From: a bacterium
GTDB lineage: Bacteria; CLD3; SB21
Assembly (NCBI GenBank): GCA_013360215.1
Contig: JABWCP010000012.1
Location: forward strand, 1 to 64,000
DNA length: 64,000 bases
Reading direction: 5' to 3'
How positions within the stretch are numbered: position 1 is the first letter of the stretch; each line of letters opens with the position of its first letter. Of this stretch, positions 1-64,000 are shown piece after piece. A program made the translations under genes and the position numbers. The notes beneath the pieces are model-generated. The model saw only the letters and a program-made list of their open reading frames with translations, made no database searches and had not been told where the DNA came from.

Positions 1-151
1 GAAAATTGCTACGCTTCCTACATTCAATCTCGACCTGCTCTGGAAATTCAAACTTGAAAACAACAGCCAAAGGGGGTATGATCTTATTCAGTATCCCTAT
101 CTTGCAATTCGCCTGACGAATTCTCATATTGAAAAAAAACGGAACCCTAGT
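1..151. other. left-edge region, coding status unclear
   Basis: No gene can be assigned here. The reading frame of the following transporter stays open upstream to position 2, but those residues are not hydrophobic and do not look like part of that family. The minus strand is also open from about position 127 to the edge. Either could be the tail of a gene lying outside the window or chance openness. I see no tRNA, terminator or clear promoter. Confidence 0.3.
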
Positions 152-835
152 ATGACCCGCGCACAAAAGTTATATACGATTCTTTGCGGCATTTTTATTT
201 CGGCATTGATCGTCGCCGAAATCACCGGCAGTAAACTCATTCAACATTCCGTCTCCGAAAATTGGGTTTTTATACTCACGATGGGTACGATCCCGTTTCC
301 GATTACTTTTCTTGTAACCGATTTGATCAATGAATACTACGGAAAACCCGGTATTCGTTTCGTCACATTGCTTGGCATGGTACTGATCGGCTTTGTGTAT
401 GTTATTTTATTTATTGATATGAGTATTCCTGCGGCGGCGATTTCACCCGTATCCGATGCACAGTTCAACGCTGTTTTTGGCCAGTCCAGTCGCATTATTT
501 TAGGTTCGGTTACGGCGTATCTCATCGGGCAATTTATTGATATTCAAATTTTTCATACCATCCGCAAACATACCGGTGAGAAATGGCTCTGGCTCAGGGC
601 TACGGGTTCCACTTTTGTATCCCAACTCATTGACTCGTTTGTCGTACTGTTCATTGCATTCAGCAATACTTTGTCTTTCGAGCAAATTATGACGATCGGA
701 GCAACGAATTATATTTACAAATTTGTCATCGCCATTATCCTGACACCCGTGATTTATTTGACCCATGCGATGATTGATCGCTATTTGGGTGTCTCGGAAT
801 CACACACAATGATCGCACAGTCCGTCGAAAAATAA
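152..835 (+). CDS. yhhQ: queuosine precursor transporter, YhhQ/DUF165 (VUT) family
   Basis: This is a small integral membrane protein of 227 residues with about six hydrophobic segments. It matches the YhhQ/VUT family, which imports queuosine precursors (preQ0/preQ1) for tRNA modification. The diagnostic family stretch VTDLINEYYG lies at about residues 54-63, after the first two membrane helices. Later conserved-looking pieces are LIGQFIDI, FVSQLIDS and a polar-flanked YIYKF near the end. Length fits the family. The ATG at 152 has a GGA eight bases upstream. The NUDIX gene follows 20 bases later on the same strand. No preQ1-type riboswitch is visible in the short leader. The family call is firm; the substrate is inferred from the family. 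Confidence 0.85.
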   Translation: MTRAQKLYTILCGIFISALIVAEITGSKLIQHSVSENWVFILTMGTIPFPITFLVTDLINEYYGKPGIRFVTLLGMVLIGFVYVILFIDMSIPAAAISPVSDAQFNAVFGQSSRIILGSVTAYLIGQFIDIQIFHTIRKHTGEKWLWLRATGSTFVSQLIDSFVVLFIAFSNTLSFEQIMTIGATNYIYKFVIAIILTPVIYLTHAMIDRYLGVSESHTMIAQSVEK

Positions 836-855
836 ATGAATACGGAATTCAACCT

Positions 856-1323
856 ATGCCTGAAATACTTTGCCGCGTAATAGACTGCCACGTTTTTCGT
901 CAAACACAAGAAGGGCCGCGTTATCTGGTGATGCAACGTGCCAATGAAGTGATTTACGCCGGTTCGTGGCGTATGGTCGGTGGAAAAATAGAAAACGGGG
1001 AAAAAGCGTGGGAAACGGCCTTACGGGAATTGAGCGAAGAAACCGGGCTTACGGCTATGCGTCTTTGGGCCGTGCCATACATCAATAGTTTCTACGAGGC
1101 TTCCAAAGATCGTGTCAACATCATACCTGTTTTTGCGGCGTGCGTACAAAACGACACCGTGACACTTTCGCGGGAACATAACGCATATCGATGGGCATCG
1201 TATGATGAGGCTTTGACCTTATTACCGTGGCCGGCTCAAATCGAGGGATTGCGTATCGTTCACGAATACATCACTACCGGAAAAACGGTTGCCGGATTCG
1301 TAGAAATCCCTTTACGCGCGTAG
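856..1323 (+). CDS. NUDIX hydrolase
   Basis: A 155-residue single-domain NUDIX protein. The Nudix box is complete: Gly, five residues, Glu, seven residues, then REL-SEE-TGL, at about residues 43-65, so the Mg2+-binding glutamates are present. NUDIX enzymes hydrolyse nucleoside diphosphates linked to another moiety. The start of the protein (CRVIDCHVF) and its length suggest the dATP pyrophosphohydrolase/MutT-like branch, but the substrate cannot be read from sequence. It lies 20 bases after the transporter gene and probably shares its transcript. Its last 12 bases overlap the end of the convergent permease gene. Confidence 0.88.
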   Translation: MPEILCRVIDCHVFRQTQEGPRYLVMQRANEVIYAGSWRMVGGKIENGEKAWETALRELSEETGLTAMRLWAVPYINSFYEASKDRVNIIPVFAACVQNDTVTLSREHNAYRWASYDEALTLLPWPAQIEGLRIVHEYITTGKTVAGFVEIPLRA

Positions 1324-2748
1324 TTTGGGATCCAGAGCATCACGTACACCGTCACCGACGATATTAAAACTCATCACGGTCAACACGATCGCTAAACCGG
1401 GAAATGTCGAAATCCACCACGCGTTCAGCAAGGCATCGCGCCCATCACTCACCATATTACCCCAGCTTGCCGTAGGCGGCTGAACGCCCACACCAAGAAA
1501 ACTCAATCCGGCTTCGACTAAAATAATCGCGCCTAAACGCAGCGTCGCCGCGACAACGACCGGCGCTAAAGTGTTGGGAATAATATGCACACGCATGATG
1601 CGTGCATGCGAATAACCCAATGCACGCGCGGCCGTGACAAATTCACTATTACGCAATACCAACACCTGACTTCGTACGATACGCGATACACCCATCCATC
1701 CGGTCAATCCTAATACGGCGATCATTAGTAAAACCGAATTGCCAAAAAGCGCAACGATCATCAGAATGAGAAATAAATTAGGAAAAGCCATCATGATATC
1801 CACTCCGCGCATCAGAAATCCGTCAATCCGATGACCAAAATAACCGGCGATCGTACCCACCAATGTGCCGAGCGCCACAGCCATCACCATGGCCAGCATA
1901 CCGATGGCCAGCGAAATGCGCGCACCGTAGATCAGTCGGCTCAGAATGTCACGCCCAAAGCGATCTGAACCCAACCAATATGTTCTTTGTGTTAGAAAAA
2001 TTTTGGGTTCAGTACTTGCCAGATTCGAAATATCCAGTTTCTTTTTTTGAATTCCTTGTGTATAAAAAACTTCGTTACCCTGAAGATGCCACTCATCAAC
2101 AAACAGTAAGGGTTCTTCCGTTTGTCGAAGCTGTTGATTGATGCTTTGAAGTGTAGCGGTCCAGTATTCTGAAAAGTTTAGTGCAGATGGCCTAGGCGGC
2201 GCGATATCATTTTTTTTAAGCCGCAAGGCCGTAACGGAGTGCATGGGTTTTATGTATTTAGTAACGACAATATCTTGTTGCGCATTGGGATCATGTGGTG
2301 CATACCAGGGTGCAAATATAGCCATAAGAACGAGTAACATCAGAATGCAAAAAAAACACATGGCAAAGCCATTACGCCGAAACGCCTGCCCGGCAAGCCG
2401 CCACGGTGATGCCGATATTCTCTGTTGAGTTATTATGCATTTTTTGTGATACCAGTAAAATACGCCGATGATCCATCCCGATGCCGCCAGAGAAGCCACC
2501 GCATGCTCCATGATTTCCGGTGACCACAGACGTGTAAGGGACTCAAAATTTGTAACGATCAATATTGGTACGGTCACTGCGGCATGCCAACCCGTGAGAA
2601 AGGCCTTCCACGAATATATAATCATCCCTATCGGCAATAGCCACGATATGAACAGGATCATGGCTGAGGTACGATCACCGCGCCGCAATTCGGGAAAACC
2701 CGGCAAACTCTGTATCGAAATGCGATTCCCTATTTTGTTATTCGCCAT
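1312..2748 (-). CDS. orphan DppC/OppC-type ABC transporter permease
   Basis: This is the inner-membrane permease subunit of a peptide/nickel-type ABC importer. The C-terminal half is typical DppC: YWLGSDRFGRDILSRLIYGA, then about five helices, the EAA loop (EFVTAARALGYS...IIPN) that contacts the ATPase, and GLSFLGVGVQPPTASWG. The N-terminus is longer than usual, with extra hydrophobic segments and a roughly 100-residue extracytoplasmic loop before the DppC core. A start at 2748 is preferred over the longer frame to 2781 because GGAG lies 11 bases upstream; this gives 478 residues. It overlaps the NYN gene's end by 11 bases. No binding protein, second permease or ATPase lies nearby, so partners must be encoded elsewhere. 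Confidence 0.85.
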   Translation of the reverse strand: MANNKIGNRISIQSLPGFPELRRGDRTSAMILFISWLLPIGMIIYSWKAFLTGWHAAVTVPILIVTNFESLTRLWSPEIMEHAVASLAASGWIIGVFYWYHKKCIITQQRISASPWRLAGQAFRRNGFAMCFFCILMLLVLMAIFAPWYAPHDPNAQQDIVVTKYIKPMHSVTALRLKKNDIAPPRPSALNFSEYWTATLQSINQQLRQTEEPLLFVDEWHLQGNEVFYTQGIQKKKLDISNLASTEPKIFLTQRTYWLGSDRFGRDILSRLIYGARISLAIGMLAMVMAVALGTLVGTIAGYFGHRIDGFLMRGVDIMMAFPNLFLILMIVALFGNSVLLMIAVLGLTGWMGVSRIVRSQVLVLRNSEFVTAARALGYSHARIMRVHIIPNTLAPVVVAATLRLGAIILVEAGLSFLGVGVQPPTASWGNMVSDGRDALLNAWWISTFPGLAIVLTVMSFNIVGDGVRDALDPKLRA

Positions 2749-3226
2749 GTTCGAACATGCTCCGCCAGTAATCCATTTCACGTTCCGATAACGACGGATC
2801 GTTTTTCGCGCTCAGTTCGTCTGAAACCGGTTTATTTTTAAGCGTCGTCAATCGTTGGAAAAAATCTTCGGAGCGTTCGACTCGGCAGCCGCACCCTTGA
2901 GCATACCACATCACTTCGTTATCGGAAGACACGACGGTGATCGTACGCGCTTTTGCCTGATCATCCACGAGGCGTTTGATCGCTTCATCAGCGCGATTGG
3001 GAAGATTAGAAAATAGTATGCGCACTCCGGATTTGACCTGTAGGGACATTTTTTTTCCGTCAAATACCACTACCGCATCGTGGTTTGTCATATTTCTAAA
3101 CGTAGCGATATGCACCAAAAGCGCCTGACGTCCTTGCTCTAAACTTTTTATTTCCTCCCGTCGCAAAGCGTCAATACGTTTGATCAGGTTATATCCGTCA
3201 AAAATATAAAGCGGTTTTTGTGTCAT
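2738..3226 (-). CDS. NYN-domain (YacP-like) RNA-binding/nuclease-type protein
   Basis: A 162-residue protein of the NYN/YacP family (PIN-like fold; the relative Rae1 of Bacillus is a ribosome-associated endonuclease). Acidic residues of the predicted metal site are visible: Asp in IFDGYNLI near residue 10, Asp in VVVFDG near 55, the ADEAIKRL helix and VVSSDNEV. Its start codon overlaps the stop of the aminotransferase gene by four bases (ATGA), and its end overlaps the permease start, indicating translational coupling. Function is inferred from the fold family only; nuclease activity is not shown by sequence. Confidence 0.75.
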   Translation of the reverse strand: MTQKPLYIFDGYNLIKRIDALRREEIKSLEQGRQALLVHIATFRNMTNHDAVVVFDGKKMSLQVKSGVRILFSNLPNRADEAIKRLVDDQAKARTITVVSSDNEVMWYAQGCGCRVERSEDFFQRLTTLKNKPVSDELSAKNDPSLSEREMDYWRSMFEHGE

Positions 3227-4368
3227 ACCCCGGCGCTCAGTTTTTCGAGAATCTGTCGTATTTCATTTTCGGTATTATAAAAATGCGGTGAAACGCGAAT
3301 CGCGCCATCGCGGTACGATACGGTAACTCCCGATTGCATAAGCTTTTCAAAAACGTTTTTCGTAGGAATGCGCTGCTCGTCACGCGACTGAAACGATATA
3401 ATCCCCGAACGATGGATGGGGGTTAGATCGCTACGGATGATCCATCCTTGTTCATTCAAACCCTGTGCCAAAAGATCAATGAGCTCCGTAATATGATAAA
3501 AAATATTTTCAATGCCGACTTCCATCAAAAGCGACACCGATGCTTTCATACCGTAGATACCCAGCATGTTTTCAGTAGCCAATTCAAACCGACGGGCATC
3601 TTCCGGAAAATCCAGAGCATATTCACGCAGATTCCACGGATGCTTTACCGACAGCCAACCGACCTGCTGAACCGTCAAACGATCAATCAGTTGTTCACCG
3701 ACATATACGAAACCCAATCCGCCCGGCGCCATGAGCCACTTGTGACCGCCATTGGATAAAAAATCCACATAGGTTTTTGTTACATCCAAAGGGACGGCTC
3801 CGACACCCTGAATCCCGTCCACACAAAATAATATTCCGCGATCACGGCATGCTTTGCCCAGTGCTTCCAAATCAGCTCGAAATCCATTATGGTATTGGAC
3901 AAAACTAACCGAGACTAGGCGCGTCGCCGCGGTAAATCGCGAAACAAAATCATCGGTTGTAAAGCGCCCTGTAGGTGTCGGCACAAATTCGACACGCACA
4001 CCGCGATCTTGCAATTTTAAAAAAGGATATACATTGGAAGGAAATTCACCCTCCGCGATCAGAATATGGTCACCGCGTTGCCACGACAATCCATCAGCCA
4101 GGATGTTCAATCCCGCCGATGTGTTTTTGACAAAGCCGATATGCGCTGGTCGAGTGTTCAACATTTGTGCTAAGATACCGCGCAGATTTTCGCGCGTTTC
4201 CATCCAGACGGGAAAATTATCAACGTGTGTCGTAGAAGAAACCGTCAAAAGTTCGTCAATGGCCGATTTCACGCGTGTAGATACCGGCGAACAGGCTGCA
4301 TGATTGACATATACCCCATGTTGAGTGGACGGAAAAAGCGCACGCCATTGGTTGAGTTTATTTTTCAT
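3223..4368 (-). CDS. class V aminotransferase (PLP-dependent)
   Basis: A 381-residue fold-type I PLP enzyme of the class V group (cysteine desulfurase, isopenicillin N epimerase, selenocysteine lyase relatives). The PLP lysine is Lys210 in SNGGHKW, preceded by the cofactor aspartate in FCVDGIQGVGAV. The phosphate-binding NTSAG is near residues 82-86. The flexible loop cysteine of true NifS/IscS desulfurases is not evident, and no iron-sulfur assembly genes are nearby, so an epimerase- or lyase-like role on an unknown amino acid is as likely. It is the second gene of a four-gene operon, with four-base overlaps on both sides. Confidence 0.82.
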   Translation of the reverse strand: MKNKLNQWRALFPSTQHGVYVNHAACSPVSTRVKSAIDELLTVSSTTHVDNFPVWMETRENLRGILAQMLNTRPAHIGFVKNTSAGLNILADGLSWQRGDHILIAEGEFPSNVYPFLKLQDRGVRVEFVPTPTGRFTTDDFVSRFTAATRLVSVSFVQYHNGFRADLEALGKACRDRGILFCVDGIQGVGAVPLDVTKTYVDFLSNGGHKWLMAPGGLGFVYVGEQLIDRLTVQQVGWLSVKHPWNLREYALDFPEDARRFELATENMLGIYGMKASVSLLMEVGIENIFYHITELIDLLAQGLNEQGWIIRSDLTPIHRSGIISFQSRDEQRIPTKNVFEKLMQSGVTVSYRDGAIRVSPHFYNTENEIRQILEKLSAGV

Positions 4369-5282
4369 TTTTTTATAAAAATATCCCTTAGTGCCGCATA
4401 CAGTTCATCAAACGTAAACTGAAAACCGGCGTTTTGTAATTTTACCGGAAGAGCTTTCTGACCGGCTAATAAGGAATCGGAAAATTCTCCGACAACTATT
4501 TTTAAAACAAAACCCGGAACAGGCGCCCAACTGGGTCGGCGCAGCACTGAACCGAGTGTTTGAGAAAATTGTTTCATTGTCACGGGCATAGGGGCTGTCC
4601 CATTAACCGGACCGCGGATGGTTTTTTCATTTAAAATAAAAAGTACCGCTCGCACAAGATCGTCACGGTGAATCCACGGCAACCATTGTCGGCCGGAGCC
4701 AAGCGGGCCACCTACAAAAAGTTTAAACGGTAAAACCATTTTTTGTAATGCACCGCCACCTTCTTCAAGCACGATGCCGATGCGCAGACACACCACGCGT
4801 ATTCCCAATGTTTCCGCTTGTAAGGCTTCGTTTTCCCATGCAGCACACGTACGCCCTAAAAAATCATCGGATGCGTGACGGGTTTCGTCCACAGCACCTT
4901 CCGGAACATCGCCGTAATAACCCACCGCGCTCGCATTGATCCAGGTTTTTGGTTTTTGTTGCGCTACGTGGCACGCTTTCATCAATATGCGTGTTGATAA
5001 TATCCGACTATCGGCTATTATTTTTTTATAAGATGCGTCCCACCGTTTTCCGGCAATACTAGCTCCGGTCAAATTAATTATGGCGTCCGCTTCATTGACG
5101 TCGGAAAACCAATCCCCCGAAGAAACAGCATCCCAGAAAACGGCTTTGACCGTATCGCCCCACTGATTTCGAACCACATCCGGTCGGCGTGAGAGAATGA
5201 TAAGTTGATGTTTTTCTTCTAATAATGCCTTTATCAAAGCATTTCCGATAAATCCGGTCGCGCCGGCCAGTACGATTTTCAT
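4365..5282 (-). CDS. TIGR01777-family NAD(P)-binding epimerase (YfcH-like)
   Basis: A 305-residue extended short-chain dehydrogenase/reductase relative. The dinucleotide-binding GATGFIG lies at residues 7-13, INLTGASIAGKRW near 70 and the family hallmark SAVGYYGD near 118. A C-terminal DUF1731-like segment contains LRRPSWAPVPGFVL. These match TIGR01777 (E. coli YfcH, cell-division-inhibitor SulA-like annotations), whose substrate is unknown. It is the first gene of the leftward operon and is translationally coupled by four bases to the aminotransferase. The AT-rich intergenic region upstream presumably carries the operon promoter. Confidence 0.85.
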   Translation of the reverse strand: MKIVLAGATGFIGNALIKALLEEKHQLIILSRRPDVVRNQWGDTVKAVFWDAVSSGDWFSDVNEADAIINLTGASIAGKRWDASYKKIIADSRILSTRILMKACHVAQQKPKTWINASAVGYYGDVPEGAVDETRHASDDFLGRTCAAWENEALQAETLGIRVVCLRIGIVLEEGGGALQKMVLPFKLFVGGPLGSGRQWLPWIHRDDLVRAVLFILNEKTIRGPVNGTAPMPVTMKQFSQTLGSVLRRPSWAPVPGFVLKIVVGEFSDSLLAGQKALPVKLQNAGFQFTFDELYAALRDIFIKK

Positions 5283-5507
5283 TTAAAATACATTTAAGAT
5301 TATGAATTTGAATAGCTCAATGTATTAGATTCATCTCTTAATTTGCACATTTTTAATTCTAAAGAAAAAAAATTAATTACTTTTATTAAAAATAATTACT
5401 TTTAAAAGCCAAATAAACTAACCTATTATTAATCAATGTTTTGCAAAAAACAGACTCCGTATTATTATGTATTTTTAATTTATTTTTTGATTACTGCAAT
5501 ATTTTTC
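5283..5507. other. AT-rich intergenic spacer between divergent units
   Basis: Strongly AT-rich spacer between the leftward epimerase operon and the rightward RNA/htrA region. It should hold the promoter of the leftward operon, but I cannot pick a convincing -35/-10 pair. No open frame with a ribosome-binding site and no repeat of note was seen. Confidence 0.4.
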
Positions 5508-5536
5508 TTGCGCAGTAACCTGTGATATATTATATT
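5508..5536 (+). promoter_or_regulatory. sigma70-type promoter of the candidate RNA
   Basis: TTGCGC at 5508-5513 and TATATT at 5531-5536, separated by exactly 17 bases, predict initiation near 5543. That start coincides with a 17-base perfect palindrome (TGTGATC-GCT-GATCACA, 5542-5558), which could be an operator at +1 or the first hairpin of the RNA. The palindrome's half-sites match the CRP/FNR-type TGTGA/TCACA but are one base further apart than the classical CRP site. Confidence 0.55.
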
Positions 5537-5542
5537 GAAAGT

Positions 5543-5646
5543 GTGATCGCTGATCACATTGTTTTTGAAACCCCCACGGAGGTTACCCCCTAACCTCTGG
5601 CTACGATAGAGACCCAGGGTTGTTTCCCTCATCCCTGGGTTTTTTA
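5543..5646 (+). ncRNA. candidate small RNA or attenuator leader, about 100 nt
   Basis: A compact block bounded by a promoter (5508-5536) and a strong intrinsic terminator. From the predicted start it folds as TGTGATC/GATCACA (5542-5558), then a perfect 7-bp hairpin GAGGTTA-CCCCC-TAACCTC (5579-5597), then the terminator stem ACCCAGGG/CCCTGGGT (5612-5640) followed by Ts. There is no open reading frame with a ribosome-binding site. I do not recognise it as 6S, 4.5S/SRP, tmRNA or a standard riboswitch. It could be a stand-alone sRNA or a leader that controls the htrA-type gene starting about 110 bases downstream. Confidence 0.55.
5612..5646 (+). terminator. intrinsic terminator of the candidate RNA
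   Basis: An 8-bp stem ACCCAGGG (5612-5619) / CCCTGGGT (5633-5640) with a 13-base loop is followed by a run of Ts. It ends the candidate RNA and lies upstream of the protease gene, so it may also act as an attenuator. Confidence 0.8.
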
Positions 5647-5758
5647 TTTTCATTTTTTCCTACTCTAAAATTCATAAATTAATTGGGTACAAAATTACTT
5701 TTTTTCGTACCATAATAATGACTCATTACCCCACAATACATCGTTTGCGCAGGTGATT

Positions 5759-7213
5759 ATGAAATCGTATCGCATATTTTTTTTATTACTGATTTTGTTC
5801 GTTGGTATCGGAATAGGGCTGATTCTTAGTTTTAATATCGGAAAACCACGCCCTTCCGCCCAAAATTCTTCGACAACCGATTCGTTCCCGATCGTTCACA
5901 TTTCACAAGCGCTGGCATCAGAGCTCGCCGCAACTTCTTTTTCGGGAATTGCCCGGCTTTCGACACCGGCGGTTGTAACTATTACAAGCGAAAAAAAACA
6001 ATCTTCATCGGACGAAGAAACACAATTCCGTTTTCACCGTGATATGCCCGAGCAAGGCGTCGGTTCCGGCGTTATTGTTTCCGCCGATGGCTATATCGTA
6101 ACCAACAATCACGTAATTGATCAAGCCGAACGTATCGTAGTGCGTTTAGCCGATCGCCGCTCTTTTGAAGCCACACTTTTGGGAACCGATCCACTAACGG
6201 ACATCGCCCTCATTCGCATTGATGCGACAGGTTTGCCGACCATCACGTTTGGTAATTCGGACATGATCCAAGTCGGCGACTGGGTCATCGCTGTCGGCTC
6301 GCCGCTCAGTCTTAATTCGACCGTAACCGCAGGTATCGTCAGTGCAACGAATCGTCAAATCGAAATCATCGGTGATCAATATGGGGTTGAAAATTTTATT
6401 CAAACCGACGCCGTCATCAATCCCGGAAACAGCGGCGGTGCGTTGCTCAATATGCGAGGTGAATTGATCGGCATTAATACGGCTATAGCCAGCCGAACCG
6501 GCATGTATCAGGGATACGGTTTCGCCGTCCCATCCAATATTGTGCGTAATGCCGTTCAGGACTTATCGCGGTACGGGCGTGTCGTGCGCGGTTATATCGG
6601 TGTCGGCATCAAAGATGTGGACGCTATATATGCCAAAGCTATCGGGCTGGATAAAGCCCGCGGCGTATTGGTAGAATCGCTTACGGAAAAAGGCGCGGCA
6701 CGGCACAGCGGCGTGGAAGAAGGCGACGTGATTTTACAAATTGACGACATGCCGCTTTTTCAGCGCAACGAACTGCAAGCCTACGTCGCACTCCACAAAC
6801 CGGGTGAGAGTGTGCGATTACAGATTTGGCGCGACGGGCAAACCGTCGAAAAGAAAGTCATGCTGCGCAATCCCGACGGCAATACCGATATACCAGCAGA
6901 AAAAATACAACGGCAAAACGATGCACATATCGGTTCAGAATCATGGGGTTACGGGCTTGGGTTTGAAGTGGAGAACTTAAGTGATCAAGGGATGCGCGGT
7001 GTGATGATTTCCAAAAGCTCATGGCGCGCCAAGGCTCAAAATATTTACGAAGGCATGATCCTGACCCGCGTCCAAAAAACGGATATCAATGACGTTTCTG
7101 TTTTTGAAAAAACAGCACGGGAATTAAAAAATGGCGAAGCAGTGATTATCCAGTTAGCCGATCGTCGCAATCCGGCCAATCATATTCTTACGGCCGTAGA
7201 GGTGCGCCGTTAA
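5759..7213 (+). CDS. HtrA/DegP-type periplasmic serine protease with two PDZ domains
   Basis: An envelope quality-control protease. Numbering from the GTG at 5753 (two residues longer), an N-terminal membrane anchor spans residues 8-27 and the trypsin-like domain follows. The catalytic triad is His120 (TNNHVI), Asp150 (DPLTDIAL) and Ser227 (NPGNSGGAL). Two PDZ domains fill about residues 275-375 and 390-484; the second is more divergent. I prefer the ATG at 5759 because AGG lies five bases before it, while the GTG has no upstream ribosome-binding site. HtrA enzymes degrade or refold misfolded exported proteins. A terminator-bearing RNA lies upstream and may influence expression. The end is tail-to-tail with the K+ transporter gene. 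Confidence 0.93.
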   Translation: MKSYRIFFLLLILFVGIGIGLILSFNIGKPRPSAQNSSTTDSFPIVHISQALASELAATSFSGIARLSTPAVVTITSEKKQSSSDEETQFRFHRDMPEQGVGSGVIVSADGYIVTNNHVIDQAERIVVRLADRRSFEATLLGTDPLTDIALIRIDATGLPTITFGNSDMIQVGDWVIAVGSPLSLNSTVTAGIVSATNRQIEIIGDQYGVENFIQTDAVINPGNSGGALLNMRGELIGINTAIASRTGMYQGYGFAVPSNIVRNAVQDLSRYGRVVRGYIGVGIKDVDAIYAKAIGLDKARGVLVESLTEKGAARHSGVEEGDVILQIDDMPLFQRNELQAYVALHKPGESVRLQIWRDGQTVEKKVMLRNPDGNTDIPAEKIQRQNDAHIGSESWGYGLGFEVENLSDQGMRGVMISKSSWRAKAQNIYEGMILTRVQKTDINDVSVFEKTARELKNGEAVIIQLADRRNPANHILTAVEVRR

Positions 7214-7243
7214 AACCAATCGCTTGAACAAAATATCGTTCTA

Positions 7244-8875
7244 TTAACCGATCTGAAGTTTCATACCGTCGTCGGTCCATGTACCAGTATTGGGTGACGA
7301 ATCTGTCGGCTTAATGATCGCACTCCCGATCGTAAGTAATCCGACTCGGCCGACAAACATCGTTACAACGATGAGTATTTTCGAAGCCGGCGTCATCAAC
7401 ATCGTAATGCCGGCCGACAGGCCTACGGTACCAAACGCGCTTACGACTTCAAACGCCATTTGCATGAGCGTAAATCGCGTTTCCAAAACGGTCATCAAAA
7501 GTATCACGCTCAATACAAAGGTGGAACTCAAAACGTAAAGCTTCACGGCATTGCCTACCGATCCTTTGCTTACCACATAGCGGAACAAAGAGACACGATT
7601 CATACCACGAAACGAACTGCGAATATATCCGAGCATAGTGGCAAATGTAGGAATTTTAATGCCGCCGGCCGTACCCTGGGGCGCTGCACCGATAAACATC
7701 AGCGAAATAAATACCATCAAAGTACGGATTTGCAGAAGCCCAATATCAACGGTATTAAATCCGGCCGTCCGTGTAGATACGGAGTGAAAAAATGAAATCA
7801 ACCATTTTTCACCGGCATCGTAGTGACCAAGCGTATGTGGATCATCCCATTCGTATGCGGCCATGAGTACCGTACCGATGGCGAGCAGAACAACAGTTCC
7901 CCATATTACAATTTTCATTTGCAAGGGACTTGCCACGCCGGCTAGTTCTTCACGCAATTTTTTGGATCGTAAATATAACCGATCAACAAAATTATAAAAG
8001 GGTTCCACCAGATACAGCTTGTCCGGGCGTCGCATGGCGATCATCTCCATCAATGCTTCGCTGAAATTGAGCATTTTGTGAAGCATCAGCAGGAAAAAAC
8101 TTTCAATGCCGAGAAGAACGGGGTAGCCGATACCGCCTAATACGATGAGTCCGGCGATAATCATATTCACAGACACATCCGAGCGAAAAGGCATCAGATT
8201 ATCCGTATATAACCCGAAACCTGCATTATTGAATGCCGAGATCGTATGAAAAACAGAAAACCATAACGGTGTAATCGGGCCCTCGGCTAAACGATCTTTC
8301 GTCGCCAGATAAAGCAGTAAACAACCTACTCCTTCGATCGCCAAAGTGATTTTAGCCGTCGAAGCCAAAACTTGAAAAATCGTACGATGCTCACCTTCGA
8401 CGTCCATCACGGAACCTAATGTTTGTGCTGTTCCCGGAGAAAGATTACCGGTTCTACCAATCCACAAAAGTCGAAATGCCGTCACCACACCAAAGCCACC
8501 GACTTGTATCAGAACCATCGTTATGACTTGACCGGCAAAAGTGAATTTGCTGAAGTCAACCGATGTCAGGCCGGTTACACAAATTGCGGACGTCGAAATA
8601 AACAACGCATCCACGTAGGATATCACATTTTCGCCGCGATTTTCAATAAGGAACAACAAAATCGATCCGATCAAAATCGCCATAGCAAAACCGATGATGG
8701 CAATTTCGGCTGCCGAATACTTGCGGATACTAAATTCAATCCGACTTTCTATTCGGTTTATTTCGTCTTGTAAAGAACCGGTTTTTGCTTGAGGATCGTT
8801 AGATTGGGGAGGTTCATCAGATCCGGATTGGGATACCGAATCCGGTTTCGAGGCTTCAGAAGTAGAATTTTCCAT
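7244..8875 (-). CDS. TrkH/KtrB-type potassium transporter subunit
   Basis: A polytopic membrane protein of the Trk/Ktr/HKT superfamily. Four pore-loop selectivity-filter motifs are recognisable in order: ICVTGLTSV, FNNAGFGL, TRTAGFNT and AFGTVGLSA, each with the filter glycine. After a charged, low-complexity N-terminal tail (rich in Ser, Asp, Gln), about 8-10 hydrophobic segments follow. I choose the ATG at 8875 (MENSTSEAS, 543 residues); an in-frame TTG at 8932 would add 19 residues. Neither has an obvious ribosome-binding site. The regulatory TrkA/KtrA subunit expected for this family is not in the window. Confidence 0.88.
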   Translation of the reverse strand: MENSTSEASKPDSVSQSGSDEPPQSNDPQAKTGSLQDEINRIESRIEFSIRKYSAAEIAIIGFAMAILIGSILLFLIENRGENVISYVDALFISTSAICVTGLTSVDFSKFTFAGQVITMVLIQVGGFGVVTAFRLLWIGRTGNLSPGTAQTLGSVMDVEGEHRTIFQVLASTAKITLAIEGVGCLLLYLATKDRLAEGPITPLWFSVFHTISAFNNAGFGLYTDNLMPFRSDVSVNMIIAGLIVLGGIGYPVLLGIESFFLLMLHKMLNFSEALMEMIAMRRPDKLYLVEPFYNFVDRLYLRSKKLREELAGVASPLQMKIVIWGTVVLLAIGTVLMAAYEWDDPHTLGHYDAGEKWLISFFHSVSTRTAGFNTVDIGLLQIRTLMVFISLMFIGAAPQGTAGGIKIPTFATMLGYIRSSFRGMNRVSLFRYVVSKGSVGNAVKLYVLSSTFVLSVILLMTVLETRFTLMQMAFEVVSAFGTVGLSAGITMLMTPASKILIVVTMFVGRVGLLTIGSAIIKPTDSSPNTGTWTDDGMKLQIG

Positions 8876-9014
8876 ATATGTATTTTGGTCCGACCGTAAA
8901 CAAACGACGTGTTTGTTTTTGGTGGGGAGCAATATACACTGAGCCCTATTGCAATGTCAATAAATTTGTTACGAATGCAAATAAGGTTTCACACCAAACA
9001 AGCGGTAAGTAATT

Positions 9015-9407
9015 TTAAGAACATTTTTTTAAATGTGAGTCAATCCGTATGATATGGGTAACCAACCAAACTTTTACCAACGCCTGAATTTCGCGGAGCA
9101 ATTGTATCGAGTCGCCGTCATGCTGATATTTATCCGCAATTTTTTCATACGCTTCTAAGAATTTTTTATGAGAATGCTCATTATATTCGGCTACCGGGCA
9201 TTTGCGTTCATGCATGCACTTCTCTTCGTACTTAAAATGATCGCGGATGTATGCGCTCAAAAAATCAATAGCCTGATTGACCAGCTCATCGCTACGCCCG
9301 TGCGTGACGCCTTCCTCCAGGTCGGCCAGGAAATGAAAAATATTTTTATGCTGATCGTCTATTTCTTTATCACCGATCAGGTATTCATCCTTCCAAACAA
9401 AAGACAT
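9015..9407 (-). CDS. bacteriohemerythrin
   Basis: A 130-residue single-domain hemerythrin, a four-helix bundle with a non-haem di-iron O2-binding site. The usual ligand pattern is present: His20 in IDDQHKNIF, the HFKYEEKCM helix, HSHKKF and WLVTHIIRIDSH near the C-terminus. Bacterial members bind O2 or NO and serve in oxygen storage, sensing or iron handling. It is a single gene. A short inverted repeat (TAGGTC/GACCTA, 9428-9449) lies just upstream and could be an operator. Four cysteines are spread over the protein, including one near the C-terminus. Confidence 0.92.
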   Translation of the reverse strand: MSFVWKDEYLIGDKEIDDQHKNIFHFLADLEEGVTHGRSDELVNQAIDFLSAYIRDHFKYEEKCMHERKCPVAEYNEHSHKKFLEAYEKIADKYQHDGDSIQLLREIQALVKVWLVTHIIRIDSHLKKCS

Positions 9408-9652
9408 AAATTTTTTCTCGTTATAGGTAGGTCAAAAGAACCGACCTAATTTGCAAGGCCATAGAACTATAATCAAGAGTTAATACGTAAATTTTAATGG
9501 AAAGGATGTAAGGAAACAAAATATTTTTCAAACAAATCTGCGTACAAACATTTTCTAATTTACCGATCGCCTTATCGGGCATGCGTCTTGACAGAGAGCA
9601 TGCTCGCGTACAGAAGGAAACGCCGTATGCTTTTAAACACTGCGTTCAACGT

Positions 9653-9760
9653 TCACTGCACCAACTGTAAATAAAAATACATCAAGATACAAACGGCTAA
9701 AAATTCAGCCGTAAAAATGGCCAACATTGTTTTTTTGTATTCTTGCTTTTCCATACGCAT
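9653..9760 (-). CDS. 35-residue single-pass membrane protein
   Basis: A short open frame with strong coding signals. AAGGA lies four bases before the ATG. A charged N-terminus (MRMEKQEYKK) precedes one continuous hydrophobic helix at about residues 12-33, and the product ends in LVQ. It has the look of a small membrane or oxidase-accessory-type protein, but it matches no family I can name. It lies downstream of the unknown lipoprotein gene, separated by a terminator, and upstream of the hemerythrin gene, all on the minus strand. Part of the coding sequence (CGGCT/AGCCG) could also form a hairpin. Confidence 0.55.
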   Translation of the reverse strand: MRMEKQEYKKTMLAIFTAEFLAVCILMYFYLQLVQ

Positions 9761-9779
9761 CTATTCCTTAATTAGTCAG

Positions 9780-9820
9780 ATTTAAAATTAACGGCGGAGC
9801 GGTTTGACGCGCTCCACCGT
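9780..9820 (-). terminator. intrinsic terminator after the unknown lipoprotein
   Basis: Read on the minus strand, the stem ACGGTGGAGCG / CGCTCCGCCGT (9791-9820, one mismatch, 8-base loop) is followed by TTAATTTTAAA. It fits the end of the gene at 9851-10837. Confidence 0.65.
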
Positions 9821-9850
9821 CTTTCACTAAACCAAGGGGGAATTAGATAA

Positions 9851-10837
9851 TTAGTTGATTACTTTGCGATACGGTAACGCTACGATCAGTGAATTATAAG
9901 GTGCAACATCCGCATCGGATTCGTACACAGTATTGTGAGTAACGAAATCCAAAGCACCGACATGTACACCGGCAAATTCGGTCTGACCTACAATCCAGCG
10001 AACCGTATAAATACCGTCACCGGCAACGCGATCGCCATAGGTACCTTCATCGTTGAAAAGATGCTTGACGCGCATACCTGCAATTTTGGCATTACGGTTT
10101 TTACCGCGATGTATCCATCCCATCGGCGCATCGTCAGCGTTGCTGTTCGCAATCCCGACTTCTACAGTCACCGTATCGCCCTGACTCACTTGCGGTAAAC
10201 CACCGCGTTCGATGAAGTAGGCGAGCGGATCGGTAAATCCGAAATCCGTTACACCGGCTGCACTGTGTATGGTTACATTGACGCTGCTCAGACTCATCGT
10301 CCCGTTTTTGGATCTACCAAATCCGGCCGACACTTCGCTCACGAGCCAACGGCGATCTATCTCCGGATCGGTATTGCGAACGAAACGAACGATACGTTTC
10401 ATTTCATGTTCGAGCGGCTTAGTATATTTGACCAATCCTTCGCCGTCCGGATTTTCCGCACGAATCACAAAATTACCTTTCATAAGAAATGTGATTTCCG
10501 CTTCGGCGCTCATCGTATCTTCGGCAACCGTTATCTGGATATCTCTACGGCTCATACGCACAACACGACCATACCCTTTGATCGAATCAATAGGCGACGC
10601 GGACTTAGACAATACGACCGCCTCACCATCATAGGACTTGGAATACCCCGTTGCATCCGATTCACCCAAAATATCTACGCCGATTATTTCATCCGCATCT
10701 TCGATTATCTGATTCTGAATTTCTTCTTCATCAACTGTCAGATTGGAACTATCTTTTTCAGAACACCCGATAACCAGTAAAAAATTGACCATAATCATTA
10801 CGATCAACCATCGGCTTGCATTCCAATACTTTTTCAT
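9851..10837 (-). CDS. lipoprotein of unknown function with Ig-like C-terminus
   Basis: The start at 10837 is chosen because AAAGGAG precedes it by eight bases, although the frame runs to 10879. The product (328 residues) has a signal peptide ending in a lipobox (LLVIGC), then an acidic low-complexity stretch (EEEIQNQIIEDADEIIG) that may act as a linker. The rest is beta-rich. The C-terminal part has GDTVTVEVGIANS and a GDRVAGDGIYT motif, which is common in secreted Ig-like domains of 'choice-of-anchor' type. I do not recognise a function. It is monocistronic, ended by the terminator at 9780-9820. Confidence 0.75.
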   Translation of the reverse strand: MKKYWNASRWLIVMIMVNFLLVIGCSEKDSSNLTVDEEEIQNQIIEDADEIIGVDILGESDATGYSKSYDGEAVVLSKSASPIDSIKGYGRVVRMSRRDIQITVAEDTMSAEAEITFLMKGNFVIRAENPDGEGLVKYTKPLEHEMKRIVRFVRNTDPEIDRRWLVSEVSAGFGRSKNGTMSLSSVNVTIHSAAGVTDFGFTDPLAYFIERGGLPQVSQGDTVTVEVGIANSNADDAPMGWIHRGKNRNAKIAGMRVKHLFNDEGTYGDRVAGDGIYTVRWIVGQTEFAGVHVGALDFVTHNTVYESDADVAPYNSLIVALPYRKVIN

Positions 10838-11083
10838 ACGCTTCACTCCTTTATGTTTGTGGTAAATATCTTCTAACATTTTCTGACCCGCTGCATGATA
10901 TTAAAACAATTTATATGCCATATTTTAAATATTTGATATTTAATGTTATAATGATTCAAAAAAGTACGGATTGACGAAAAAACCGTCGCTTTTTCAGATT
11001 AATCAACCCAAATAACCTTCAAATTGGTAAAAGGAAATTTTGGCATAGAGAAAAGACAATAAGTCATATCTTATGATGACATT
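10838..11083. other. divergent intergenic region upstream of groESL
   Basis: Spacer between the leftward lipoprotein gene and the CIRCE element. It is AT-rich, including the stretch ATATTTAAATATTTGATATTTAATG near 10920-10945 (listed here only to locate the AT tract). It probably holds the lipoprotein promoter. No open frame with a ribosome-binding site was found. Confidence 0.35.
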
Positions 11084-11110
11084 TTAGCACTCATGATTTA
11101 TGAGTGCTAA
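11084..11110. promoter_or_regulatory. CIRCE operator (HrcA-binding site)
   Basis: A perfect CIRCE element: TTAGCACTC at 11084-11092, nine bases, GAGTGCTAA at 11102-11110. This is the operator bound by the heat-shock repressor HrcA, so groESL is predicted to be HrcA-controlled. It lies upstream of the best promoter match rather than downstream of the transcript start, so a second, upstream promoter may exist. hrcA itself is not in the window. Confidence 0.95.
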
Positions 11111-11144
11111 CAAGTAGAGTGCAAATTAAATAAAAACAAAAAAC

Positions 11145-11172
11145 TTGAATTTAGGCACAAACCTTGTATATT
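11145..11172 (+). promoter_or_regulatory. groESL promoter candidate
   Basis: TTGAAT (11145-11150) and TATATT (11167-11172) with a 16-base spacer. The downstream box also reads TATATTTG (11167-11174), with a CTTG 19 bases before it, so it fits the Bacteroidota-type TTTG/TAnnTTTG promoter as well. Start of transcription is predicted near 11179, about 75 bases before groES. Confidence 0.5.
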
Positions 11173-11254
11173 TGCGGCCAACGAATTCAAGCTATAACCA
11201 TTAACCAATAATAGTAACTTCTTAACTCATACTTCATAAACAGGAGATTCTCTC

Positions 11255-11530
11255 ATGAAACTGAAGCCCTTAGCGGATCGCGTCATCGTGGAACCGATGG
11301 AAGCCGAAGAAAAAACAGCATCCGGTCTTATTATTCCGGATTCAGCCAAAGAAAAACCGCAAGTCGGTAAAGTCGTTGCCGCAGGTCCCGGCAAGAAAAA
11401 AGACGAACCCCTCACCGTTAAAACCGGCGATATGGTGCTTTACGGAAAATACTCCGGTACTGAAATCACCTATGAAAACAAAAAATATCTGATCATGAGC
11501 GAGTCGGATATCCTCGCCGTTCAAGGTTAA
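11255..11530 (+). CDS. groS: co-chaperonin GroES
   Basis: The 91-residue lid of the GroEL folding chamber. It begins with [11 protein letters not shown] and has the mobile loop region with [16 protein letters not shown] (about residues 20-35), which contacts GroEL, followed by [20 protein letters not shown] and the C-terminal ESDILAV. Length is slightly below the usual 95-97. AGGAG precedes the ATG. It is the first gene of the CIRCE-controlled groESL operon, with groEL following 56 bases later. Confidence 0.97.
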
Positions 11531-11562
11531 TCTAATTTTAGAACACTAACCGATAACGATAA

Positions 11563-13239
<1,677 letters not shown>

Positions 13240-13301
13240 TCGTCAGCTTAATACGTCTCCCAAGTTCCGCAGGCGAAAACGGCCGGCGGACATCAAATAT
13301 A

Positions 13302-13341
13302 AAATCCCTGTTCTGCGCTATGCAGAACGGGGATTTTTTTT
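13302..13341 (+). terminator. intrinsic terminator of groESL
   Basis: A long stem AAATCCCTGTTCTGC / GCAGAACGGGGATTT with one T-G wobble and a 5-base loop, followed by eight or more Ts. Confidence 0.92.
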
Positions 13342-13504
13342 GGAAAGCATGCAACAATTTGCGGCCGATAACGTTCTTATCCGATCCATAAAACCGTGCA
13401 TTTTATCATACCCAATGTCAAAACGTTTTTGTAGTATTACACCGTTTCCACGTCGTTAAAAATGTTTTTTACATATCTATCACTATCTCTGCGAGGATAA
13501 AGTT

Positions 13505-16500
13505 ATGAAACGGAATCTCTGGTTATGCTTATGGTTTGCGCTCTTTACGCTTTCATCGGCACAAGCGCAACAAGAGTCGCGCTTAATGCGTTTCCCGGCG
13601 ACGGATGGACAGCAAATCGTGTTCACCTATGCCGGTGATTTATACACCGTCCCTGTCAACGGCGGATTGGCACGCAAGCTTACCTCCGATGCCAATGGTT
13701 ATGAAATGTTCGCACGCTTTTCTCCGAACGGTCAATGGCTGGCTTTTTCCGGCCAATACGACGGCAACACCGAAGTTTATGTAATGCCTTCCGGCGGCGG
13801 TGTTCCCAAACGTCTGACCATCACCGCCACCCTCGGGCGCGATGACGTTGCTGATCGTATGGGCCCCAGTACGATCGTGATGGCATGGAAAAATACATCC
13901 GAAGAAATTCTATTCCGCTCCCGCATGCGTTCTTTCAACGATTGGAACGGTGAACTTTTTAGCGTCAATCTGCAGGGCGATGCCCTGTCTCAAGTACCCG
14001 TACCGCGCGGCGGATGGATGTCCTTTTCTCCGGATGATAAAAAAATGGCGTACAATCGCATCTTCCGCGAATTCCGTACATGGAAACGCTATCGCGGCGG
14101 TATGGCCGATGATGTCTGGATTTATGACTTTGCCTCCAAAACGGTCGAGAACATTACTAATAATAATGCCTCCGATCTTTACCCGATGTGGGTCGGCAAT
14201 AAAATCTACTTCGTTTCCGACCGCGACGCCCGCTCCCGATTTAACTTGTACAGCTATGATATTACCTCCAAAACGACAACTCAACTTACAACGTTCACGG
14301 ATTTTGATATCAAGTTTCCTTCGCTCGGCAAAGACGCCATCGTATTTGAAAACGGCGGCTACATTTATCGTTTTGATTTGAAAACCGAAAAAGCAACAAA
14401 AGTACCGATCTCGATTCAGGAAGATTTCGCATCGGGCCGCAATGCGCTTCTTCAGGTCGGCAAAAATGTAACCAATTTTGAAATTTCACCGGATGGTAAA
14501 CGTGCTTTATTAGGTGCGCACGGCGAAATATTTACCGTACCGTCCAAAGCCGGTATCACGCGTAATCTAACGCAGACTTCCGGTACGCACGAACGCGCTT
14601 CCAAATGGTCGCCCGATGGCAAATGGATCGCGTTCATCGGTGATGCATCCGGCGAAAATGAAATCTACATTATGCCGCAGGACGGCAGCGCCAAACCGAC
14701 ACCGATCACCAAAAATGCGGACACCTATTACTATACGCTGTACTGGTCTCCGGACAGCAAAAAAATTCTCTGGGCGGATAAAAAACTCCGTTTGCGTTAT
14801 GTGGATGTAGCTACCAAAAATGTAACTGAAGTGGATCAGGCGACGTTTTGGGAATTTTCGGAATATACGTGGTCGCCCGACAGCAAATGGATCGCATACA
14901 CACGCCCTGAAGATGCCGGTATGAGCCGTGTTATGTTGTATTCTCTGGATCAAAAAAAATCAACGGAAATTACCGACGGTTGGTACGAATCCGGTTCGCC
15001 GGCTTTCAGCCATGACGGCAAATATCTGATTTTCGGTTCCAATCGCGATTTTAATCCGGTTTACAGTTGGACGGAATGGAATCATTCCTATCAGGACATG
15101 ACGCGTATCTATATGGTCACTTTGTCCAAAGAAACGGATTCGCCGTTCAAACCAAAAAATGACGAAGTTGAGATCAAAAAGGACGACCAACCTAAAGCCG
15201 ACGATAAAGCCAAAAAAGATGACGCCGGCAAAAAAGCAGATGCTTCAGTAAAAATAGATTTGGATGGCATCAAACAACGCCTGATCGTATTGCCGGTCAG
15301 CGCATCCAACTATTATAATCTGGCAGGCGTCGACGATAAGATTTATTACAGCCGCCAAGGCAGCAAAGACGAGAAACCGCTGCTTTTCGTGTTTGACCTC
15401 AAAGAACAAAAAGAAACCGAACTCGGATCATTTAACGGGTATGAAATTTCCGCTGATAATAAAAAGATGCTCGTCGGCCAAAGCGGTTCATTTGCCATCG
15501 TCGATCTGCCCAAAGGAAAAATCGAATTTAAAGACAAGCTTGACCTCGGCAATATGGAGATGCGCGTTAACTATCGCGAAGAATGGATGCAAATCTTCAA
15601 CGAGTGCTGGCGGCAAATGCGCGACTTTTTGTATGACCCGGCTCTGCACGGCGTTGATTGGGAAGGCGTTCGCAAAAAATATGCACCGCTTGTAGAACAT
15701 GTCAACCATCGCAATGATCTGACCTATATCATCGGCGAAGTCATCGGCGAACTCAATATCGGACATGCTTATGTCGGCGGCGGTGAACGCAAACAACCGC
15801 GCCGTATCAATCTCGGCTTGCTCGGCGCAGAAATCGAACGTGATCCCGCAACGAAATATTATCGTATCGCACGCATTCTGCCCGGTGAAAACTGGCGGAA
15901 AGAAGTGCGTTCGCCGCTCACCGAAGTCGGCGTAAATGTAAACAGCGGTGATTATATCATCGCGATCAACGGTCAGTCGGTCGCCGGAGTCAATAATATC
16001 AACGAACTTCTGATCAATACCGCCGACAAAACAACCCTGCTGAAAGTTAACTCCAAACCATCGGAACAAGGTGCGCGCGACGTCGCCGTGACCCCTATCG
16101 CTGACGAAGCGGACTTATACTATTATCAATGGGTACAAACCAATATCGAAAAAGTCAACAAAGCGACGAACGGCGAAGTCGGATATATCCACGTACCTGA
16201 CATGGGCGTCAACGGGCTCAACGAATTTGTAAAACACTTTTACCCGCAGCTTCGCAAAAAAGCGCTGATCATAGACGTACGCGGCAACGGCGGCGGCAAC
16301 GTATCACCGATGCTCATCGAACGTCTGCGCCGTGAAATCGCTATGGTGGATGCGCCACGTAATCTTTCATCCCGCCCGGATCCTTTTGATATGATGGTCG
16401 GTCCGATGGTTTGCCTCCTCAATGAGTTTTCCGCATCGGACGGCGATCTTTTCCCCTACCGTTTCCGCAAAATGAAACTCGGTAAACTCATCGGCAAACG

Positions 16501-16774
16501 CAGCTGGGGCGGTGTCGTCGGTATTCGCGGCTCACTGCCGCTCGTAGACGGCGGTTATCTGAATCGCCCGGAATTCGGTTCATATGATACCGACGGCAAA
16601 GAATGGATCATCGAAGGACACGGCGTGGATCCCGATATCGTCATAGATAATGACCCGGCGCGTGAATTCGCCGGCATAGACGACCAGCTTACCAAAGGCA
16701 TCGAGGTCATCATGGAAGAATTGAAAACCAAAAAACGCGAGTTACCCAAAAAACCGGAATATCCGAAAAAGTAA
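13505..16774 (+). CDS. tricorn protease homologue (S41-type, secreted)
   Basis: A 1089-residue homologue of archaeal tricorn, which processes oligopeptides to short peptides. Residues 1-21 form a signal peptide ending AQA, so it acts outside the cytoplasm. Two beta-propellers with repeated SPDGKWIAF/YVMP-type blades fill about 25-545. A Lys/Asp-rich linker (about 545-580) precedes the core. The core holds a PDZ-like domain and the S41 protease: His754 (GHAYVGGG), the nucleophile region FSASDGD (Ser978-Asp979) and Glu1037 (IIEGHGVDPD). GAGG lies eight bases before the ATG. The peptidase gene downstream is 20 bases away and probably acts on related peptides. Confidence 0.92.
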   Translation: MKRNLWLCLWFALFTLSSAQAQQESRLMRFPATDGQQIVFTYAGDLYTVPVNGGLARKLTSDANGYEMFARFSPNGQWLAFSGQYDGNTEVYVMPSGGGVPKRLTITATLGRDDVADRMGPSTIVMAWKNTSEEILFRSRMRSFNDWNGELFSVNLQGDALSQVPVPRGGWMSFSPDDKKMAYNRIFREFRTWKRYRGGMADDVWIYDFASKTVENITNNNASDLYPMWVGNKIYFVSDRDARSRFNLYSYDITSKTTTQLTTFTDFDIKFPSLGKDAIVFENGGYIYRFDLKTEKATKVPISIQEDFASGRNALLQVGKNVTNFEISPDGKRALLGAHGEIFTVPSKAGITRNLTQTSGTHERASKWSPDGKWIAFIGDASGENEIYIMPQDGSAKPTPITKNADTYYYTLYWSPDSKKILWADKKLRLRYVDVATKNVTEVDQATFWEFSEYTWSPDSKWIAYTRPEDAGMSRVMLYSLDQKKSTEITDGWYESGSPAFSHDGKYLIFGSNRDFNPVYSWTEWNHSYQDMTRIYMVTLSKETDSPFKPKNDEVEIKKDDQPKADDKAKKDDAGKKADASVKIDLDGIKQRLIVLPVSASNYYNLAGVDDKIYYSRQGSKDEKPLLFVFDLKEQKETELGSFNGYEISADNKKMLVGQSGSFAIVDLPKGKIEFKDKLDLGNMEMRVNYREEWMQIFNECWRQMRDFLYDPALHGVDWEGVRKKYAPLVEHVNHRNDLTYIIGEVIGELNIGHAYVGGGERKQPRRINLGLLGAEIERDPATKYYRIARILPGENWRKEVRSPLTEVGVNVNSGDYIIAINGQSVAGVNNINELLINTADKTTLLKVNSKPSEQGARDVAVTPIADEADLYYYQWVQTNIEKVNKATNGEVGYIHVPDMGVNGLNEFVKHFYPQLRKKALIIDVRGNGGGNVSPMLIERLRREIAMVDAPRNLSSRPDPFDMMVGPMVCLLNEFSASDGDLFPYRFRKMKLGKLIGKRSWGGVVGIRGSLPLVDGGYLNRPEFGSYDTDGKEWIIEGHGVDPDIVIDNDPAREFAGIDDQLTKGIEVIMEELKTKKRELPKKPEYPKK

Positions 16775-16806
16775 TTTTTTCATAACCTAAACCAATGGAC
16801 CAAACC

Positions 16807-18459
16807 ATGAAACATTTTCTCATCACGGCTCTGCTGATCACGATGATCGCATGCAAACCGGCTGAAAAACCTAAACCGGAAAAATCTGAAATGCAGAAAA
16901 AAATAGACGAATTTGCCAAAACGCACATCGCCGTCAATATGGACCATCTTTCCGCCAAGGAAAAAGAAATGGTCAAACTACTGGTCAAAGCCGGACAAAT
17001 CGCCGATGGTATTTTTTGGAAACAAACGGATGCGGATGCCGTTAGGCTCCGTGATGAACTGAAAGCCAAAAACGATCCGGCTTCCAAAGAAGCCTACGAA
17101 TACCTGATGATCAATTATGGGCCGTACGATTTGGAAACCAATCGTCGCTTTGTCGGGCAAGGGCCCACCGAACGTCCGTTGACGGGAACGTATTATCCCG
17201 CCGACATGACCAAAGAAGAATTTGAAGCGTATATCAAGGCCAACCCTAAAGAAGAAAAAGAACTGACCGGATTGTATACCGTAGTCGTGCGGGATGGGAA
17301 AAAACTCAAAGCCGTTCCTTTTCATGAAGTGTACAAAGCGGAAGTTACGGCCATAAGCCAATTGCTTGCGCAAGCCGCTGCATTGTGCGAAAATGTCTCC
17401 CTCAAAACATATCTCACCGAGCGCGCCAAAGCCGTATTGACGGACGACTACTACGCATCCGATGTCGCGTGGATGAAACTTAAAGATAACAACATAGACG
17501 TCGTGATCGGCCCCATCGAAAACTACGAAGATCGTCTGTACAACTACAAAACAGCACACGAATGCGCCGTGATGGTCAAAGATCCCGAAGGCACCAAAGA
17601 ACTGCAAATGTTCCAGTCGCACTTGGATGCACTTGAAAAAAACCTCCCGTCTAAAAAAGAATACATTCGCTCCTCGGCCGGCAAAGCCAATGTGCTTGAG
17701 GTGGTCAATATTGTTTACTTCGGCGGCGACTTTCAAAAAGGCGTAAAAACGATTGCTGCATCTTTACCCAACGATCCGAAAGTCCATGATGAATACGGAG
17801 GCAAAAAACAGATGTATAAAAATCTGATGGAAGCTAAGTTTCAAAAAATTCTGCTTCCTCTCGGCGAACGTCTTATCGCACCGGATTCGCGTAAATATAT
17901 AGACATGCATTCGTTTACGACATTCGTAACGATGCACGAAGTGTCGCACACGCTCGGACGCAGTTTTGTCTATGGTAAAGACGATCTGCCTGTTCGTAAT
18001 GCTTTGAAAGAATTGTATTCTGCCATCGAAGAGGCCAAAGCCGACGTTGTCGGTATTTACAATATGGATTATTTTGCCAAACAAGGCATTTACGATGCGG
18101 AAACCATGCGCAAACATTATACAACCTACGTTGTCGGTTTGTTCCGTTCGATCCGATTTGGCGCCGAAGAAGCGCATGGTAAAGCCAACATCGCGCAGTT
18201 AGCATTTTTGCAAGAACAAGGTGCGTTGGGACGTGATGCGCAAGGTTATTGGCAAATTCATCCCGAAAAATTTCAAGCCGGTCTGTCGGCTTTAGCTAAA
18301 GTACTGCTTGAAATCGAAGCCGAAGGAAACTATGACGGAGCTAAGACGTTTATCGAAAAATACGGTAAACTGACCGATGCGATCAAAGCCGACTTGGCCA
18401 AGTTTCACGATATTCCGCGCGATCTCAATACGACATACGATATAATGAATCAACTTTGA
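16807..18459 (+). CDS. M49 (dipeptidyl-peptidase III)-like zinc peptidase lipoprotein
   Basis: The start at 16807 gives a clean lipoprotein signal (KHFLITALLITMIAC) with GGA seven bases upstream; the frame itself opens at 16795. The mature protein (about 535 residues) resembles the DPP III-like zinc hydrolases of Bacteroidetes. The zinc site appears as HEVSH (His377-Glu378...His381) and, 27 residues on, EEAKAD (Glu408-Asp413), the counterpart of the EECRAE motif. Note that the motif is HExxH, not the six-residue HExxGH of classical M49. It follows the tricorn gene by about 30 bases, suggesting a two-step extracytoplasmic peptide-degradation pair. Confidence 0.78.
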   Translation: MKHFLITALLITMIACKPAEKPKPEKSEMQKKIDEFAKTHIAVNMDHLSAKEKEMVKLLVKAGQIADGIFWKQTDADAVRLRDELKAKNDPASKEAYEYLMINYGPYDLETNRRFVGQGPTERPLTGTYYPADMTKEEFEAYIKANPKEEKELTGLYTVVVRDGKKLKAVPFHEVYKAEVTAISQLLAQAAALCENVSLKTYLTERAKAVLTDDYYASDVAWMKLKDNNIDVVIGPIENYEDRLYNYKTAHECAVMVKDPEGTKELQMFQSHLDALEKNLPSKKEYIRSSAGKANVLEVVNIVYFGGDFQKGVKTIAASLPNDPKVHDEYGGKKQMYKNLMEAKFQKILLPLGERLIAPDSRKYIDMHSFTTFVTMHEVSHTLGRSFVYGKDDLPVRNALKELYSAIEEAKADVVGIYNMDYFAKQGIYDAETMRKHYTTYVVGLFRSIRFGAEEAHGKANIAQLAFLQEQGALGRDAQGYWQIHPEKFQAGLSALAKVLLEIEAEGNYDGAKTFIEKYGKLTDAIKADLAKFHDIPRDLNTTYDIMNQL

Positions 18460-18490
18460 TTCGGTCACTTTATAAACCGATGGCGGAATC

Positions 18491-19360
18491 ATGCCCATAG
18501 CCTGGATCAACGGCAAATATGTGCCCGAAGATGAAATAGCTTTGTCGCCCAACGATCGCGGTTTTTTATACGGCGACGGGGCGTTTGAAACGATGCGGTC
18601 CGTGCAATCGCGCATCATCGCATTGCATGCACATATACACCGTTTGAAAACGGCCTGTGAACGATTGCGAATTCCGCTTACACAAGGACCTGAAAATTTC
18701 CGAACGATCATTCAAGAATTGCTCAACCGAAACGCGTTACAAGATGCTTATATACGGATCAGTATAAGCCGCGGCCCGGTTGAGCAATTTGGTTTTGGAT
18801 TTTCCAAAACCATCAAACCGACGTGCCTCCTCGCCGTACGCCCTGCGCCGACGATTCCTGATAATATTTACCAAAAAGGCGTATCTGTCGGATTTCAGAT
18901 CAGTTCACTTTTTGGTTCACACACCGGTGATACGGCCATCAAATCATTGAGCGCGGTGGAATACGTTCTTGCCAAACAATCGGCGCTTGAGAATAAATGC
19001 TACGATATGTTATTGATGGATTCGATCGAACGCGTGTACGAGGGCACCTCCAGTAATGTATTTGTCGTCCGTCAAGGTGCGTTGTGCACGCCGCCGGTTC
19101 ATAGCGGCATACTTCCGGGTATTACGCGCGCACGGGTCATCACTTTGGCTGAAACAAAACTTCATCTGCCCGTGCGGGAAATCTTGTTTTCTAAACAAGA
19201 TGTACTGACCGCAGAAGAGGTTTTTTTGACGAATACCAATATTGATGTATTGCCGGTAACCGTCGCAGGTGAACAAACCATAGGCAATGGCTTACCTGGA
19301 AAAATCACACAATCATTACTTCAACTGTACCGCCAAACTCTGATCGAAATCCTTGAATAA
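18491..19360 (+). CDS. pabC: aminodeoxychorismate lyase-type class IV aminotransferase
   Basis: A 289-residue fold-type IV PLP enzyme. WINGKYVP and SPNDRGFLYGDGAFETMR begin the protein, the PLP lysine is Lys151 in AIKSLSAVEYVLAK, and EGTSSNVFVV plus SGILPGITR form the cofactor phosphate and substrate loops. The family includes PabC, D-alanine aminotransferase and branched-chain aminotransferase. The immediate downstream pabB gene, overlapping by eight bases, makes PabC (release of pyruvate from aminodeoxychorismate to give p-aminobenzoate for folate) the best call. GGCGGA precedes the ATG. Confidence 0.85.
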   Translation: MPIAWINGKYVPEDEIALSPNDRGFLYGDGAFETMRSVQSRIIALHAHIHRLKTACERLRIPLTQGPENFRTIIQELLNRNALQDAYIRISISRGPVEQFGFGFSKTIKPTCLLAVRPAPTIPDNIYQKGVSVGFQISSLFGSHTGDTAIKSLSAVEYVLAKQSALENKCYDMLLMDSIERVYEGTSSNVFVVRQGALCTPPVHSGILPGITRARVITLAETKLHLPVREILFSKQDVLTAEEVFLTNTNIDVLPVTVAGEQTIGNGLPGKITQSLLQLYRQTLIEILE

Positions 19361-20756
19361 AGCATCCGACGTACATAGCGAACCTTGGGATTGGCCGAAC
19401 GATATTTGGTCACTGTATCGTACGATCGCCGCCTCTCCGCGATTTATTTTTTTATACAGTTCGTTGCTACAACCATCGTACGGCCGATATTCATACCTTG
19501 CATGCGACCCTTCCATCGTTTTTAAATGTACCTCTCATCACAACGAGATTACTACAGCGACCGGCGTGACGTCTATGGACGGGAACCCCTTCGATTGCAT
19601 GTACGATCTGATGCAACAATATGCCGCGCCAAAAAATCACGGCAACGTTGATTTTTGTACAGACGGCTGGTTTGGATATTGGGGTTATGATACGCGCGAT
19701 CATCTGGAAAAAGTCGCATCACACGCCCGCATGTGTTTGAATACGTCCGATGCGTTATGGATGAAATTTGACGCCGTTATCGTTTTAGATCACCAAGAGC
19801 ATCAGGCGCGGATTACCGGTACTCGTACCGGCATTCAGAAATTACGCGAGCGCCTTCAACAACCTGTAGCCTCGTATCCTGAAAAACCGCTTCAATTTAA
19901 AATTCATCCGACCGAAACCCGTGCATCATACATTCAAAAAATTAACTCCCTGCATGAATCAATCGCTGCGGGCGATGTGTACGAAGTCAATCTATCGCAG
20001 CGTTTTGATGTGACGGTAGATGGCTACGATCCGAACGTGTACAGTCGTATTTTTAGATCGTTGGTCGAAACAAGTCCCGCGCCTTTTTCGGCGATTATTC
20101 AATGCGATGAAACAGCTGTAATCAGTTCATCACCTGAGCTCTTTTTGCAAATGCATCAAAATATATGCACCAGCAAACCGATCAAAGGCACACGGCCACG
20201 CACGGGTAATTTTGATTCCGACGAAAAAAATTATTTCGATTTACAAACCGATGAAAAAGATCGCGCCGAAAATCTCATGATCGTTGATCTCGTCCGCAAT
20301 GATCTTGGGCGCGTTTCACAGGCGGGCTCTGTTGTTACGAAAGATCTTTTTGCTGTCGAAACGTACGCCACCGTTTTTCAGATGGTTTCTACGATACAGA
20401 GCCGATTGTCCGAACATGCTACGATGATGGATGCCGTGAAAGCAGCATTTCCGCCCGGTTCGATGACAGGCGCCCCCAAAATAAGCGCCATGCAACATAT
20501 CGAATCGTTAGAACCTTATAAGCGCAGTGTTTATGCCGGCGCTATCGGCTGGATGCAAGCTTCGGGGGAAACAATGTTATCGGTGGTAATTCGAACACTT
20601 ATTTTCAACGGAGCCTCCGGTTATTTTCAAACCGGCGGGGCCATCGTGTGGGATTCTATACCCGATGAGGAGTATCAGGAGTGTTGGGATAAAGCTCAGG
20701 GAATTCTGCGCGCGCTTGAAAAATTGGGAGTAATTAACTTACCGGTATATATATAA
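19353..20756 (+). CDS. pabB: aminodeoxychorismate synthase component I
   Basis: A 467-residue chorismate-utilising enzyme of folate synthesis. Conserved stretches are DVYEVNLSQRF, SSSPELFL, PIKGTRPR, DRAENLMIVDLVRNDLGRV and the C-terminal PPGSMTGAPKISAM...YAGAIGW. The lysine in PIKGT is the active-site residue that distinguishes PabB from anthranilate synthase (Ala there). Translation appears to start at TTG 19353, inside the end of pabC, because the next Met is about 75 residues in and would remove conserved sequence. No glutamine amidotransferase (PabA) gene is adjacent; it must be shared or lie elsewhere. Confidence 0.9.
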   Translation: MNKASDVHSEPWDWPNDIWSLYRTIAASPRFIFLYSSLLQPSYGRYSYLACDPSIVFKCTSHHNEITTATGVTSMDGNPFDCMYDLMQQYAAPKNHGNVDFCTDGWFGYWGYDTRDHLEKVASHARMCLNTSDALWMKFDAVIVLDHQEHQARITGTRTGIQKLRERLQQPVASYPEKPLQFKIHPTETRASYIQKINSLHESIAAGDVYEVNLSQRFDVTVDGYDPNVYSRIFRSLVETSPAPFSAIIQCDETAVISSSPELFLQMHQNICTSKPIKGTRPRTGNFDSDEKNYFDLQTDEKDRAENLMIVDLVRNDLGRVSQAGSVVTKDLFAVETYATVFQMVSTIQSRLSEHATMMDAVKAAFPPGSMTGAPKISAMQHIESLEPYKRSVYAGAIGWMQASGETMLSVVIRTLIFNGASGYFQTGGAIVWDSIPDEEYQECWDKAQGILRALEKLGVINLPVYI

Positions 20757-20863
20757 CCTATACGTCATTCTATCGCCCATCGTCACATCATCTGCAATGC
20801 CTAGCCGAACCAGCTTTTTAGATTCTTCAAAATTTCATTTTTATTTTTTGTCAGCAAAAGCGG

Positions 20864-21883
20864 CTATTTGAAAAGCGCATCCATCGAGTAACCTTTGGCA
20901 TCAATGCTTTTTTTGTATTTTTCGTACATTGAACGCAAAATTTCTGTTGATACGACATGGGTGATGCCGTAACGGTATTCTGTTTTAAGGCGAGCGTACA
21001 GTTCACCCTTATATAAACTTGGCGCAGGAATTTCCTGTGTAAAACCGGGATCCGGCATCAGATAATATTCCTGCGTAGCGGATATGGATTTCGCCACGCC
21101 CACAAGTTCAAAATTGGGCACCCCGTCTTTGATGGCGAGCACGATCCCTCCACTGAGTCCTTCATTCATCGGCGCATCGGTCAGAAAGGAACCGTTACGA
21201 TCGCGATTGGGACTGCTCACTGTGCCTTTGGTTACCATTTTAAAACCCATCGGATAACCGATCACGTACACAAATGAACCCCATCGTAATTTTTTGGATT
21301 TCCCGATCGGATATCCGAAAACATGCACGGGTTCCTGTGGCATATGATCAAATGAACGGCCGATGATCGCGATATCATTTTTGCTATCTATGGCTAAAAC
21401 TTCCAACTCTCCGCCTTCCGGCAAATCGCGTATAAAATTGCTTTGACGTTGAAGAAAAGACACCGACTGGACATGCCCGCTCGGATAATAAGAATACACC
21501 GTATCCGAAAATTCGACAACATGCGCACACGTAAGTAAAGCCACACGTTTGGTATCATAATAAATCACCGTCGCCGTACCGGACACAGAGGCTTGCGTAT
21601 TAAGATAACGGTACGCGTATTTTTCTGCTGCACCGGCGCGCACCGCCGTCGGAGTTACGGCAAATTTTTCATCAAAATAGTACGAATTATAAAACGCCGT
21701 GGAGAACATGATTTTTACCGAAGCGCTGATCTCTTCCAATTGATCCGAACTGCTTCGGTATGGGAATTCGCTGTCGTATTCATTATCAAATAAGGTCGGA
21801 TAAGCCGCTTGGCGAATACGTGACGAACACGAAAGCAAGAGGCCAAATGCGATAATGACCATCATACGCAATAATGTTTTCAT
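20864..21883 (-). CDS. trypsin-like (PA clan) serine protease lipoprotein
   Basis: A 339-residue exported protein with a lipobox (FGLLLSC, Cys19). The PA-clan triad can be followed: His121 in LLTCAHVV, Asp170 in SKNDIAII, and Ser244 in NEGLSGGIV, where the usual GDSGG is replaced by GLSGG. It has a FGYPIGKSKKLRWG/VIGYPMGFKMV segment typical of HtrA-like folds but no PDZ domain. About 100 residues before the protease domain are unassigned. It stands alone between convergent pabB and the recombinase. Family assignment is good; substrate unknown. Confidence 0.8.
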   Translation of the reverse strand: MKTLLRMMVIIAFGLLLSCSSRIRQAAYPTLFDNEYDSEFPYRSSSDQLEEISASVKIMFSTAFYNSYYFDEKFAVTPTAVRAGAAEKYAYRYLNTQASVSGTATVIYYDTKRVALLTCAHVVEFSDTVYSYYPSGHVQSVSFLQRQSNFIRDLPEGGELEVLAIDSKNDIAIIGRSFDHMPQEPVHVFGYPIGKSKKLRWGSFVYVIGYPMGFKMVTKGTVSSPNRDRNGSFLTDAPMNEGLSGGIVLAIKDGVPNFELVGVAKSISATQEYYLMPDPGFTQEIPAPSLYKGELYARLKTEYRYGITHVVSTEILRSMYEKYKKSIDAKGYSMDALFK

Positions 21884-21996
21884 AAAATTTCCCCGATTTA
21901 GTTTAACGATGAACCTTTTCGCATCTCTACCGGCTTTACACGAGATAAGTTAATCCGACAGATTGGTTTTCGCATCGGTAGTTAAGGCTCACAATG

Positions 21997-22065
21997 CAAA
22001 ATACATTTAAAGTGTAGTCAAATCCACGATCAATAAATACGATATTTTGAGAAGAATGTATTTTG
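21997..22065. repeat. 11-bp inverted repeat beside the recombinase gene
   Basis: CAAAATACATT at 21997-22007 is repeated as its perfect reverse complement AATGTATTTTG at 22055-22065, 47 bases apart, about 55 bases beyond the 3' end of the recombinase gene. It could be a recombination site, a binding site or an mRNA structure. AT-rich repeats of this length can occur by chance. Confidence 0.45.
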
Positions 22066-22120
22066 TATGATCTCACATATCGTTACATCGGGGTAATTAA
22101 TATTATTCCATGCAATGCGC

Positions 22121-23053
22121 CTAATAAGATTCTTGAAAGCAGTTTATTTTTCTGCGCCAGGGGCGATAACGCCTGTCCGCATACGCGGATCGTGATAAAC
22201 GTTTAGGAAGTGCAGTAAACGCTTGCATGTGGTCCAACGGGTGATCAATCTGGTTGAATTCACGTGCTTGCAATTGGATATATTGCAGCGTGGGATTGAT
22301 ACTGCGATGACCGAGTACACGCTGGATCGTCATCAGATCCGTACCGTTTTCATAAAGATGTGTCGCCAAGCTATGACGCAGGGCATGCATATTGAGTTGT
22401 TTACTGAGCCGGCTTCTTTTTTGTAATGTACGGAAAAGCCCTTGCACATAACGATCGGCAAGCGGTTCATCCCCTATTTGCCCTGGAAAAAGCCACCGTT
22501 GCTTCGGTTGCGTACGCAGATAATTTTCTATATGAATTAAAAGCGTCGCATTCATAGGTACATAACGCGCTCTGCCGCCTTTGGCATAGCGCACCAAAAT
22601 AAGCATGCGCTCCCGATCAATGTCGCGCTGCCGAACATGCAAAAGCTCATTCAATCGCATACCCGTCGCATAAATCATCATAAAAATAAGCCGATATTTT
22701 GCGTTAGGTTCATGCGTCAAAAGCCGCTCGACTTCACTAATGGACAGAACAACCGGAAGGCGTTTCTCACGCGTCGGTCGCGGCATCGGAAAATGATTGA
22801 TAACCACGCCCAAGGTTTGTTCGTATAGAAACTTTATCGCGCTATAGACGATATTAACGCCGGACCAACTGTAGTTTTTTGTTTCACGCAAAAACATAAG
22901 ATATCGCCCAATCTCGTCGTCGCGGATAGTTTCTGGCGCTTTTTGAAAATGCATCAAAAAACAACGCACTCTGTAGGTGTACACGTCAACCGTTCTATCA
23001 CTCATGTTTCTCAATTTCATTTCCATGACCATACGTTGAATAATATTTTCCAT
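22121..23053 (-). CDS. tyrosine recombinase / site-specific integrase
   Basis: A 310-residue phage-integrase family protein. An N-terminal SAM-like DNA-binding domain (about 1-85) precedes the catalytic domain. The active residues are all present: Arg133 (GMRLNEL), Lys158 (YAKGG), His223-x-x-Arg226 (HALRHS), His249 (LGHRS) and Tyr258 (QYIQL). A basic C-terminal extension of about 40 residues (RRYRPWRRK) follows. It resembles the integrase often found beside IS91-type elements or in solitary integron-like loci, but there is no transposase, attC array or phage gene nearby. The start is uncertain: several Met codons occur in the first 17 residues and none has a clear ribosome-binding site. Confidence 0.88.
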   Translation of the reverse strand: MENIIQRMVMEMKLRNMSDRTVDVYTYRVRCFLMHFQKAPETIRDDEIGRYLMFLRETKNYSWSGVNIVYSAIKFLYEQTLGVVINHFPMPRPTREKRLPVVLSISEVERLLTHEPNAKYRLIFMMIYATGMRLNELLHVRQRDIDRERMLILVRYAKGGRARYVPMNATLLIHIENYLRTQPKQRWLFPGQIGDEPLADRYVQGLFRTLQKRSRLSKQLNMHALRHSLATHLYENGTDLMTIQRVLGHRSINPTLQYIQLQAREFNQIDHPLDHMQAFTALPKRLSRSAYADRRYRPWRRKINCFQESY

Positions 23054-23156
23054 AACTGTGGTGGGTTAGATGATGAAGTATATTGAATGAAACTATCATA
23101 ATTTAGATGCGTATTCACGATCAATCCTCTATCATCTCTCTAAAAAGGAAACGCTT

Positions 23157-23627
23157 ATGCGCGGCTTCACACGATTGTTTTTCGTACACCTAAATTTAGG
23201 TATTTTTGGTTTGGCTCTTATTACACCGTGCCTAGGGCAAAGCCGGTCTCAAACTGATTCCGTGGCGGCCGTTAGAAAATTACATTTAAGTGCACTCAAC
23301 AAAACCCTTGAAGGCCGTGAATCATTACCGGCGGATTCGGTTTTTAAAAACCTGCAGACCATCGGGGGATTTGAAGCCGGGTTAATGCCGGTCATTATGG
23401 AAAAATGGAGTATCGCTTTGGGGGTCGGTTGCGACTATTGCCACGATACAAATAACTGGGCTTCGGATGCTATTCACGAAAAAAAGACGGCGCGTCAGAT
23501 GGCCGGACCACTCAATGAAGCGATACGTAATGTACTTAGCAAAATTGACGGACTAAGTGAACGACCTGTGGTCAATTGCGCAACATGCCATCGCGGCGAA
23601 GTCAAACCGGCTACGCGGGTAAAATAA
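23157..23627 (+). CDS. exported di-haem c-type cytochrome, reaction-centre cytochrome-like
   Basis: A 156-residue protein with a signal peptide (cleavage near LGQ) and two haem c-binding CxxCH motifs: Cys92-x-x-Cys95-His96 (CDYCH) and Cys141-x-x-Cys144-His145 (CATCH). The segment FKNLQTIGG...MEKWSIALGVGCDYCH and the closing CATCHRGE match the small proteins related to the photosynthetic reaction-centre cytochrome subunit (CytoC_RC), which are widespread in non-phototrophs. There is no photosystem gene here, so electron transfer in respiration is more likely. AAAGGA precedes the ATG. A weak hairpin (23657-23670) follows. Confidence 0.8.
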   Translation: MRGFTRLFFVHLNLGIFGLALITPCLGQSRSQTDSVAAVRKLHLSALNKTLEGRESLPADSVFKNLQTIGGFEAGLMPVIMEKWSIALGVGCDYCHDTNNWASDAIHEKKTARQMAGPLNEAIRNVLSKIDGLSERPVVNCATCHRGEVKPATRVK

Positions 23628-23691
23628 ATCAATTCAAGCCATTTATAGCCGAAATACCTTTCACGAAAGGCTTTTGTCATACTATAAAATA

Positions 23692-23706
23692 ATCACATTG
23701 TGTGAT
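23692..23706. promoter_or_regulatory. 15-bp palindrome ATCACA-TTG-TGTGAT
   Basis: Perfect inverted repeat 35 bases upstream of the pnt promoter. Its half-sites are those of CRP-type operators in the opposite arrangement (TCACA inside, TGTGA outside). It may be an operator or chance. Confidence 0.3.
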
Positions 23707-23739
23707 GCATAGGCCGATTTCTTCAAAAATAGTCCCCTC

Positions 23740-23768
23740 TTGAATACTCTTTTTTTTTAGCGTACAAT
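23740..23768 (+). promoter_or_regulatory. sigma70-type promoter of the pnt operon
   Basis: TTGAAT (23740-23745) and TACAAT (23763-23768) with a 17-base spacer containing a T tract. The predicted start is about 80 bases before pntAA. Confidence 0.6.
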
Positions 23769-23855
23769 ATGACCGAAGTCATTCTTTTTCCCGTCTCATG
23801 ACTCTTAATTAAGTGTGAATTTGCATACACCCCCGGCTATTAAGGAGATTATTCC

Positions 23856-24980
23856 GTGGTCATAGGAATTCCCAAAGAAACTGCAGCAGGCGAAAACCGC
23901 GTTGCCGTGACGCCCGATACTGCTGCCAAACTCATCAAAATGGGGTTTGAAGTCCGCGTCGAAAAAAGCGCCGGCCAAAATGCTCATTATACGGATGAAC
24001 AATACACCAAACATGGCGCGGCCATTGCCGCTACGGCGACAGACCTGCTCGGTCAGTCGGATATCATTCTCAAAGTTCAAAAACCCAGCGATGCGGAAAT
24101 CAAACAAATCAAAAAAGGCGCATTGCTGATTTCGTTTGTGTATGGGCTAAATTATCCGCAAGTGCCCAAAGCGTGTGCTGAAGCGGGCGTCAATCTGATG
24201 TCCATGGACTTCATTCCGCGCACTACACTGGCTCAAAAAATGGATGCCCTGAGTTCACAATATAACATCGCCGGCTATAAAGCCGTTCTGATGTGTGCTG
24301 CGGCTTTCGGTAAAATGTTCCCTCTGATGATGACGGCCGCCGGTACGATTTCACCGGCCAAAGTTGTGATCATGGGCGCCGGCGTTGCCGGATTGCAGGC
24401 TATAGGAACGGCTCGCCGTCTCGGTGCTGTCGTCGAAGTGTCCGACGTGCGCGCTGCGGTCAAAGAAGAAGTGCAGAGTCTCGGCGGTAAATTCATCGAA
24501 GTGCCCGGTGCTGAAAATATGCAGGATGCCGGCGGATATGCCAAAGAAGCCTCGGCAGAATTTCTGCAAAAACAAAAAGAATTACTTTTCAAACACATCA
24601 CCGAAGCCGATATCGTCATTACCACCGCGCTGGTACCCGGTAAAAAAGCACCTGTGCTCGTCACCGAAGAAATGATCAAACACATGCGCCACGGTTCCAT
24701 CGTTTTGGATATGGCGGTCGAATTTGGCGGAAATTGCGAAGTCAGCGAAGTCGGTAAAACCGTAACCAAACACGGTGTAACAATTATCGGCGAATCCAAT
24801 ATTCCCGCTACCGTACCTACGCATGCCAGCGAATTGTATTCCAAAAACCTGCTCGCATTGCTTCAGTACATCGCCAAAGACGGCAACCTCCAGCTCAAAC
24901 TGGAAGATGAAATCGTCAAGTCGGCGTTACTGGTACACAATGGCGCGGTAGTCAACGAACGCATTAAACAAGTTTTATAA
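23856..24980 (+). CDS. pntAA: NAD(P) transhydrogenase subunit alpha, NAD-binding part
   Basis: The 374-residue domain I of the proton-translocating transhydrogenase, which passes hydride from NADH to NADP+ using the proton gradient. It has the alanine dehydrogenase/PNT fold: IGIPKETAAGENRVAVTPD at the N-terminus and the NAD site GAGVAGLQAIGTARRLGA followed by the acidic DVR. The split into pntAA and pntAB, with no fused membrane part, is the normal three-gene form. GTG is the start, with AAGGAG seven to eight bases upstream. pntAB follows after 21 bases. Confidence 0.96.
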   Translation: MVIGIPKETAAGENRVAVTPDTAAKLIKMGFEVRVEKSAGQNAHYTDEQYTKHGAAIAATATDLLGQSDIILKVQKPSDAEIKQIKKGALLISFVYGLNYPQVPKACAEAGVNLMSMDFIPRTTLAQKMDALSSQYNIAGYKAVLMCAAAFGKMFPLMMTAAGTISPAKVVIMGAGVAGLQAIGTARRLGAVVEVSDVRAAVKEEVQSLGGKFIEVPGAENMQDAGGYAKEASAEFLQKQKELLFKHITEADIVITTALVPGKKAPVLVTEEMIKHMRHGSIVLDMAVEFGGNCEVSEVGKTVTKHGVTIIGESNIPATVPTHASELYSKNLLALLQYIAKDGNLQLKLEDEIVKSALLVHNGAVVNERIKQVL

Positions 24981-25001
24981 CCGATCCCGGAGGATATATA
25001 T

Positions 25002-25280
25002 ATGGGTGATATCGTTATGCTCATCACGGTTTTTGTGCTCGCCTGTTTCGTGGGCGTGGAATTGATTTCCAAAGTACCCCCGACGCTGCACACACCGCTG
25101 ATGTCCGGTTCCAATGCTATTTCGGGCATTACCATCGTAGGCTCGCTGATCAGTGCCGGTATCGGTGAAATGACTATCAGCACTATTTTGGGCGTGATTG
25201 CTGTGGCTTTTGCCATGATCAATGTGGTCGGCGGTTATCTTGTCACTGACCGTATGCTCAAAATGTTTAAAAGAAAATAA
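25002..25280 (+). CDS. pntAB: NAD(P) transhydrogenase subunit alpha, membrane part
   Basis: A 92-residue membrane protein with about three to four hydrophobic helices, corresponding to the domain II part of the alpha subunit. The LISKVPPTLHTPLMSGSNAISGI stretch (about residues 22-44) is a hallmark of the proton-channel region. GGAGG lies before the ATG. It sits between pntAA and pntB in one operon. Confidence 0.95.
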   Translation: MGDIVMLITVFVLACFVGVELISKVPPTLHTPLMSGSNAISGITIVGSLISAGIGEMTISTILGVIAVAFAMINVVGGYLVTDRMLKMFKRK

Positions 25281-25310
25281 TTTTCTCAGCGATAAACCAA
25301 CAGGTTCACT

Positions 25311-26753
25311 ATGGAACATCTCCGCGAAAGTATTGAAAATATCATGTACCTCATCGGTGCCGTACTTTTTATTTTCGGCATCAAAATGCTCGGTTCACCG
25401 AAGACGGCACGTAAAGGTAATTTTTATTCAGCGGTCGGTATGCTGATCGCTATCGTTGTTACGTTATTTGACAAACACATTCTCACATACGAATGGATTA
25501 TCGTAGGCGTTTTGGCCGGATCTTTAGTCGGCGCTGTATTAGCCGTTAAAGTGGAAATGACTTCCATGCCGCAGATGGTCGGTTTGCTCAACGGATTCGG
25601 CGGCGGTGCATCGACCCTGGTGGCCTTGGCGGAATATTACCGCGGTATGGCGACCTATCAAACTGCGCTTCAGTCCAATCCGTCATTGACGCTTCTTGAG
25701 CATATGCCGTATCAAACCACTGTTTCAATAGTGCTCGGTATTCTTGTCGGCGCGGTTACATTCAACGGTTCACTCGTCGCGTACGCCAAACTTCAGGGTT
25801 TGATTTCCGGTAATAGTATCCGTTATCCTATGCAGCATCCGCTCAACGCGCTGATGATCGTTGTTACGTTGGTCATTGGTGCCTTAGGCGTTATGGACTT
25901 GAACAACCAATGGTACTTTTTAACGGTCACTATACTCGGGCTTATTCTCGGTATCACGCTTGTGATTCCCATCGGCGGTGCCGACATGCCGGTAGTTATC
26001 TCGTTGCTCAATTCCTACTCCGGTATTGCCGCGGCGATTACGGGATTTGTGATCAACAATAATATGTTGATCATCACCGGCGCATTGGTTGGCGCTTCGG
26101 GTATCATCCTTACGGACATTATGTGCAAAGGCATGAATCGTTCGCTGATGAATGTGCTCCTCGGCGGCTGGGGTACGGCGCCGGCTGTCGAAGCCTCGAA
26201 AGATAAAAAACAAGTAGTCGTCAAATCGGTGGATGTCGAGGAAGCCGCTATGCTGTTTGATGCCGCGCGTCTTGTGATCGTCGTTCCGGGTTACGGTATG
26301 GCCGTCGCACAAGCACAGCATGCTGTTCGTGAACTGATGAATGTACTCGAGAAAAAAGGATGCGCCGTTAAGTTCGCTATTCACCCGGTCGCCGGTCGTA
26401 TGCCCGGTCACATGAATGTGCTCTTGGCAGAATCCAATGTGCCCTACGAACACATGTACGCTCTTGAAGAAATCAATGATGACTTCCGCAATGCCGATAT
26501 CGCACTCATCATCGGTGCCAATGACGTCGTCAATCCGGCCGCACGCCATGACCAGTCCAGCCCGATTTATGGTATGCCTATTCTTAATGCGGATTACGCT
26601 AAAACCGTAATTATCAACAAACGCTCCATGGCGGCCGGTTATGCCGGTATTGATAACGAACTCTTCGGATTCCCCAATGCGTTGATGTACTTTGGTGACG
26701 CGAAAGATGCCGTTTCCAAACTCACCAACGAACTGAAGAGCATGAATAATTAG
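25311..26753 (+). CDS. pntB: NAD(P) transhydrogenase subunit beta
   Basis: The 480-residue beta subunit: about nine membrane helices in the first 270 residues, then the soluble NADP(H)-binding domain III. The latter shows VIVPGYGMAVAQAQHAV (Rossmann loop), HPVAGRMPGHMNVLLAE, IGANDVVNPAA and NKRSMAAGYAGIDN, the NADP-contacting signatures. Domains I and III face each other across the membrane unit to exchange hydride. A strong terminator starts 31 bases after the stop. Confidence 0.97.
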   Translation: MEHLRESIENIMYLIGAVLFIFGIKMLGSPKTARKGNFYSAVGMLIAIVVTLFDKHILTYEWIIVGVLAGSLVGAVLAVKVEMTSMPQMVGLLNGFGGGASTLVALAEYYRGMATYQTALQSNPSLTLLEHMPYQTTVSIVLGILVGAVTFNGSLVAYAKLQGLISGNSIRYPMQHPLNALMIVVTLVIGALGVMDLNNQWYFLTVTILGLILGITLVIPIGGADMPVVISLLNSYSGIAAAITGFVINNNMLIITGALVGASGIILTDIMCKGMNRSLMNVLLGGWGTAPAVEASKDKKQVVVKSVDVEEAAMLFDAARLVIVVPGYGMAVAQAQHAVRELMNVLEKKGCAVKFAIHPVAGRMPGHMNVLLAESNVPYEHMYALEEINDDFRNADIALIIGANDVVNPAARHDQSSPIYGMPILNADYAKTVIINKRSMAAGYAGIDNELFGFPNALMYFGDAKDAVSKLTNELKSMNN

Positions 26754-26783
26754 AACCCCCCTTCGTTTGATAGACGGTTACAC

Positions 26784-26826
26784 ACAATCGCCATGATCAC
26801 AAATGTTCATGGCGATTGTCCTTTTT
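26784..26826 (+). terminator. intrinsic terminator of pntAA-pntAB-pntB
   Basis: A perfect 13-bp stem ACAATCGCCATGA (26784-26796) / TCATGGCGATTGT (26807-26819), then CCTTTTT. An ATG inside the stem (26793) is the apparent start of the longest downstream frame, which argues against that start. Confidence 0.93.
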
Positions 26827-26843
26827 ATCCTTTATCTTTTTTT

Positions 26844-28496
26844 ATGAAGCGTTTTACTATCGTACGTTATCAACGCATCGTGTATTGTACAGGTCTGTAT
26901 TTGGCCATTTTCATTTGGTTAGGATCAGCACCATCCGTCATCGCGCAGCGTTCATTTAAAATGCCAAATGAAACCGGTGCAATTGCACAAGAGCGCCCTT
27001 CCGGTAATTCGATCGGTGTTATTACCACAACCGGCGATACAGTTTTTATCGCTGCAGGAAGCAATCTCAATATCACCACAAATGCGGGTGCGGCATGGAA
27101 CATCATCGGACGCTCTGACGGATTATACAAGGGTTCGCCTGTCGCCATCACGCATCATAAATCCGTTTTGTATGTAACGACGGCTTACGATTCGTCCCTC
27201 GCCATTGAACCAACCTACGGTGTCAGTGGCGGTATTTCCATTTCCAAAGATTTCGGCAACACGTGGTCGCATATTGCGCAACCCACTGACACCGGCACCA
27301 TTCGGGGCCCCGTCGTACGCACGGATGCACGTACATCGCAGCCGATCGTTCTTAATTTGGTACGTGATGTGATGCGACGGCAAACGGGTTTCCTTACCGA
27401 TTCGATCTACGTCGTTACGATCAAGTCGGCGATAGATAATATCACGTTTGATATCGCTGTCAACGACAGTTCGATTTGGCTGGCCGCATTTGCCGGCGGA
27501 CTCCGTCGCGCACGTATCGCCTTGGACGGCACGATCGGATATTTCACGCCAATGCCATTGCCGCCCGACTCGCTGCTTGAAATTAAAGCCGACCGCGATT
27601 ATGATTTTTCGATCGACCCTTTAGAGCATTACAATCATCGCGTTTTTTCGGTGATCAGCGCACGCGATGGCATATGGTGCGGTTCGGCCGGCGGTATCAA
27701 TTTTTCGTCCGATTTCGGTCAAACATGGAAACGCTATACGTCCGATCAACACCATATCAGCGGTAATTTTGTCACCGCCTTAGCTGAACAATTTTATACC
27801 GAATCCGGTTCGCTGCATCGGGTTATTTGGGCAGGGACCAACCGCGCCCTGAGTTCGGCCGAAGAATCCGGCGTTTCTTTTACTACCGATTCGGGTGCGA
27901 CATGGCAAACTTCGCTTCGCGGTTATTTTGTCAATAACATTACTTTTGACGGAAAAACAGTGTACGTTGCTACGTCGGACGGTCTTTTTCGCTCGTCGAA
28001 CCTCGGCCAAAGTTGGGAACGTTTTATTACCATTATAGATCAAACAAGCGGCGATCGTATTTTTACGAGCGAATTTACAACCATCGGTGTCACTCCTAAA
28101 TCCGGAACGCATACTATCTTTGCAGGAACCTATGATGGTTTGGGCATTTCTACTGATGATGGCGTGACGTGGACCATACCGCGTGCGTATGCCAAGCCCG
28201 GGCAAAAAGGAAATCCATCTTCATACGCATATCCTAACCCTTTCTCTCCGAAGTATGGCATCACACGATTCCAATTTGACAAAGACGACCTTTCATCCGA
28301 CGATCGTGTCACGTTATCCATCTATGATTTTTCTATGACACCGGTCGTCACACTTGTCAAAAACGCACCGATTGATCAAACCATTTTCTGGAATGGCAGG
28401 AACCAAAAAGATCAACGCGTTGCCAATGGTACGTATATTTATATTATCGAAGCGGGGAAAAAGAAGTTTCACGGCAAAGTAACGGTGAGAAAATGA
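26844..28496 (+). CDS. secreted BNR/sialidase-like repeat protein with FlgD-like C-terminal domain
   Basis: About 550 residues from the ATG at 26844; the longer frame begins inside the pnt terminator and is rejected. A long N-terminal hydrophobic segment ending SVIAQ is a signal peptide. The body has repeated photosystem-stability/BNR-type blades (SKDFGNTWSHI, SSDFGQTWKRY, TTDSGATWQTS, SSNLGQSWERF, STDDGVTWT), suggesting a seven-bladed propeller. The C-terminal 90 residues (YPNPFSPKYGITRFQF ... IFWNGRNQKDQRVANGTYIYII) form a FlgD-like Ig domain, used in FCB bacteria as a secretion/sorting region. The PorV-like gene overlaps its end by four bases. Ligand or enzyme activity is unknown. Confidence 0.78.
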   Translation: MKRFTIVRYQRIVYCTGLYLAIFIWLGSAPSVIAQRSFKMPNETGAIAQERPSGNSIGVITTTGDTVFIAAGSNLNITTNAGAAWNIIGRSDGLYKGSPVAITHHKSVLYVTTAYDSSLAIEPTYGVSGGISISKDFGNTWSHIAQPTDTGTIRGPVVRTDARTSQPIVLNLVRDVMRRQTGFLTDSIYVVTIKSAIDNITFDIAVNDSSIWLAAFAGGLRRARIALDGTIGYFTPMPLPPDSLLEIKADRDYDFSIDPLEHYNHRVFSVISARDGIWCGSAGGINFSSDFGQTWKRYTSDQHHISGNFVTALAEQFYTESGSLHRVIWAGTNRALSSAEESGVSFTTDSGATWQTSLRGYFVNNITFDGKTVYVATSDGLFRSSNLGQSWERFITIIDQTSGDRIFTSEFTTIGVTPKSGTHTIFAGTYDGLGISTDDGVTWTIPRAYAKPGQKGNPSSYAYPNPFSPKYGITRFQFDKDDLSSDDRVTLSIYDFSMTPVVTLVKNAPIDQTIFWNGRNQKDQRVANGTYIYIIEAGKKKFHGKVTVRK

Positions 28497-29467
28497 TCAT
28501 ACTGCGGCGCTATTTATATATTCCCACAAGTTATTTGATTTGGATGCAATGGATGGTTTTCAGCATTACAACCGCCGCGGCTTTGTATGCCGGAGATAAT
28601 GGTGGACGCGCAGGGTCCTTCCTTCGCCTGGGATTAGGTCCGCGTGCACGCGCTATGGGTGATGCGTACACGGCATTAGCTGATAATGTGTACGCCCCAT
28701 ACTACAATCCCGCAGGACTGCCTCTGATTGTTCAGCCGGAGGTTGCTGTTTCAACTGGTATTTTGAGTTTTGATCGCCAATTCACTTCTGCAGGATTTGC
28801 CAAGTTTCTTCCGCCCAAAGCAGGATTTGGGATTAACGTACTGCGCAGCGGTTTCGGCGAAAGCGATGTACGCGATGCCGATGGCAACGCTACCGGCGAA
28901 CACATCGAGGATACACAGTACACCGTGATGTTCGGGTTCGCATTACGTTTCAGTGAAAAATTTTCAGCCGGTATCGCACCGCAATGGATTCACTCCCGGA
29001 TTTACGATGTGACCGCTTCGTCCGTCGGATTAAATGTCGGAGCTTTGTATCAATATTCTCCGGTTTGGTCGTTCGGTATTTCACTCAAAAATCTTTTACA
29101 AAAACTTCAATACTCCCGCAATGCAACCGGGCTCGGCGATGAAACCACGGTGGACAAGCTTCCGGCAACATTACGACTCGGCGTCGCACATCATCATTCG
29201 CTCAACGAAAATTTCTCGTTGGTCGCATCCTATGATCTGGAAAAAACATCCGGTTACACATTGGCGCATCACTTTGGAGCTGAGATCGGCTGGCAAAACA
29301 AATTTTTCTTACGCACAGGCTTGGATCAATACGATTGGACGGCGGGATTGGGAATCCCGTTTGATACGTTTGGGGAAAAACTCATCGTGGATTACACTGT
29401 TATATTGGACGGGCGCAACGGCATTAGTACCGTATCGCACGACATGGGGCTCTACGTCAGATTTTGA
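28493..29467 (+). CDS. PorV/PorQ-like (UPF0164) outer-membrane beta-barrel protein
   Basis: A 324-residue outer-membrane protein. After the signal region comes the hallmark FLRLGLGPRARAMGDAYTALADNVYAPYYNPAGLP of PorV/PorQ and related families (listed here in pieces: LGLGPRARAMGDAYTA then NVYAPYYNPAGL, residues about 45-75), followed by alternating barrel-like strands and a terminal aromatic residue (YVRF). PorV-type proteins shuttle or anchor type IX secretion cargo; others of the family have unknown roles. The four-base overlap with the BNR protein gene implies co-translation, so it is likely the partner for export or surface anchoring of that protein. Confidence 0.8.
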   Translation: MIILRRYLYIPTSYLIWMQWMVFSITTAAALYAGDNGGRAGSFLRLGLGPRARAMGDAYTALADNVYAPYYNPAGLPLIVQPEVAVSTGILSFDRQFTSAGFAKFLPPKAGFGINVLRSGFGESDVRDADGNATGEHIEDTQYTVMFGFALRFSEKFSAGIAPQWIHSRIYDVTASSVGLNVGALYQYSPVWSFGISLKNLLQKLQYSRNATGLGDETTVDKLPATLRLGVAHHHSLNENFSLVASYDLEKTSGYTLAHHFGAEIGWQNKFFLRTGLDQYDWTAGLGIPFDTFGEKLIVDYTVILDGRNGISTVSHDMGLYVRF

Positions 29468-29559
29468 ATCTCTGCGTTTGTCCGGCAACGATTTCGATTC
29501 TGAAAATTAAAATCAACACACAAACGGTGAGAAGCCGACGTAACGTACGAACTGATTTT

Positions 29560-32364
29560 TTATAATGCTTTTATCACAACGACCGTCTCGTCATCGTGCT
29601 GCATGGCTTCACCGGTAAACGAATGCACATCATCAATGATCCGATGCACCAACATCTCCGCTGAGGAATCCGGTTTTTCATCAATTAGTTTCAATAACCG
29701 CTCTTCACCGTATTCATGACGATGAATATTGTGCGCTTCGATCACGCCATCCGTTACAAAAACAAAGACATCCCCTGGTGCATAAGCGAATTCTTTCTCT
29801 TCCAGATTTTCCTCAAATGTCCCGTCATCGGTTATGCCCAATCCTACTCCTAGCGGCGTAATAAGCTCCACCTTGCGTTGGGATGCATTGTAACAATACA
29901 ACGGTAAGTGCCCTGCACGTGCGAGACGAATTTTTTTCTCTTCCAATAGAAACGTTGCACCGATCGAAGTGACAAATGATTTTTTCTCCAGATCACGACA
30001 TAAAATACGATTGGAACGAATAAACAATTCGCGCGGTGTCAGATCAAAGCTGTTGAGCGAATGAATAATACCCTGCACCTTGGACATATATAACGCCGCT
30101 GACGTGCCTTTGCCGCTCACATCGCCTACGATAACAGTAAACTTATCCGGTTTACCGTTGAGATAATCGAAATAATCACCGCCCACCTCGAGCGCCGGTA
30201 CCGAGCGCCCTGCGATTTCCAAACCTCTCACGTTCGGTGTTTTTTGAGGCAATGACTCCAACTGAATGCGACGGGCGATATTCAGCTCATGCTTCAAACG
30301 ATCTTGCTCGGCAAGATTCTCATACAAAAAGGCATTCTCGATCGCAACCGAAGCTTGTTTGGCGACCGTCGTCAAAAACATAAGATCATCATGATCAAAC
30401 GGCGATTCCGACATGCGTTCCCCGACGATAATCGCGCCGACAGTGTGCTCTTTTGAGCGAATCGGTATCACAAAACGAAAACCGCATTGGCGCAATTCGT
30501 TGCGCAGCGGTCCCGGTAAATTATCCACATTGATCGTAGCTGTTGACGTATTGGCACGCACAGCCGCCATAAGAGGTTGATCCGACTTCGAGCATAACGC
30601 CTGCCACGCGCCGGATTCATACCCATATACTTCACTGCAACACAACGATTTTTCATCCCGATAAAAAACGACGCCGGCCATTTTGAGATGCATGAGCGAA
30701 GCTAATTTTTCAACCATTCCGCGCGCCAAATCATTCATATTAAGATTGGTCGCCATCACCTCCGCAAGCTCTGCCGCCGCACGCCGGTAGTCGTGATGGG
30801 ATCGGTGAAATTTATAATCGATCCAACGTTGGCCCCATGATCGCAGGCGTACCCAAACAAACGTCATCAAAACAGCTAATAGTATCAGAACGACTTTAAG
30901 AATTTGCATGCGTTCATCCGCACTTACAGGTACATCCGTAATTTCGACAGAAGATTCCGTAAAACGGATATTAGGCAAATCCATATTCGAAGTGACCGCT
31001 ATGACAATCAATTGTACAGCGCCGTACACCACGGTTAAATTCCAAACCAGCGATGCGATTACATATTGCACATTACGACGCACACGGAAGTTTAGCTCCA
31101 TCAAGTGGTATCGTGCGATCGTATAAAGATGCGCGAGAGGGATCAGCGCAAAGAAGAATCCGGCATAACCGAAAAGGTAACCACGTCCTGAATTACCGTC
31201 ACTGAAAAATGTCAGTACATAACCCAAAACAGCGCATGCGAAAGCAATCCAACCGCTCAGACGCGAAACCGAACGATATGAGGATGAAAAATACGACTTG
31301 TAACGCAATCGGATAAATATATAATACACCATCATCGCAATACCGCTTACAAACGCGGCAAACGCTTGTTGGTAAACTACAATTCCGATAAACGTTATCG
31401 CCGATATGCCATAGGGTACGATGGCTACCCATTTTTTCTGAATTAATTCCTGAACGGAAAACGGAAAATATAATCGGCTGTGCATCAGCATGGCCATACC
31501 AAGTACGAGGCTCCACCATCGCACATTGGTCACAAATACTCCGAATGGTGTAGTACTCAAGGATCCCCGCTCACCTAAAAGCGACAACATCATTCCGATA
31601 AGAAAAAAAGCCATTCCCAAAAGCACTGCCGCTGTGGTATCCGCGCGTTTGTAAACCAAAAATGATCCTACTAATATATACACGAGACCGGCGCCATAAA
31701 TCACCAACAGAAAAAATGGTATGCCAAACTTGGCCAGCGTAACATCCAAGGTAATGATTTGGTTGTCGCGCAAAATATCGTAAGCAATGGTCTTACCGAT
31801 TTGTCCGGATGACAGAATTCGATCCGCTTCGATCGCCGATTTGAATGTTCGCCCGTTGATACGAACAATCAAATCACCGACCAACATGCCCGCGCGATCG
31901 GAAGCGCCGTTGTGGGCCACTTCACGCACATGCGCCGTAAAAGGAATTTCATGATAAAAACTATCCGGGGCATCTTTCCGGATAAAATTGGCCACGAACA
32001 TCTTGGATGCTTTGGAGCGAAAAACAATGGCGTTGATTTTTTCTTCAGATCCGACGCGTTTCAAAAATCGGGCTATGGAATCCTGATCTTTCCAAAAGAT
32101 ACCGCCGACGGATACGAGCAAGTCGCCTGCATATACGGAATCGCGAATAAATACACCTGTCGTATCGCGTTTTTGATAATAACTGATATCGGCCGGAAAA
32201 CTGCGAAAGATGTATAGCTGAGACGGTGCATCATCAAAAATATTTTCATCTGTCGGAGAAGCGGCAAAACGATAAAAATTGACAACGACTAAGACTACGG
32301 CAGCGATCATAAAGGCTGTCAGAAAAATGCGCCGAAATAGGAGGTGTGTGGGCTTCATGGTCAT
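29560..32364 (-). CDS. membrane PDZ-7TM-GAF-SpoIIE (PP2C-type) phosphatase
   Basis: A 934-residue signalling protein. Order: N-terminal membrane anchor (about 12-30), an extracytoplasmic region with a second-half PDZ domain (VREVAHNGASDRAGMLVGDLIVRINGR, about 145-170), a cluster of about seven to eight membrane helices (210-510), a coiled segment, a GAF domain (about 540-680) and a C-terminal SpoIIE phosphatase. The phosphatase keeps its metal-binding aspartates in ALEVGGDYFDY, VIVGDVSGKGTSAALYMS, FVFVTDGVIEA and MQHDDETVVVI. Such enzymes usually dephosphorylate anti-sigma-factor antagonists in partner switching, but no STAS or anti-sigma gene is nearby. Transcribed alone. Confidence 0.85.
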   Translation of the reverse strand: MTMKPTHLLFRRIFLTAFMIAAVVLVVVNFYRFAASPTDENIFDDAPSQLYIFRSFPADISYYQKRDTTGVFIRDSVYAGDLLVSVGGIFWKDQDSIARFLKRVGSEEKINAIVFRSKASKMFVANFIRKDAPDSFYHEIPFTAHVREVAHNGASDRAGMLVGDLIVRINGRTFKSAIEADRILSSGQIGKTIAYDILRDNQIITLDVTLAKFGIPFFLLVIYGAGLVYILVGSFLVYKRADTTAAVLLGMAFFLIGMMLSLLGERGSLSTTPFGVFVTNVRWWSLVLGMAMLMHSRLYFPFSVQELIQKKWVAIVPYGISAITFIGIVVYQQAFAAFVSGIAMMVYYIFIRLRYKSYFSSSYRSVSRLSGWIAFACAVLGYVLTFFSDGNSGRGYLFGYAGFFFALIPLAHLYTIARYHLMELNFRVRRNVQYVIASLVWNLTVVYGAVQLIVIAVTSNMDLPNIRFTESSVEITDVPVSADERMQILKVVLILLAVLMTFVWVRLRSWGQRWIDYKFHRSHHDYRRAAAELAEVMATNLNMNDLARGMVEKLASLMHLKMAGVVFYRDEKSLCCSEVYGYESGAWQALCSKSDQPLMAAVRANTSTATINVDNLPGPLRNELRQCGFRFVIPIRSKEHTVGAIIVGERMSESPFDHDDLMFLTTVAKQASVAIENAFLYENLAEQDRLKHELNIARRIQLESLPQKTPNVRGLEIAGRSVPALEVGGDYFDYLNGKPDKFTVIVGDVSGKGTSAALYMSKVQGIIHSLNSFDLTPRELFIRSNRILCRDLEKKSFVTSIGATFLLEEKKIRLARAGHLPLYCYNASQRKVELITPLGVGLGITDDGTFEENLEEKEFAYAPGDVFVFVTDGVIEAHNIHRHEYGEERLLKLIDEKPDSSAEMLVHRIIDDVHSFTGEAMQHDDETVVVIKAL

Positions 32365-32531
32365 AACTTATGGCTTAGAACGCAATGCTGCAAGCTTCAA
32401 AAAATACTCTAACAAAGGTTACGCGCTATGATAAAAAAAGATTCACTATTTATATGCGCATCCGGTTCATGCCCACTGGAATACGTTCCGATTACCGCCG
32501 CGCAGAACATACTGATACATTACAATTCATT

Positions 32532-33371
32532 CTATCGTATCACATGCATTCCCGATAGCGTCAAAATCAATATGCCGAGAACGATACGATAAACGATAAA
32601 AATCGTCGTCGAACGTGTCTGTAGCCATTTGATCAGAAAAGCAATGGAAGCATATCCGACGATACCGGCGACAAGCGTGGCTACGAAAAGATGAATCAAC
32701 CCTTCGTCACCGAGACCGTATTTAATAAGGTCTTTTAGTTCGAAAAGCCCGCTGGCTAGCACGGCAGGGATCGAAAGTAGAAACGAAAATCGTGCGGCGC
32801 TTTCACGCGTCAAACCTAGAAATAATCCGGCCGTGATCGTCACTCCCGAACGCGATGCGCCCGGTATCAATGCAACAGCCTGCGCAAGCCCGATGATCTG
32901 GGTATCTTTAAAATCCATGTCGGTAATACTACGACGATGCTTGGCCACCACCTCCGCCAATGCTAAGATCACAGCCAGTCCGATCAGACTCCATCCTATG
33001 ATGGTGAGGCTGCGAAAATCGGTTTCAATCGTATCTTTGAAAATAATTCCCAGTATTCCGAGCGGCAAGGTTCCAAGTGCAATAAACCAAGCCATTCGTA
33101 CGTCCTGTCGTAACTCGGCATCCCATTGCGCTTTCTGACTCCATCGTGTCACAGAAAAAAAAGCCGCTTTGATAAGGCGGATAATATCGTTTCTAAAAAA
33201 GATAAGCACCGCCATCAGCGTCCCAAGCTGTGTCACCGCCGTCACGGCGGCGCCGGGATCTGACCAACCCAAAAGCGCCGGCACGATGCGAACATGCGCC
33301 GTACTGCTGATCGGCAAAAATTCAGTAAGTCCTTGTATGATACCGATCACTATCGCTTGAAAAAAATCCAT
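32532..33371 (-). CDS. uppP: undecaprenyl-diphosphatase
   Basis: A 279-residue polytopic membrane enzyme that recycles undecaprenyl pyrophosphate for peptidoglycan and other polymers; it confers bacitracin tolerance when overexpressed. The two signature loops are present: IIQGLTEFLPISSTAH (Glu17 and the following Ser/His) and ALIPGASRSGVTI with the catalytic arginine. About eight helices follow. AGGA precedes the ATG. Its promoter must lie in the 80 bases beyond 33371, which also hold the terminator of the mglA-type gene. Confidence 0.95.
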   Translation of the reverse strand: MDFFQAIVIGIIQGLTEFLPISSTAHVRIVPALLGWSDPGAAVTAVTQLGTLMAVLIFFRNDIIRLIKAAFFSVTRWSQKAQWDAELRQDVRMAWFIALGTLPLGILGIIFKDTIETDFRSLTIIGWSLIGLAVILALAEVVAKHRRSITDMDFKDTQIIGLAQAVALIPGASRSGVTITAGLFLGLTRESAARFSFLLSIPAVLASGLFELKDLIKYGLGDEGLIHLFVATLVAGIVGYASIAFLIKWLQTRSTTIFIVYRIVLGILILTLSGMHVIR

Positions 33372-33399
33372 ACGTTTCCTGAAGTTTAAAGTAACAATA

Positions 33400-33433
33400 A
33401 AAAAGCCCTACACCAATGATGTAGGGCTTTTTT
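33400..33433 (-). terminator. intrinsic terminator of the MglA cluster (bidirectional form)
   Basis: A 13-bp perfect stem AAAAAGCCCTACA / TGTAGGGCTTTTT with a 7-base loop and flanking A and T tracts. It ends the leftward seven-gene cluster just before uppP. Confidence 0.93.
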
Positions 33434-33449
33434 CCGCATATCAGAAAAA

Positions 33450-34034
33450 TTATAATTGTGTTTGAACGTTGGCAATCACTTTATTGATGATCGCTTTGAG
33501 TGTGTCAAAAACACCGACACCTTTGATACCGACGGCTTCATAATAAGGTACATTAAAATAATTGAGGCGTTTTTGAAGATTTTCTACTGTATCAACATCC
33601 GGAAGATCGCGCTTATTGTACTGGATCACCCAAGGAAACGAGTCCAGCGAGTGGCCGTCTTCACGCAGATTGTTTTCCAGATCAAGCAAGGTTTCAATAT
33701 TGCCGTCCATACGATGCTTTTGTGAATCGGCAACGAAAACGATACCGTCCACGCCGTTGAGAATAACTTTACGGCTGGAGGCGTAATAAACCTGACCGGG
33801 AACGGTGTATAAATTAAATTTCGGTTTTTTACCTTTGATACGACCGACTTCAAGTTGTAAAAAGTCGAAAAATATCGTACGATCTTCTTTGGTTTTAAGC
33901 GATACGAGTTCGCCGGCCAGCGAGGGATCCATTTTGGAATGGATGTATTCCAAATTGGTCGTCTTGCCGCTCATACCGGGGCCGTAGTACACTATCTTCA
34001 GATTGATCTCTTGTAATGCCCAGTTGATAAACAT
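33450..34034 (-). CDS. mglA: MglA-type small Ras-like GTPase
   Basis: A 194-residue GTPase of the MglA family, which controls cell polarity and motility in Myxococcus and has varied roles elsewhere. The P-loop is GPGMSGKTT (residues 18-26), the switch-I region contains KEDRTIFFDF, the switch-II is TVPGQ (77-81), and the base-recognition motif is NKRD (139-142). Arg52/Thr53 correspond to the intrinsic catalytic finger of MglA. GAGAGGA precedes the ATG. The roadblock partner gene lies 50 bases upstream, matching the mglBA order, within a larger signalling cluster. Confidence 0.92.
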   Translation of the reverse strand: MFINWALQEINLKIVYYGPGMSGKTTNLEYIHSKMDPSLAGELVSLKTKEDRTIFFDFLQLEVGRIKGKKPKFNLYTVPGQVYYASSRKVILNGVDGIVFVADSQKHRMDGNIETLLDLENNLREDGHSLDSFPWVIQYNKRDLPDVDTVENLQKRLNYFNVPYYEAVGIKGVGVFDTLKAIINKVIANVQTQL

Positions 34035-34084
34035 TCGTATCCTCTCTAAGGTTTTATGGTTGAATCAGCAGACCGGATAATCCG

Positions 34085-34600
34085 TTATTTAAACGATTCG
34101 TCGAGTGCATCCCCGAGGAGCGAACCGAATTCGGAGTCAATCAGGTCTTTTGCGGAATCATCGCTGGAATTGGAAGAATCTTCAAAAATTTCAATCAGAT
34201 TCTGGATGGCTTTTTTCGTGTAAATACGAATGAGGCCGAGCGTTACGCTGGTATCAAACACGACGACGAGGAAAAAATTGTCGCCGACATTGGAAAGATA
34301 AACATTGCGTTTTTCACCCTCGTGAAAAAGCAATTTGAACTTAGCGTCTTCGCCGACAAGTTTGGCCATTTCCGCCGTCGCTGCAAAATCCGATGCAGCT
34401 AACGCCGAAAGCACTGTCGTGTTCATTTTGTCCGTATTGCCGCGCTGGCTGATGAGCTGGCCGCTCATATCCGCAAAAAGAATCGCCGAAGCTTTCGTTT
34501 TCGACGCCAGCTCAGACAAAACTTTGGTAACGCCCTCAAATTGTTTCCCGTTGAGAATAATTTGCTTGCTACCGTCTTTCAATTTTTTCGTCTGCAACAT
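34085..34600 (-). CDS. roadblock/LC7 protein, MglB-like
   Basis: A 171-residue protein with a roadblock/LC7 fold (about residues 20-135): FEGVTKVLSELASKTKASAILFADMSG then SALAASDFAATAEMAKLVG and FFLVVVFDTSVTLGLIRIY. MglB is the GTPase-activating partner of MglA and belongs to this fold, and position immediately before the mglA-type gene supports that role. The acidic Ser/Asp-rich C-terminal tail (SSNSSDDSAKDLIDSEF) is reminiscent of the tail of MglB. AAGGG precedes the start. A 135-base gap separates it from the HAMP gene. Confidence 0.85.
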   Translation of the reverse strand: MLQTKKLKDGSKQIILNGKQFEGVTKVLSELASKTKASAILFADMSGQLISQRGNTDKMNTTVLSALAASDFAATAEMAKLVGEDAKFKLLFHEGEKRNVYLSNVGDNFFLVVVFDTSVTLGLIRIYTKKAIQNLIEIFEDSSNSSDDSAKDLIDSEFGSLLGDALDESFK

Positions 34601-34735
34601 AGCGGTTACCCTTTGCTCTGGTTATGGTAATCTTAAAAGAATAATCAAAATTGGATCTTGATAAGCGGACGTGCATCGCATTACGGATTAACAACCGTAA
34701 CCTATGGAATTTTCGTCCTTTAGTCAAATAATTTT

Positions 34736-35482
34736 TTAACCGGCCTTTTTCTTTCGCAAACGTTCGATAGCCGCTTTCAACGATTCACGCAAACGCTCAA
34801 TCGCATCCGCCAAATCACCGATTTCATCGGTCGCTTCGACGCGCACGATGGATTCCAGATCGCCTTTACTGATCTGCTCGGCCGATTCCGTCAGATACAA
34901 TAGCTGTTTGGTAAGCGCGTTCGAAAGATACAACGCGACGATCATACCGAAAACCACGGCCAGAGCGAGTACGCCGCCCACTAAAAGCGCCGTAGCACGG
35001 ATCGTGTCATCAATAAATTTTCCGGACATTCCGACGTGTGCATTGCCCAACGTACCGGCGCCGATCGGTGTGGAAATTTCGTAGGTTTCTGTATTTTCGA
35101 CTTGTGTCAAGTCAATCTTATAATCACCGCCGCCGTCAATCACGGCCGCTTCTACCATCGTGCGTTGATTGTACGAACCGACTTTAAATTTCTGTGCAAC
35201 CACTTTATTTTCTTTGTCGGAAATATACACGTAAGATACGGCGGTAAAACCGGAAGCTATATCCACGAGATTCTGGATGTCCACTTCATCATCGCCGACC
35301 AGCGGACGTTCCACCTGTTTGGACAGTGTGGTCACGATCGCTTTGCCGCGCTCTGTCAGTTCGGACTGCAGTGAACCCGACACCAACTGTACCACAAGAA
35401 TGGTAATCGTGATACCGGCAATCAACGCACCGCTCACGATCACGAGCGGCACTTTCCATTTTAGGCTTAGTCCTTTGGCCAT
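34736..35482 (-). CDS. HAMP-domain membrane sensor lacking an output domain
   Basis: A 248-residue protein with two membrane helices (about 11-33 and 163-188) flanking a 125-residue extracytoplasmic sensory region. A HAMP domain follows (YLSNALTKQLLYLTESAEQISKGDLESIV... , about 186-240), and the protein ends at once in a basic Lys-rich helix (KAAIERLRKKKAG). There is no kinase, methyl-accepting or cyclase domain attached, so the signal must pass by protein contact, most likely to the roadblock/DUF4388 proteins encoded on either side. Eleven bases separate it from the DUF4388 gene. Confidence 0.8.
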   Translation of the reverse strand: MAKGLSLKWKVPLVIVSGALIAGITITILVVQLVSGSLQSELTERGKAIVTTLSKQVERPLVGDDEVDIQNLVDIASGFTAVSYVYISDKENKVVAQKFKVGSYNQRTMVEAAVIDGGGDYKIDLTQVENTETYEISTPIGAGTLGNAHVGMSGKFIDDTIRATALLVGGVLALAVVFGMIVALYLSNALTKQLLYLTESAEQISKGDLESIVRVEATDEIGDLADAIERLRESLKAAIERLRKKKAG

Positions 35483-35492
35483 AATCGTCCGA

Positions 35493-36296
35493 TCACAATG
35501 TACGGATTTGTTTGAGCATCAGTTGTTTAAAGGCCAATTGTTTGGCCGGATCGTAGATCTCATTGGCGATCGCCTCCACCAACGGCGGCACTTTGTCTTT
35601 GGGAAACGTTCTCTGATCTTCGCCAAACGTCTCAACCACGTCGTCGATAATGATCGAGGCCACCGGCCCGATCAATTGAATCAATTCATTTTCCAGGTTC
35701 TTGAAAAATGCAGAGGATACGTTTTGTTTATCGGCCGACGCTGTAGCGCCTGAAACTGCCGTGATCAACCCGGCTTCGGCCAGCATGTATACGATCCCCG
35801 CCACATCCATATCTTTCATACCAAGACGCGAGGATAACTCATCCACGGAATATTCGTCTTTTTCTAAGAGATGTAGCAATTCCCAGTCTTTAGCTTTAAG
35901 ACGAATGGTCGGCGAAGGTTCATTATCTGTTTTACGAAATTTGACGCGGAACGAAGGTATGTGGCGTGCAATTTTTTGCCAGGCTTCATACTCTAACGTC
36001 GCTTCCGTGATGAGCTTGCCTGTTTCCTTATCAATGCTTTTCTGAAGCGACGCCACATCCGGTTCAAATGAAAACTTACCGCTGGTCCAGAGTATCAACT
36101 CGTGGAAGGCGGGTTCGCCGAGATAGGTATCGCACACGGCATGGACGATACGCTTATTGGCCAGATAAATTTCCCCATTTTCGCGTTGATCGCCGCGCTC
36201 CAGCAAAATGCGTCCTGTACGGTCACCTGCGACCAATAACTTGACGATGCTCAGCACGTCAACGTGAGATAAATTTCCGGAGAGAACGGTTGCCAT
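35493..36296 (-). CDS. DUF4388 (PATAN-like) protein with C-terminal winged-helix-like region
   Basis: A 267-residue protein. Residues 1-100 are a DUF4388 domain (LSGNLSHVDVLSIVKLLVAGDRTGRILLERG, described by its start, with EIYLANKRIVHAV and FHELILWTSGKFSFEP). A helical middle (about 150-200: WELLHLLEKDEYSVDELSSRLGM) looks like a winged-helix or CxxC-less adaptor. The C-terminal 65 residues are helical (LAFKQLMLKQIRTL). DUF4388 proteins accompany response regulators and MglA-type GTPases, with roles only inferred. It lies between the HAMP and roadblock genes. Confidence 0.7.
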   Translation of the reverse strand: MATVLSGNLSHVDVLSIVKLLVAGDRTGRILLERGDQRENGEIYLANKRIVHAVCDTYLGEPAFHELILWTSGKFSFEPDVASLQKSIDKETGKLITEATLEYEAWQKIARHIPSFRVKFRKTDNEPSPTIRLKAKDWELLHLLEKDEYSVDELSSRLGMKDMDVAGIVYMLAEAGLITAVSGATASADKQNVSSAFFKNLENELIQLIGPVASIIIDDVVETFGEDQRTFPKDKVPPLVEAIANEIYDPAKQLAFKQLMLKQIRTL

Positions 36297-36318
36297 GGAT
36301 CAGGCCCGCACGTGTTGG

Positions 36319-36756
36319 TTAATTGACAACTTCGACCAGTGCCCAGCTTTCCGCATCCATATTGCTCCGCACCAGAAAACTGCGGCGGGACGCTTCAACT
36401 TTACTGAGTCTTTTTTGAAATTTTTTATCGGCTTCCAGATCCGCCAGCGCCACATTGACCGTGAGGCGCAGCATCGCCACGCTCACATTGGGCTGACACA
36501 GAATGATCAAGTTAAAATTACTCATCGGATAGGCGATGACGCGCCCATTATCGTATTTGAGATCGTATTCATGCAGCGGCGTGGAGAGGCGATCAAACAT
36601 GGCCGCCACCTGGATCACATCGCGCGCGATTTCCACATACGTCGCTTCGTCAAAACCTTGCGGCATATTGGCATACACCGTTTCGCCGTCATTAAAATAA
36701 ATAAATGAGGTTTTGACACCGTTGACGCTATTGATTTCTTCGAGTTTGTCTTTCAT
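36319..36756 (-). CDS. roadblock/LC7-like protein
   Basis: A 145-residue cytoplasmic protein with the alpha/beta arrangement of a roadblock domain: EEINSVNGVKTSFIYFNDGETVYANMP, then VEIARDVIQVAAMFDRL, then VIAYPMSNFNLIILCQPNVSVAMLRLTVNVAL. Hydrophobic strand-helix periodicity fits, but the sequence is divergent from MglB. It is one of three roadblock-like products in this cluster, so heteromeric assemblies are possible. AGGA precedes the ATG. Inference from fold pattern only. Confidence 0.6.
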   Translation of the reverse strand: MKDKLEEINSVNGVKTSFIYFNDGETVYANMPQGFDEATYVEIARDVIQVAAMFDRLSTPLHEYDLKYDNGRVIAYPMSNFNLIILCQPNVSVAMLRLTVNVALADLEADKKFQKRLSKVEASRRSFLVRSNMDAESWALVEVVN

Positions 36757-36777
36757 AATCCTGTCCGTGGAAAACGC

Positions 36778-37440
36778 TTATTCGGAAACTTTTTGAATAC
36801 CGGGCGCTTTTTCTATTGCCTGCTCGATCAGATCCGCTGCCGCTTTTTGTTCTACGGTCAGCGTGATAATATCGTCATGCCACTTGGAAATAATTTTTCG
36901 ATCATTTTTGCCCGTTACGATGCCAAACTTATACGTGCCTGATTTGGAAGCACGGCCTATCTTAGCCAGTTTGCGCATTATAAAACCCATACCGGCAGAG
37001 GTGCGTTTTCCGTTGGCAATGCCGTCTTCCATCAGAATCTCGCCCTGCGGTGACGATACCAGCACCGCGTTTACGCCGTTGATGGTTTTGATGTCACGGG
37101 TAAACTTGGCCATGGCTTCGCCTTTGGCTTCTAAGGCTTCATCAATCAGGCGAAGGCCTTCCATCATCAGATTGCCCCACGGTGCATTGATCGTACGCTT
37201 CGGTGAAGCAACACCGTTTTCGACTTTAAAAGGGCCTTCTTTGATAGCTAATATTTTATACACGGCATCTTCACCTTCTACAGCACCAAATGTCGCGTGT
37301 ACGATATTACCTTCCGCAAAATAAATACGTCCGACCGCATTGCGTAATTCGACCGTAAACATCGCTTCGTTCTTTTCCATACAGTTCAGTTGAACGATGT
37401 TGGTCAATTTGAGATCTCTTAGATTTCCTACAAGCGCCAC
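36778..37440 (-). CDS. DUF4388 plus roadblock-like two-domain protein
   Basis: A 220-residue protein. Residues 1-95 form a DUF4388 domain (LVGNLRDLKLTNIVQLNCMEKNEAMFTVE..., with VGRIYFAEGNIVHATFG and EDAVYKILAIKEGPFKVENG). Residues 105-215 resemble a roadblock domain (IKTINGVNAVLVSSPQGEILMEDGI, MGFIMRKLAKIG). The start is GTG at 37440 with AAGGG about eight bases upstream. It follows the response regulator gene by 17 bases and may link its phosphorylation to the downstream roadblock and GTPase proteins. Confidence 0.72.
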   Translation of the reverse strand: MALVGNLRDLKLTNIVQLNCMEKNEAMFTVELRNAVGRIYFAEGNIVHATFGAVEGEDAVYKILAIKEGPFKVENGVASPKRTINAPWGNLMMEGLRLIDEALEAKGEAMAKFTRDIKTINGVNAVLVSSPQGEILMEDGIANGKRTSAGMGFIMRKLAKIGRASKSGTYKFGIVTGKNDRKIISKWHDDIITLTVEQKAAADLIEQAIEKAPGIQKVSE

Positions 37441-37457
37441 GTCAATACCCTTTATTC

Positions 37458-37832
37458 TTATTTCAACGCTTCGGCAATTACGCTTTTCATCATCTTGATT
37501 TCAAACGGTTTTTCGATATAGCGGTATGCGCCAAAACTCAGCGCTTCCTCTTTTTTTTCATCCGAACCGTATGCCGTCATGATAATCACATGCGTCTGCG
37601 GGCGTTCTTTTTTTACGCGTTTGAGCAATTCGATCCCGCTGATGCCGGGCATGGTAATATCCGTCAATATCAGATCAAACGGATGTTCGGCAAATTTTTC
37701 CCACGCTTCGGTACCGGAGGAAGCTGTCACGACTTCGTAATTTTCTTTAGATATGATAAAACTCTGGTAGAGACTAAACGTAAGCGTCTCTTCGTCATCT
37801 ACAATCAAAATTCGCTTTAAAGTACCCGACAT
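37458..37832 (-). CDS. stand-alone response regulator (CheY-like)
   Basis: A 124-residue receiver domain with no output domain. The acidic pocket is Asp12/Asp13 (VDDEE), the phosphoacceptor Asp58 (LILTDITMPG), with Thr86 (MTAYGS) and Lys108 (IEKPFE). It is the first gene of the leftward cluster; GAGG precedes the ATG. The cognate histidine kinase is not adjacent. As a single-domain regulator it probably acts by binding a partner, plausibly the DUF4388 proteins next in the operon. Confidence 0.92.
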   Translation of the reverse strand: MSGTLKRILIVDDEETLTFSLYQSFIISKENYEVVTASSGTEAWEKFAEHPFDLILTDITMPGISGIELLKRVKKERPQTHVIIMTAYGSDEKKEEALSFGAYRYIEKPFEIKMMKSVIAEALK

Positions 37833-38248
37833 AAGGCCTCAGATTGCCATTGAAAAAAACATTTGTTTTAATAATTACAAAACCGAACTGCATCGGTTTA
37901 ACAGACACCATACGCTTAATAATTTGAAATTTTATGTTTGTGACCGATGATTGGAATCTTTACTGCAATGAATTGCGTAATGATTATTCGGGTATTCTTT
38001 CAGACTTTCAAATTACAAGATAAATTAAATAGCGGGGAAATATATGAAAAGCGAATGGAGATTGTCAATTGAAAAGATATGCTTCGTGAAGAATTTTCAA
38101 GACTTTAGCATCGTTTTAAGACAAAGAAACTCCTTTACTTTTTATTTTTAGCTGTGTATTTTCCCAAAATTTTGATATACCTGACTTATATTGGTTGTAT
38201 ATAGTTTCGGGTATCGTTGAGGGTGTCATCCAATAACCGGAGCAGGGC
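37833..38248. other. divergent intergenic region, 416 bp
   Basis: AT-rich region between the leftward response-regulator cluster and the rightward synthase gene; both promoters should lie here. Seen: a hairpin AACCGA-ACTGCA-TCGGTT at about 37881-37898, and TTGATA (38172-38177) with a TGTATA 18 bases later as a weak promoter for the synthase. A 35-codon frame (38044-38151) with GGGGA before its ATG is the only small open frame with a ribosome-binding-like site; its product is not convincing. Confidence 0.4.
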
Positions 38249-39502
38249 ATGAGTACGTGGTTAGTCGAAAAATGTAAACCGTTTTCTAACTTTGTCGAAG
38301 ATATTAAGGCCAAAGGCTTATACAGTTACTTTACGGAACTGGAACGCACCGGCACATATATCACCGTCAAAGGTCAAAATCTCGTCAATTTTTCATCCAA
38401 CGATTATTTGGGTCTTACGCATGATCCGCGTGTGATCGAAGAGGCACGCAAAGCGCTGGATATTTACGGGTCGGGACTCTGCGGATCCCGCTATGTCGTC
38501 GGCACGACCATCGAACATACGCGCTTGGAAGAAAAAATTGCCGACTGGAAGCAAAAAGAAAATTGCATTGTATTTAGTACCGGTTATCAGACTTTGCTTG
38601 GCACCGTATCGGCCATGCTGGTCAAAGCCGATGATTCGATCGAAGATAATATTGTGCTGGCCATTGACAAACTGAGCCACGCCTGTATCCTTGACGGATG
38701 CGCGCTGGCCGTAGGAACCCACATGACGCGCGGCGGAAGTACCAAAAATCTGGACGGACAGATACGGTATTTTCGACACAATGATCCGGGAAGCCTAGAG
38801 TCCATCGTTGAGTCCAGTGTCAAACGCGGTAAAAATGTGATGATCATTGTAGAAGGTGTTTACAGTATGGACGGCGACATTTGTCGTCTTCCGGATTTTG
38901 TCAATATTGCCAACAAATACGATGCGTGTATCGCCGTAGATGACGCCCATGGCACCGGTGTTTTGGGTAAAACCGGACGCGGCACGGGTGAACACTTCGG
39001 CATGGACAAAGATATTGATCTGCTGATGGGCACCTTCAGCAAAGCCCTAGGCGGCGTCGGAGGCTTTGTGTGTGGCCAGCGCGATGTGATTTCCCACATC
39101 AAACATAAAGCCCGCAGCCTCATCTTCTCCGCCGCATCCCCCGTCTCCAATATCGTTTCCGTATCCAAAATCATAGACATCATTCGTTCTGAACCCGAGC
39201 ATCTTCAAAATCTGCGCGTCAACGAGTCGTACTTCAAATCCAAACTCAAAGAATTCGGATTTAACTACGGCGACAGTGAAACACCGATCGTACCGATCAT
39301 CATCGGTGACTCGGAAAAAACGATGTACATTTCCAAAAAATTGTACGAGAACAATATTCTCATGCTGCCGATGATTTTCCCTGCCGTTGCGCGCGGCCAG
39401 GAACGTCTTCGCTGTACGATCAGCGCCAAACATACGCGCCAGGATTTAGATCACGCCTTGGACGTGCTCTACACGGAAGGTAAAAAAATCGGCGTTATCT
39501 GA
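38249..39502 (+). CDS. alpha-oxoamine synthase (serine palmitoyltransferase/BioF/KBL family)
   Basis: A 417-residue PLP enzyme that condenses an amino acid with an acyl-CoA or acyl-ACP. The PLP lysine is Lys265 in GTFSKALGG; VDDAHGTGVLG supplies the cofactor aspartate and NFSSNDYLGLT and YGSGLCGSRYVVGT are the substrate-binding signatures. The N-terminus (KAKGLYSYFTELE...GTYITVKGQNLVNF) resembles the serine palmitoyltransferase/CqsA branch more than BioF, which would suggest a sphingoid or autoinducer-like product. No bio or other lipid genes are adjacent, so the substrate is open. GGAG precedes the ATG. Terminator at 39526. Confidence 0.82.
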   Translation: MSTWLVEKCKPFSNFVEDIKAKGLYSYFTELERTGTYITVKGQNLVNFSSNDYLGLTHDPRVIEEARKALDIYGSGLCGSRYVVGTTIEHTRLEEKIADWKQKENCIVFSTGYQTLLGTVSAMLVKADDSIEDNIVLAIDKLSHACILDGCALAVGTHMTRGGSTKNLDGQIRYFRHNDPGSLESIVESSVKRGKNVMIIVEGVYSMDGDICRLPDFVNIANKYDACIAVDDAHGTGVLGKTGRGTGEHFGMDKDIDLLMGTFSKALGGVGGFVCGQRDVISHIKHKARSLIFSAASPVSNIVSVSKIIDIIRSEPEHLQNLRVNESYFKSKLKEFGFNYGDSETPIVPIIIGDSEKTMYISKKLYENNILMLPMIFPAVARGQERLRCTISAKHTRQDLDHALDVLYTEGKKIGVI

Positions 39503-39525
39503 TATAAAGCAACCTCCATTTTTTA

Positions 39526-39559
39526 AAACCCTGCAAGCTTTGGCATGCAGGGTTTTTTT
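39526..39559 (+). terminator. intrinsic terminator after the synthase
   Basis: A 10-bp stem AAACCCTGCA (39526-39535) / TGCAGGGTTT (39546-39555) followed by a T run. Fits the end of the 38249-39502 gene. Confidence 0.92.
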
Positions 39560-39653
39560 GTGTTCGGCCATTTTCATACGCCAATTCCCTTGATTCCCCC
39601 TATTTGCTTCTCTATATTCAAAACAATCGTTTTTTACGGCGGTACGCGGCACC

Positions 39654-41396
39654 ATGACAAAAAAATCGGTCGGTAATTTTATCCTCGTCCTGCATACGCA
39701 TCTACCCTATGTGCTGCATCATGGTCAATGGCCGCATGGCATGGAGTGGCTTTATGAAGCCGCGTCCGAAACTTATATTCCGCTGCTCAATGCCCTGAAT
39801 GCATTGCAAAACGAAGGCCGCCGGCCGCGCCTTACCATCAGCATGACTCCGGTCATTACCGAACAACTTGCGAGCGAAGCGTTTAAAAAAGAATTTGTCG
39901 CTTTTTTGTACGATGAGATTGAACGCGCCCGCACGGATATGGTGTCTTTTGAAAAAAGTCCGACGGAGAAAAAGTTAGTTTCGCTGGCGGAATATTGGTT
40001 GGATTTTTATCAAAATACGCTCAAAGATTTTACACTCACATACCGCCATGATTTAATCGGCGCGTTTCGCACCTTACAGGATCAAGGCGTACTTGATATC
40101 ATCACCTGCGGTGCTACCCACGGATATTTTCCTCTCCTCGGTACCGATGCCAATATCCACGCGCAAATCCGAATGGCCGTCGTGACACATGAAAAATATT
40201 TTGGTCGTAAACCGCGCGGAATATGGCTTCCGGAATGCGCCTATCGCCCCCGGTATGTATGGACACCGCCCGTGGCTTCGGCGCTTGGCTCCGAGCCGCG
40301 TCTTCGTAAAGGTATCGAGGAAATACTGGACGCTAACGGTTTGGAATATTTTATCGTTGATTCCTCGCTCGTCGAGCCGGGTCGGGCCGTACCGATGTAC
40401 ATGGGACGGTTTGAAAATCTACGCAAACTGATGATGCGTTTGGCCAGTGAAAATCGCCCGATACCTAAAGCGGATTTTCTGCAATCGGTATATGATGTCT
40501 ATAAAACCAAATCATCGTACGACGCACCCGGTAATCCCGTTTCCATTTTTGCAAGGGATATGGAAACATCCATGCAGGTTTGGTCCAGTGAACAAGGTTA
40601 TCCCGGCGGCGAATGGTATTTGGATTTCCATAAAAAGCACGAGCAAAGCGGACACCGCTACTGGCGCGTCACCAGTCTTGAGGCCGATCTCGGTCTAAAA
40701 GCACCATACGAGCCTCAAAAAATCCAATCGGCCATCGCCGATGATGCACAGCATTTTGTGCAAGCCGTGCGTCAGGCACTCACTCGATTTAAAACAAAAC
40801 ACGGATACGAAGGCACGCTTACCGCTCCTTTCGATTCCGAGCTTTTCGGGCATTGGTGGTTTGAAGGTCCCGGTTTTCTCAAAACCATCTTCGAACTGAT
40901 GGATGACGATCCCGCAATCCAAACTATGCATTGCGCCGAATCGTTGGATCAGAATCCGCCTGAAAAAATCATCGCTATTCCGGAAGGCAGTTGGGGTGCG
41001 GGCGGCAACCACTATGTGTGGTTTAATCATGAGGTGGATTGGATGTGGCCTTTTATCTACAATGACGAAGCGGCTATGCGCGATCATGTGCAGCGATGGA
41101 ACAATAATACCGATCCCGAATGGACCGCGATCATCAAACAAATGGTGCGCGAACTTTTTCTTCTCGAATCTTCCGATTGGCCTTTTTTGATCAGCACGCA
41201 GTCGGCGATAGATTATGCGACCGAGCGCTTTATGGAACATCATACTGCTTTTGAAAAATTAGCACGTCTGTCCGAATATCATTGTAACGGTTCTGCATTG
41301 CATCCGGACGACCGCGCCTGGTTACGCGAAATCACATCGCAAGATCACATTTTTGATGATGCGCTGATTGATCCGAATTGGTTTTTGAACGATTGA
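39654..41396 (+). CDS. GH57 family 1,4-alpha-glucan branching-type enzyme (DUF1957)
   Basis: A 580-residue glycoside hydrolase family 57 protein with the DUF1957 C-terminal region, the arrangement of GH57 branching enzymes that form alpha-1,6 branches in glycogen. The (beta/alpha)7 barrel begins LVLHTHLPYVL with catalytic-site histidines. The predicted nucleophile is Glu194 (GIWLPECAY) and the acid/base is Asp394 (APFDSELFGHWWFEGP). Cytoplasmic, no signal peptide. It is transcribed on its own from a short intergenic region after a terminator. No other glycogen genes flank it, but a subtilase with a glycogen-binding-like domain lies 7.4 kb downstream. Confidence 0.85.
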   Translation: MTKKSVGNFILVLHTHLPYVLHHGQWPHGMEWLYEAASETYIPLLNALNALQNEGRRPRLTISMTPVITEQLASEAFKKEFVAFLYDEIERARTDMVSFEKSPTEKKLVSLAEYWLDFYQNTLKDFTLTYRHDLIGAFRTLQDQGVLDIITCGATHGYFPLLGTDANIHAQIRMAVVTHEKYFGRKPRGIWLPECAYRPRYVWTPPVASALGSEPRLRKGIEEILDANGLEYFIVDSSLVEPGRAVPMYMGRFENLRKLMMRLASENRPIPKADFLQSVYDVYKTKSSYDAPGNPVSIFARDMETSMQVWSSEQGYPGGEWYLDFHKKHEQSGHRYWRVTSLEADLGLKAPYEPQKIQSAIADDAQHFVQAVRQALTRFKTKHGYEGTLTAPFDSELFGHWWFEGPGFLKTIFELMDDDPAIQTMHCAESLDQNPPEKIIAIPEGSWGAGGNHYVWFNHEVDWMWPFIYNDEAAMRDHVQRWNNNTDPEWTAIIKQMVRELFLLESSDWPFLISTQSAIDYATERFMEHHTAFEKLARLSEYHCNGSALHPDDRAWLREITSQDHIFDDALIDPNWFLND

Positions 41397-41440
41397 CTTT
41401 TTCCGCTTATTTTTCCTACTCAACAAACACCGGAGGTGTT

Positions 41441-41854
41441 ATGAAAAATTCCCGGATTTTAGTTTTATTTTGTTTGCCGCTCATGACCACGGCCATCCAT
41501 GCACAATCGGACCCTTTCACAGGTTCCTACACCGGCAAAGGATTTCGCCCCGGCGAAAAATATACGGAAAAACCAAGTTATGTGATCGATGTGACGATCG
41601 AAAAAACCGGCGATTATTATATGGTACGTTGGTTTGAAAACGGTAATCTCTCGTATTACGGGCTCGGCATTCACATTGATAATGTTCTTTCTGTCAGTTA
41701 TGTATCCGTGGATAAATCCATTTACGGAACGGTATCGTATAAAGATTTTAAAAAAGATAAAGGTTATCTCGTCGGCGCATGGTGTATCGCGCCCATGGAT
41801 CCCGACGCCGTCGGTAACGGAAAAAACGGAATGGAAGTCCTCTGGCCCAAATAA
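41441..41854 (+). CDS. small secreted protein, unknown function
   Basis: A 137-residue product with a signal peptide ending HAQ. The start is placed at 41441, where GGAGG lies four bases upstream; the open frame extends to 41378 inside the previous gene. The mature part starts FTGSYTGKGFRPGEKYT and is strand-rich, with YYGLGIHIDNVLSVSYV near the middle, like the beta-barrel-like proteins with 'GVGIxxGNVLAVxY' repeats. It is the first of two tandem small secreted genes. No function is assigned. Confidence 0.65.
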   Translation: MKNSRILVLFCLPLMTTAIHAQSDPFTGSYTGKGFRPGEKYTEKPSYVIDVTIEKTGDYYMVRWFENGNLSYYGLGIHIDNVLSVSYVSVDKSIYGTVSYKDFKKDKGYLVGAWCIAPMDPDAVGNGKNGMEVLWPK

Positions 41855-41958
41855 AGTCCTCGTGAATGGCTTGAAATTCAGATTTTTTGAGTTTATCTTG
41901 CCGCGTTCGGATAAAACACACGGAATATAAATCGTCCCATAAATTAAAGGAGTTTTTT

Positions 41959-42420
41959 ATGAAAAAATGGATGATGATTGCAGCACTGATCACTGCATTT
42001 ACATTTTCTCAAAATGCCAACGCTCAATTACCTGTTAAAATGGGACCGCGCGCAGGCGTCAATATCGGTGACGGCGGCGATTATTTTGTCGGCGGACATA
42101 TCGAAGTCAGTTTGCCGGTATTACCTTTGACCTTCGTTCCGAATGCCGAATACGTCTTCGTAGATAACGCGACAAACATCCATACCGGTGCGGATGTACA
42201 ATATACATTCATCGGTGTCGGCGTGGCAAAACTGGTTGCAGGCGGCGGGTATACTTTTCAATACGCCAAACCTAAAGGTGTTGATGCCAGCACCAACAGT
42301 GGATTTAACTTGCAATTCGGCGCAAAGGCCAGCCTAGGTGTGAGTGCGTTTGGATTGATTCGCACAACAAATATTGACGGTAGTTGGGTGAAGTCCATGG
42401 TTCTTGGCGTGACGTTTTAA
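41959..42420 (+). CDS. small outer-membrane beta-barrel-like protein
   Basis: A 153-residue protein starting at 41959 (AAAGGAG six bases before), with signal peptide MKKWMMIAALITAFTFSQNANA. The mature sequence shows alternating polar/hydrophobic strands (GPRAGVNIGDGGDYFVGGHIEVSL..., LTFVPNAEYVFVD, VGVAKLVAGGGYTFQYA, GFNLQFGAKASLGVSAFG) and ends with a phenylalanine (GVTF), typical of small outer-membrane barrels. Unknown function. It follows the previous secreted protein by about 100 bases. Confidence 0.72.
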   Translation: MKKWMMIAALITAFTFSQNANAQLPVKMGPRAGVNIGDGGDYFVGGHIEVSLPVLPLTFVPNAEYVFVDNATNIHTGADVQYTFIGVGVAKLVAGGGYTFQYAKPKGVDASTNSGFNLQFGAKASLGVSAFGLIRTTNIDGSWVKSMVLGVTF

Positions 42421-42448
42421 TTTTAAGTGAATGCATACAAGGAGTTTT

Positions 42449-43621
42449 ATGGCTGGAAAGTTTAAGAATGTAGATTATTATGATATGGATACGCTGCTCT
42501 CCGACGAAGAACGGATGACGCGTGATACGGTTCGGGATTTTGTGGATGACAAAATCCTGCCCATCATCGAAGAGCATAACCGTAACGGCACGTTTCCTAT
42601 GCATCTGGTAAAAGAGATGGCCGACCTCGGTGTTTTTGGAGCCAATCTGCCAGAGAAATACGGTTGTGCCGGCATGAACAATGTCGCGTACGGACTTATC
42701 ATGCAGGAGCTGGAACGCGGTGACAGCGGGGTGCGCAGTTTTGCATCGGTGCAGGGCGCGCTCGTAATGTATCCGATCTACGCCTACGGTTCCGAAGAAC
42801 AAAAAAACTATTGGTTACCTAAACTGGCTAAGGGTGAAAAAATCGGATGCTTCGGTCTGACTGAACCTGATAACGGCTCCGATCCCGGCGGTATGAAAAC
42901 TAAAGCCGTCAAAGACGGAAAGCACTATATCCTCAATGGCGCCAAGATGTGGATCACCAATGGCACGGTTTCCGATGTGGCCGTTGTCTGGGCGAAATTG
43001 GATGGTGTGGTGCGCGGCTTCCTCGTAGAAAAAGGAACGCCGGGATTTACAGCACCGGAAATGAAAGGTAAGTTTTCATTACGCGCATCCGTTACAAGCG
43101 AACTTGTACTTCAGGATGTTCGCATTCCTGAAGAAAATATTTTACCTAACGGCTCCGGCCTCAAAGCGCCTCTCGGATGTCTTACCCAAGCGCGTTACGG
43201 TATCGCGTGGGGTGCACTCGGTGCCGCGATGGCGTGCTTTGATTCGTCCGTTCGTTACGCTAAAGAACGTATCCAATTCGATAAGCCCATCGGCAGCTTC
43301 CAGTTGGTACAGGAAAAATTGGCTTATATGATTACTGAAATCACCAAAGGCCAACTTTTGGTATTGCAACTGGGTCGCCTGAAAGACAGCAACAAGATGA
43401 AATTCCATCAGGTTTCGATGGCCAAACGCAATAACGTGTATATCGCCCTTGAGATAGCCCGGATGGCGCGCGATCTGCATGGCGCTAACGGTATCATCGA
43501 CGAATATCCGATCATACGCCATATGATGAATCTCGAATCCGTGAAAACCTACGAAGGTACGCACGACATTCATACGTTGATCATCGGCGAAAGCGTGACG
43601 GGCATTCCGGCTTATAAGTAG
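42449..43621 (+). CDS. acyl-CoA dehydrogenase, glutaryl-CoA dehydrogenase-like
   Basis: A 390-residue FAD enzyme; start at 42449 with AAGGAG four bases upstream. Typical features: YGSEEQKNYWLPKLAKGE, GCFGLTEPDNGSDPGG, KMWITNGTVSDVAVVWA (FAD-binding strands), and the catalytic glutamate in VKTYEGTHDIHT near the C-terminus. The pattern SGVRSFASVQGALVMYPIYAYG, including its Arg, matches glutaryl-CoA dehydrogenase, which oxidises and decarboxylates glutaryl-CoA in lysine, tryptophan and aromatic degradation. A simple acyl-CoA dehydrogenase remains possible. Ends in a terminator; no other beta-oxidation genes adjoin it. Confidence 0.85.
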   Translation: MAGKFKNVDYYDMDTLLSDEERMTRDTVRDFVDDKILPIIEEHNRNGTFPMHLVKEMADLGVFGANLPEKYGCAGMNNVAYGLIMQELERGDSGVRSFASVQGALVMYPIYAYGSEEQKNYWLPKLAKGEKIGCFGLTEPDNGSDPGGMKTKAVKDGKHYILNGAKMWITNGTVSDVAVVWAKLDGVVRGFLVEKGTPGFTAPEMKGKFSLRASVTSELVLQDVRIPEENILPNGSGLKAPLGCLTQARYGIAWGALGAAMACFDSSVRYAKERIQFDKPIGSFQLVQEKLAYMITEITKGQLLVLQLGRLKDSNKMKFHQVSMAKRNNVYIALEIARMARDLHGANGIIDEYPIIRHMMNLESVKTYEGTHDIHTLIIGESVTGIPAYK

Positions 43622-43634
43622 TACTCATTTCACA

Positions 43635-43683
43635 GCCGCAGCATAGTTTTCGTATTGCATCGAGATTATGCTGCGGCTTTTTT
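43635..43683 (+). terminator. intrinsic terminator after the acyl-CoA dehydrogenase
   Basis: An 11-bp stem GCCGCAGCATA (43635-43645) / TATGCTGCGGC (43667-43677) with a 21-base loop and a TTTTTT tract. Confidence 0.85.
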
Positions 43684-43746
43684 ATTTTCAAAGTAACCGA
43701 TCGTCATTTCCCGCGTATATTGTAAAGATCAATTTCGGAAATACTC

Positions 43747-44187
43747 ATGAAAATCTGTCCTAACTGCACGACCAACAATCTTGACACGTCGGCCTACTGT
43801 GTCAGTTGCGGCGCGGAACTGACAATGCCTGTTAAAGAAGAACCTGCGCGCGAATCCCGATTTCCCAAAGACCATATCACACATCGCGAAGATCATCCGG
43901 CCAGCGGTATGGCAAAACTCGCCATGACGCTCGGATTGATTTCGTTGTTTTTTGTTTTTTTTGCAGTGATTTGTGCGCCGCTGCCGGGGATCATGGCTAT
44001 CATCATCGGAAACAATGAACTCAAAAAACTGCGCGGTGAAAGATATTCGACCAACGGCGAAACATATTGCCAGATCGGCATTTGGTCGGGTTGGATTTCT
44101 ACTGCCATCGGCATACTGCTTATTGCCATCGGCGGGATCGCGACGATTTGGCTTGTCAATTGGTTTATCGAAGCTTTTACACGTTAA
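43747..44187 (+). CDS. zinc-ribbon plus DUF4190 membrane protein
   Basis: A 146-residue protein. The first 25 residues hold a zinc-ribbon (CPNC and CVSC, four cysteines). A linker leads to a two- to three-helix DUF4190-type membrane region (GLISLFFVFFAVICAPLPGIMAIIIGNNELKKLRGE, then IGIWSGWISTAIGILLIAIGGI). Domain of unknown function common in small membrane proteins. It is followed 39 bases later by the metal-dependent hydrolase-like gene. Confidence 0.75.
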   Translation: MKICPNCTTNNLDTSAYCVSCGAELTMPVKEEPARESRFPKDHITHREDHPASGMAKLAMTLGLISLFFVFFAVICAPLPGIMAIIIGNNELKKLRGERYSTNGETYCQIGIWSGWISTAIGILLIAIGGIATIWLVNWFIEAFTR

Positions 44188-44226
44188 TAAGTATTCTTCG
44201 TATTCAGATTTTTTAGAGGAGCAGAC

Positions 44227-44880
44227 ATGTTCATCGGACATTTTGCGACGGGATTTATTTCCAAAAAATGGATGCCGCATATTTCACTTCCCGTGCTTTT
44301 TATCACCGTACAATGGCCGGACTTGATATGGCCTGCCATGCTTTTATTGGGATGGGAATCGGTACGCATCGAACCCGGCAATACGGTAATGACGCCGCTG
44401 GCATTTGATCACTATCCGTACTCGCACAGCCTCATGACCAATCTTCTCGTTGCATCTCTATTTGCTCTCTGGGCGCTACGGCGATATCGCGATCAACGCG
44501 TAGCCGCTTTACTTTTTATCACGGCATGTAGTCACTGGATTTTGGATTTTGTAACGCACCGACCGGATTTACCGCTTTCGCCGGGCAGTTCGCAAATGTT
44601 TGGTCTCGGCTGGTGGAATATTCCTCCGGTTGCTGTCGTTGCAGAGTTGGCATTAATGGCTGCGGGAATTTTTATCTATCATCGCACAACCCGAGCAACC
44701 GGAAAAACAGGCGTATGGGCGTTTTGGGGTTTGATCGCTTTTCTTATGATCATTCATACAGGAAATCTCCTCGGTCCTCCGCCGCCAAATATTACAGGCA
44801 TAGCACTGGCCGGGAACCTGATGTGGTTATTTGTACTGTGGGCGTATTGGATCGAAAAAAATCGCACCGTAATCAAATAA
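44227..44880 (+). CDS. polytopic membrane protein of the membrane-bound hydrolase (YdjM-like) type
   Basis: A 217-residue protein with about five hydrophobic segments and conserved-looking polar clusters: GHFATGF at the start, DHYPYSHS in the middle and SHWILDFVTHRPD near residue 105. These His/Asp patterns resemble the LexA-regulated/membrane-bound metal-dependent hydrolase family, though no enzymatic activity is established for such proteins. GAGGAG precedes the ATG. A secreted M28 peptidase gene begins 34 bases downstream. Confidence 0.65.
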   Translation: MFIGHFATGFISKKWMPHISLPVLFITVQWPDLIWPAMLLLGWESVRIEPGNTVMTPLAFDHYPYSHSLMTNLLVASLFALWALRRYRDQRVAALLFITACSHWILDFVTHRPDLPLSPGSSQMFGLGWWNIPPVAVVAELALMAAGIFIYHRTTRATGKTGVWAFWGLIAFLMIIHTGNLLGPPPPNITGIALAGNLMWLFVLWAYWIEKNRTVIK

Positions 44881-44914
44881 ATTACCATTATCGTTTAACT
44901 ACAGGATCAGCCGT

Positions 44915-46294
44915 ATGAAACAATGGTTTTGTGTTTTTTTGATCATCATGGTCGCATCATGCCAAAAACCAGCTCCGAAACAACCGGATGTCAAACATTT
45001 GGAACCGGCCGCGATGGCTTTGATGAAACAAGGTTTGAATGATCTACACGCATACACGATGTTATCCGAACTTACGACGAAAGCGCCCAAAAGACTGAGC
45101 GGTTCCGCAATGGCGGACAGCGCCGTTGCGTGGGGCGAACGTACGATGAAAAATCTCGGATTTGAAAATGTTCGTTTGGAACCCGTAATGGTACCGCATT
45201 GGGTACGCGGACCTGTCGAAGAAGCCTTTATCACATCAACCGCACCCTCTCAAAAACTCAATATCTGTGCGCTGGGCGGCAGTATCGCCACACCTAAAGA
45301 AGGCATCGAGTCCGAAATCATCGAAGTGAAAAGCCTTCAAGAAGTGCGTACGCTTGGTGACAAAGTGAAAGGCAAAATTGTATTTTACAATCGCCCGTTT
45401 GATAAAACGTTATTTGCTCCTTTTGAGGCCTACGGCGGCGCGGTAGATCAACGCGGATACGGCGCGGTCGAAGCGGCCCGTTTCGGAGCCGCCGCAGTAC
45501 TGGTTCGCTCCATGACCAATCGGATTGATACCTATCCGCACACCGGCGCGATGCGTTACAACGATTCCATTCCGAAAATTCCGGCCGCCGCGATCAGCAC
45601 GCTGGATGCCAATAACCTCAGCGCTATGCTGACCAAAGGACAACCGGTAAAAGTGCGGATGAAACTCACATGCGAAACGTTGGCTGATAAGCTGTCGTAC
45701 AATGTCATCGGTGAAATTCGCGGAACGGAAAAACCGGAAGAAGTGATCGTGATCGGCGGGCATCTTGACAGTTGGGATAAAGGTACAGGTGCACACGATG
45801 ACGGCGCCGGGATCGTACACTCTATCGAAGCGTTGCGGTTGATGAAGGCTACCGGCCTTTTACCCAAACGCACCGTTCGTGTCGTATTATTTATGAACGA
45901 AGAAAACGGCGTCCGCGGCGGTAAGGGTTATGCGGCGGTTGAGCGGCCAAACGAAAAACATATTGCCGCTTTGGAATCCGACGGCGGTGGGCATGCACCG
46001 CGCGGCTTTGGCGTAGAAGCTGATTCCGTAAAACTACCGCGGATTACACGATTTGAATCGCTCCTCAAAATCATAGATGCCGATCGCGTCGGGCCCGGGC
46101 ACGGCGGAACCGATATCGAACCTTTGGGTAAAACCGGTGTACCGTGTATCGGACTTCATCCCGATCCCCAACGTTATTTTGATTACCATCACTCCGATCA
46201 CGATACGATCGACAAAGTACATGATCGCGAACTCGAACTTGGAGCTATTGCCATGGCGATTCTAACTTACGCCATCGCGTTTGAAGGCATTTAA
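44915..46294 (+). CDS. M28 family aminopeptidase-type lipoprotein
   Basis: A 459-residue exported zinc peptidase with a lipobox (MVASC, Cys16). A PA-type insert (VKGKIVFYNRPF region) sits between the halves. The two-zinc site is complete: GGHLDSWD, AHDDGAG, NEENG (catalytic Glu and metal Glu), ESDGGG and HHSDHDT near the C-terminus. M28 enzymes remove N-terminal residues or cleave carboxypeptidase-type substrates outside the cytoplasm. AGGA precedes the ATG. It adds to the other exported peptidases in the window. Confidence 0.9.
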   Translation: MKQWFCVFLIIMVASCQKPAPKQPDVKHLEPAAMALMKQGLNDLHAYTMLSELTTKAPKRLSGSAMADSAVAWGERTMKNLGFENVRLEPVMVPHWVRGPVEEAFITSTAPSQKLNICALGGSIATPKEGIESEIIEVKSLQEVRTLGDKVKGKIVFYNRPFDKTLFAPFEAYGGAVDQRGYGAVEAARFGAAAVLVRSMTNRIDTYPHTGAMRYNDSIPKIPAAAISTLDANNLSAMLTKGQPVKVRMKLTCETLADKLSYNVIGEIRGTEKPEEVIVIGGHLDSWDKGTGAHDDGAGIVHSIEALRLMKATGLLPKRTVRVVLFMNEENGVRGGKGYAAVERPNEKHIAALESDGGGHAPRGFGVEADSVKLPRITRFESLLKIIDADRVGPGHGGTDIEPLGKTGVPCIGLHPDPQRYFDYHHSDHDTIDKVHDRELELGAIAMAILTYAIAFEGI

Positions 46295-46354
46295 AAAACT
46301 TGCAGTATCAAAAAGAAGAAACTACCACGATATGCTTAAGGTCGTTTTTATCGC

Positions 46355-47197
46355 GTGAAACCCGTAACAGAAATTAATACGGTTCATTTATTTCCCGAGC
46401 TGGACCGATTGCTCATCGCGTGCTTGCGGAATCTAAGGCCGGAAGACTGGCGTGTACAGACATCAGCCGGTTCGTGGACGGTTCGTGATGTAGCCATACA
46501 TCTGCTTGACGGTAATATTCGTTTAGTATCAGCGATGCGCGACCATCATTTTGCACCGACACCGAACGATCTTTCTTCGTATGAAGCGACGGTACAGTTT
46601 CTTAATACACTCAATGCCGACTGGATCAAAGCTTTTGAGCGAGTCAGTCCGGCGATGATTTGCGAATTGCTTGAAATTACGGGCGCGTGGTACTGTGCTT
46701 ATTTGAAAACGATACGCCATGATGATGATGCGGTATTTCCCGTTACGTGGGCGGGTGAATCCATGTCTAAAAATTGGTTTCATGTCGCTCGGGAGTACAC
46801 TGAAAAATGGCATCATCAGCAACAAATTCGTTCATCGCTCGGCGATGAGGTGACACTTTTGCAGAACGTATGGTATTTGCCTTATCTTGATACCAGTATG
46901 CGTGCGCTGCCGTATGTATATCGTAATATGCCGGCTCCCGACGGCATAGTTTTACAGTTTACAGTATCCGACTTGACTGATGCTAATTGGTTTTTGAAAA
47001 GAAATAATAACAAGTGGGAACTTTTCAGTGGTACCGATCCGAAGCCGCACGCACACATGCGTATCGAAAAAAAAGCGGCTTGGCGTATTTTTACTAAAAA
47101 TCTGAATGGCGAGCGTGCACGTCCCTATATCCACATGCTTGAGGGCGATGATTTTTGGCTTAACCCCTTGCTGAATATGGTGGCTGTCATGGCTTGA
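46355..47197 (+). CDS. DinB/mycothiol-maleylpyruvate-isomerase N-terminal-like protein
   Basis: A 280-residue protein of the DinB-like four-helix metalloenzyme fold: WTVRDVAIHLLDGNIRLV (first metal His), then EYTEKWHHQQQIR (His cluster) and a C-terminal domain of about 80 residues with DGIVLQFTVSD. This matches the TIGR03083-type family, linked to thiol-dependent isomerases or transferases. The start is GTG at 46355. Substrate unknown, no neighbours that help. Confidence 0.7.
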   Translation: MKPVTEINTVHLFPELDRLLIACLRNLRPEDWRVQTSAGSWTVRDVAIHLLDGNIRLVSAMRDHHFAPTPNDLSSYEATVQFLNTLNADWIKAFERVSPAMICELLEITGAWYCAYLKTIRHDDDAVFPVTWAGESMSKNWFHVAREYTEKWHHQQQIRSSLGDEVTLLQNVWYLPYLDTSMRALPYVYRNMPAPDGIVLQFTVSDLTDANWFLKRNNNKWELFSGTDPKPHAHMRIEKKAAWRIFTKNLNGERARPYIHMLEGDDFWLNPLLNMVAVMA

Positions 47198-47239
47198 TTT
47201 TTTTATAACCGACGGTCAATAACTTATTTATACAATCAA

Positions 47240-47749
47240 ATGAAACCTATGATTATTGCAGAAACAGATCGTTTGATCCTCCGCCGATTGACCCATGAAG
47301 ATAAACATTTTATCCTGCGCTTGGTCAACGAACCATCGTGGTTACGGTTTATCGGAGATCGTAATGTACACAGCCCCGAAGACGCTGTACGTTATATTAC
47401 CGATGGCCCGATGGCGATGTATGCCAAATACGGATTTGGTTTATTTCTTGTAGTTCTAAAAGGGTCGGATACACCTATCGGCATGTGCGGTTTGCTCAAA
47501 CGTGACACACTCGAACATGCGGACATCGGGTTTGCTTTTTTACCGGAATATTGGGGGCAAGGTTATGCGTACGAAGCGGCGGCGGCTACGATGGCTTATG
47601 GTCAAAAACAGCACGGCCTCAATAAAATCATCGCCATCACTTCACCGGATAATGCGTCTTCTATCAAACTGCTCAAAAAACTCGGCCTCGTCGAAAAAGA
47701 AATCATCCAATTACCCGGCTACAGCGGCGAAACTTTGGTCATGGAATAA
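47240..47749 (+). CDS. GNAT acetyltransferase, RimJ/RimL type
   Basis: A 169-residue N-acetyltransferase. TDRLILRRLTHEDKHFI begins the fold; LFLVVLKGSDTPIGMCGL and the acetyl-CoA loop YWGQGYAYEAAAATMAYG (Q/RxxGxG/A type) follow, then NKIIAITSPDNASSIKLLKKLGLVEKE, the typical RimJ/RimL ending. The substrate could be a ribosomal protein or small amine. Overlaps a terminator at its stop codon. Confidence 0.88.
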   Translation: MKPMIIAETDRLILRRLTHEDKHFILRLVNEPSWLRFIGDRNVHSPEDAVRYITDGPMAMYAKYGFGLFLVVLKGSDTPIGMCGLLKRDTLEHADIGFAFLPEYWGQGYAYEAAAATMAYGQKQHGLNKIIAITSPDNASSIKLLKKLGLVEKEIIQLPGYSGETLVME

Positions 47750-47779
47750 AAAAAGAGCTGCAATTAGCGGCTCTTTTTT
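47748..47779 (+). terminator. intrinsic terminator after the GNAT gene
   Basis: A short GC stem GAGC (47755-47758) / GCTC (47770-47773), extended by the flanking A run (47748-47754) pairing with the T run. It overlaps the stop codon. Confidence 0.75.
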
Positions 47780-47805
47780 CTAGTAAAATAGAATTAATCA
47801 AAATT

Positions 47806-48615
47806 CTACATCGCCGATGTATTCAATATTTTTGTAGTTTTTTCCTGAAAACGGCGTTTTCTATCTTCGCGTGTACGACGTTCCTGTACATGCGAGGACG
47901 ATTTTTTAACATTGGAGCCGGCTTCTATACCGACAGCAAAAGACATATAGAAAGTATCATCTGATACAATATGCCACATAAATCCGGTACCATCGCCGCC
48001 CATGTTACCGGACGCACCGGCTTTAGCGATAGGTCCATTGGCGCAATCAATACCATAAATATATAGATACGACTCCGTATCAAGCATGCTGGCCGGAAAA
48101 GTAAAGGTATTGCCCTCAAATGCTGAATCAATTTCAACATAATACCATGATTCGCCATCATAATATTCTAATTCCGCGGAAATATATTTGAAGTCTGAGT
48201 TTCCACCGTACGTCGTCAATGTCAACGCGGTATTCAAAGGAATATAATAATCCGTCGTACTTGCTTTGACACTATCATACATCGTCGGCTGATCTACGGT
48301 GCCTGTTATCGTTCCTTCGGTAGTTTTGATCGCGATATCTCCATCGCCAAATGAGGCTTCGGATGCAAAATCAAAATCGAATGAATTTTGAAAAACAAAT
48401 AAATCTTCCACGCCGGTGATGTTTTTTGCAGTAACCGATTCGATAAACGGCAGAGGATCGCCCATAACAATTCCGTCATAATCAAAATCATTTCCTTCGG
48501 AGCCCAAATACTCATGCTGATAAACATAAGCGATAAGCACATTGGAATTATTGCTGTCGCAGCCCAACATGGTCAGCGTCAGAACACCAAACACAAATAA
48601 TCTCATACTTTTCAT
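47806..48615 (-). CDS. lipoprotein of unknown function
   Basis: A 269-residue lipoprotein. The start at 48615 has AGGGG before it, and the signal ends in a lipobox (LTMLGC). The mature part is beta-rich, with acidic segments, GMWHIVSD-like motifs absent but DGTGFMWHIVSDDTFYMSFAVG near the C-terminus, and a final basic-Ser segment (SSSHVQERRTREDRKRRFQ). No family is recognised. It is oppositely oriented to the GNAT gene and the subtilase gene and stands alone. Confidence 0.65.
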   Translation of the reverse strand: MKSMRLFVFGVLTLTMLGCDSNNSNVLIAYVYQHEYLGSEGNDFDYDGIVMGDPLPFIESVTAKNITGVEDLFVFQNSFDFDFASEASFGDGDIAIKTTEGTITGTVDQPTMYDSVKASTTDYYIPLNTALTLTTYGGNSDFKYISAELEYYDGESWYYVEIDSAFEGNTFTFPASMLDTESYLYIYGIDCANGPIAKAGASGNMGGDGTGFMWHIVSDDTFYMSFAVGIEAGSNVKKSSSHVQERRTREDRKRRFQEKTTKILNTSAM

Positions 48616-48820
48616 AAAATCCCCTCTGGTTTTGTTATACAGGTTAATTATTGATGACACCTGTAATTACGATTGAATACCATTTACGTGAACAAAGTAA
48701 ATATATTTTATAATGATTACGATGTCCATCTCTTTTATGTGCTTATAATAAAAACCGCTTGATTTCCATAACGATAATTGTTTTTATTGATCAATCATGT
48801 ATCATAAAGTGTACCGTTGA

Positions 48821-50215
48821 TTGAAAAAATACCCTGTCCTTTCTTTACGCGAACGCGTCCGGCCGCATGCCGACTATGATGGTAGTGGTGTGACTATCGC
48901 TTTTGTGGACAGCGGATATTATCCACATCCGGAATTGCGCGGTCGTATTCTAAAATTTGTGGATGTGTCATCGGAAGCATTTACGGAAAAAGATTTTCAT
49001 ACAATCCGGCCGTCCAGTTGGCACGGTACGATGGTAGCCTGCTCCGCCTGCGGGAACGGCATCTGGTCCAAAGGTTATTATCGCGGAATCGCATCCGGAG
49101 CTAATGTAGTTTTGATCAAAGCCTTTGACGGTAAAAAAGTAAAATCGTCGTATATCCTTAAATCCCTCACATGGATTATCGCCCATCACAAGCCGTATCA
49201 TATTCGCGTCGTCAGTGTATCCGTGGGCGGTGACCGCAATGAACCTTCCGAAAAAAGCCGCATTTGCAAGGCTATTCACCGTTTACATCAGTTAGGCATT
49301 ACCGTGATTGCGGCGGCCGGCAATAATCCTTCACGACCGGTGATTCCACCGGCGAGCTGCCGCTTTGCTATCGCCGTCGGAGGTATCTACGATCATAACG
49401 ACAAAAACCCGGATACGGCCAGCGAATATGGTTCCTCCTACGGTATTACTTTAGATGGTCTGAGTAAACCGGAAATCGTAGCGCATGCCCGGTTTTTACC
49501 GGCACCAATGCTGCCGGAAAATTTTACATATGCGGAATCGGAAATTCTGCATGTACTTTATAAAACACCGGCCAGTAATCTGAAGCGTAAGTTAAGGTCG
49601 TTGATACATAAAACGCGCTTAGACGCGGCTATTCTTTCTCTCAAGCCGGCAGAAATCAAAAAAGCTATACGGCAACGCATGGACGGCGAAAAATTTATCG
49701 CACCGGGTTTTCAACACGTTGATGGCACTTCATTTGCCGCGCCGATCATAGCCGCCGTAGTGGCGCAAATGCTGGAAGCTAATCCATTGCTGACGCCGAC
49801 CATGATACGTATGATCCTCGAAACGACGGCCAAACGTATACCCGGCATTGCACCCGAGAAACAAGGATTCGGCCTCGTTCAAGCCAAGGCTTGTGTAGAA
49901 CAGGCTTTGATAGAAACGTCTATGCCGGAAATTCACGAGTCTCCATTGATACTCAAAGATCGCATTGTTTTTTTGTATTACCATCGCAATATCCGCAAGG
50001 TCAATCTTGTCGGTGATTTTACGGATTGGCAAAAGAACAAATTACTCTTCGTTGAAATTCGTCCCGGTGTATGGCGTGTTGATATACCCCTTTTATCAGC
50101 CGGGCAATACCAGTACAAATTTTTTGTGGATGATACTTTATGGACCGAAGACCCGCTCAATCCGCATAAAACTGCCGACTCGTTCGGAGGAATGAATAAC
50201 ATTCTGCATATCTGA
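48821..50215 (+). CDS. subtilase (S8) fused to a C-terminal CBM48/AMPK-beta-like domain
   Basis: A 464-residue protease with no signal peptide. The subtilisin triad is Asp30 (FVDSGYY), His68 (WHGTMVA) and Ser304 (DGTSFAAP), with oxyanion Asn168 (AAAGNN). A helical insert (about 225-295) separates the Asn and Ser. The last 85 residues (380-464) form an E-set domain with NLVGDFTDW, Trp418 and GQYQYKFFVDD, as in glycogen-binding domains of AMPK and branching enzymes. The TTG at 48821 is the only possible start, since a stop codon lies directly before it, and no ribosome-binding site is visible. A protease carrying a glycogen-binding-type domain is unusual. Confidence 0.82.
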   Translation: MKKYPVLSLRERVRPHADYDGSGVTIAFVDSGYYPHPELRGRILKFVDVSSEAFTEKDFHTIRPSSWHGTMVACSACGNGIWSKGYYRGIASGANVVLIKAFDGKKVKSSYILKSLTWIIAHHKPYHIRVVSVSVGGDRNEPSEKSRICKAIHRLHQLGITVIAAAGNNPSRPVIPPASCRFAIAVGGIYDHNDKNPDTASEYGSSYGITLDGLSKPEIVAHARFLPAPMLPENFTYAESEILHVLYKTPASNLKRKLRSLIHKTRLDAAILSLKPAEIKKAIRQRMDGEKFIAPGFQHVDGTSFAAPIIAAVVAQMLEANPLLTPTMIRMILETTAKRIPGIAPEKQGFGLVQAKACVEQALIETSMPEIHESPLILKDRIVFLYYHRNIRKVNLVGDFTDWQKNKLLFVEIRPGVWRVDIPLLSAGQYQYKFFVDDTLWTEDPLNPHKTADSFGGMNNILHI

Positions 50216-50228
50216 TCGTCTGTCCTTC

Positions 50229-50280
50229 ATACAAATGCCTGCCAACTGCCTCTTTTTCCTTGCAGGCTTGTATTTTATTT
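50229..50280 (+). terminator. intrinsic terminator after the subtilase
   Basis: Stem ATACAA-GCCTGC (50229-50242, with a 2-base bulge) pairing GCAGGC-TTGTAT (50262-50273), followed by a T-rich tract. Confidence 0.7.
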
Positions 50281-50358
50281 TCACTCCTGTGAATTAATCT
50301 TCTGAATTGCACATCATTAAATCCTTAATTTTTAATGTTATGTTTTTGGCATACAAAT

Positions 50359-50374
50359 TGTGATCTCTATCACA
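50359..50374. promoter_or_regulatory. CRP-type palindrome TGTGA-N6-TCACA
   Basis: Perfect CRP/FNR-superfamily operator TGTGATCTCTATCACA, 41 bases before the ATG of the barrel-like protein gene. A TTGGCA (50346-50351) with TATCAC downstream overlaps it, so binding would likely repress, although activation is possible. No crp/fnr-type gene is in the window. Confidence 0.65.
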
Positions 50375-50414
50375 CGTAGCAATAACATATCAAAAACTTT
50401 TAGGGAGTCTCGTC

Positions 50415-51005
50415 ATGAAAAATTTACTGAAAATCTTCACATTCGTTTTCGCAACCCATGTAATGGTGGCCGCTCAAACGATCGAAGTCGCAAACGAAGA
50501 ACCGCTTACGCCCGAGCCAAAAAGCACTTACTATGAAACCAAAAACCGTATCGGCTTTGCTGCAGGAAATGTATCCGGGGTTGGCTTATCATACGAACGT
50601 GATCTTTTTAGAAATTTTTCAGCACTGTTTGTCATCGGCGGTGTTGCCCAAAAAAGCCAAAGCGATTTTAATACCGGCCTTACTTTCAAATACACTTTTA
50701 GCCGAATCAACAAACGTGTCAGTGTCAATGTCGTAAGTGGTGGCAGCTATTTTCTTGACATTGACCGTTTTGGGATCTACGACCCTACAACCGGCGATCG
50801 CAGTGAATCGGAACGTCGTCGTAACTATATCAAAATGGGATTGGGTCTCGGAATGACGGCGTTATTTTTCGACGGACGTTTGGGTATTGATGTCAATTTT
50901 ATCGGTATGGGCGCCAGCTTTCAGAAAAAACAAAACAAGAAAGACTATCAGCTTGGCGATAAACCCATTCGCGGACCTCAAGTTAATCTGACGTATCACT
51001 TTTAA
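50415..51005 (+). CDS. outer-membrane beta-barrel-like protein
   Basis: A 196-residue exported protein with signal peptide (MKNLLKIFTFVFATHVMVAA). The rest is strand-rich with alternating polar and aromatic residues (NRIGFAAGNVSGVGLSYERDLF, LTFKYTFSRINKRVSVNVVSGGSYF, GLGLGMTALFFDGRLGIDVNFIGMG) and ends LTYHF, with a C-terminal aromatic residue, as in OmpW/OmpX-like barrels. AGGGAG precedes the ATG. Preceded by a CRP-type site. Function unknown. Confidence 0.72.
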   Translation: MKNLLKIFTFVFATHVMVAAQTIEVANEEPLTPEPKSTYYETKNRIGFAAGNVSGVGLSYERDLFRNFSALFVIGGVAQKSQSDFNTGLTFKYTFSRINKRVSVNVVSGGSYFLDIDRFGIYDPTTGDRSESERRRNYIKMGLGLGMTALFFDGRLGIDVNFIGMGASFQKKQNKKDYQLGDKPIRGPQVNLTYHF

Positions 51006-51107
51006 TTCCGATATCGTTTTCACGGGTCCTGTCGTGCCAAGGGGGTAACATGGGAATCTGAATCTTTTAGAAAACGTATCGGGAGCATCGGATCCTCTCC
51101 GGTATTT

Positions 51108-51140
51108 AGGCTGAAAACAAATGTGTTCTCAGCCTTTTGC
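51108..51140 (+). terminator. intrinsic terminator after the barrel-like gene
   Basis: Stem GGCTGA ... TCAGCC (51109-51114 / 51129-51134) extended inside by AACA/TGTT, followed by TTTT. Moderate, with a short T tract. Confidence 0.6.
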
Positions 51141-51178
51141 CGTCATGTGTCCGAATAATCAACGAACTGAAAAAAATC

Positions 51179-51207
51179 TTGACATCCTCGGTCTCTTTTG
51201 ATATTAT
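51179..51207 (+). promoter_or_regulatory. sigma70 promoter of tRNA-Phe
   Basis: A consensus TTGACA (51179-51184), exactly 17 bases, then TATTAT (51202-51207). The start is predicted near 51214, about 27 bases before the tRNA. Confidence 0.85.
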
Positions 51208-51240
51208 TGCCTGCCTGAAAATAAAAAAACATATGAATTT

Positions 51241-51313
<73 letters not shown>

Positions 51314-51321
51314 CAGCAAAG

Positions 51322-51353
51322 ACCCTTAAGTTACAACAGCTTAAGGGTTTTTA
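51322..51353 (+). terminator. intrinsic terminator of tRNA-Phe
   Basis: Perfect stem ACCCTTAAG (51322-51330) / CTTAAGGGT (51340-51348) with a 9-base loop, followed by TTTTT. Confidence 0.92.
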
Positions 51354-51591
51354 GTTTATGTCCTATGACATTATTTCACGTAGTTTTATTTCTTCCGTGA
51401 ACTAGTGTATGGTGATGACCGATCGTGCCGTGATATTTTTTCATTTCTTGAACTTATGGGGCATTTTTTTGTAAGTTATGTATAATTGTGACCGGGCACG
51501 TCCCTTGCCACACATCGGTTCCAATGTTCGTGCTTTCCGGTTACCCCTACCTTTTTTGAAACTGCCGACGCTGTTACGAAAGTAAAGCTTC
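51354..51591. other. intergenic region before the first propeller kinase
   Basis: About 240 bases between the tRNA terminator and the kinase gene. Its promoter should be here, but I cannot select a convincing -35/-10 pair. No open frame with a ribosome-binding site is seen. Confidence 0.3.
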
Positions 51592-54500
51592 ATGAGTATC
51601 ACATCTAAAAAAATATTTCGTCGTCTGTTTTGTTTTTTCCTTTTTCTTTTCATGTTGGCTGCCGATACGAAGGCGCTGGATCCGGAGCGCAGTGTAACGC
51701 AATACGTGCACGATGTTTGGTTGAAAGAAGACGGTTTACCCGGAATCTCCGTACTGTCGTTTTATCAAACCCGTGAAGGGTATTTATGGATCGGTTCGTT
51801 TGAAGGATTGGCGCGTTTTGACGGCGCAAAATTTACGCTTTTCAATCGCCGTTCCATTGATGCTTTTCTCAGTTACGGGCTCTGGCGAATCTTAGAAGAT
51901 AAACACGGTTATATTTGGATGGGAACCAACGGCAACGGTATTTATCGCTTTAAAGATCCTAACTTCCAACGCCTTGCCGTAACCAACGGGCTCACCAATG
52001 ACAATGTTTTATCACTGGCGATGGATCAGGATGAAATAGTTTGGGCGGGCACGCGAAAGGGATTAAACAGAATACGAATTATTTCACAAGATAGTTTTGC
52101 CGTTGAACCCGTGATGTATCGCAGTAATGTACTGCAGGACGTTTTTGGGTTGTGTACCGATCACGACGGCACCGTATGGATAGGCGCTACAAATACTATT
52201 TATCGTTATGTCGAAGGCCGCCTTGAGGAGTTTGCAAACATCGGCGAGCGCATCCGTTCGATGTATGTAGATCGCGATAATAGGATATGGATCGGCACCA
52301 CCAACCCCGGCGTTTTTCAAATTTCAGAAAATCAACTGCGCCATTTTACAACTAAAAACGGGCTCCCCCCGGAATCCATCTGGCGTGTGTGGTATGACCG
52401 TGACGGCAATGTTTGGTTGGGTTCGGATGGTATGGGTCTTTTTCGCGCCAAACCCGGAAGTTTCCGCGACGAAAACGAATTGATTTCCCTTGAGCAGTTT
52501 TCAGAAAAAGAAGGATTAACCAATAATCGAATTTCGGCGCTTTTTGAGGATCGGGAAGGCAGTTTGTGGATCGGCACATTTCGCGGTGGTCTCAATCGCC
52601 TGCGTGACGGAAAATTTATCACTTATGCATCCGCCAACGGAATGGTGCACCCGGTTGTTTATCCCATCGTACAGGAACATAACGGCGATATGTGGTTTGG
52701 TACGGAGGGCGGTTTGTCGCACTATTCGGGCAACCGTTTTGTAAATTACACGACGGCCAACGGGCTTTCCAATAATCAGGTACGCGGCATTGTTCGTGAT
52801 TCCAGGGGCCGCCTGTGGGTCGGCACGTACGGTGCGGGTTTAGATATTTTTAATCCGGCCAGTGGACGATTCGCGCCGGCTCCGTCTGCGATTAACCACG
52901 CCTTTCGCAACATTCGTGATATGCTTAAAGACCGCGAAGGCCATCTGTGGATCGGCACTATCAACAGTATCGGATTGATCAAACCAGACGGCAGCCACCG
53001 TACTTTTACCATGCAAGACGGCCTGCTTACCACATCTATTTTATGTTTGTACGAAGACATCTATGGCAACGTGTGGGCCGGTACGGATGGTGGCGGCGCT
53101 GCACGCTACGATCGTAACAAAGGTTTTTTCAGAGTACTGACGATGAAAGACGGATTGAGCAGCGATATTGTTTTTGCAATACACTGTGACCGGGACAGCG
53201 TATATTGGTTTGCGACGCAAAGCGGCATTACGCGCTACGATCCACGCGCCACAGATTTGCCGTTTGCTTCGCTCACCGTACGCCAAGGTTTGCCGGCCGA
53301 TGCGGCATTTGAAATCCTCGAAGATAATCACGGTTACATCTGGCTTGGCGGTGCAGAAGGAATTTTTCGCATCAGTAAAAAGGATTTTGAAGATGTCGCG
53401 CGCGGTAAAACCAATCAATTGACCCCGCTTCTTTTTGGCAGACCGGACGGTATGAAGACCAGCCAAACAACCCCTTCGGGACGTGCGCACAAAACATCCG
53501 ACGGAAAGCTTTGGTTTCCCACCCCTAAAGGCGCCGTGGTCATCGATCCGGATAAAATAAAAACCAACCCTGTACCGCCACCCGTGGTGATCGAACGATG
53601 CATAGCCGATGGGCAATCATGGCCGATACAAAACGATGTGGTATTGCCGCCCGGTATTTTGCGAATTGAGTTTCAATACGCCGCTTTGAGTTTTCTCGCT
53701 CCGCAGCGCGTATTTCACAAATTTAAACTCGAAGGATTTGACACCGATTGGATGGATGCCGGTACACGACGCACGGCATTCTACACGGGACTTCATCCCG
53801 GCGAATACACTTTTAAAGTCATCGCCTGCAACAACGACGGCATCTGGGCATCGGAGCCGACTTCGTTTTCTTTTACGATTCGTCCGCATTTTTACGAAAC
53901 ACGGTGGTTTTTGCTTCTCATTTTCGGCGGTATGATCGCTGCGGCTTTATCATTATACCGTTGGCGTGTTCGCCACTTGATGCACCGTGAAAAGGAACTA
54001 GCCGCATTGGTCAAACTGCGCACGCATAATCTGGAAGAAGAAAAAAAACGCACCGAGGACGCACGCATCGAAGCCGAACGTCAACGCGAAGAGGCGTTGC
54101 GCGCCAATGAGCTTAAAACACAATTTCTCGGTATGGCATCCCATGACTTAAAAAATCCGTTAGCGGCTATCATAAGTTATACCGATCTGATCATCGAAGC
54201 GTATGACGATAAAGCTCAGTCCATGCGCGATCTGGGTTATATTCGCAAGGCGGCCCATCGCATGCTTCATCTTATTAACGGTCTTCTCAATACGGTTAGC
54301 CTGGAAAGCGGAAAAGTCGTCCTGCAAAAAGAAAAATTAGATGTATCCGATTTGGTGGAACAGGTTCTTTTTAGTAATCAACAAATGCTGGAACGAAAAC
54401 GTCAACATGTGCAGGTACAAACTGTACCCGGACTCTATGTTAACGCCGACCGTGACCGTCTCTACGAAGCGCTGGATAACCTGATCAGTAACGCGATCAA

Positions 54501-54789
54501 ATATTCCGATTACGATAAAACAATACGCGTAGATTTGGGCATGAATGAACTTAAAATCATAATTCGAATCACGGATGAAGGTCCCGGAATGACTACCGAC
54601 GATATGAAAAAACTTTTCGGTAAATTTCAACGTCTTTCAGCCAAACCTACCGGCGGAGAGACATCTACAGGCTTGGGTTTGTCTATCGTCAAACAAATCG
54701 TCGAAATGCATGAAGGCCAGGTTTGGGCCGAAAGTGAATTCGGTAAAGGCAGTACCTTTGTCGTGGAGTTGCCAAGATTCACTTCATAG
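51592..54789 (+). CDS. propeller-sensor histidine kinase
   Basis: A 1065-residue transmembrane sensor kinase. A signal peptide or first anchor (about 8-28) leads to a periplasmic two-component-regulator propeller: repeated blades of the type DREGSLWIGTFRGGLNRL (about 30-630). A Y_Y_Y domain (about 700-765; ending RPHFYETRW) precedes a membrane helix, then a coiled segment, HisKA with His851 (MASHDLKNPL) and HATPase (NLISNAIKYS, DEGPGM, GLGLSIVKQIV). It has no receiver domain. Such sensors usually monitor extracellular ligands, often glycans. Only 189 bases separate it from its larger paralogue. Confidence 0.92.
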   Translation: MSITSKKIFRRLFCFFLFLFMLAADTKALDPERSVTQYVHDVWLKEDGLPGISVLSFYQTREGYLWIGSFEGLARFDGAKFTLFNRRSIDAFLSYGLWRILEDKHGYIWMGTNGNGIYRFKDPNFQRLAVTNGLTNDNVLSLAMDQDEIVWAGTRKGLNRIRIISQDSFAVEPVMYRSNVLQDVFGLCTDHDGTVWIGATNTIYRYVEGRLEEFANIGERIRSMYVDRDNRIWIGTTNPGVFQISENQLRHFTTKNGLPPESIWRVWYDRDGNVWLGSDGMGLFRAKPGSFRDENELISLEQFSEKEGLTNNRISALFEDREGSLWIGTFRGGLNRLRDGKFITYASANGMVHPVVYPIVQEHNGDMWFGTEGGLSHYSGNRFVNYTTANGLSNNQVRGIVRDSRGRLWVGTYGAGLDIFNPASGRFAPAPSAINHAFRNIRDMLKDREGHLWIGTINSIGLIKPDGSHRTFTMQDGLLTTSILCLYEDIYGNVWAGTDGGGAARYDRNKGFFRVLTMKDGLSSDIVFAIHCDRDSVYWFATQSGITRYDPRATDLPFASLTVRQGLPADAAFEILEDNHGYIWLGGAEGIFRISKKDFEDVARGKTNQLTPLLFGRPDGMKTSQTTPSGRAHKTSDGKLWFPTPKGAVVIDPDKIKTNPVPPPVVIERCIADGQSWPIQNDVVLPPGILRIEFQYAALSFLAPQRVFHKFKLEGFDTDWMDAGTRRTAFYTGLHPGEYTFKVIACNNDGIWASEPTSFSFTIRPHFYETRWFLLLIFGGMIAAALSLYRWRVRHLMHREKELAALVKLRTHNLEEEKKRTEDARIEAERQREEALRANELKTQFLGMASHDLKNPLAAIISYTDLIIEAYDDKAQSMRDLGYIRKAAHRMLHLINGLLNTVSLESGKVVLQKEKLDVSDLVEQVLFSNQQMLERKRQHVQVQTVPGLYVNADRDRLYEALDNLISNAIKYSDYDKTIRVDLGMNELKIIIRITDEGPGMTTDDMKKLFGKFQRLSAKPTGGETSTGLGLSIVKQIVEMHEGQVWAESEFGKGSTFVVELPRFTS

Positions 54790-54978
54790 CAAACGAATCA
54801 TTTTATCGTTTATACAAGGAAAGACCCATCATACAACCAACTCCGATCCGACCGGATTGAATTTTTAATAAAACGGCGGATCGCCACTCACTGTAGCGAC
54901 CGAGTTTGAATTGGAAATCAAGTTGGCAAAGGCAGCATATCCATTTTGAATTACATATAAAAAAATCATAGTGTATTT

Positions 54979-57900
54979 ATGCAATCATGTCATCCTCTTA
55001 GAAGCCGTGTTCAAATAACCCTGATTTGGTTACATTGCCTTTTCGTCACCGGTTCCTTATACGCGCTGGATCCGGATCGGCGCGTGACACAATACATGCA
55101 TACGATGTGGACGACCGATCAGGGGCTGCCACAAAATAATATTACCTCTATGATCCAAACGCGGGACGGCTATATCTGGTGTGGCACGTTGGATGGGCTT
55201 GTACGATTTGACGGTGTACGCTTTGAAGTTTTTGATAAGCGTAATACGCCGGCCATTCGCAATAATGCAATCATCACGATGTTCGAAGATCGCTCCGGTG
55301 GTTTGTGGGTAGGTACCATAGGCGGAGGCCTAGTGCATTATAAGAACGGAAAATTTATTTCTTACGGATTAACGGAGAAGTTCCCCAGTGCGTATATCTT
55401 GCATATGGCCGAAGACGAACAAGGGCGCTTGTGGTTCGCTACGCGCGACGGATTGGTCACTCGCGGCGATACGTCGTGGATTACCTATACGGCAAAAGAA
55501 GGTTTAACGCATACTTCCGTACGTTCGCTGTTTTTTGATCGTAAAGGACGGCTTTGGATCGGCTCTTCGGTCGGACTCAGTTTAATGGAAAACGGCGTGA
55601 TTCGTAAAATTTTCGCGCACGAACTTGCCGACAAAAACGTCACTTCGATCACTTCCGACAGCACGGATATCATTTGGATTACGGTACTCGGCAAAGGCGT
55701 GTATCGTATCAAGGGAGATAGCATCGCACACTTGCAAGCACCCAAAAGTATTCCTCATAATTTTATCAATGCGATCGCTCGTGATAAAAACGGTAATCGC
55801 TGGTTGGCTACCGATGGCGGTCTCTATCGTGAACATCACGGACGCTTTGAACGATTTATGGATGAATCGAATTTTCCTCTCGACAAAGTCATGTGTCTGC
55901 TGGAAGATCGCGACGGCAATTTGTGGTTTGGCACCAACGGTAGCGGGCTTAACCGTCTGCGTGATGAAAAATTTATCACTTATACGACCCTTGAAGGTTT
56001 TAAAGACAACAGCGCCAACGTCGTATTCGAAGACAGCCGTGCTCGCATCTGGGTCGGTACCGAAGCCGGCGTTTCGATCATTGACGGCGATACGATCCGT
56101 AATCTCGGTGAATCCAGCGGACTGACCAACACCAAAGTGCGTTCTTTTGCGGAAGATACAGACGGACGAATATGGGTCGGCACGCGCGAAGGTGTTTTTG
56201 TATGGAATGAGGTACGTTTCGAATCATGGAATGCGCGCCTCAAAATTCCACCCTTGGTCATTCTCTCCATGCTGCGCGCGCGCGACGGTACGATGTGGAT
56301 CGGCACCGGCGGCGCTGGTGCGGTATCTTACAAACCTCAAAACGTACAACAATATACCTCCAAACAAGGTTTAGCCGGCATCGTCGTGATCGCTATAGCG
56401 GAAGACTCGCTCGGGCGAATGTGGTTTGGCACCAATAGCGGACTGAGTCGCTTCGACGGAAAAAACTTTGTCACATACAATTCCAAAAACGGTATGTCAT
56501 CTGATATTTTTTTATCTCTGTATGTGGACAAAACCAATACGCTGTGGGCGGGTACATTTGGTAACGGACTCAACCGCTTACAAAACGACTCCATCGCCAT
56601 ATTTACGACGGCCGATGGTTTATTCAACGAAAACATGTATTCCATTCTGGAAGATGGCGAAGGTTATCTGTGGATGAGCTGCGGTAAGGGCGTGTTTCGC
56701 GTCGCCAAAGAAGATTTTGAACGATACCGTCAGAAAATAATACCCGTTATACCATGCAAAGTGTTTGGCCGCAGCGACGGTATGCGCAGCAGCGAATGCA
56801 ATGGCACTACACAACCCGCCGCATGGATGACCCGCGGCGGATGGCTTCTGTATCCGACCGGTAAAGGTCTTGCTGCCGTGAATCCGCGTTTGTTGTCGCG
56901 CGTTTCCCCGTCACCGCTGGTCGTCATTGAGCGCATGCTGGCTGAACAAAAACTCATCACCTTAGGTGAAAAAATCGAATTGACGCCGGGACACCGCCGT
57001 ATCGAATTTACATTTACCGGTTTAAGTTTTACCGCTCCGGAAAACAACACATTTATGTACCGGCTTATCGGTTTTGATAAAGAATGGATCCAAGCCGAAA
57101 AAACTCGTCATGCCGTCTATACCAATGTACCGCCCGGTGCATACCGCTTTGAGGTGATGGCTTCCAATAGCGACGGCATTTGGTCCTCGCAACCGGCGAC
57201 AGTATTATTTTCAATTGATCCGTATTTTTTTGAGACCGTGTGGTTTTACAGTTTGTCCGGTGTATTCCTTTTGTATCTCGGTTTTACGTATTACCGTTCG
57301 CGTGTGCGCGAACTGCACGAACGTCAGGAAGAACTGACACGGCTTGTACAGGAACGCACACGTAATCTGCGCGAGGAAAAAGAAAAAACCGAACACGCGT
57401 TGCGGGAATCCGAGGAAGCTAAACGCGAGATCGAAAAATCTCAGCAGGTCATTCAGTCGCAATCACAAAAATTGATCGAATTGGATAAAGTAAAAACCAA
57501 TTTCTTTACCAATATTTCTCACGAATTTCGTACCCCGCTCACATTGATCATCGGACCTTTGGAAGATGTATTGCGATCCGCCACGCTTTCGGCCGATCAA
57601 CGCGTTTCATTTGAACTCATGTTACGTCAAGCCAAGCAACTATTGGGTTTGATCAATCAACTTCTGGAGGCAGCCCGGCTTGAGTCCAATCGGGTTCAGT
57701 TTCATCCTTCACTTCGACCGCTGGTTCCTTTTGTTCGCGAACTGACTTCTATGTTTGAATCGGCGGCTCAGCGTAAAGGCATTCATCTTTCGCTGGAGAC
57801 CTCCGACGAGAAAATACAATTGTACTATGACCTTCATGCGATGGAACGCGTTTTGACAAATCTTATTTCTAATGCGATCAAGTTTACCGAGCAAGGGTTT

Positions 57901-59412
57901 ATAAAAATTACGATCAAACATAGTGAACATACGCATCGTCCGTCGGTTGTCATTTTTGTCGAAGACAGCGGACGCGGTATTCCGCAGGAACATCTCGGCC
58001 ACATCTTTCAGCGTTTTTATCAAGCGGACGGTGTCGAAGCCGATCAACTGGGGAGCGGAATAGGTCTTTCGCTGGTCCACGATTATGTGGAGATGCACCG
58101 CGGCTTGATCACTGTCGAAAGCACGGTCGGCAAAGGCACACGTTTTATGATAACGCTTTTTACCGGCGAAGAACATTTATCCGGTACGATCACACCTCAT
58201 GCTGAAATAAAAACGGAGACCGAATTTATTTACGCCCGTTCCATCGCCGCACTTTCATCCGAACATAACATTACTCCCGAAATATCAGCGCCGGATCCGA
58301 CGGAGCGTCAAACGGCCGATAAGCCTAAGGTATTGATCGCCGATGATAACGCCGATATTCGTTTGTACTTATATAACCTCTTGCGGGACGAATACCGCAT
58401 GATCATGGCGCACGACGGCGCCGCGGCGTTGGATTTGCTTCAACGGGAATTTCCGGATATGGTGCTCAGCGATGTGATGATGCCCAATATGGACGGAATG
58501 GAATTGTGCCGTCGTATCAAATCCGATGAACGCACCCGCCACATTCCGGTCATACTGCTCACCGCACGCGCCGATGAATCCAGCAAAGTGGAAAGCCTCA
58601 ATCTGGGTGCGGACGATTTTGTCGCCAAACCATTTAGCGCTAATGAACTGAAAGCACGCATGCGCAATTTGCTCGGCATCCATGCCATGAAACTGCAGTT
58701 GATCGAACAAGAAAAAATGGCTTCTTTAGGACATCTTGCCCGCGGTGTCGCACATGAAATCAATAATCCGCTCTCCTTTGTAACAGGTAATCTTTCCGTT
58801 TTGGAATCACGGCTAGCCAAACTACATCCGGATGAGAATATTAAACCCATTGTCACCGATATCATGAGCGGAACCAAACGCATTGCCGCGATCGTGCAAC
58901 ACTTGCGTGAATTCACACGTCTGGATGAAGCCGAACGTAAATTCGTTGATCTGTCCGATATGGTGGATAACATTCTCACGCTCTTAGCCGGCGAAATGCA
59001 ATCCGATATTCGCATCGAAAAAAATATCGCACAGGTGCCCATGATTGATTGTTTTCCGCGCGATCTCAATCAAGCGATAGCACAAATCCTTATGAACGCG
59101 ACATATTATGTACGTGAACGCAACCGCATTGAAAACCGGTCTCTTGGTCATATTACCATTCATCTGAACAAAACCGATGAGAAATATGTCGAACTTATCA
59201 TAGAAAACGACGGCTTCCCGATTGCACCCGAAATTCGCGAACATATATTTGAACCCTTCTTTACGACCAAACCCATCGGCAAAGGTACCGGACTGGGCTT
59301 AAGCGCTGTTTACGGCATCATTCGCCGTCACCACGGACAGATACGCTGCGTGTCGGAACCGTCCCAGCCGGTGCGCTTCATTATAATGTTACCGTTTGCA
59401 ATACCGTCATAA
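54979..59412 (+). CDS. propeller-sensor hybrid histidine kinase with two kinase modules
   Basis: A 1477-residue paralogue of the previous gene. Domains in order: signal/anchor, propeller blades (about 30-640, e.g. DRDGNLWFGTNGSGLNRL), Y_Y_Y (about 700-765), membrane helix (about 755-780), HisKA with His848 (NISHEFRTPL) and HATPase (about 840-1075), receiver with Asp1165 (LSDVMMPNMDG), then a second HisKA with His1259 (GVAHEINNPL) and HATPase ending GTGLGLSAVYGII. The second ATPase has a divergent N-box and an ENDG in place of DxGxG. This sensor-kinase-receiver-kinase order is unlike the usual hybrid kinase, which ends in a DNA-binding domain. No receiver with output lies nearby. Confidence 0.92.
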   Translation: MQSCHPLRSRVQITLIWLHCLFVTGSLYALDPDRRVTQYMHTMWTTDQGLPQNNITSMIQTRDGYIWCGTLDGLVRFDGVRFEVFDKRNTPAIRNNAIITMFEDRSGGLWVGTIGGGLVHYKNGKFISYGLTEKFPSAYILHMAEDEQGRLWFATRDGLVTRGDTSWITYTAKEGLTHTSVRSLFFDRKGRLWIGSSVGLSLMENGVIRKIFAHELADKNVTSITSDSTDIIWITVLGKGVYRIKGDSIAHLQAPKSIPHNFINAIARDKNGNRWLATDGGLYREHHGRFERFMDESNFPLDKVMCLLEDRDGNLWFGTNGSGLNRLRDEKFITYTTLEGFKDNSANVVFEDSRARIWVGTEAGVSIIDGDTIRNLGESSGLTNTKVRSFAEDTDGRIWVGTREGVFVWNEVRFESWNARLKIPPLVILSMLRARDGTMWIGTGGAGAVSYKPQNVQQYTSKQGLAGIVVIAIAEDSLGRMWFGTNSGLSRFDGKNFVTYNSKNGMSSDIFLSLYVDKTNTLWAGTFGNGLNRLQNDSIAIFTTADGLFNENMYSILEDGEGYLWMSCGKGVFRVAKEDFERYRQKIIPVIPCKVFGRSDGMRSSECNGTTQPAAWMTRGGWLLYPTGKGLAAVNPRLLSRVSPSPLVVIERMLAEQKLITLGEKIELTPGHRRIEFTFTGLSFTAPENNTFMYRLIGFDKEWIQAEKTRHAVYTNVPPGAYRFEVMASNSDGIWSSQPATVLFSIDPYFFETVWFYSLSGVFLLYLGFTYYRSRVRELHERQEELTRLVQERTRNLREEKEKTEHALRESEEAKREIEKSQQVIQSQSQKLIELDKVKTNFFTNISHEFRTPLTLIIGPLEDVLRSATLSADQRVSFELMLRQAKQLLGLINQLLEAARLESNRVQFHPSLRPLVPFVRELTSMFESAAQRKGIHLSLETSDEKIQLYYDLHAMERVLTNLISNAIKFTEQGFIKITIKHSEHTHRPSVVIFVEDSGRGIPQEHLGHIFQRFYQADGVEADQLGSGIGLSLVHDYVEMHRGLITVESTVGKGTRFMITLFTGEEHLSGTITPHAEIKTETEFIYARSIAALSSEHNITPEISAPDPTERQTADKPKVLIADDNADIRLYLYNLLRDEYRMIMAHDGAAALDLLQREFPDMVLSDVMMPNMDGMELCRRIKSDERTRHIPVILLTARADESSKVESLNLGADDFVAKPFSANELKARMRNLLGIHAMKLQLIEQEKMASLGHLARGVAHEINNPLSFVTGNLSVLESRLAKLHPDENIKPIVTDIMSGTKRIAAIVQHLREFTRLDEAERKFVDLSDMVDNILTLLAGEMQSDIRIEKNIAQVPMIDCFPRDLNQAIAQILMNATYYVRERNRIENRSLGHITIHLNKTDEKYVELIIENDGFPIAPEIREHIFEPFFTTKPIGKGTGLGLSAVYGIIRRHHGQIRCVSEPSQPVRFIIMLPFAIPS

Positions 59413-59510
59413 TACCGGTTTTTTGATATATGTAATTTTCGAAAAATTGATTTTTATCATCCCGACTCCTCATCCCGATCATAGACAAATCTCCCATAAC
59501 ATGATAGTTT

Positions 59511-59540
59511 AAGGAAGAGCTGCAAAACAGCTCTCCTTTT
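59511..59540 (+). terminator. intrinsic terminator after the hybrid kinase
   Basis: Stem AGAGCTG / CAGCTCT (59516-59522 / 59528-59534) with a CAAAA loop, preceded by AAGGA and followed by CCTTTT. Confidence 0.8.
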
Positions 59541-59551
59541 AGTTTAAATAA

Positions 59552-59581
59552 ATAACTAAATGGTTATGTAACTAATTAGTT
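59552..59581. promoter_or_regulatory. palindromic region upstream of the FadL-type gene
   Basis: Two dyads sit side by side: ATAAC-N6-GTTAT (59552-59567) and the perfect 12-mer AACTAATTAGTT (59570-59581). The arrangement suits a TetR- or MarR-type operator. It lies 30 bases before the ATG region of the FadL-type gene. Not proven. Confidence 0.35.
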
Positions 59582-59610
59582 TTTATGTACTTCCACTTTG
59601 GAGAGATCGT

Positions 59611-60879
59611 ATGAAATCTATTTTACACTCCTTTACCCGTACCCTGACACTCTTTTATATACTGGCTTTTATAAATCAGGCTTGGGCTACCGACGGATAT
59701 TTTTCACATGGCTATGGTACCAAACAAAAAAGTATGGGTGGTGTATCCACCGCGTTGACCTTTAATGCGTTTTCCGCCATCACGAACCCGGCGAATGCCG
59801 TTTATATTCAAAACAACTGGGGACTGGGTATTGCTTTCTTTAATCCCAACCGGCAATACGCCGTGAGCGGTTCACCTTCCGGTTTTCCCAATACGTTTCC
59901 GCTCACACCGGGAACGGTCAAAAGTAAAAGTACGGGATTTTTTATTCCATCCCTGAGTTACAATCGCCTGATCAATGAAAAATCCGCTTTCAATTTTGCT
60001 ATTTTTGGCAACGGCGGAATGAATACCGATTATAAAACCAATACGTTTAATACGACCAAACCCACGGGTGTTAATCTATCACAACTTTTTGTCAATACGA
60101 GTTATGCATATAAAGTGACCGACAACCATGCTTTTGGCGTTACCGCGATTTTCGGGTACCAATGGTTCGAAGCCAAAGGGCTCACAGCCTTCAGCGGATT
60201 TTCAAGATACAACACCAAACTCACGGACAATAAATCGGATAAAGCTTACGGATACGGCGCTCGTCTGGGTTATAGCGGACAGATCACGCCGCAGTTGCGC
60301 ATCGGCGCATCGTACCAAACGCGTATATGGATGACCGAATTCAACGACTACAAAGGCCTCTTTGCGGAAAAGGGTGATTTTGATGTGCCGGCCACATGGA
60401 ATGCCGGATTAGCATGGGATATTAATTCCGCATGGACGCTCGCGGCAGACCTTACTCAAATCTATTATAGCTCCGTCAAATCCGTCGGCAATCCGATGAA
60501 ACCGGCTGATTTTCAAAACGACATTTTACTCGGCGACAAAAAAGGTGCCGGATTTGGCTGGAACGATATGACGGTTTACAAAATCGGCTGCGAATATCGT
60601 CACGGCAACGATTGGTCGGCCCGCGTCGGCTACAACTACGGCAAACAACCTATCCCCACGAGCGAAGTGATGTTTAACATCCTCGCACCCGGCGTGATCG
60701 AACATCATCTCACGTTTGGCGCCAGCAAAAAAATCGGATCGAAATACGAAATCAGTTTGGCTGTCATGCGCGGTTTCTCCAATGAAGTCAAAGGTGCCAA
60801 TCCGATGGAAGCTCCGGGGCAACAAGCGATTGCGCTCAAAATGAATCAATGGGAATTTGAAATCGGTTTAGGTTTCTAA
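59611..60879 (+). CDS. FadL/OmpP1/TodX-type outer-membrane transporter
   Basis: A 422-residue outer-membrane barrel with signal peptide (to about residue 26). The family start DGYFSHGYGTKQKSMGGVSTA and ITNPANAVYI are typical of FadL-like hydrophobic-compound channels, and the protein ends with a terminal Phe (FEIGLGF). FadL members take up long-chain fatty acids or hydrocarbons. GGAGAG precedes the ATG. Twenty-one bases separate it from the molybdoenzyme gene, so they are probably co-transcribed. Confidence 0.88.
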   Translation: MKSILHSFTRTLTLFYILAFINQAWATDGYFSHGYGTKQKSMGGVSTALTFNAFSAITNPANAVYIQNNWGLGIAFFNPNRQYAVSGSPSGFPNTFPLTPGTVKSKSTGFFIPSLSYNRLINEKSAFNFAIFGNGGMNTDYKTNTFNTTKPTGVNLSQLFVNTSYAYKVTDNHAFGVTAIFGYQWFEAKGLTAFSGFSRYNTKLTDNKSDKAYGYGARLGYSGQITPQLRIGASYQTRIWMTEFNDYKGLFAEKGDFDVPATWNAGLAWDINSAWTLAADLTQIYYSSVKSVGNPMKPADFQNDILLGDKKGAGFGWNDMTVYKIGCEYRHGNDWSARVGYNYGKQPIPTSEVMFNILAPGVIEHHLTFGASKKIGSKYEISLAVMRGFSNEVKGANPMEAPGQQAIALKMNQWEFEIGLGF

Positions 60880-60900
60880 TACTTAACAGGCGATTACATC

Positions 60901-63093
60901 ATGTTATCACGCAGACGTTTTTTAAAAATCGGGGCCGGATTTACAGCCGGCGCAACCATCGCGGCCGGCGCCGCTCATACTTTGGCGGATCGTTTAGCCG
61001 CGTTGGAAAAACCTTCCGGACAAGTAGAAGTGATACCGACATATTGCGATATCTGTTTTTGGAAGTGCGGCGTTTTGGCGCATGTCAAAGAAGGTCAGCT
61101 GTGGAAACTGGAAGGTAATCCGGAAGATCCTCTTAGCCGCGGGCGCTTGTGTCCGCGCGGCACAGGCGGGGTCGGCGCACACTACGATCCGGATCGGCTG
61201 CGTACGCCCCTGATCCGCCGCGGCGAAAAAGGCGCCGAAGAATGGACCTCCGTCACATGGGATGAAGCGCTGGACTTCATCGCCGAAAAAATGAAAAAAA
61301 TTAAAACCGAATACGGTCCGGAATCCGTGGCACTCTTTAGCCATGGCATCGGCGGTAATTTTTTTAAGCATACGATCAAAGCCTACGGCTCACCCAATAT
61401 CGCGGCGCCTTCGTTTGCCCAATGCCGCGGTCCGCGGGATGTCGGATTTCGCCTCACCTTCGGTGAAGATGTAAGTTCACCCGAGCGCACCGACATCCGC
61501 AACGCCAAGTGTCTTGTTTTGATCGGATCGCATCTCGGCGAAAATATGCACAATACGCAGGTTCAGGAATTTGCCGAAGCCGTAGACAATCACGCGACGA
61601 TCATCGTCGTGGATCCGCGCTATTCCGTCGCAGCCAGCAAAGCGCAGCATTATCTCCCGATCAAACCGGGTACCGATCTCGCGCTGATCTTGGCGTGGAT
61701 GCATGTCATCATCAAAGAAAATCTTTATGATAAAGCGTACGTCGAACAGTATGGTTTTGGTTTCGACGCATTGGTTGCGGCTTTGGAAACTTACACACCG
61801 GAGTGGGCATATCCTGAAACCGGCATTGAACCGGAAACGATTCGCACTACCGCCCGCGTGATGGCACAATACAAACCTGCGACACTCGTGCATCCGGGAC
61901 GCCACGTCACATGGTATGGGAATGATGCCCAACGCAGCCGTGGCATTGCTCTGCTTAACGCGTTGCTCGGCAGCTGGGGACGCAAAGGCGGTTTTTATAC
62001 GCCGGTCAGTATGGATGTGCCGGCTTTCCCCTATCCCTCTTATCCCAAATCGGATAAAGGTAAAGTGGATAACCCCGGTCATAAATATCCCTTTGCGCAC
62101 GAAACGATCACCACCGGCATACGCGAAGCGACACTCACCGGTAAACCTTATCCGATCAAAGGTTGGTTTGTGTACGCAACCAATCTGCTGCATGCTTTGC
62201 CTAATGAGGAAGAAACGATCAAGGCCATTCAGAATCTCGATCTGATGGTCGTGATTGATGTTATTCCCAGTGAAATCGCCGGCTGGGCCGATGTGATATT
62301 ACCGGAGTCGGTGTATCTTGAGCGGCACGACGATCTTAATGTCGAATGGTTCCGCGATCCGTTTGTGGCACTGCGCCAACCCGTCGTATCTGCCCCGCAT
62401 GAGCAGAAGCCCAACTGGTGGATGGCCAAGCGTCTTGCCGAAAAACTCGGGCTCGGTCATTATTATCCGTGGACTCATATCGAATCGTATTTTGAAACGC
62501 GGCTTCGGCAGGCGGGATTGAGTTATGAAACACTGAAAAAAAACGGAATCCTCCTCGGCGAAAAAAAACCGGTTTATTTCGATGAAGGCGTACCGGCCGA
62601 ATTTCCCACGCCATCAGGAAAAATAGAATTTTATTCATCCCAACTCGCAGAAGCCGGTTTTGAACCGGTACCCAAATATGTAGCCCCGCCTCAACCGCCA
62701 CCGGGTTCATTTCGGCTTTTGTTTGGTCGTGCGCCGGTGCACTCGTTTAGCCGTACGCATACCAACCCCGTACTGATGGATATGATGAATGAAAACGAAC
62801 TGTGGGTCAATGCGGACATGGCGTTACGGTACGGTTTAAAATCCGGCGATTATGTTCGTCTCAAAAATCAGGACGGTGTGGTCAGTACTAAAATCAAAAT
62901 CAAAGCGACGGAACGCATTCGCACCGACTGCGTGTATATGGTGCACGGATTTGGGCATAACGCCAAAGCGCTCAAGCGCGCTTTCGGACGTGGTGCCAGC
63001 GATGCACAGCTTATCACACGCTACGATACCGATCCCTTGATGGGCGGCACCGGTATGAATAATAATTTTGTCACTCTGGAAATGGAGGCTTAG
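60901..63093 (+). CDS. molybdopterin oxidoreductase catalytic subunit, PsrA/PhsA type
   Basis: A 730-residue CISM-type catalytic subunit. The N-terminus is a twin-arginine signal (SRRRFLKIGAG), so it is exported folded. A [4Fe-4S] cluster is bound by Cys49, Cys52, Cys56 and Cys84. The molybdenum ligand is predicted to be Cys175 (FAQCRGPRD), as in polysulfide/thiosulfate reductases and NapA rather than Ser in DMSO reductases. The C-terminal molybdopterin-dinucleotide-binding domain includes LLFGRAPVHSFSRTHTNP. Substrate (polysulfide, thiosulfate, tetrathionate, arsenate) cannot be set from sequence. The iron-sulfur subunit starts two bases after its stop. Confidence 0.88.
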   Translation: MLSRRRFLKIGAGFTAGATIAAGAAHTLADRLAALEKPSGQVEVIPTYCDICFWKCGVLAHVKEGQLWKLEGNPEDPLSRGRLCPRGTGGVGAHYDPDRLRTPLIRRGEKGAEEWTSVTWDEALDFIAEKMKKIKTEYGPESVALFSHGIGGNFFKHTIKAYGSPNIAAPSFAQCRGPRDVGFRLTFGEDVSSPERTDIRNAKCLVLIGSHLGENMHNTQVQEFAEAVDNHATIIVVDPRYSVAASKAQHYLPIKPGTDLALILAWMHVIIKENLYDKAYVEQYGFGFDALVAALETYTPEWAYPETGIEPETIRTTARVMAQYKPATLVHPGRHVTWYGNDAQRSRGIALLNALLGSWGRKGGFYTPVSMDVPAFPYPSYPKSDKGKVDNPGHKYPFAHETITTGIREATLTGKPYPIKGWFVYATNLLHALPNEEETIKAIQNLDLMVVIDVIPSEIAGWADVILPESVYLERHDDLNVEWFRDPFVALRQPVVSAPHEQKPNWWMAKRLAEKLGLGHYYPWTHIESYFETRLRQAGLSYETLKKNGILLGEKKPVYFDEGVPAEFPTPSGKIEFYSSQLAEAGFEPVPKYVAPPQPPPGSFRLLFGRAPVHSFSRTHTNPVLMDMMNENELWVNADMALRYGLKSGDYVRLKNQDGVVSTKIKIKATERIRTDCVYMVHGFGHNAKALKRAFGRGASDAQLITRYDTDPLMGGTGMNNNFVTLEMEA

Positions 63094-63095
63094 CC

Positions 63096-63635
63096 ATGGC
63101 GCGTCTCGCAATGGTCATAGATACCCGAAAATGCGTCGGATGTATGGATTGTGTCGTGGCCTGCAAAACTGAAAATCAGGTTCCCGAAGGATACAATCGC
63201 GACTGGATCACGACCGAAGCCAAAGGAAAGTTTCCCGACGTGCGTCTCGAAATTCGATCCGAACGTTGTAATCACTGTTCCAATCCACCGTGTGTGACAT
63301 GCTGCCCTACCGGTGCGAGTCATGTGCATGACTATGGCGGCGTCGTGCTGGTCGATCATGATGTATGTATCGGCTGCAAAGCATGCGTCGCATCGTGTCC
63401 GTATGATGCGCGTTTTGTTCATCCCGAAGGTTATGTGGACAAATGTACATTCTGCATTCATCGCGTGGAAAAAGGACTTGAGCCGGCTTGCGTGTCCGTT
63501 TGCCCTACGCATTGTATGTACTTTGGCGATCTGGATGACCCTAATAGTAAAGTTTCTCAACTTCTGCAGAAACGCGGTTACCATACGAATTTACCGGAAG
63601 CCGGTACGCAACCGAATATTTTTTATCTCACGTGA
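63096..63635 (+). CDS. ferredoxin-type iron-sulfur subunit, PsrB/PhsB/NrfC type
   Basis: A 179-residue electron-transfer subunit with 16 cysteines arranged for four [4Fe-4S] clusters: CVGCMDCVVAC, CNHCSNPPCVTCC, CIGCKACVASC and CTFCIHRVEKGLEPACVSVC. It relays electrons between the catalytic subunit and the membrane anchor of CISM complexes. It has no signal of its own, consistent with export in complex with the Tat-bearing subunit. GGAGG precedes the ATG, and the NrfD-type gene follows after seven bases. Confidence 0.93.
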   Translation: MARLAMVIDTRKCVGCMDCVVACKTENQVPEGYNRDWITTEAKGKFPDVRLEIRSERCNHCSNPPCVTCCPTGASHVHDYGGVVLVDHDVCIGCKACVASCPYDARFVHPEGYVDKCTFCIHRVEKGLEPACVSVCPTHCMYFGDLDDPNSKVSQLLQKRGYHTNLPEAGTQPNIFYLT

Positions 63636-63642
63636 GGACGCT

Positions 63643-64000
63643 ATGAACGAATTGACACATACGCGCATGAATCCGATGATTGATCCCGCGCTGCACATTT
63701 GGGGCTGGGAAATCCCCGTGTATCTTTTTCTTGGCGGATTGGTGGCAGGGTTTATGATTTTGTCCGGTTATTTTACGCTTAAAGGCCATCATAAACATGA
63801 TCACTTCTCTTCTTTTTATTTACCGCATGTGAGTTTGGCCTTACTGAGCCTCGGTATGTTTTCCTTATTTCTCGATCTTGAGCACAAGCCTTATGTATGG
63901 CGTCTTTATACGACATTTGAAATCACTTCGCCGATGTCCTGGGGATCTTGGATTTTACTGTTAGTCTATCCTTCGTTACTTCTCAATACGTTGGTGCGCA
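63643..64000 (+). CDS. NrfD/PsrC-type membrane anchor, partial
   Basis: The N-terminal 119 residues of a polytopic subunit, cut by the window edge. It begins with a short tail, then IWGWEIPVYLFLGGLVAGFMILSG (the first helix of the NrfD/PsrC quinol oxidase) and further hydrophobic segments (SLALLSLGMFSLFLDLEHKPYVWRL, ITSPMSWGSWILLLVYP). It would exchange electrons with the quinone pool for the upstream molybdoenzyme. GAGG precedes the ATG. Confidence 0.9.
   Translation, partial: MNELTHTRMNPMIDPALHIWGWEIPVYLFLGGLVAGFMILSGYFTLKGHHKHDHFSSFYLPHVSLALLSLGMFSLFLDLEHKPYVWRLYTTFEITSPMSWGSWILLLVYPSLLLNTLVR

Follow-up and report, generated by a model that had tools for sequence, protein, structure and literature searches.

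Seven open reading frames on the minus strand, between positions 33450 and 37832 of the window (the whole stretch of 64,000 nucleotides that was analyzed), were verified at their coordinates. They are transcribed from 37832 toward 33450 in the order RR, A, RB, B, H, MglB, MglA (Table 1), with intergenic gaps of 17, 21, 22, 10, 135, and 50 bases, in agreement with a first-pass annotation that had described seven genes in one direction with short gaps. Since the 135-base gap lies between the sensor gene H and mglB, mglBA may have its own promoter. The best promoter match precedes the RR gene and a terminator-like hairpin follows mglA, neither class of match being more numerous in the window than expected from shuffled sequence. 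The downstream genes for a 934-aa PDZ-GAF-SpoIIE phosphatase and for UppP were considered as operon members and excluded, because the terminator-like hairpin comes before both and UppP is not adjacent to mglA outside the window's family.

Table 1. Coordinates of the operon genes and of the candidate signals that flank them
Feature	Position	Strand	Basis
RR, stand-alone receiver, 124 aa, operon gene 1	37458..37832	-	Pfam Response_reg, 1.4e-30
A, PATAN (DUF4388, residues 1-101) plus roadblock (~105-213)	36778..37440	-	Pfam DUF4388, 9.6e-20
RB, stand-alone roadblock/LC7-like protein, 145 aa	36319..36756	-	Family profile, hhalign
B, PATAN (1-107), winged-helix-like (~130-180), and helical C-terminal domain	35493..36296	-	Pfam DUF4388, 2.2e-14; alignment; AlphaFold2
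H, membrane sensor, single-Cache-like periplasmic domain plus HAMP	34736..35482	-	Pfam HAMP, 1.5e-10; sCache_3_2, 1.5e-5 (sub-threshold)
MglB, roadblock GTPase-activating protein homologue, 171 aa	34085..34600	-	Pfam Robl_LC7, 5.6e-12
MglA, Ras-like GTPase, 194 aa	33450..34034	-	phmmer; Pfam small-GTPase models
Candidate intrinsic terminator, directly 3' of mglA	33399..33433	-	16-pair stem, T run; consensus match only
Candidate sigma-70-type promoter, 5' of the RR gene	38039..38068	-	TTGACA-18-TATATT, 11/12; consensus match only

The last two genes encode the GTPase and its partner. MglA aligned over residues 2 to 189 with the M. xanthus MglA structures (phmmer E value, 9e-72), and its catalytic motifs are all present, namely, the P-loop GPGMSGKTT, the switch DRTIFFDF, TVPGQ, and NKRD. 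The MglB profile aligned end to end with the MglB structures 6hjm, 6izw, and 1j3w (E values from 1e-48 to 1e-39, with as many as 164 of the 169 positions aligned), and its gene adjoins mglA; the match to the NCBIfam MglB model (1.7e-22) was under the cut-off of that model. Both proteins are 96 to 97% identical to those of relatives. A recent transfer as the origin of this identity was rejected because synonymous sites are near saturation, whereas dN between genera was 0.04 to 0.06 for MglA/MglB versus 0.22 for UppP; judged by sequence divergence, the pair is under strong purifying selection.

The first gene encodes a receiver with the phospho-Asp D58 and the T/S and Lys switch residues; D58 and K108 were invariant among 12 aligned homologues. 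The DUF4388 scores of A (71.3 bits) and B (54 bits) were both above the curated cut-off of 25 of Pfam PF14332. Roadblock domains in the C-terminal half of A and in RB were missed by Pfam. For A, AlphaFold2 predicted a roadblock fold (pLDDT 84) with the element order helix-strand-strand-helix-three strands-helix, and this half matched roadblock structures, including M. xanthus MglB, in a Foldseek search (E value, 3e-6; probability, 1.0). The family profile of RB matched Roadblock/LC7 structures (E value, 4.1e-5) and, by hhalign, MglB (E value, 2.5e-6; probability, 89). Protein B was modeled with a pLDDT of 90, and its helical C-terminal domain carries a conserved GPVA-type motif. Alignment showed that the PATAN part is absent from the Calditrichota homologues of B, so that the winged helix and the helical C-terminus form the only portion retained in all lineages.

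The membrane sensor H terminates approximately 12 residues past the HAMP domain. Pfam detected neither an MA domain nor HisKA/HATPase after HAMP, and H is thus neither a methyl-accepting chemotaxis protein nor a sensor kinase. The conserved portion of the protein, as seen in 15 homologues, consists of HAMP and the short tail (R-SLK-AIERLK), an architecture found in each lineage sampled. In Nitrospirota, the periplasmic domain is replaced by a dCache domain, and HAMP and tail are retained. Taken together, the domain analyses bear out the first-pass reading of a lone receiver, a DUF4388-roadblock fusion, a roadblock-like protein, a HAMP membrane sensor with no output domain, an MglB-like protein, and an MglA GTPase. 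Its listing of B as a DUF4388 protein was correct with respect to the PATAN domain and fell short of the winged helix and helical tail.

The gene order was followed across genomes, a survey proposed in the first pass; nine genomes represent the window's phylum and seven its family. The complete order, RR-A-(X)-RB-B-H-MglB-MglA with seven to eight genes, was present in 31 sampled genomes, 4 in the window's family and 27 of Calditrichota type. A variant of the operon was found in two Nitrospirota genomes, and the shared order spans at least three phyla. By sequence comparison, the order in the 31 sampled genomes is not a product of chance, and a single conserved unit is supported. PATAN genes have been noted before near Group 1/5 mglA or mglB, occasionally and in variable neighborhoods (Wuichet and Sogaard-Andersen 2014; Makarova 2006; PMC4316618), whereas here a fixed order of seven to eight genes with receiver, kinase, and HAMP sensor is kept across phyla. 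Although PATAN-MglB-MglA neighbors are known, the fixed seven-gene operon appears to be undescribed.

In the 27 genomes outside the window's phylum, the operon is headed by a PAS-HisKA-HATPase kinase gene (split in one of them), which often overlaps the receiver gene or lies within 30 bases of it. The operon of the window's family is without the kinase gene. When 1.26 Mb of the window's genome, about a third of the total, was searched with the operon kinases, the top-scoring protein was one of 704 aa on contig C1, at approximately 81 to 84 kb (239 bits versus 131 for the next match). It adjoins a gene for a single protein that fuses a receiver (residues 1 to 116; 43% identical to RR), a PATAN domain (128 to 224), and a roadblock-like domain (239 to 362), the last being a weak match by sequence (E value, 8e-4). 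A second PATAN match of this fusion type was observed in seven of the seven family genomes. The occurrence of receiver, PATAN, and roadblock in one protein ties RR to protein A. Because the operon lacks the kinase gene and the best match is encoded on another contig beside the fusion, these sequence data suggest that the kinase acts in trans in the window's genome.

Several known systems share parts of this inventory. In RomR, a long linker and then a C-terminal pole-targeting region come after the receiver, whereas the 124 residues of RR comprise the receiver only, with no RomR-like extension. In the RomR/RomX/MglC/MglB/MglA polarity module of M. xanthus, the Ras-like MglA and the roadblock MglB are the targets of a receiver-domain protein and of a further roadblock protein, MglC (PMC3441718, PMC7949163, PMC12719032). 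The locus described here likewise has a receiver and an extra roadblock protein, RB, a candidate counterpart of MglC by its roadblock family, but it is a single compact operon in which PATAN, too, carries a roadblock and a HAMP-only sensor and B are added. In the actinobacterial conservons CvnABCD, too, an MglA-type GTPase shares its operon with a roadblock protein and a membrane sensor (PMC4316618, PMC13343842). They differ in that CvnA is kinase-like with HAMP and a C-terminal motif, whereas here H has no kinase domain and sensor and kinase are separate proteins, and in that they comprise four genes, a set not found here, instead of seven with receiver and PATAN proteins. In the cyanobacterial response regulators PixE, PixG, and LsiR, receiver and PATAN are also paired and form one output unit aimed at a motor ATPase (PMC10519157, PMC7690835), but the present operon splits them into two genes, its PATAN bears a roadblock, and no PilB was found in the window's genome.

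Considering the gene order, the operon kinase, the receiver-PATAN-roadblock fusion, and the conserved HAMP and tail with a swapped sensory domain, two inputs into the MglA switch are supported. We hold it somewhat probable that the seven genes form one signaling operon through which two inputs determine either the nucleotide state of MglA or its location. Of the membrane-signal-to-GTPase circuit postulated in the first pass, the receiver and membrane-HAMP arms into MglA/MglB are thus well supported by comparison, whereas the physical contacts, the sense in which MglA is affected, the trans action of the kinase, and the nature of the output are our inference. In the first arm, a PAS/GAF histidine kinase, probably in trans here, would phosphorylate RR, which would then dock on the PATAN domain of A; the roadblock of A, with RB and MglB, would change the action of MglB on MglA. 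In the second arm, H, devoid of enzymatic output, would signal through HAMP and the short conserved tail to the roadblock/PATAN/B assembly. The circuit would control a surface or polarity machine, for which the type IV pilus is available in most carriers and which would have to be another machine here.

A narrower reading takes the operon for a module of type IV pilus polarity like those of Myxococcus or cyanobacteria: PilB would be recruited or gated by PATAN and MglA, the receiver would have the role of RomR, and the extra roadblock that of MglC. It would fit the strong PilB/PilT-type ATPases detected in 24 of the 25 genomes tested, the binding of PilB by Synechocystis PATAN regulators (PMC10519157, PMC7690835), and the recruitment of PilB by M. 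xanthus MglA through SgmX (PMC11580455). However, the one exception is the window's genome, in which no credible PilB/PilT (T2SSE-type pilus ATPases), no PilC (T2SSF), and no PilM match above the cut-off were found, PilC and PilM being present in relatives; yet the operon is intact there, with no clear rate acceleration. Two genomes of the same class also have pilus genes and no MglA, and we regard this reading as unlikely. At the pilus locus of relatives, a GldA/F/G-like flank seen in genome G002, considered as a marker of a clean deletion of the locus, was not conserved, and a 292-aa protein suspected to be a further roadblock gave no profile match. Gliding by a type IX secretion system (T9SS) is not supported as the output because no GldM was found; SprA was present in nine of nine genomes of the phylum, including two without MglA. 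Extending the two-input reading, it is conceivable, though rather doubtful, that H, which has no enzyme, adapter, or methylation domain, controls MglA directly via the action of HAMP and the approximately 12-residue tail on the roadblock/PATAN proteins, in parallel to the phosphorylated receiver, and that, with neither type IV pili nor the GldM gliding motor in the genome, MglA drives a machine of an unknown kind.

The retention of the winged helix and helical C-terminus of B in all lineages, together with weak profile matches to MarR-type regulators, would also accord with a transcriptional output in which B binds DNA and is gated by MglA or the roadblock proteins; winged helices, however, often bind protein, the structural search with B gave no confident full-length PDB match, and such an output seems improbable. 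That the genes are a co-transcribed mix, with an MglBA pair next to the remnant of an unrelated two-component system and to H as a chemoreceptor or kinase in decay, is very improbable. Although KSB1-type genomes have MglB-MglA beside other neighbors and 135 bases precede mglB, the same order recurs in at least three phyla and the short HAMP architecture with its conserved tail in every sampled lineage, and the receiver-PATAN-roadblock fusion also speaks against such a mix.

The coupling of two-component signals and membrane receptors to bacterial Ras-like GTPases has been worked out in few species, whose genomes carry the parts at separate places. In the present case one conserved operon holds them all, and their partners are therefore directly testable, as is the way in which a HAMP sensor devoid of an output domain signals. 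The window's genome represents a natural experiment, in which an MglA circuit appears to outlive the loss of the pilus that MglA would be expected to steer.

As the first-pass annotation had proposed, the locus is a cluster of seven genes in the same direction with mostly short gaps (17, 21, 22, 10, 135, and 50 bases in operon order). The recovered ORFs encode a lone receiver (RR), a PATAN (DUF4388)-roadblock protein (A), a stand-alone roadblock protein (RB), a second PATAN protein (B), a membrane sensor (H), MglB, and MglA. Their location and the flanking signals, of which neither the terminator-like nor the promoter-like class was enriched relative to shuffled sequence, are listed in the table. 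Nearby, the region 29560-32364, just downstream of uppP, encodes a 934-aa protein that combines PDZ and GAF domains with a SpoIIE-type PP2C phosphatase domain. At 51592-59412, 14 kb from the operon, are the genes for two signalling proteins of very large size (1065 and 1477 aa), with regions resembling histidine kinases.

Features of the operon and of a probably related signalling pair on contig C1 of the same genome
Feature	Location	Strand	Basis
Seven ORFs, RR to MglA	window 37832-33450	minus	
Promoter-like match (good) ahead of receiver gene	window 38068-38039		consensus match only
Terminator-like hairpin 3' of mglA	window 33433-33399		consensus match only
704-aa receiver-GAF-PAS histidine kinase and adjoining 363-aa receiver-PATAN-roadblock protein	C1, about 80.6-83.8 kb (sequence stretch L120:4128-7347)		

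The proposed domain content (DUF4388, roadblock, HAMP) held up in profile searches, which matched a receiver, two DUF4388 (PATAN) domains, Robl_LC7, a small GTPase and, in H, HAMP with a weak single-Cache match. RB (145 aa) gave no meaningful Pfam match; its profile (33 homologues) matched Roadblock/LC7 structures (E 4.1e-5) and aligned with the MglB profile (E 2.5e-6). For the C-terminal half of A, AlphaFold2 predicted the order helix, two strands, helix, three strands, helix (pLDDT 84), and the top Foldseek matches were all roadblock proteins, including Myxococcus xanthus MglB; as modelled, this half is a roadblock domain. With MglB, aligned end to end with solved MglB structures, the three roadblock-like proteins counted previously are recovered, with three such domains. 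MglA aligned with M. xanthus MglA over its whole length, with intact catalytic motifs. B was modelled as PATAN, a winged-helix-like part, and four helices (pLDDT 90), and its whole chain had no confident match among PDB structures.

The gene-order survey suggested earlier drew on MglA relatives from 70 named genome loci and from the small phylum of the window itself; profiles served to label the genes. The complete order was found in the window, three relatives of its family (G002, G003, and G005), and 27 genomes mostly titled Calditrichota; in the other family genomes, contigs are cut and the pieces found keep the order. A was present in 7 of 7 family genomes and in neither of the two sister-family genomes searched. 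In about one-third of the Calditrichota-type operons, A and RB are separated by an additional protein weakly similar to DUF4388. The order also holds at two Nitrospirota loci, where this additional protein is present and the periplasmic part of the sensor is a dCache domain. In KSB1-type genomes, MglB-MglA alone is present, in other surroundings, and after it often comes a short protein that looks roadblock-like by eye and lacks a Pfam match. A related set (PATAN proteins, MglB, HAMP protein, and MglA) occurs in an Aquificota MAG (L083 1-7056), interleaved with periplasmic ligand-binding proteins (Peripla_BP_6), a possible ligand input.

Between genera of the window's family, synonymous sites are near saturation, and residue differences amount to 3-5% in MglA and MglB and 28% in the neighbouring UppP. 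Relative-rate tests did not show the window's lineage evolving consistently faster. A quick MglA tree placed the family beside Calditrichota and Nitrospirota copies, by transfer or by descent.

H stops about 12 residues past HAMP. The 15 homologues compared, drawn from several phyla, share a conserved HAMP and tail (R-SLK-AIERLK-R), and their periplasmic part is variable or exchanged. A broken kinase or chemoreceptor was rejected, because the short form was found again in every lineage sampled.

In the 27 operons outside the window's phylum, a histidine kinase gene directly precedes the receiver gene, many overlapping or nearly touching it; one kinase is split. The scanned one comprises PAS, HisKA, and HATPase, the others are related to it, and they carry an HE(I/V)RNP box. 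In the window's family, the kinase gene is absent from the operon. Three queries (two from Calditrichota-type operons, one from a Nitrospirota operon) were searched against 1.26 Mb sampled from the window's genome, roughly one-third of it, in which all had the C1 kinase as best match (239, 228, and 217 bits; next best 131, 127, and 122). The adjoining gene encodes receiver, PATAN, and roadblock-like domain in one chain, and its receiver is 43% identical to the operon receiver, which keeps its phosphorylation residues. The two C1 genes are likely a paralogous signalling pair of the operon. A fusion of this kind is a classic pointer to the receiver and A working together; from it we also infer that a kinase could act in trans on the operon receiver. 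On C1 at about 239.8-242.4 kb (stretch L119:3833-6409), three tandem receiver-DUF4388 response regulators lie between glutamate dehydrogenase and PrmA genes; the genome contains 11 DUF4388 domains in total.

Type IV pili are under the control of the MglA and PATAN systems known so far (PMC11580455, PMC10519157, PMC7690835). A strong PilB/PilT-type ATPase was found in 24 of 25 tested genomes, the exception being the window's, in which no PilB/PilT was found and PilM had no match above the cut-off. Among nine phylum genomes, PilC was missing only from this one, and the relatives' PilB, PilC, PilD, PilT, PilM, and pilin queries had no match in its sampled third. The bin is rated 100% complete (56 contigs). 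Pilus genes are clustered in relatives, and therefore one assembly gap could account for their absence, which reflects either such a gap or lineage loss of type IV pili. GldM was absent from 12 of 12 genomes tested, this one included, and SprA was present in 9 of 9 phylum genomes, with or without MglA. GldA-GldF-GldG-like ABC transporter genes adjoin the pilus locus in G002 and lie on contig C5 of the window's genome without it (148.3-152.0 kb; stretch L143:12275-16033).

Earlier work already describes PATAN genes in the vicinity of mglA or mglB, as well as operons joining kinase, roadblock protein, and GTPase (conservons) (PMC4316618, PMC13343842); a literature search poor in subscription journals returned no paper joining MglA, roadblock, and DUF4388. 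Apparently new are an operon kept in fixed form across phyla, its fusion of PATAN with roadblock and its HAMP-only sensor, a kinase/fusion pair encoded at another site in the genome, and the retention of the operon without detectable pili.

Follow-up and report, generated by a model that had tools for sequence, protein, structure and literature searches.

A widespread bacterial subtilase, apparently intracellular, that carries an AMPK-beta-type CBM48 domain

Control of bacterial glycogen is usually ascribed to allostery and to transcription of its enzymes. Among proteases, the intracellular subtilisins (ISP) of Bacillus are cytosolic members of family S8; they possess an inhibitory N-terminal extension (LIPY/F) and lack a CBM. 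Binding of alpha-glucan by a CBM48 domain is described for AMPK. In the complex of AMPK beta-1 with beta-cyclodextrin, Trp100 and Trp133 stack on glucose, Lys126 and Asn150 form hydrogen bonds, and Leu146 and Thr148 contact the sugar hydrophobically (PMC9788615); mutation of W100, K126, W133, L146 or T148 was shown to reduce glycogen binding markedly (PMC2642990). The CBM48 domains of CE1 esterases, on the other hand, do not bind starch, and those of Dysgonomonas mossii displayed no affinity for the glycans tested (PMC8040265). Therefore, the CBM48 fold by itself does not prove glucan binding.

Here, a gene that joins a subtilase to a CBM48 domain was studied in a stretch of 64,000 nucleotides of bacterial DNA, which is called the window below. 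No description of a subtilase-CBM48 fusion was found in the open-access literature. Both domains are known; what is apparently undescribed in that literature is a conserved cytosolic family that unites them.

The gene and its two domains

The gene occupies positions 48821..50215 of the forward strand and encodes 464 aa, with a TTG start and a TGA stop. The coordinates, frame and length given in the first-pass annotation were exact, and so were its claims that the S8 triad is intact, that the product is a cytoplasmic protein without a signal peptide and that the last 85 residues resemble a CBM48/AMPK-beta domain. A further TGA is the codon immediately 5' of the TTG; an upstream extension that would add a signal peptide is thereby precluded, and this option was rejected. 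A hydrophobicity scan likewise revealed neither a signal peptide nor any hydrophobic segment, and the cytoplasmic location is well supported. The product is thus an apparently intracellular subtilase fused to an AMPK-beta-type CBM48 domain.

The protease domain (residues 21-351; 48881..49873, forward strand) was matched by the Pfam model Peptidase_S8 with an E-value of 3.6e-40. Asp30 (48908..48910), His68 (49022..49024) and Ser304 (49730..49732) of the triad and the oxyanion Asn168 (49322..49324), all on the forward strand, were invariant in the 63 aligned sequences. An AlphaFold (AF2) model of the whole protein, built from this 63-sequence alignment, had a pLDDT of 94.6 and a pTM of 0.93; its protease domain adopted the subtilisin fold, and a Foldseek search with the model retrieved subtilisins with a TM-score normalised by target of about 0.8, and Tk-SP as well. 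Having the Asp-His-Ser order, the oxyanion Asn and the modelled subtilisin fold, the protein is a complete S8 subtilase by catalytic residues and fold and is predicted to be a protease.

The catalytic domain starts about 20 residues from the N-terminus, and a propeptide domain is absent. In many relatives, a (V/I)(L/I)PTPxRL stretch (consensus residues ~8-15) precedes the protease domain; this stretch, which is degenerate in the window copy, is possibly an N-terminal control element. Before the catalytic Ser, a helical insertion of four helices (residues 235-289; 49523..49687, forward strand) was recognised from DSSP of the AF2 model and from the sequences of relatives, CBM-less members included.

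The C-terminal domain (residues 380-464; 49958..50212, forward strand) was assigned by Pfam to AMPK1_CBM (PF16561; residues 386-464, E 1.5e-9, 38.4 bits against a curated cut-off of 26.8) and to CBM_48 (PF02922; residues 380-438, E 1.5e-5, 25.7 bits against 22.4). When these 85 residues were searched alone, as the first-pass annotation had proposed, both E-values were better than within the whole protein (4.8e-11 and 1.7e-6, respectively); with matches to CBM48/AMPK1_CBM, a non-carbohydrate E-set family is not favoured. The top matches of a phmmer search against the PDB were the CBMs of AMPK beta-1 and beta-2 (E 5.6e-7, about 1e-6). Alignments to AMPK-beta ran from residue 13 to residue 84 of the 85 in the domain and so took in the second Trp; those to branching enzymes (GlgB) stopped at residue 54-57 of 85, short of that Trp. 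Structure prediction for the domain alone gave a confident beta-sandwich of the CBM48 fold (AF2 pLDDT 96.5), and nearly all Foldseek matches listed for it were CBM48 proteins (branching enzymes, SNF1 beta, SEX4 and CE1 esterases), with one enterobactin esterase listed as well.

The aromatic sugar-binding residues looked for in this domain were found. According to the phmmer alignment to AMPK-beta, and with all positions on the forward strand, Trp403 (50027..50029), Lys433 (50117..50119), Trp441 (50141..50143) and Asn459 (50195..50197) are equivalent to Trp100, Lys126, Trp133 and Asn150 of AMPK-beta1 and were conserved in 63, 63, 62 and 49 of the 63 sequences, respectively. Leu146 and Thr148 are not kept: the window protein has F455, a position at which most relatives have Tyr or Phe, and G457 (Gly in 60/63). 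Judged from the alignment, these two replacements lower the case for a site identical to that of AMPK, not the assignment to CBM48, and glucan binding by the domain is likely, given the retained aromatic residues. Other bacterial AMPK1_CBM-like domains often contain the two Trp and the Lys as well, though several have lost the Lys, so the idea that the W/K/W motif is unique to subtilase-CBM proteins was discarded. The window genome itself encodes a second AMPK1_CBM-like protein, of 126 aa (L026, G000:C1:186001-186222); it has FLY in place of the YKF of the subtilase and has thus lost the binding Lys.

Distribution, architectures and gene context

A search for the same fusion in other genomes, also proposed at first pass, was successful in many genomes and across phyla. 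The fusion was present in five other genomes of the window's family (57-60% identity) and in two of the same class (37-38%). A scan of 84,980 species genomes yielded 187 relatives, the best 80 of which came from Bacteroidota, Acidobacteriota, Chloroflexota, Sericytochromatia, KSB1, Calditrichota, Chlorobiota and Ignavibacteriota. Among these best 80, about 64 reached through the CBM, 15 were without it and one was cut by a contig end; because the ranking favours members like that of the window, 64/80 is not a prevalence. The gene is sporadic, since 3/151 sampled Chloroflexota genomes were matched, the starting genome being one of the three. Of 17 carrier genomes, 15 had a single match, one had a single gene in two pieces, and G061 had a second subtilase copy, which was CBM-less. 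The tree was broadly phylum-wise, and the CBM changed between present and absent at least six times, the contig-end case counted among them. It may be concluded that the subtilase-CBM fusion is a widespread but sporadic family across bacterial phyla.

Some individual cases deserve mention. In one genome of the window's family (G005), the fusion gene occurs twice, once on each of two contigs (L007 and L034/L038). In a Sericytochromatia locus (L068:5375-7223), the gene is split into two ORFs of 200 and 401 aa, probably by a sequence frameshift. For Anaerolineae, a stop codon between the S8 and CBM parts was considered and ruled out: the downstream reading is an esterase gene and contains no CBM.

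The N-terminal part varies between lineages. A short basic tail, an HxHxH tail (13/80) or a CxxC-CxxC zinc-ribbon-like stretch (37/80) was found in the best 80 of the 187 relatives, and a hydrophobicity scan of N-termini revealed no signal peptide in relatives. In Chloroflexota, a PfkB sugar-kinase domain and the ribbon precede the core (L048:4774-7410, L074, L078, L084 and L097), so that PfkB, the zinc-ribbon-like stretch and S8-CBM48 form one protein of kinase-protease-glucan-binding type; by its predicted domains, this protein ties the family to sugar a second time and independently. Sericytochromatia and the window's class include members with a tyrosine-recombinase-like (integrase-like) N-terminal domain. 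Three proteins of 932-1000 aa (L065:5512-8307, L069:5509-8307 and L072:5467-8466) combine a tyrosine-recombinase-like N-terminal extension, matched by Pfam for L065 and L069, with a metallo-beta-lactamase-type domain behind the CBM; no known system matching this architecture was found.

As for the surroundings of the gene, the first-pass annotation had pointed to a GH57 branching-type enzyme 7.4 kb upstream. This gene (39654-41396) is real and ends at that distance, but the stretches read from five genomes of the window's family showed no GH57 gene close to that of the subtilase. Its proximity in the window therefore carries little weight, and the linkage was dropped as support for a glycogen role. 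The neighbours of the window gene are of mixed kinds. A gene for a small outer-membrane-type protein (50415..51005, forward strand), mentioned as context only, is 49-59% identical to an ORF that adjoins the subtilase gene at four more of the family's loci (L029, L032, L033 and L034). Further downstream lie two adjacent genes for large sensor kinases (51592-54789 and 54979-59412) with a Reg_prop propeller, Y_Y_Y, HisKA and HATPase, the second also with a response-regulator domain.

Gene context in some relatives, though varied, is better support for a glycogen link than GH57. In Flavobacterium muglaense (L051:983-13395), genes for gluconolactonase, GMC oxidoreductase, subtilase-CBM, SDR, an MGH1-like glycosidase, a glycogen debranching enzyme (GDE_N/GDE_C; GDE_C E 1.7e-108) and aquaporin follow one another on one strand. 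This species is cultured, and the locus is a tractable place for testing function. An MGH1-like gene was found in six further loci, and part of a debranching enzyme in L041. Glucokinase, 6-phosphogluconolactonase and OpcA accompany the gene in L052, and a GH15 enzyme and 6-phosphogluconolactonase in L095. The window's own family, like many other loci, showed no sugar-gene context. In the 357 kb that surround carrier loci in eleven genomes, the only glycogen enzymes were four MGH1-like GH and one debranching enzyme, and control DNA of these genomes (285 kb) contained no MGH1-like or debranching gene, numbers that are too small for a claim of enrichment. The window genome contains two GT5 glycogen-synthase-type genes and a phosphorylase, which makes a glycogen-type store plausible. 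GT5 was present in 23/26 carrier genomes and in 8/14 control genomes, a presence that is hardly informative because GT5 is common.

Possible roles of the fusion

The simplest reading is that an intracellular subtilisin-type protease is docked by its CBM at the alpha-glucan store, tying protein turnover to the state of the store; we assign it a probability of roughly 0.45. The CBM48/AMPK-beta-type domain would bind alpha-1,4-glucan chains, either glycogen or large malto-oligosaccharides, and thereby dock the subtilase at the store of the cell, where it would trim or remove proteins of sugar and glycogen metabolism. As a result, protein turnover would be coupled to the state of the glucan store. 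This is suggested by the invariant triad and Asn, by the subtilisin fold, by the CBM48 fold with its retained AMPK contacts, by the lack of an export signal, by the CBM in about 64 of the best 80 relatives, by the sugar and glycogen genes beside several loci, by the PfkB fusion and by GT5 and phosphorylase in the window genome. Against it stand the loss of the L146 and T148 equivalents, the occurrence of W/K/W outside subtilase-CBM proteins, the CE1 domains that do not bind starch, the non-conserved GH57 neighbour, the CBM-less members and the lack of sugar context in the window's family and in many loci.

The main alternative is that the CBM is an allosteric sensor and not an anchor. In this case, an alpha-glucan or branched oligosaccharide would toggle the protease, as glycogen inhibits AMPK, and the substrates would be soluble. 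The same type of domain senses glycogen in AMPK (McBride 2009, PMC2642990), and the single confident arrangement of CBM and protease in the AF2 model would suit signalling between the domains. Moreover, since no inhibitory propeptide domain was seen, a cytosolic protease of this kind would need another control. This alternative, which is compatible with docking, is considered unlikely to be the whole account, though it deserves attention.

It is also doubtful that the E-set domain binds no sugar and serves to stabilise the protease, either structurally or through protein-protein contacts. C-terminal beta-domains occur in many subtilases (most of the length can be aligned with Tk-SP 3afg, furin and others), and both the CE1 example (PMC8040265) and the non-conserved T148 and L146 equivalents agree with such a role. 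However, the contact Trp and Lys residues are invariant or nearly so in a domain whose mean column identity among the aligned relatives is 47%, and the same protease core is found in CBM-less members, so folding does not require the domain.

Binding of another glycan or of a small sugar, tied to neighbouring sugar-oxidation genes and not to glycogen, appears improbable. The set of GMC oxidoreductase, gluconolactonase, MGH1-like and aquaporin genes does recur in Bacteroidota and Acidobacteriota, but the domain has the contact residues of the AMPK module, which binds alpha-glucan, and the Flavobacterium cluster includes the glycogen debranching enzyme.

In Chloroflexota-type loci, the subtilase gene is often followed by genes for a putative esterase (Pfam just under the cut-off), a protein without a Pfam match, CP_ATPgrasp and GCS2, behind CBM-bearing and CBM-less subtilases alike; the run of esterase, CP_ATPgrasp and GCS2 was seen in L086, L089, L090, L094, L096, L100, L103-L107 and L113, mostly Chloroflexota. 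This run and the fusions to integrase-like and metallo-beta-lactamase domains could fit a processing protease of a peptide or protein modification pathway, or a part of a conflict system, with the CBM being secondary, but this is very improbable, as the amidoligase-type context was seen only in Chloroflexota-type loci and partly in Saprospiraceae, and PADLOC returned only a generic subtilase model and weak partial matches to IetS. The full-length model of IetS, an anti-phage S8 protein, was not matched, and an anti-phage system was rejected because PADLOC was negative beyond the generic subtilase.

Returning to the docked protease, a broader idea can be put forward tentatively: the family may read the glycogen store, the CBM recruiting or switching the subtilase so that glycogen-bound proteins are degraded as the store fills or empties. 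With the same reserve, such a protease could be regarded as doing in bacteria, by proteolysis, what AMPK does when it senses glycogen. If this is true, proteolysis at the granule would be an added layer of bacterial glycogen control. The protein offers a concrete test case for whether bacteria sense their own glycogen store, and a family found in many phyla, with a copy in a cultured Flavobacterium, makes a link between proteolysis and stored sugar testable.

Comparison with known systems

The window protein resembles subtilisins of family S8 (the nearest solved ones being Tk-SP, 3afg/9ues, and subtilisin BPN') in fold, in the Asp-His-Ser order and in the oxyanion Asn, whereas it is without their signal peptide and propeptide domain and has a helical insertion before the Ser and a C-terminal CBM48. 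Compared by description only, Bacillus ISP shares with it the cytosolic location and the S8 family and differs in having the inhibitory extension and no CBM. With the AMPK/SNF1 beta CBM (PF16561, CBM48), the domain has in common its fold, its length, the W100, K126, W133 and N150 equivalents and a C-terminal strand of NN(I/V)L type; in contrast, it is attached to a protease and not to a kinase scaffold, and it has Phe in place of L146 and Gly in place of T148. The N-terminal CBM48 of GlgB shares the fold and the GxFNxW motif, but not the catalytic domain that accompanies it. The phosphoglucan phosphatase SEX4/DSP4 (Foldseek 3nme; phmmer 4pyh) is likewise an enzyme other than a glycosidase combined with CBM48; it is, however, a phosphatase of plants whose substrate is the glucan itself, whereas the window protein is a predicted bacterial protease.
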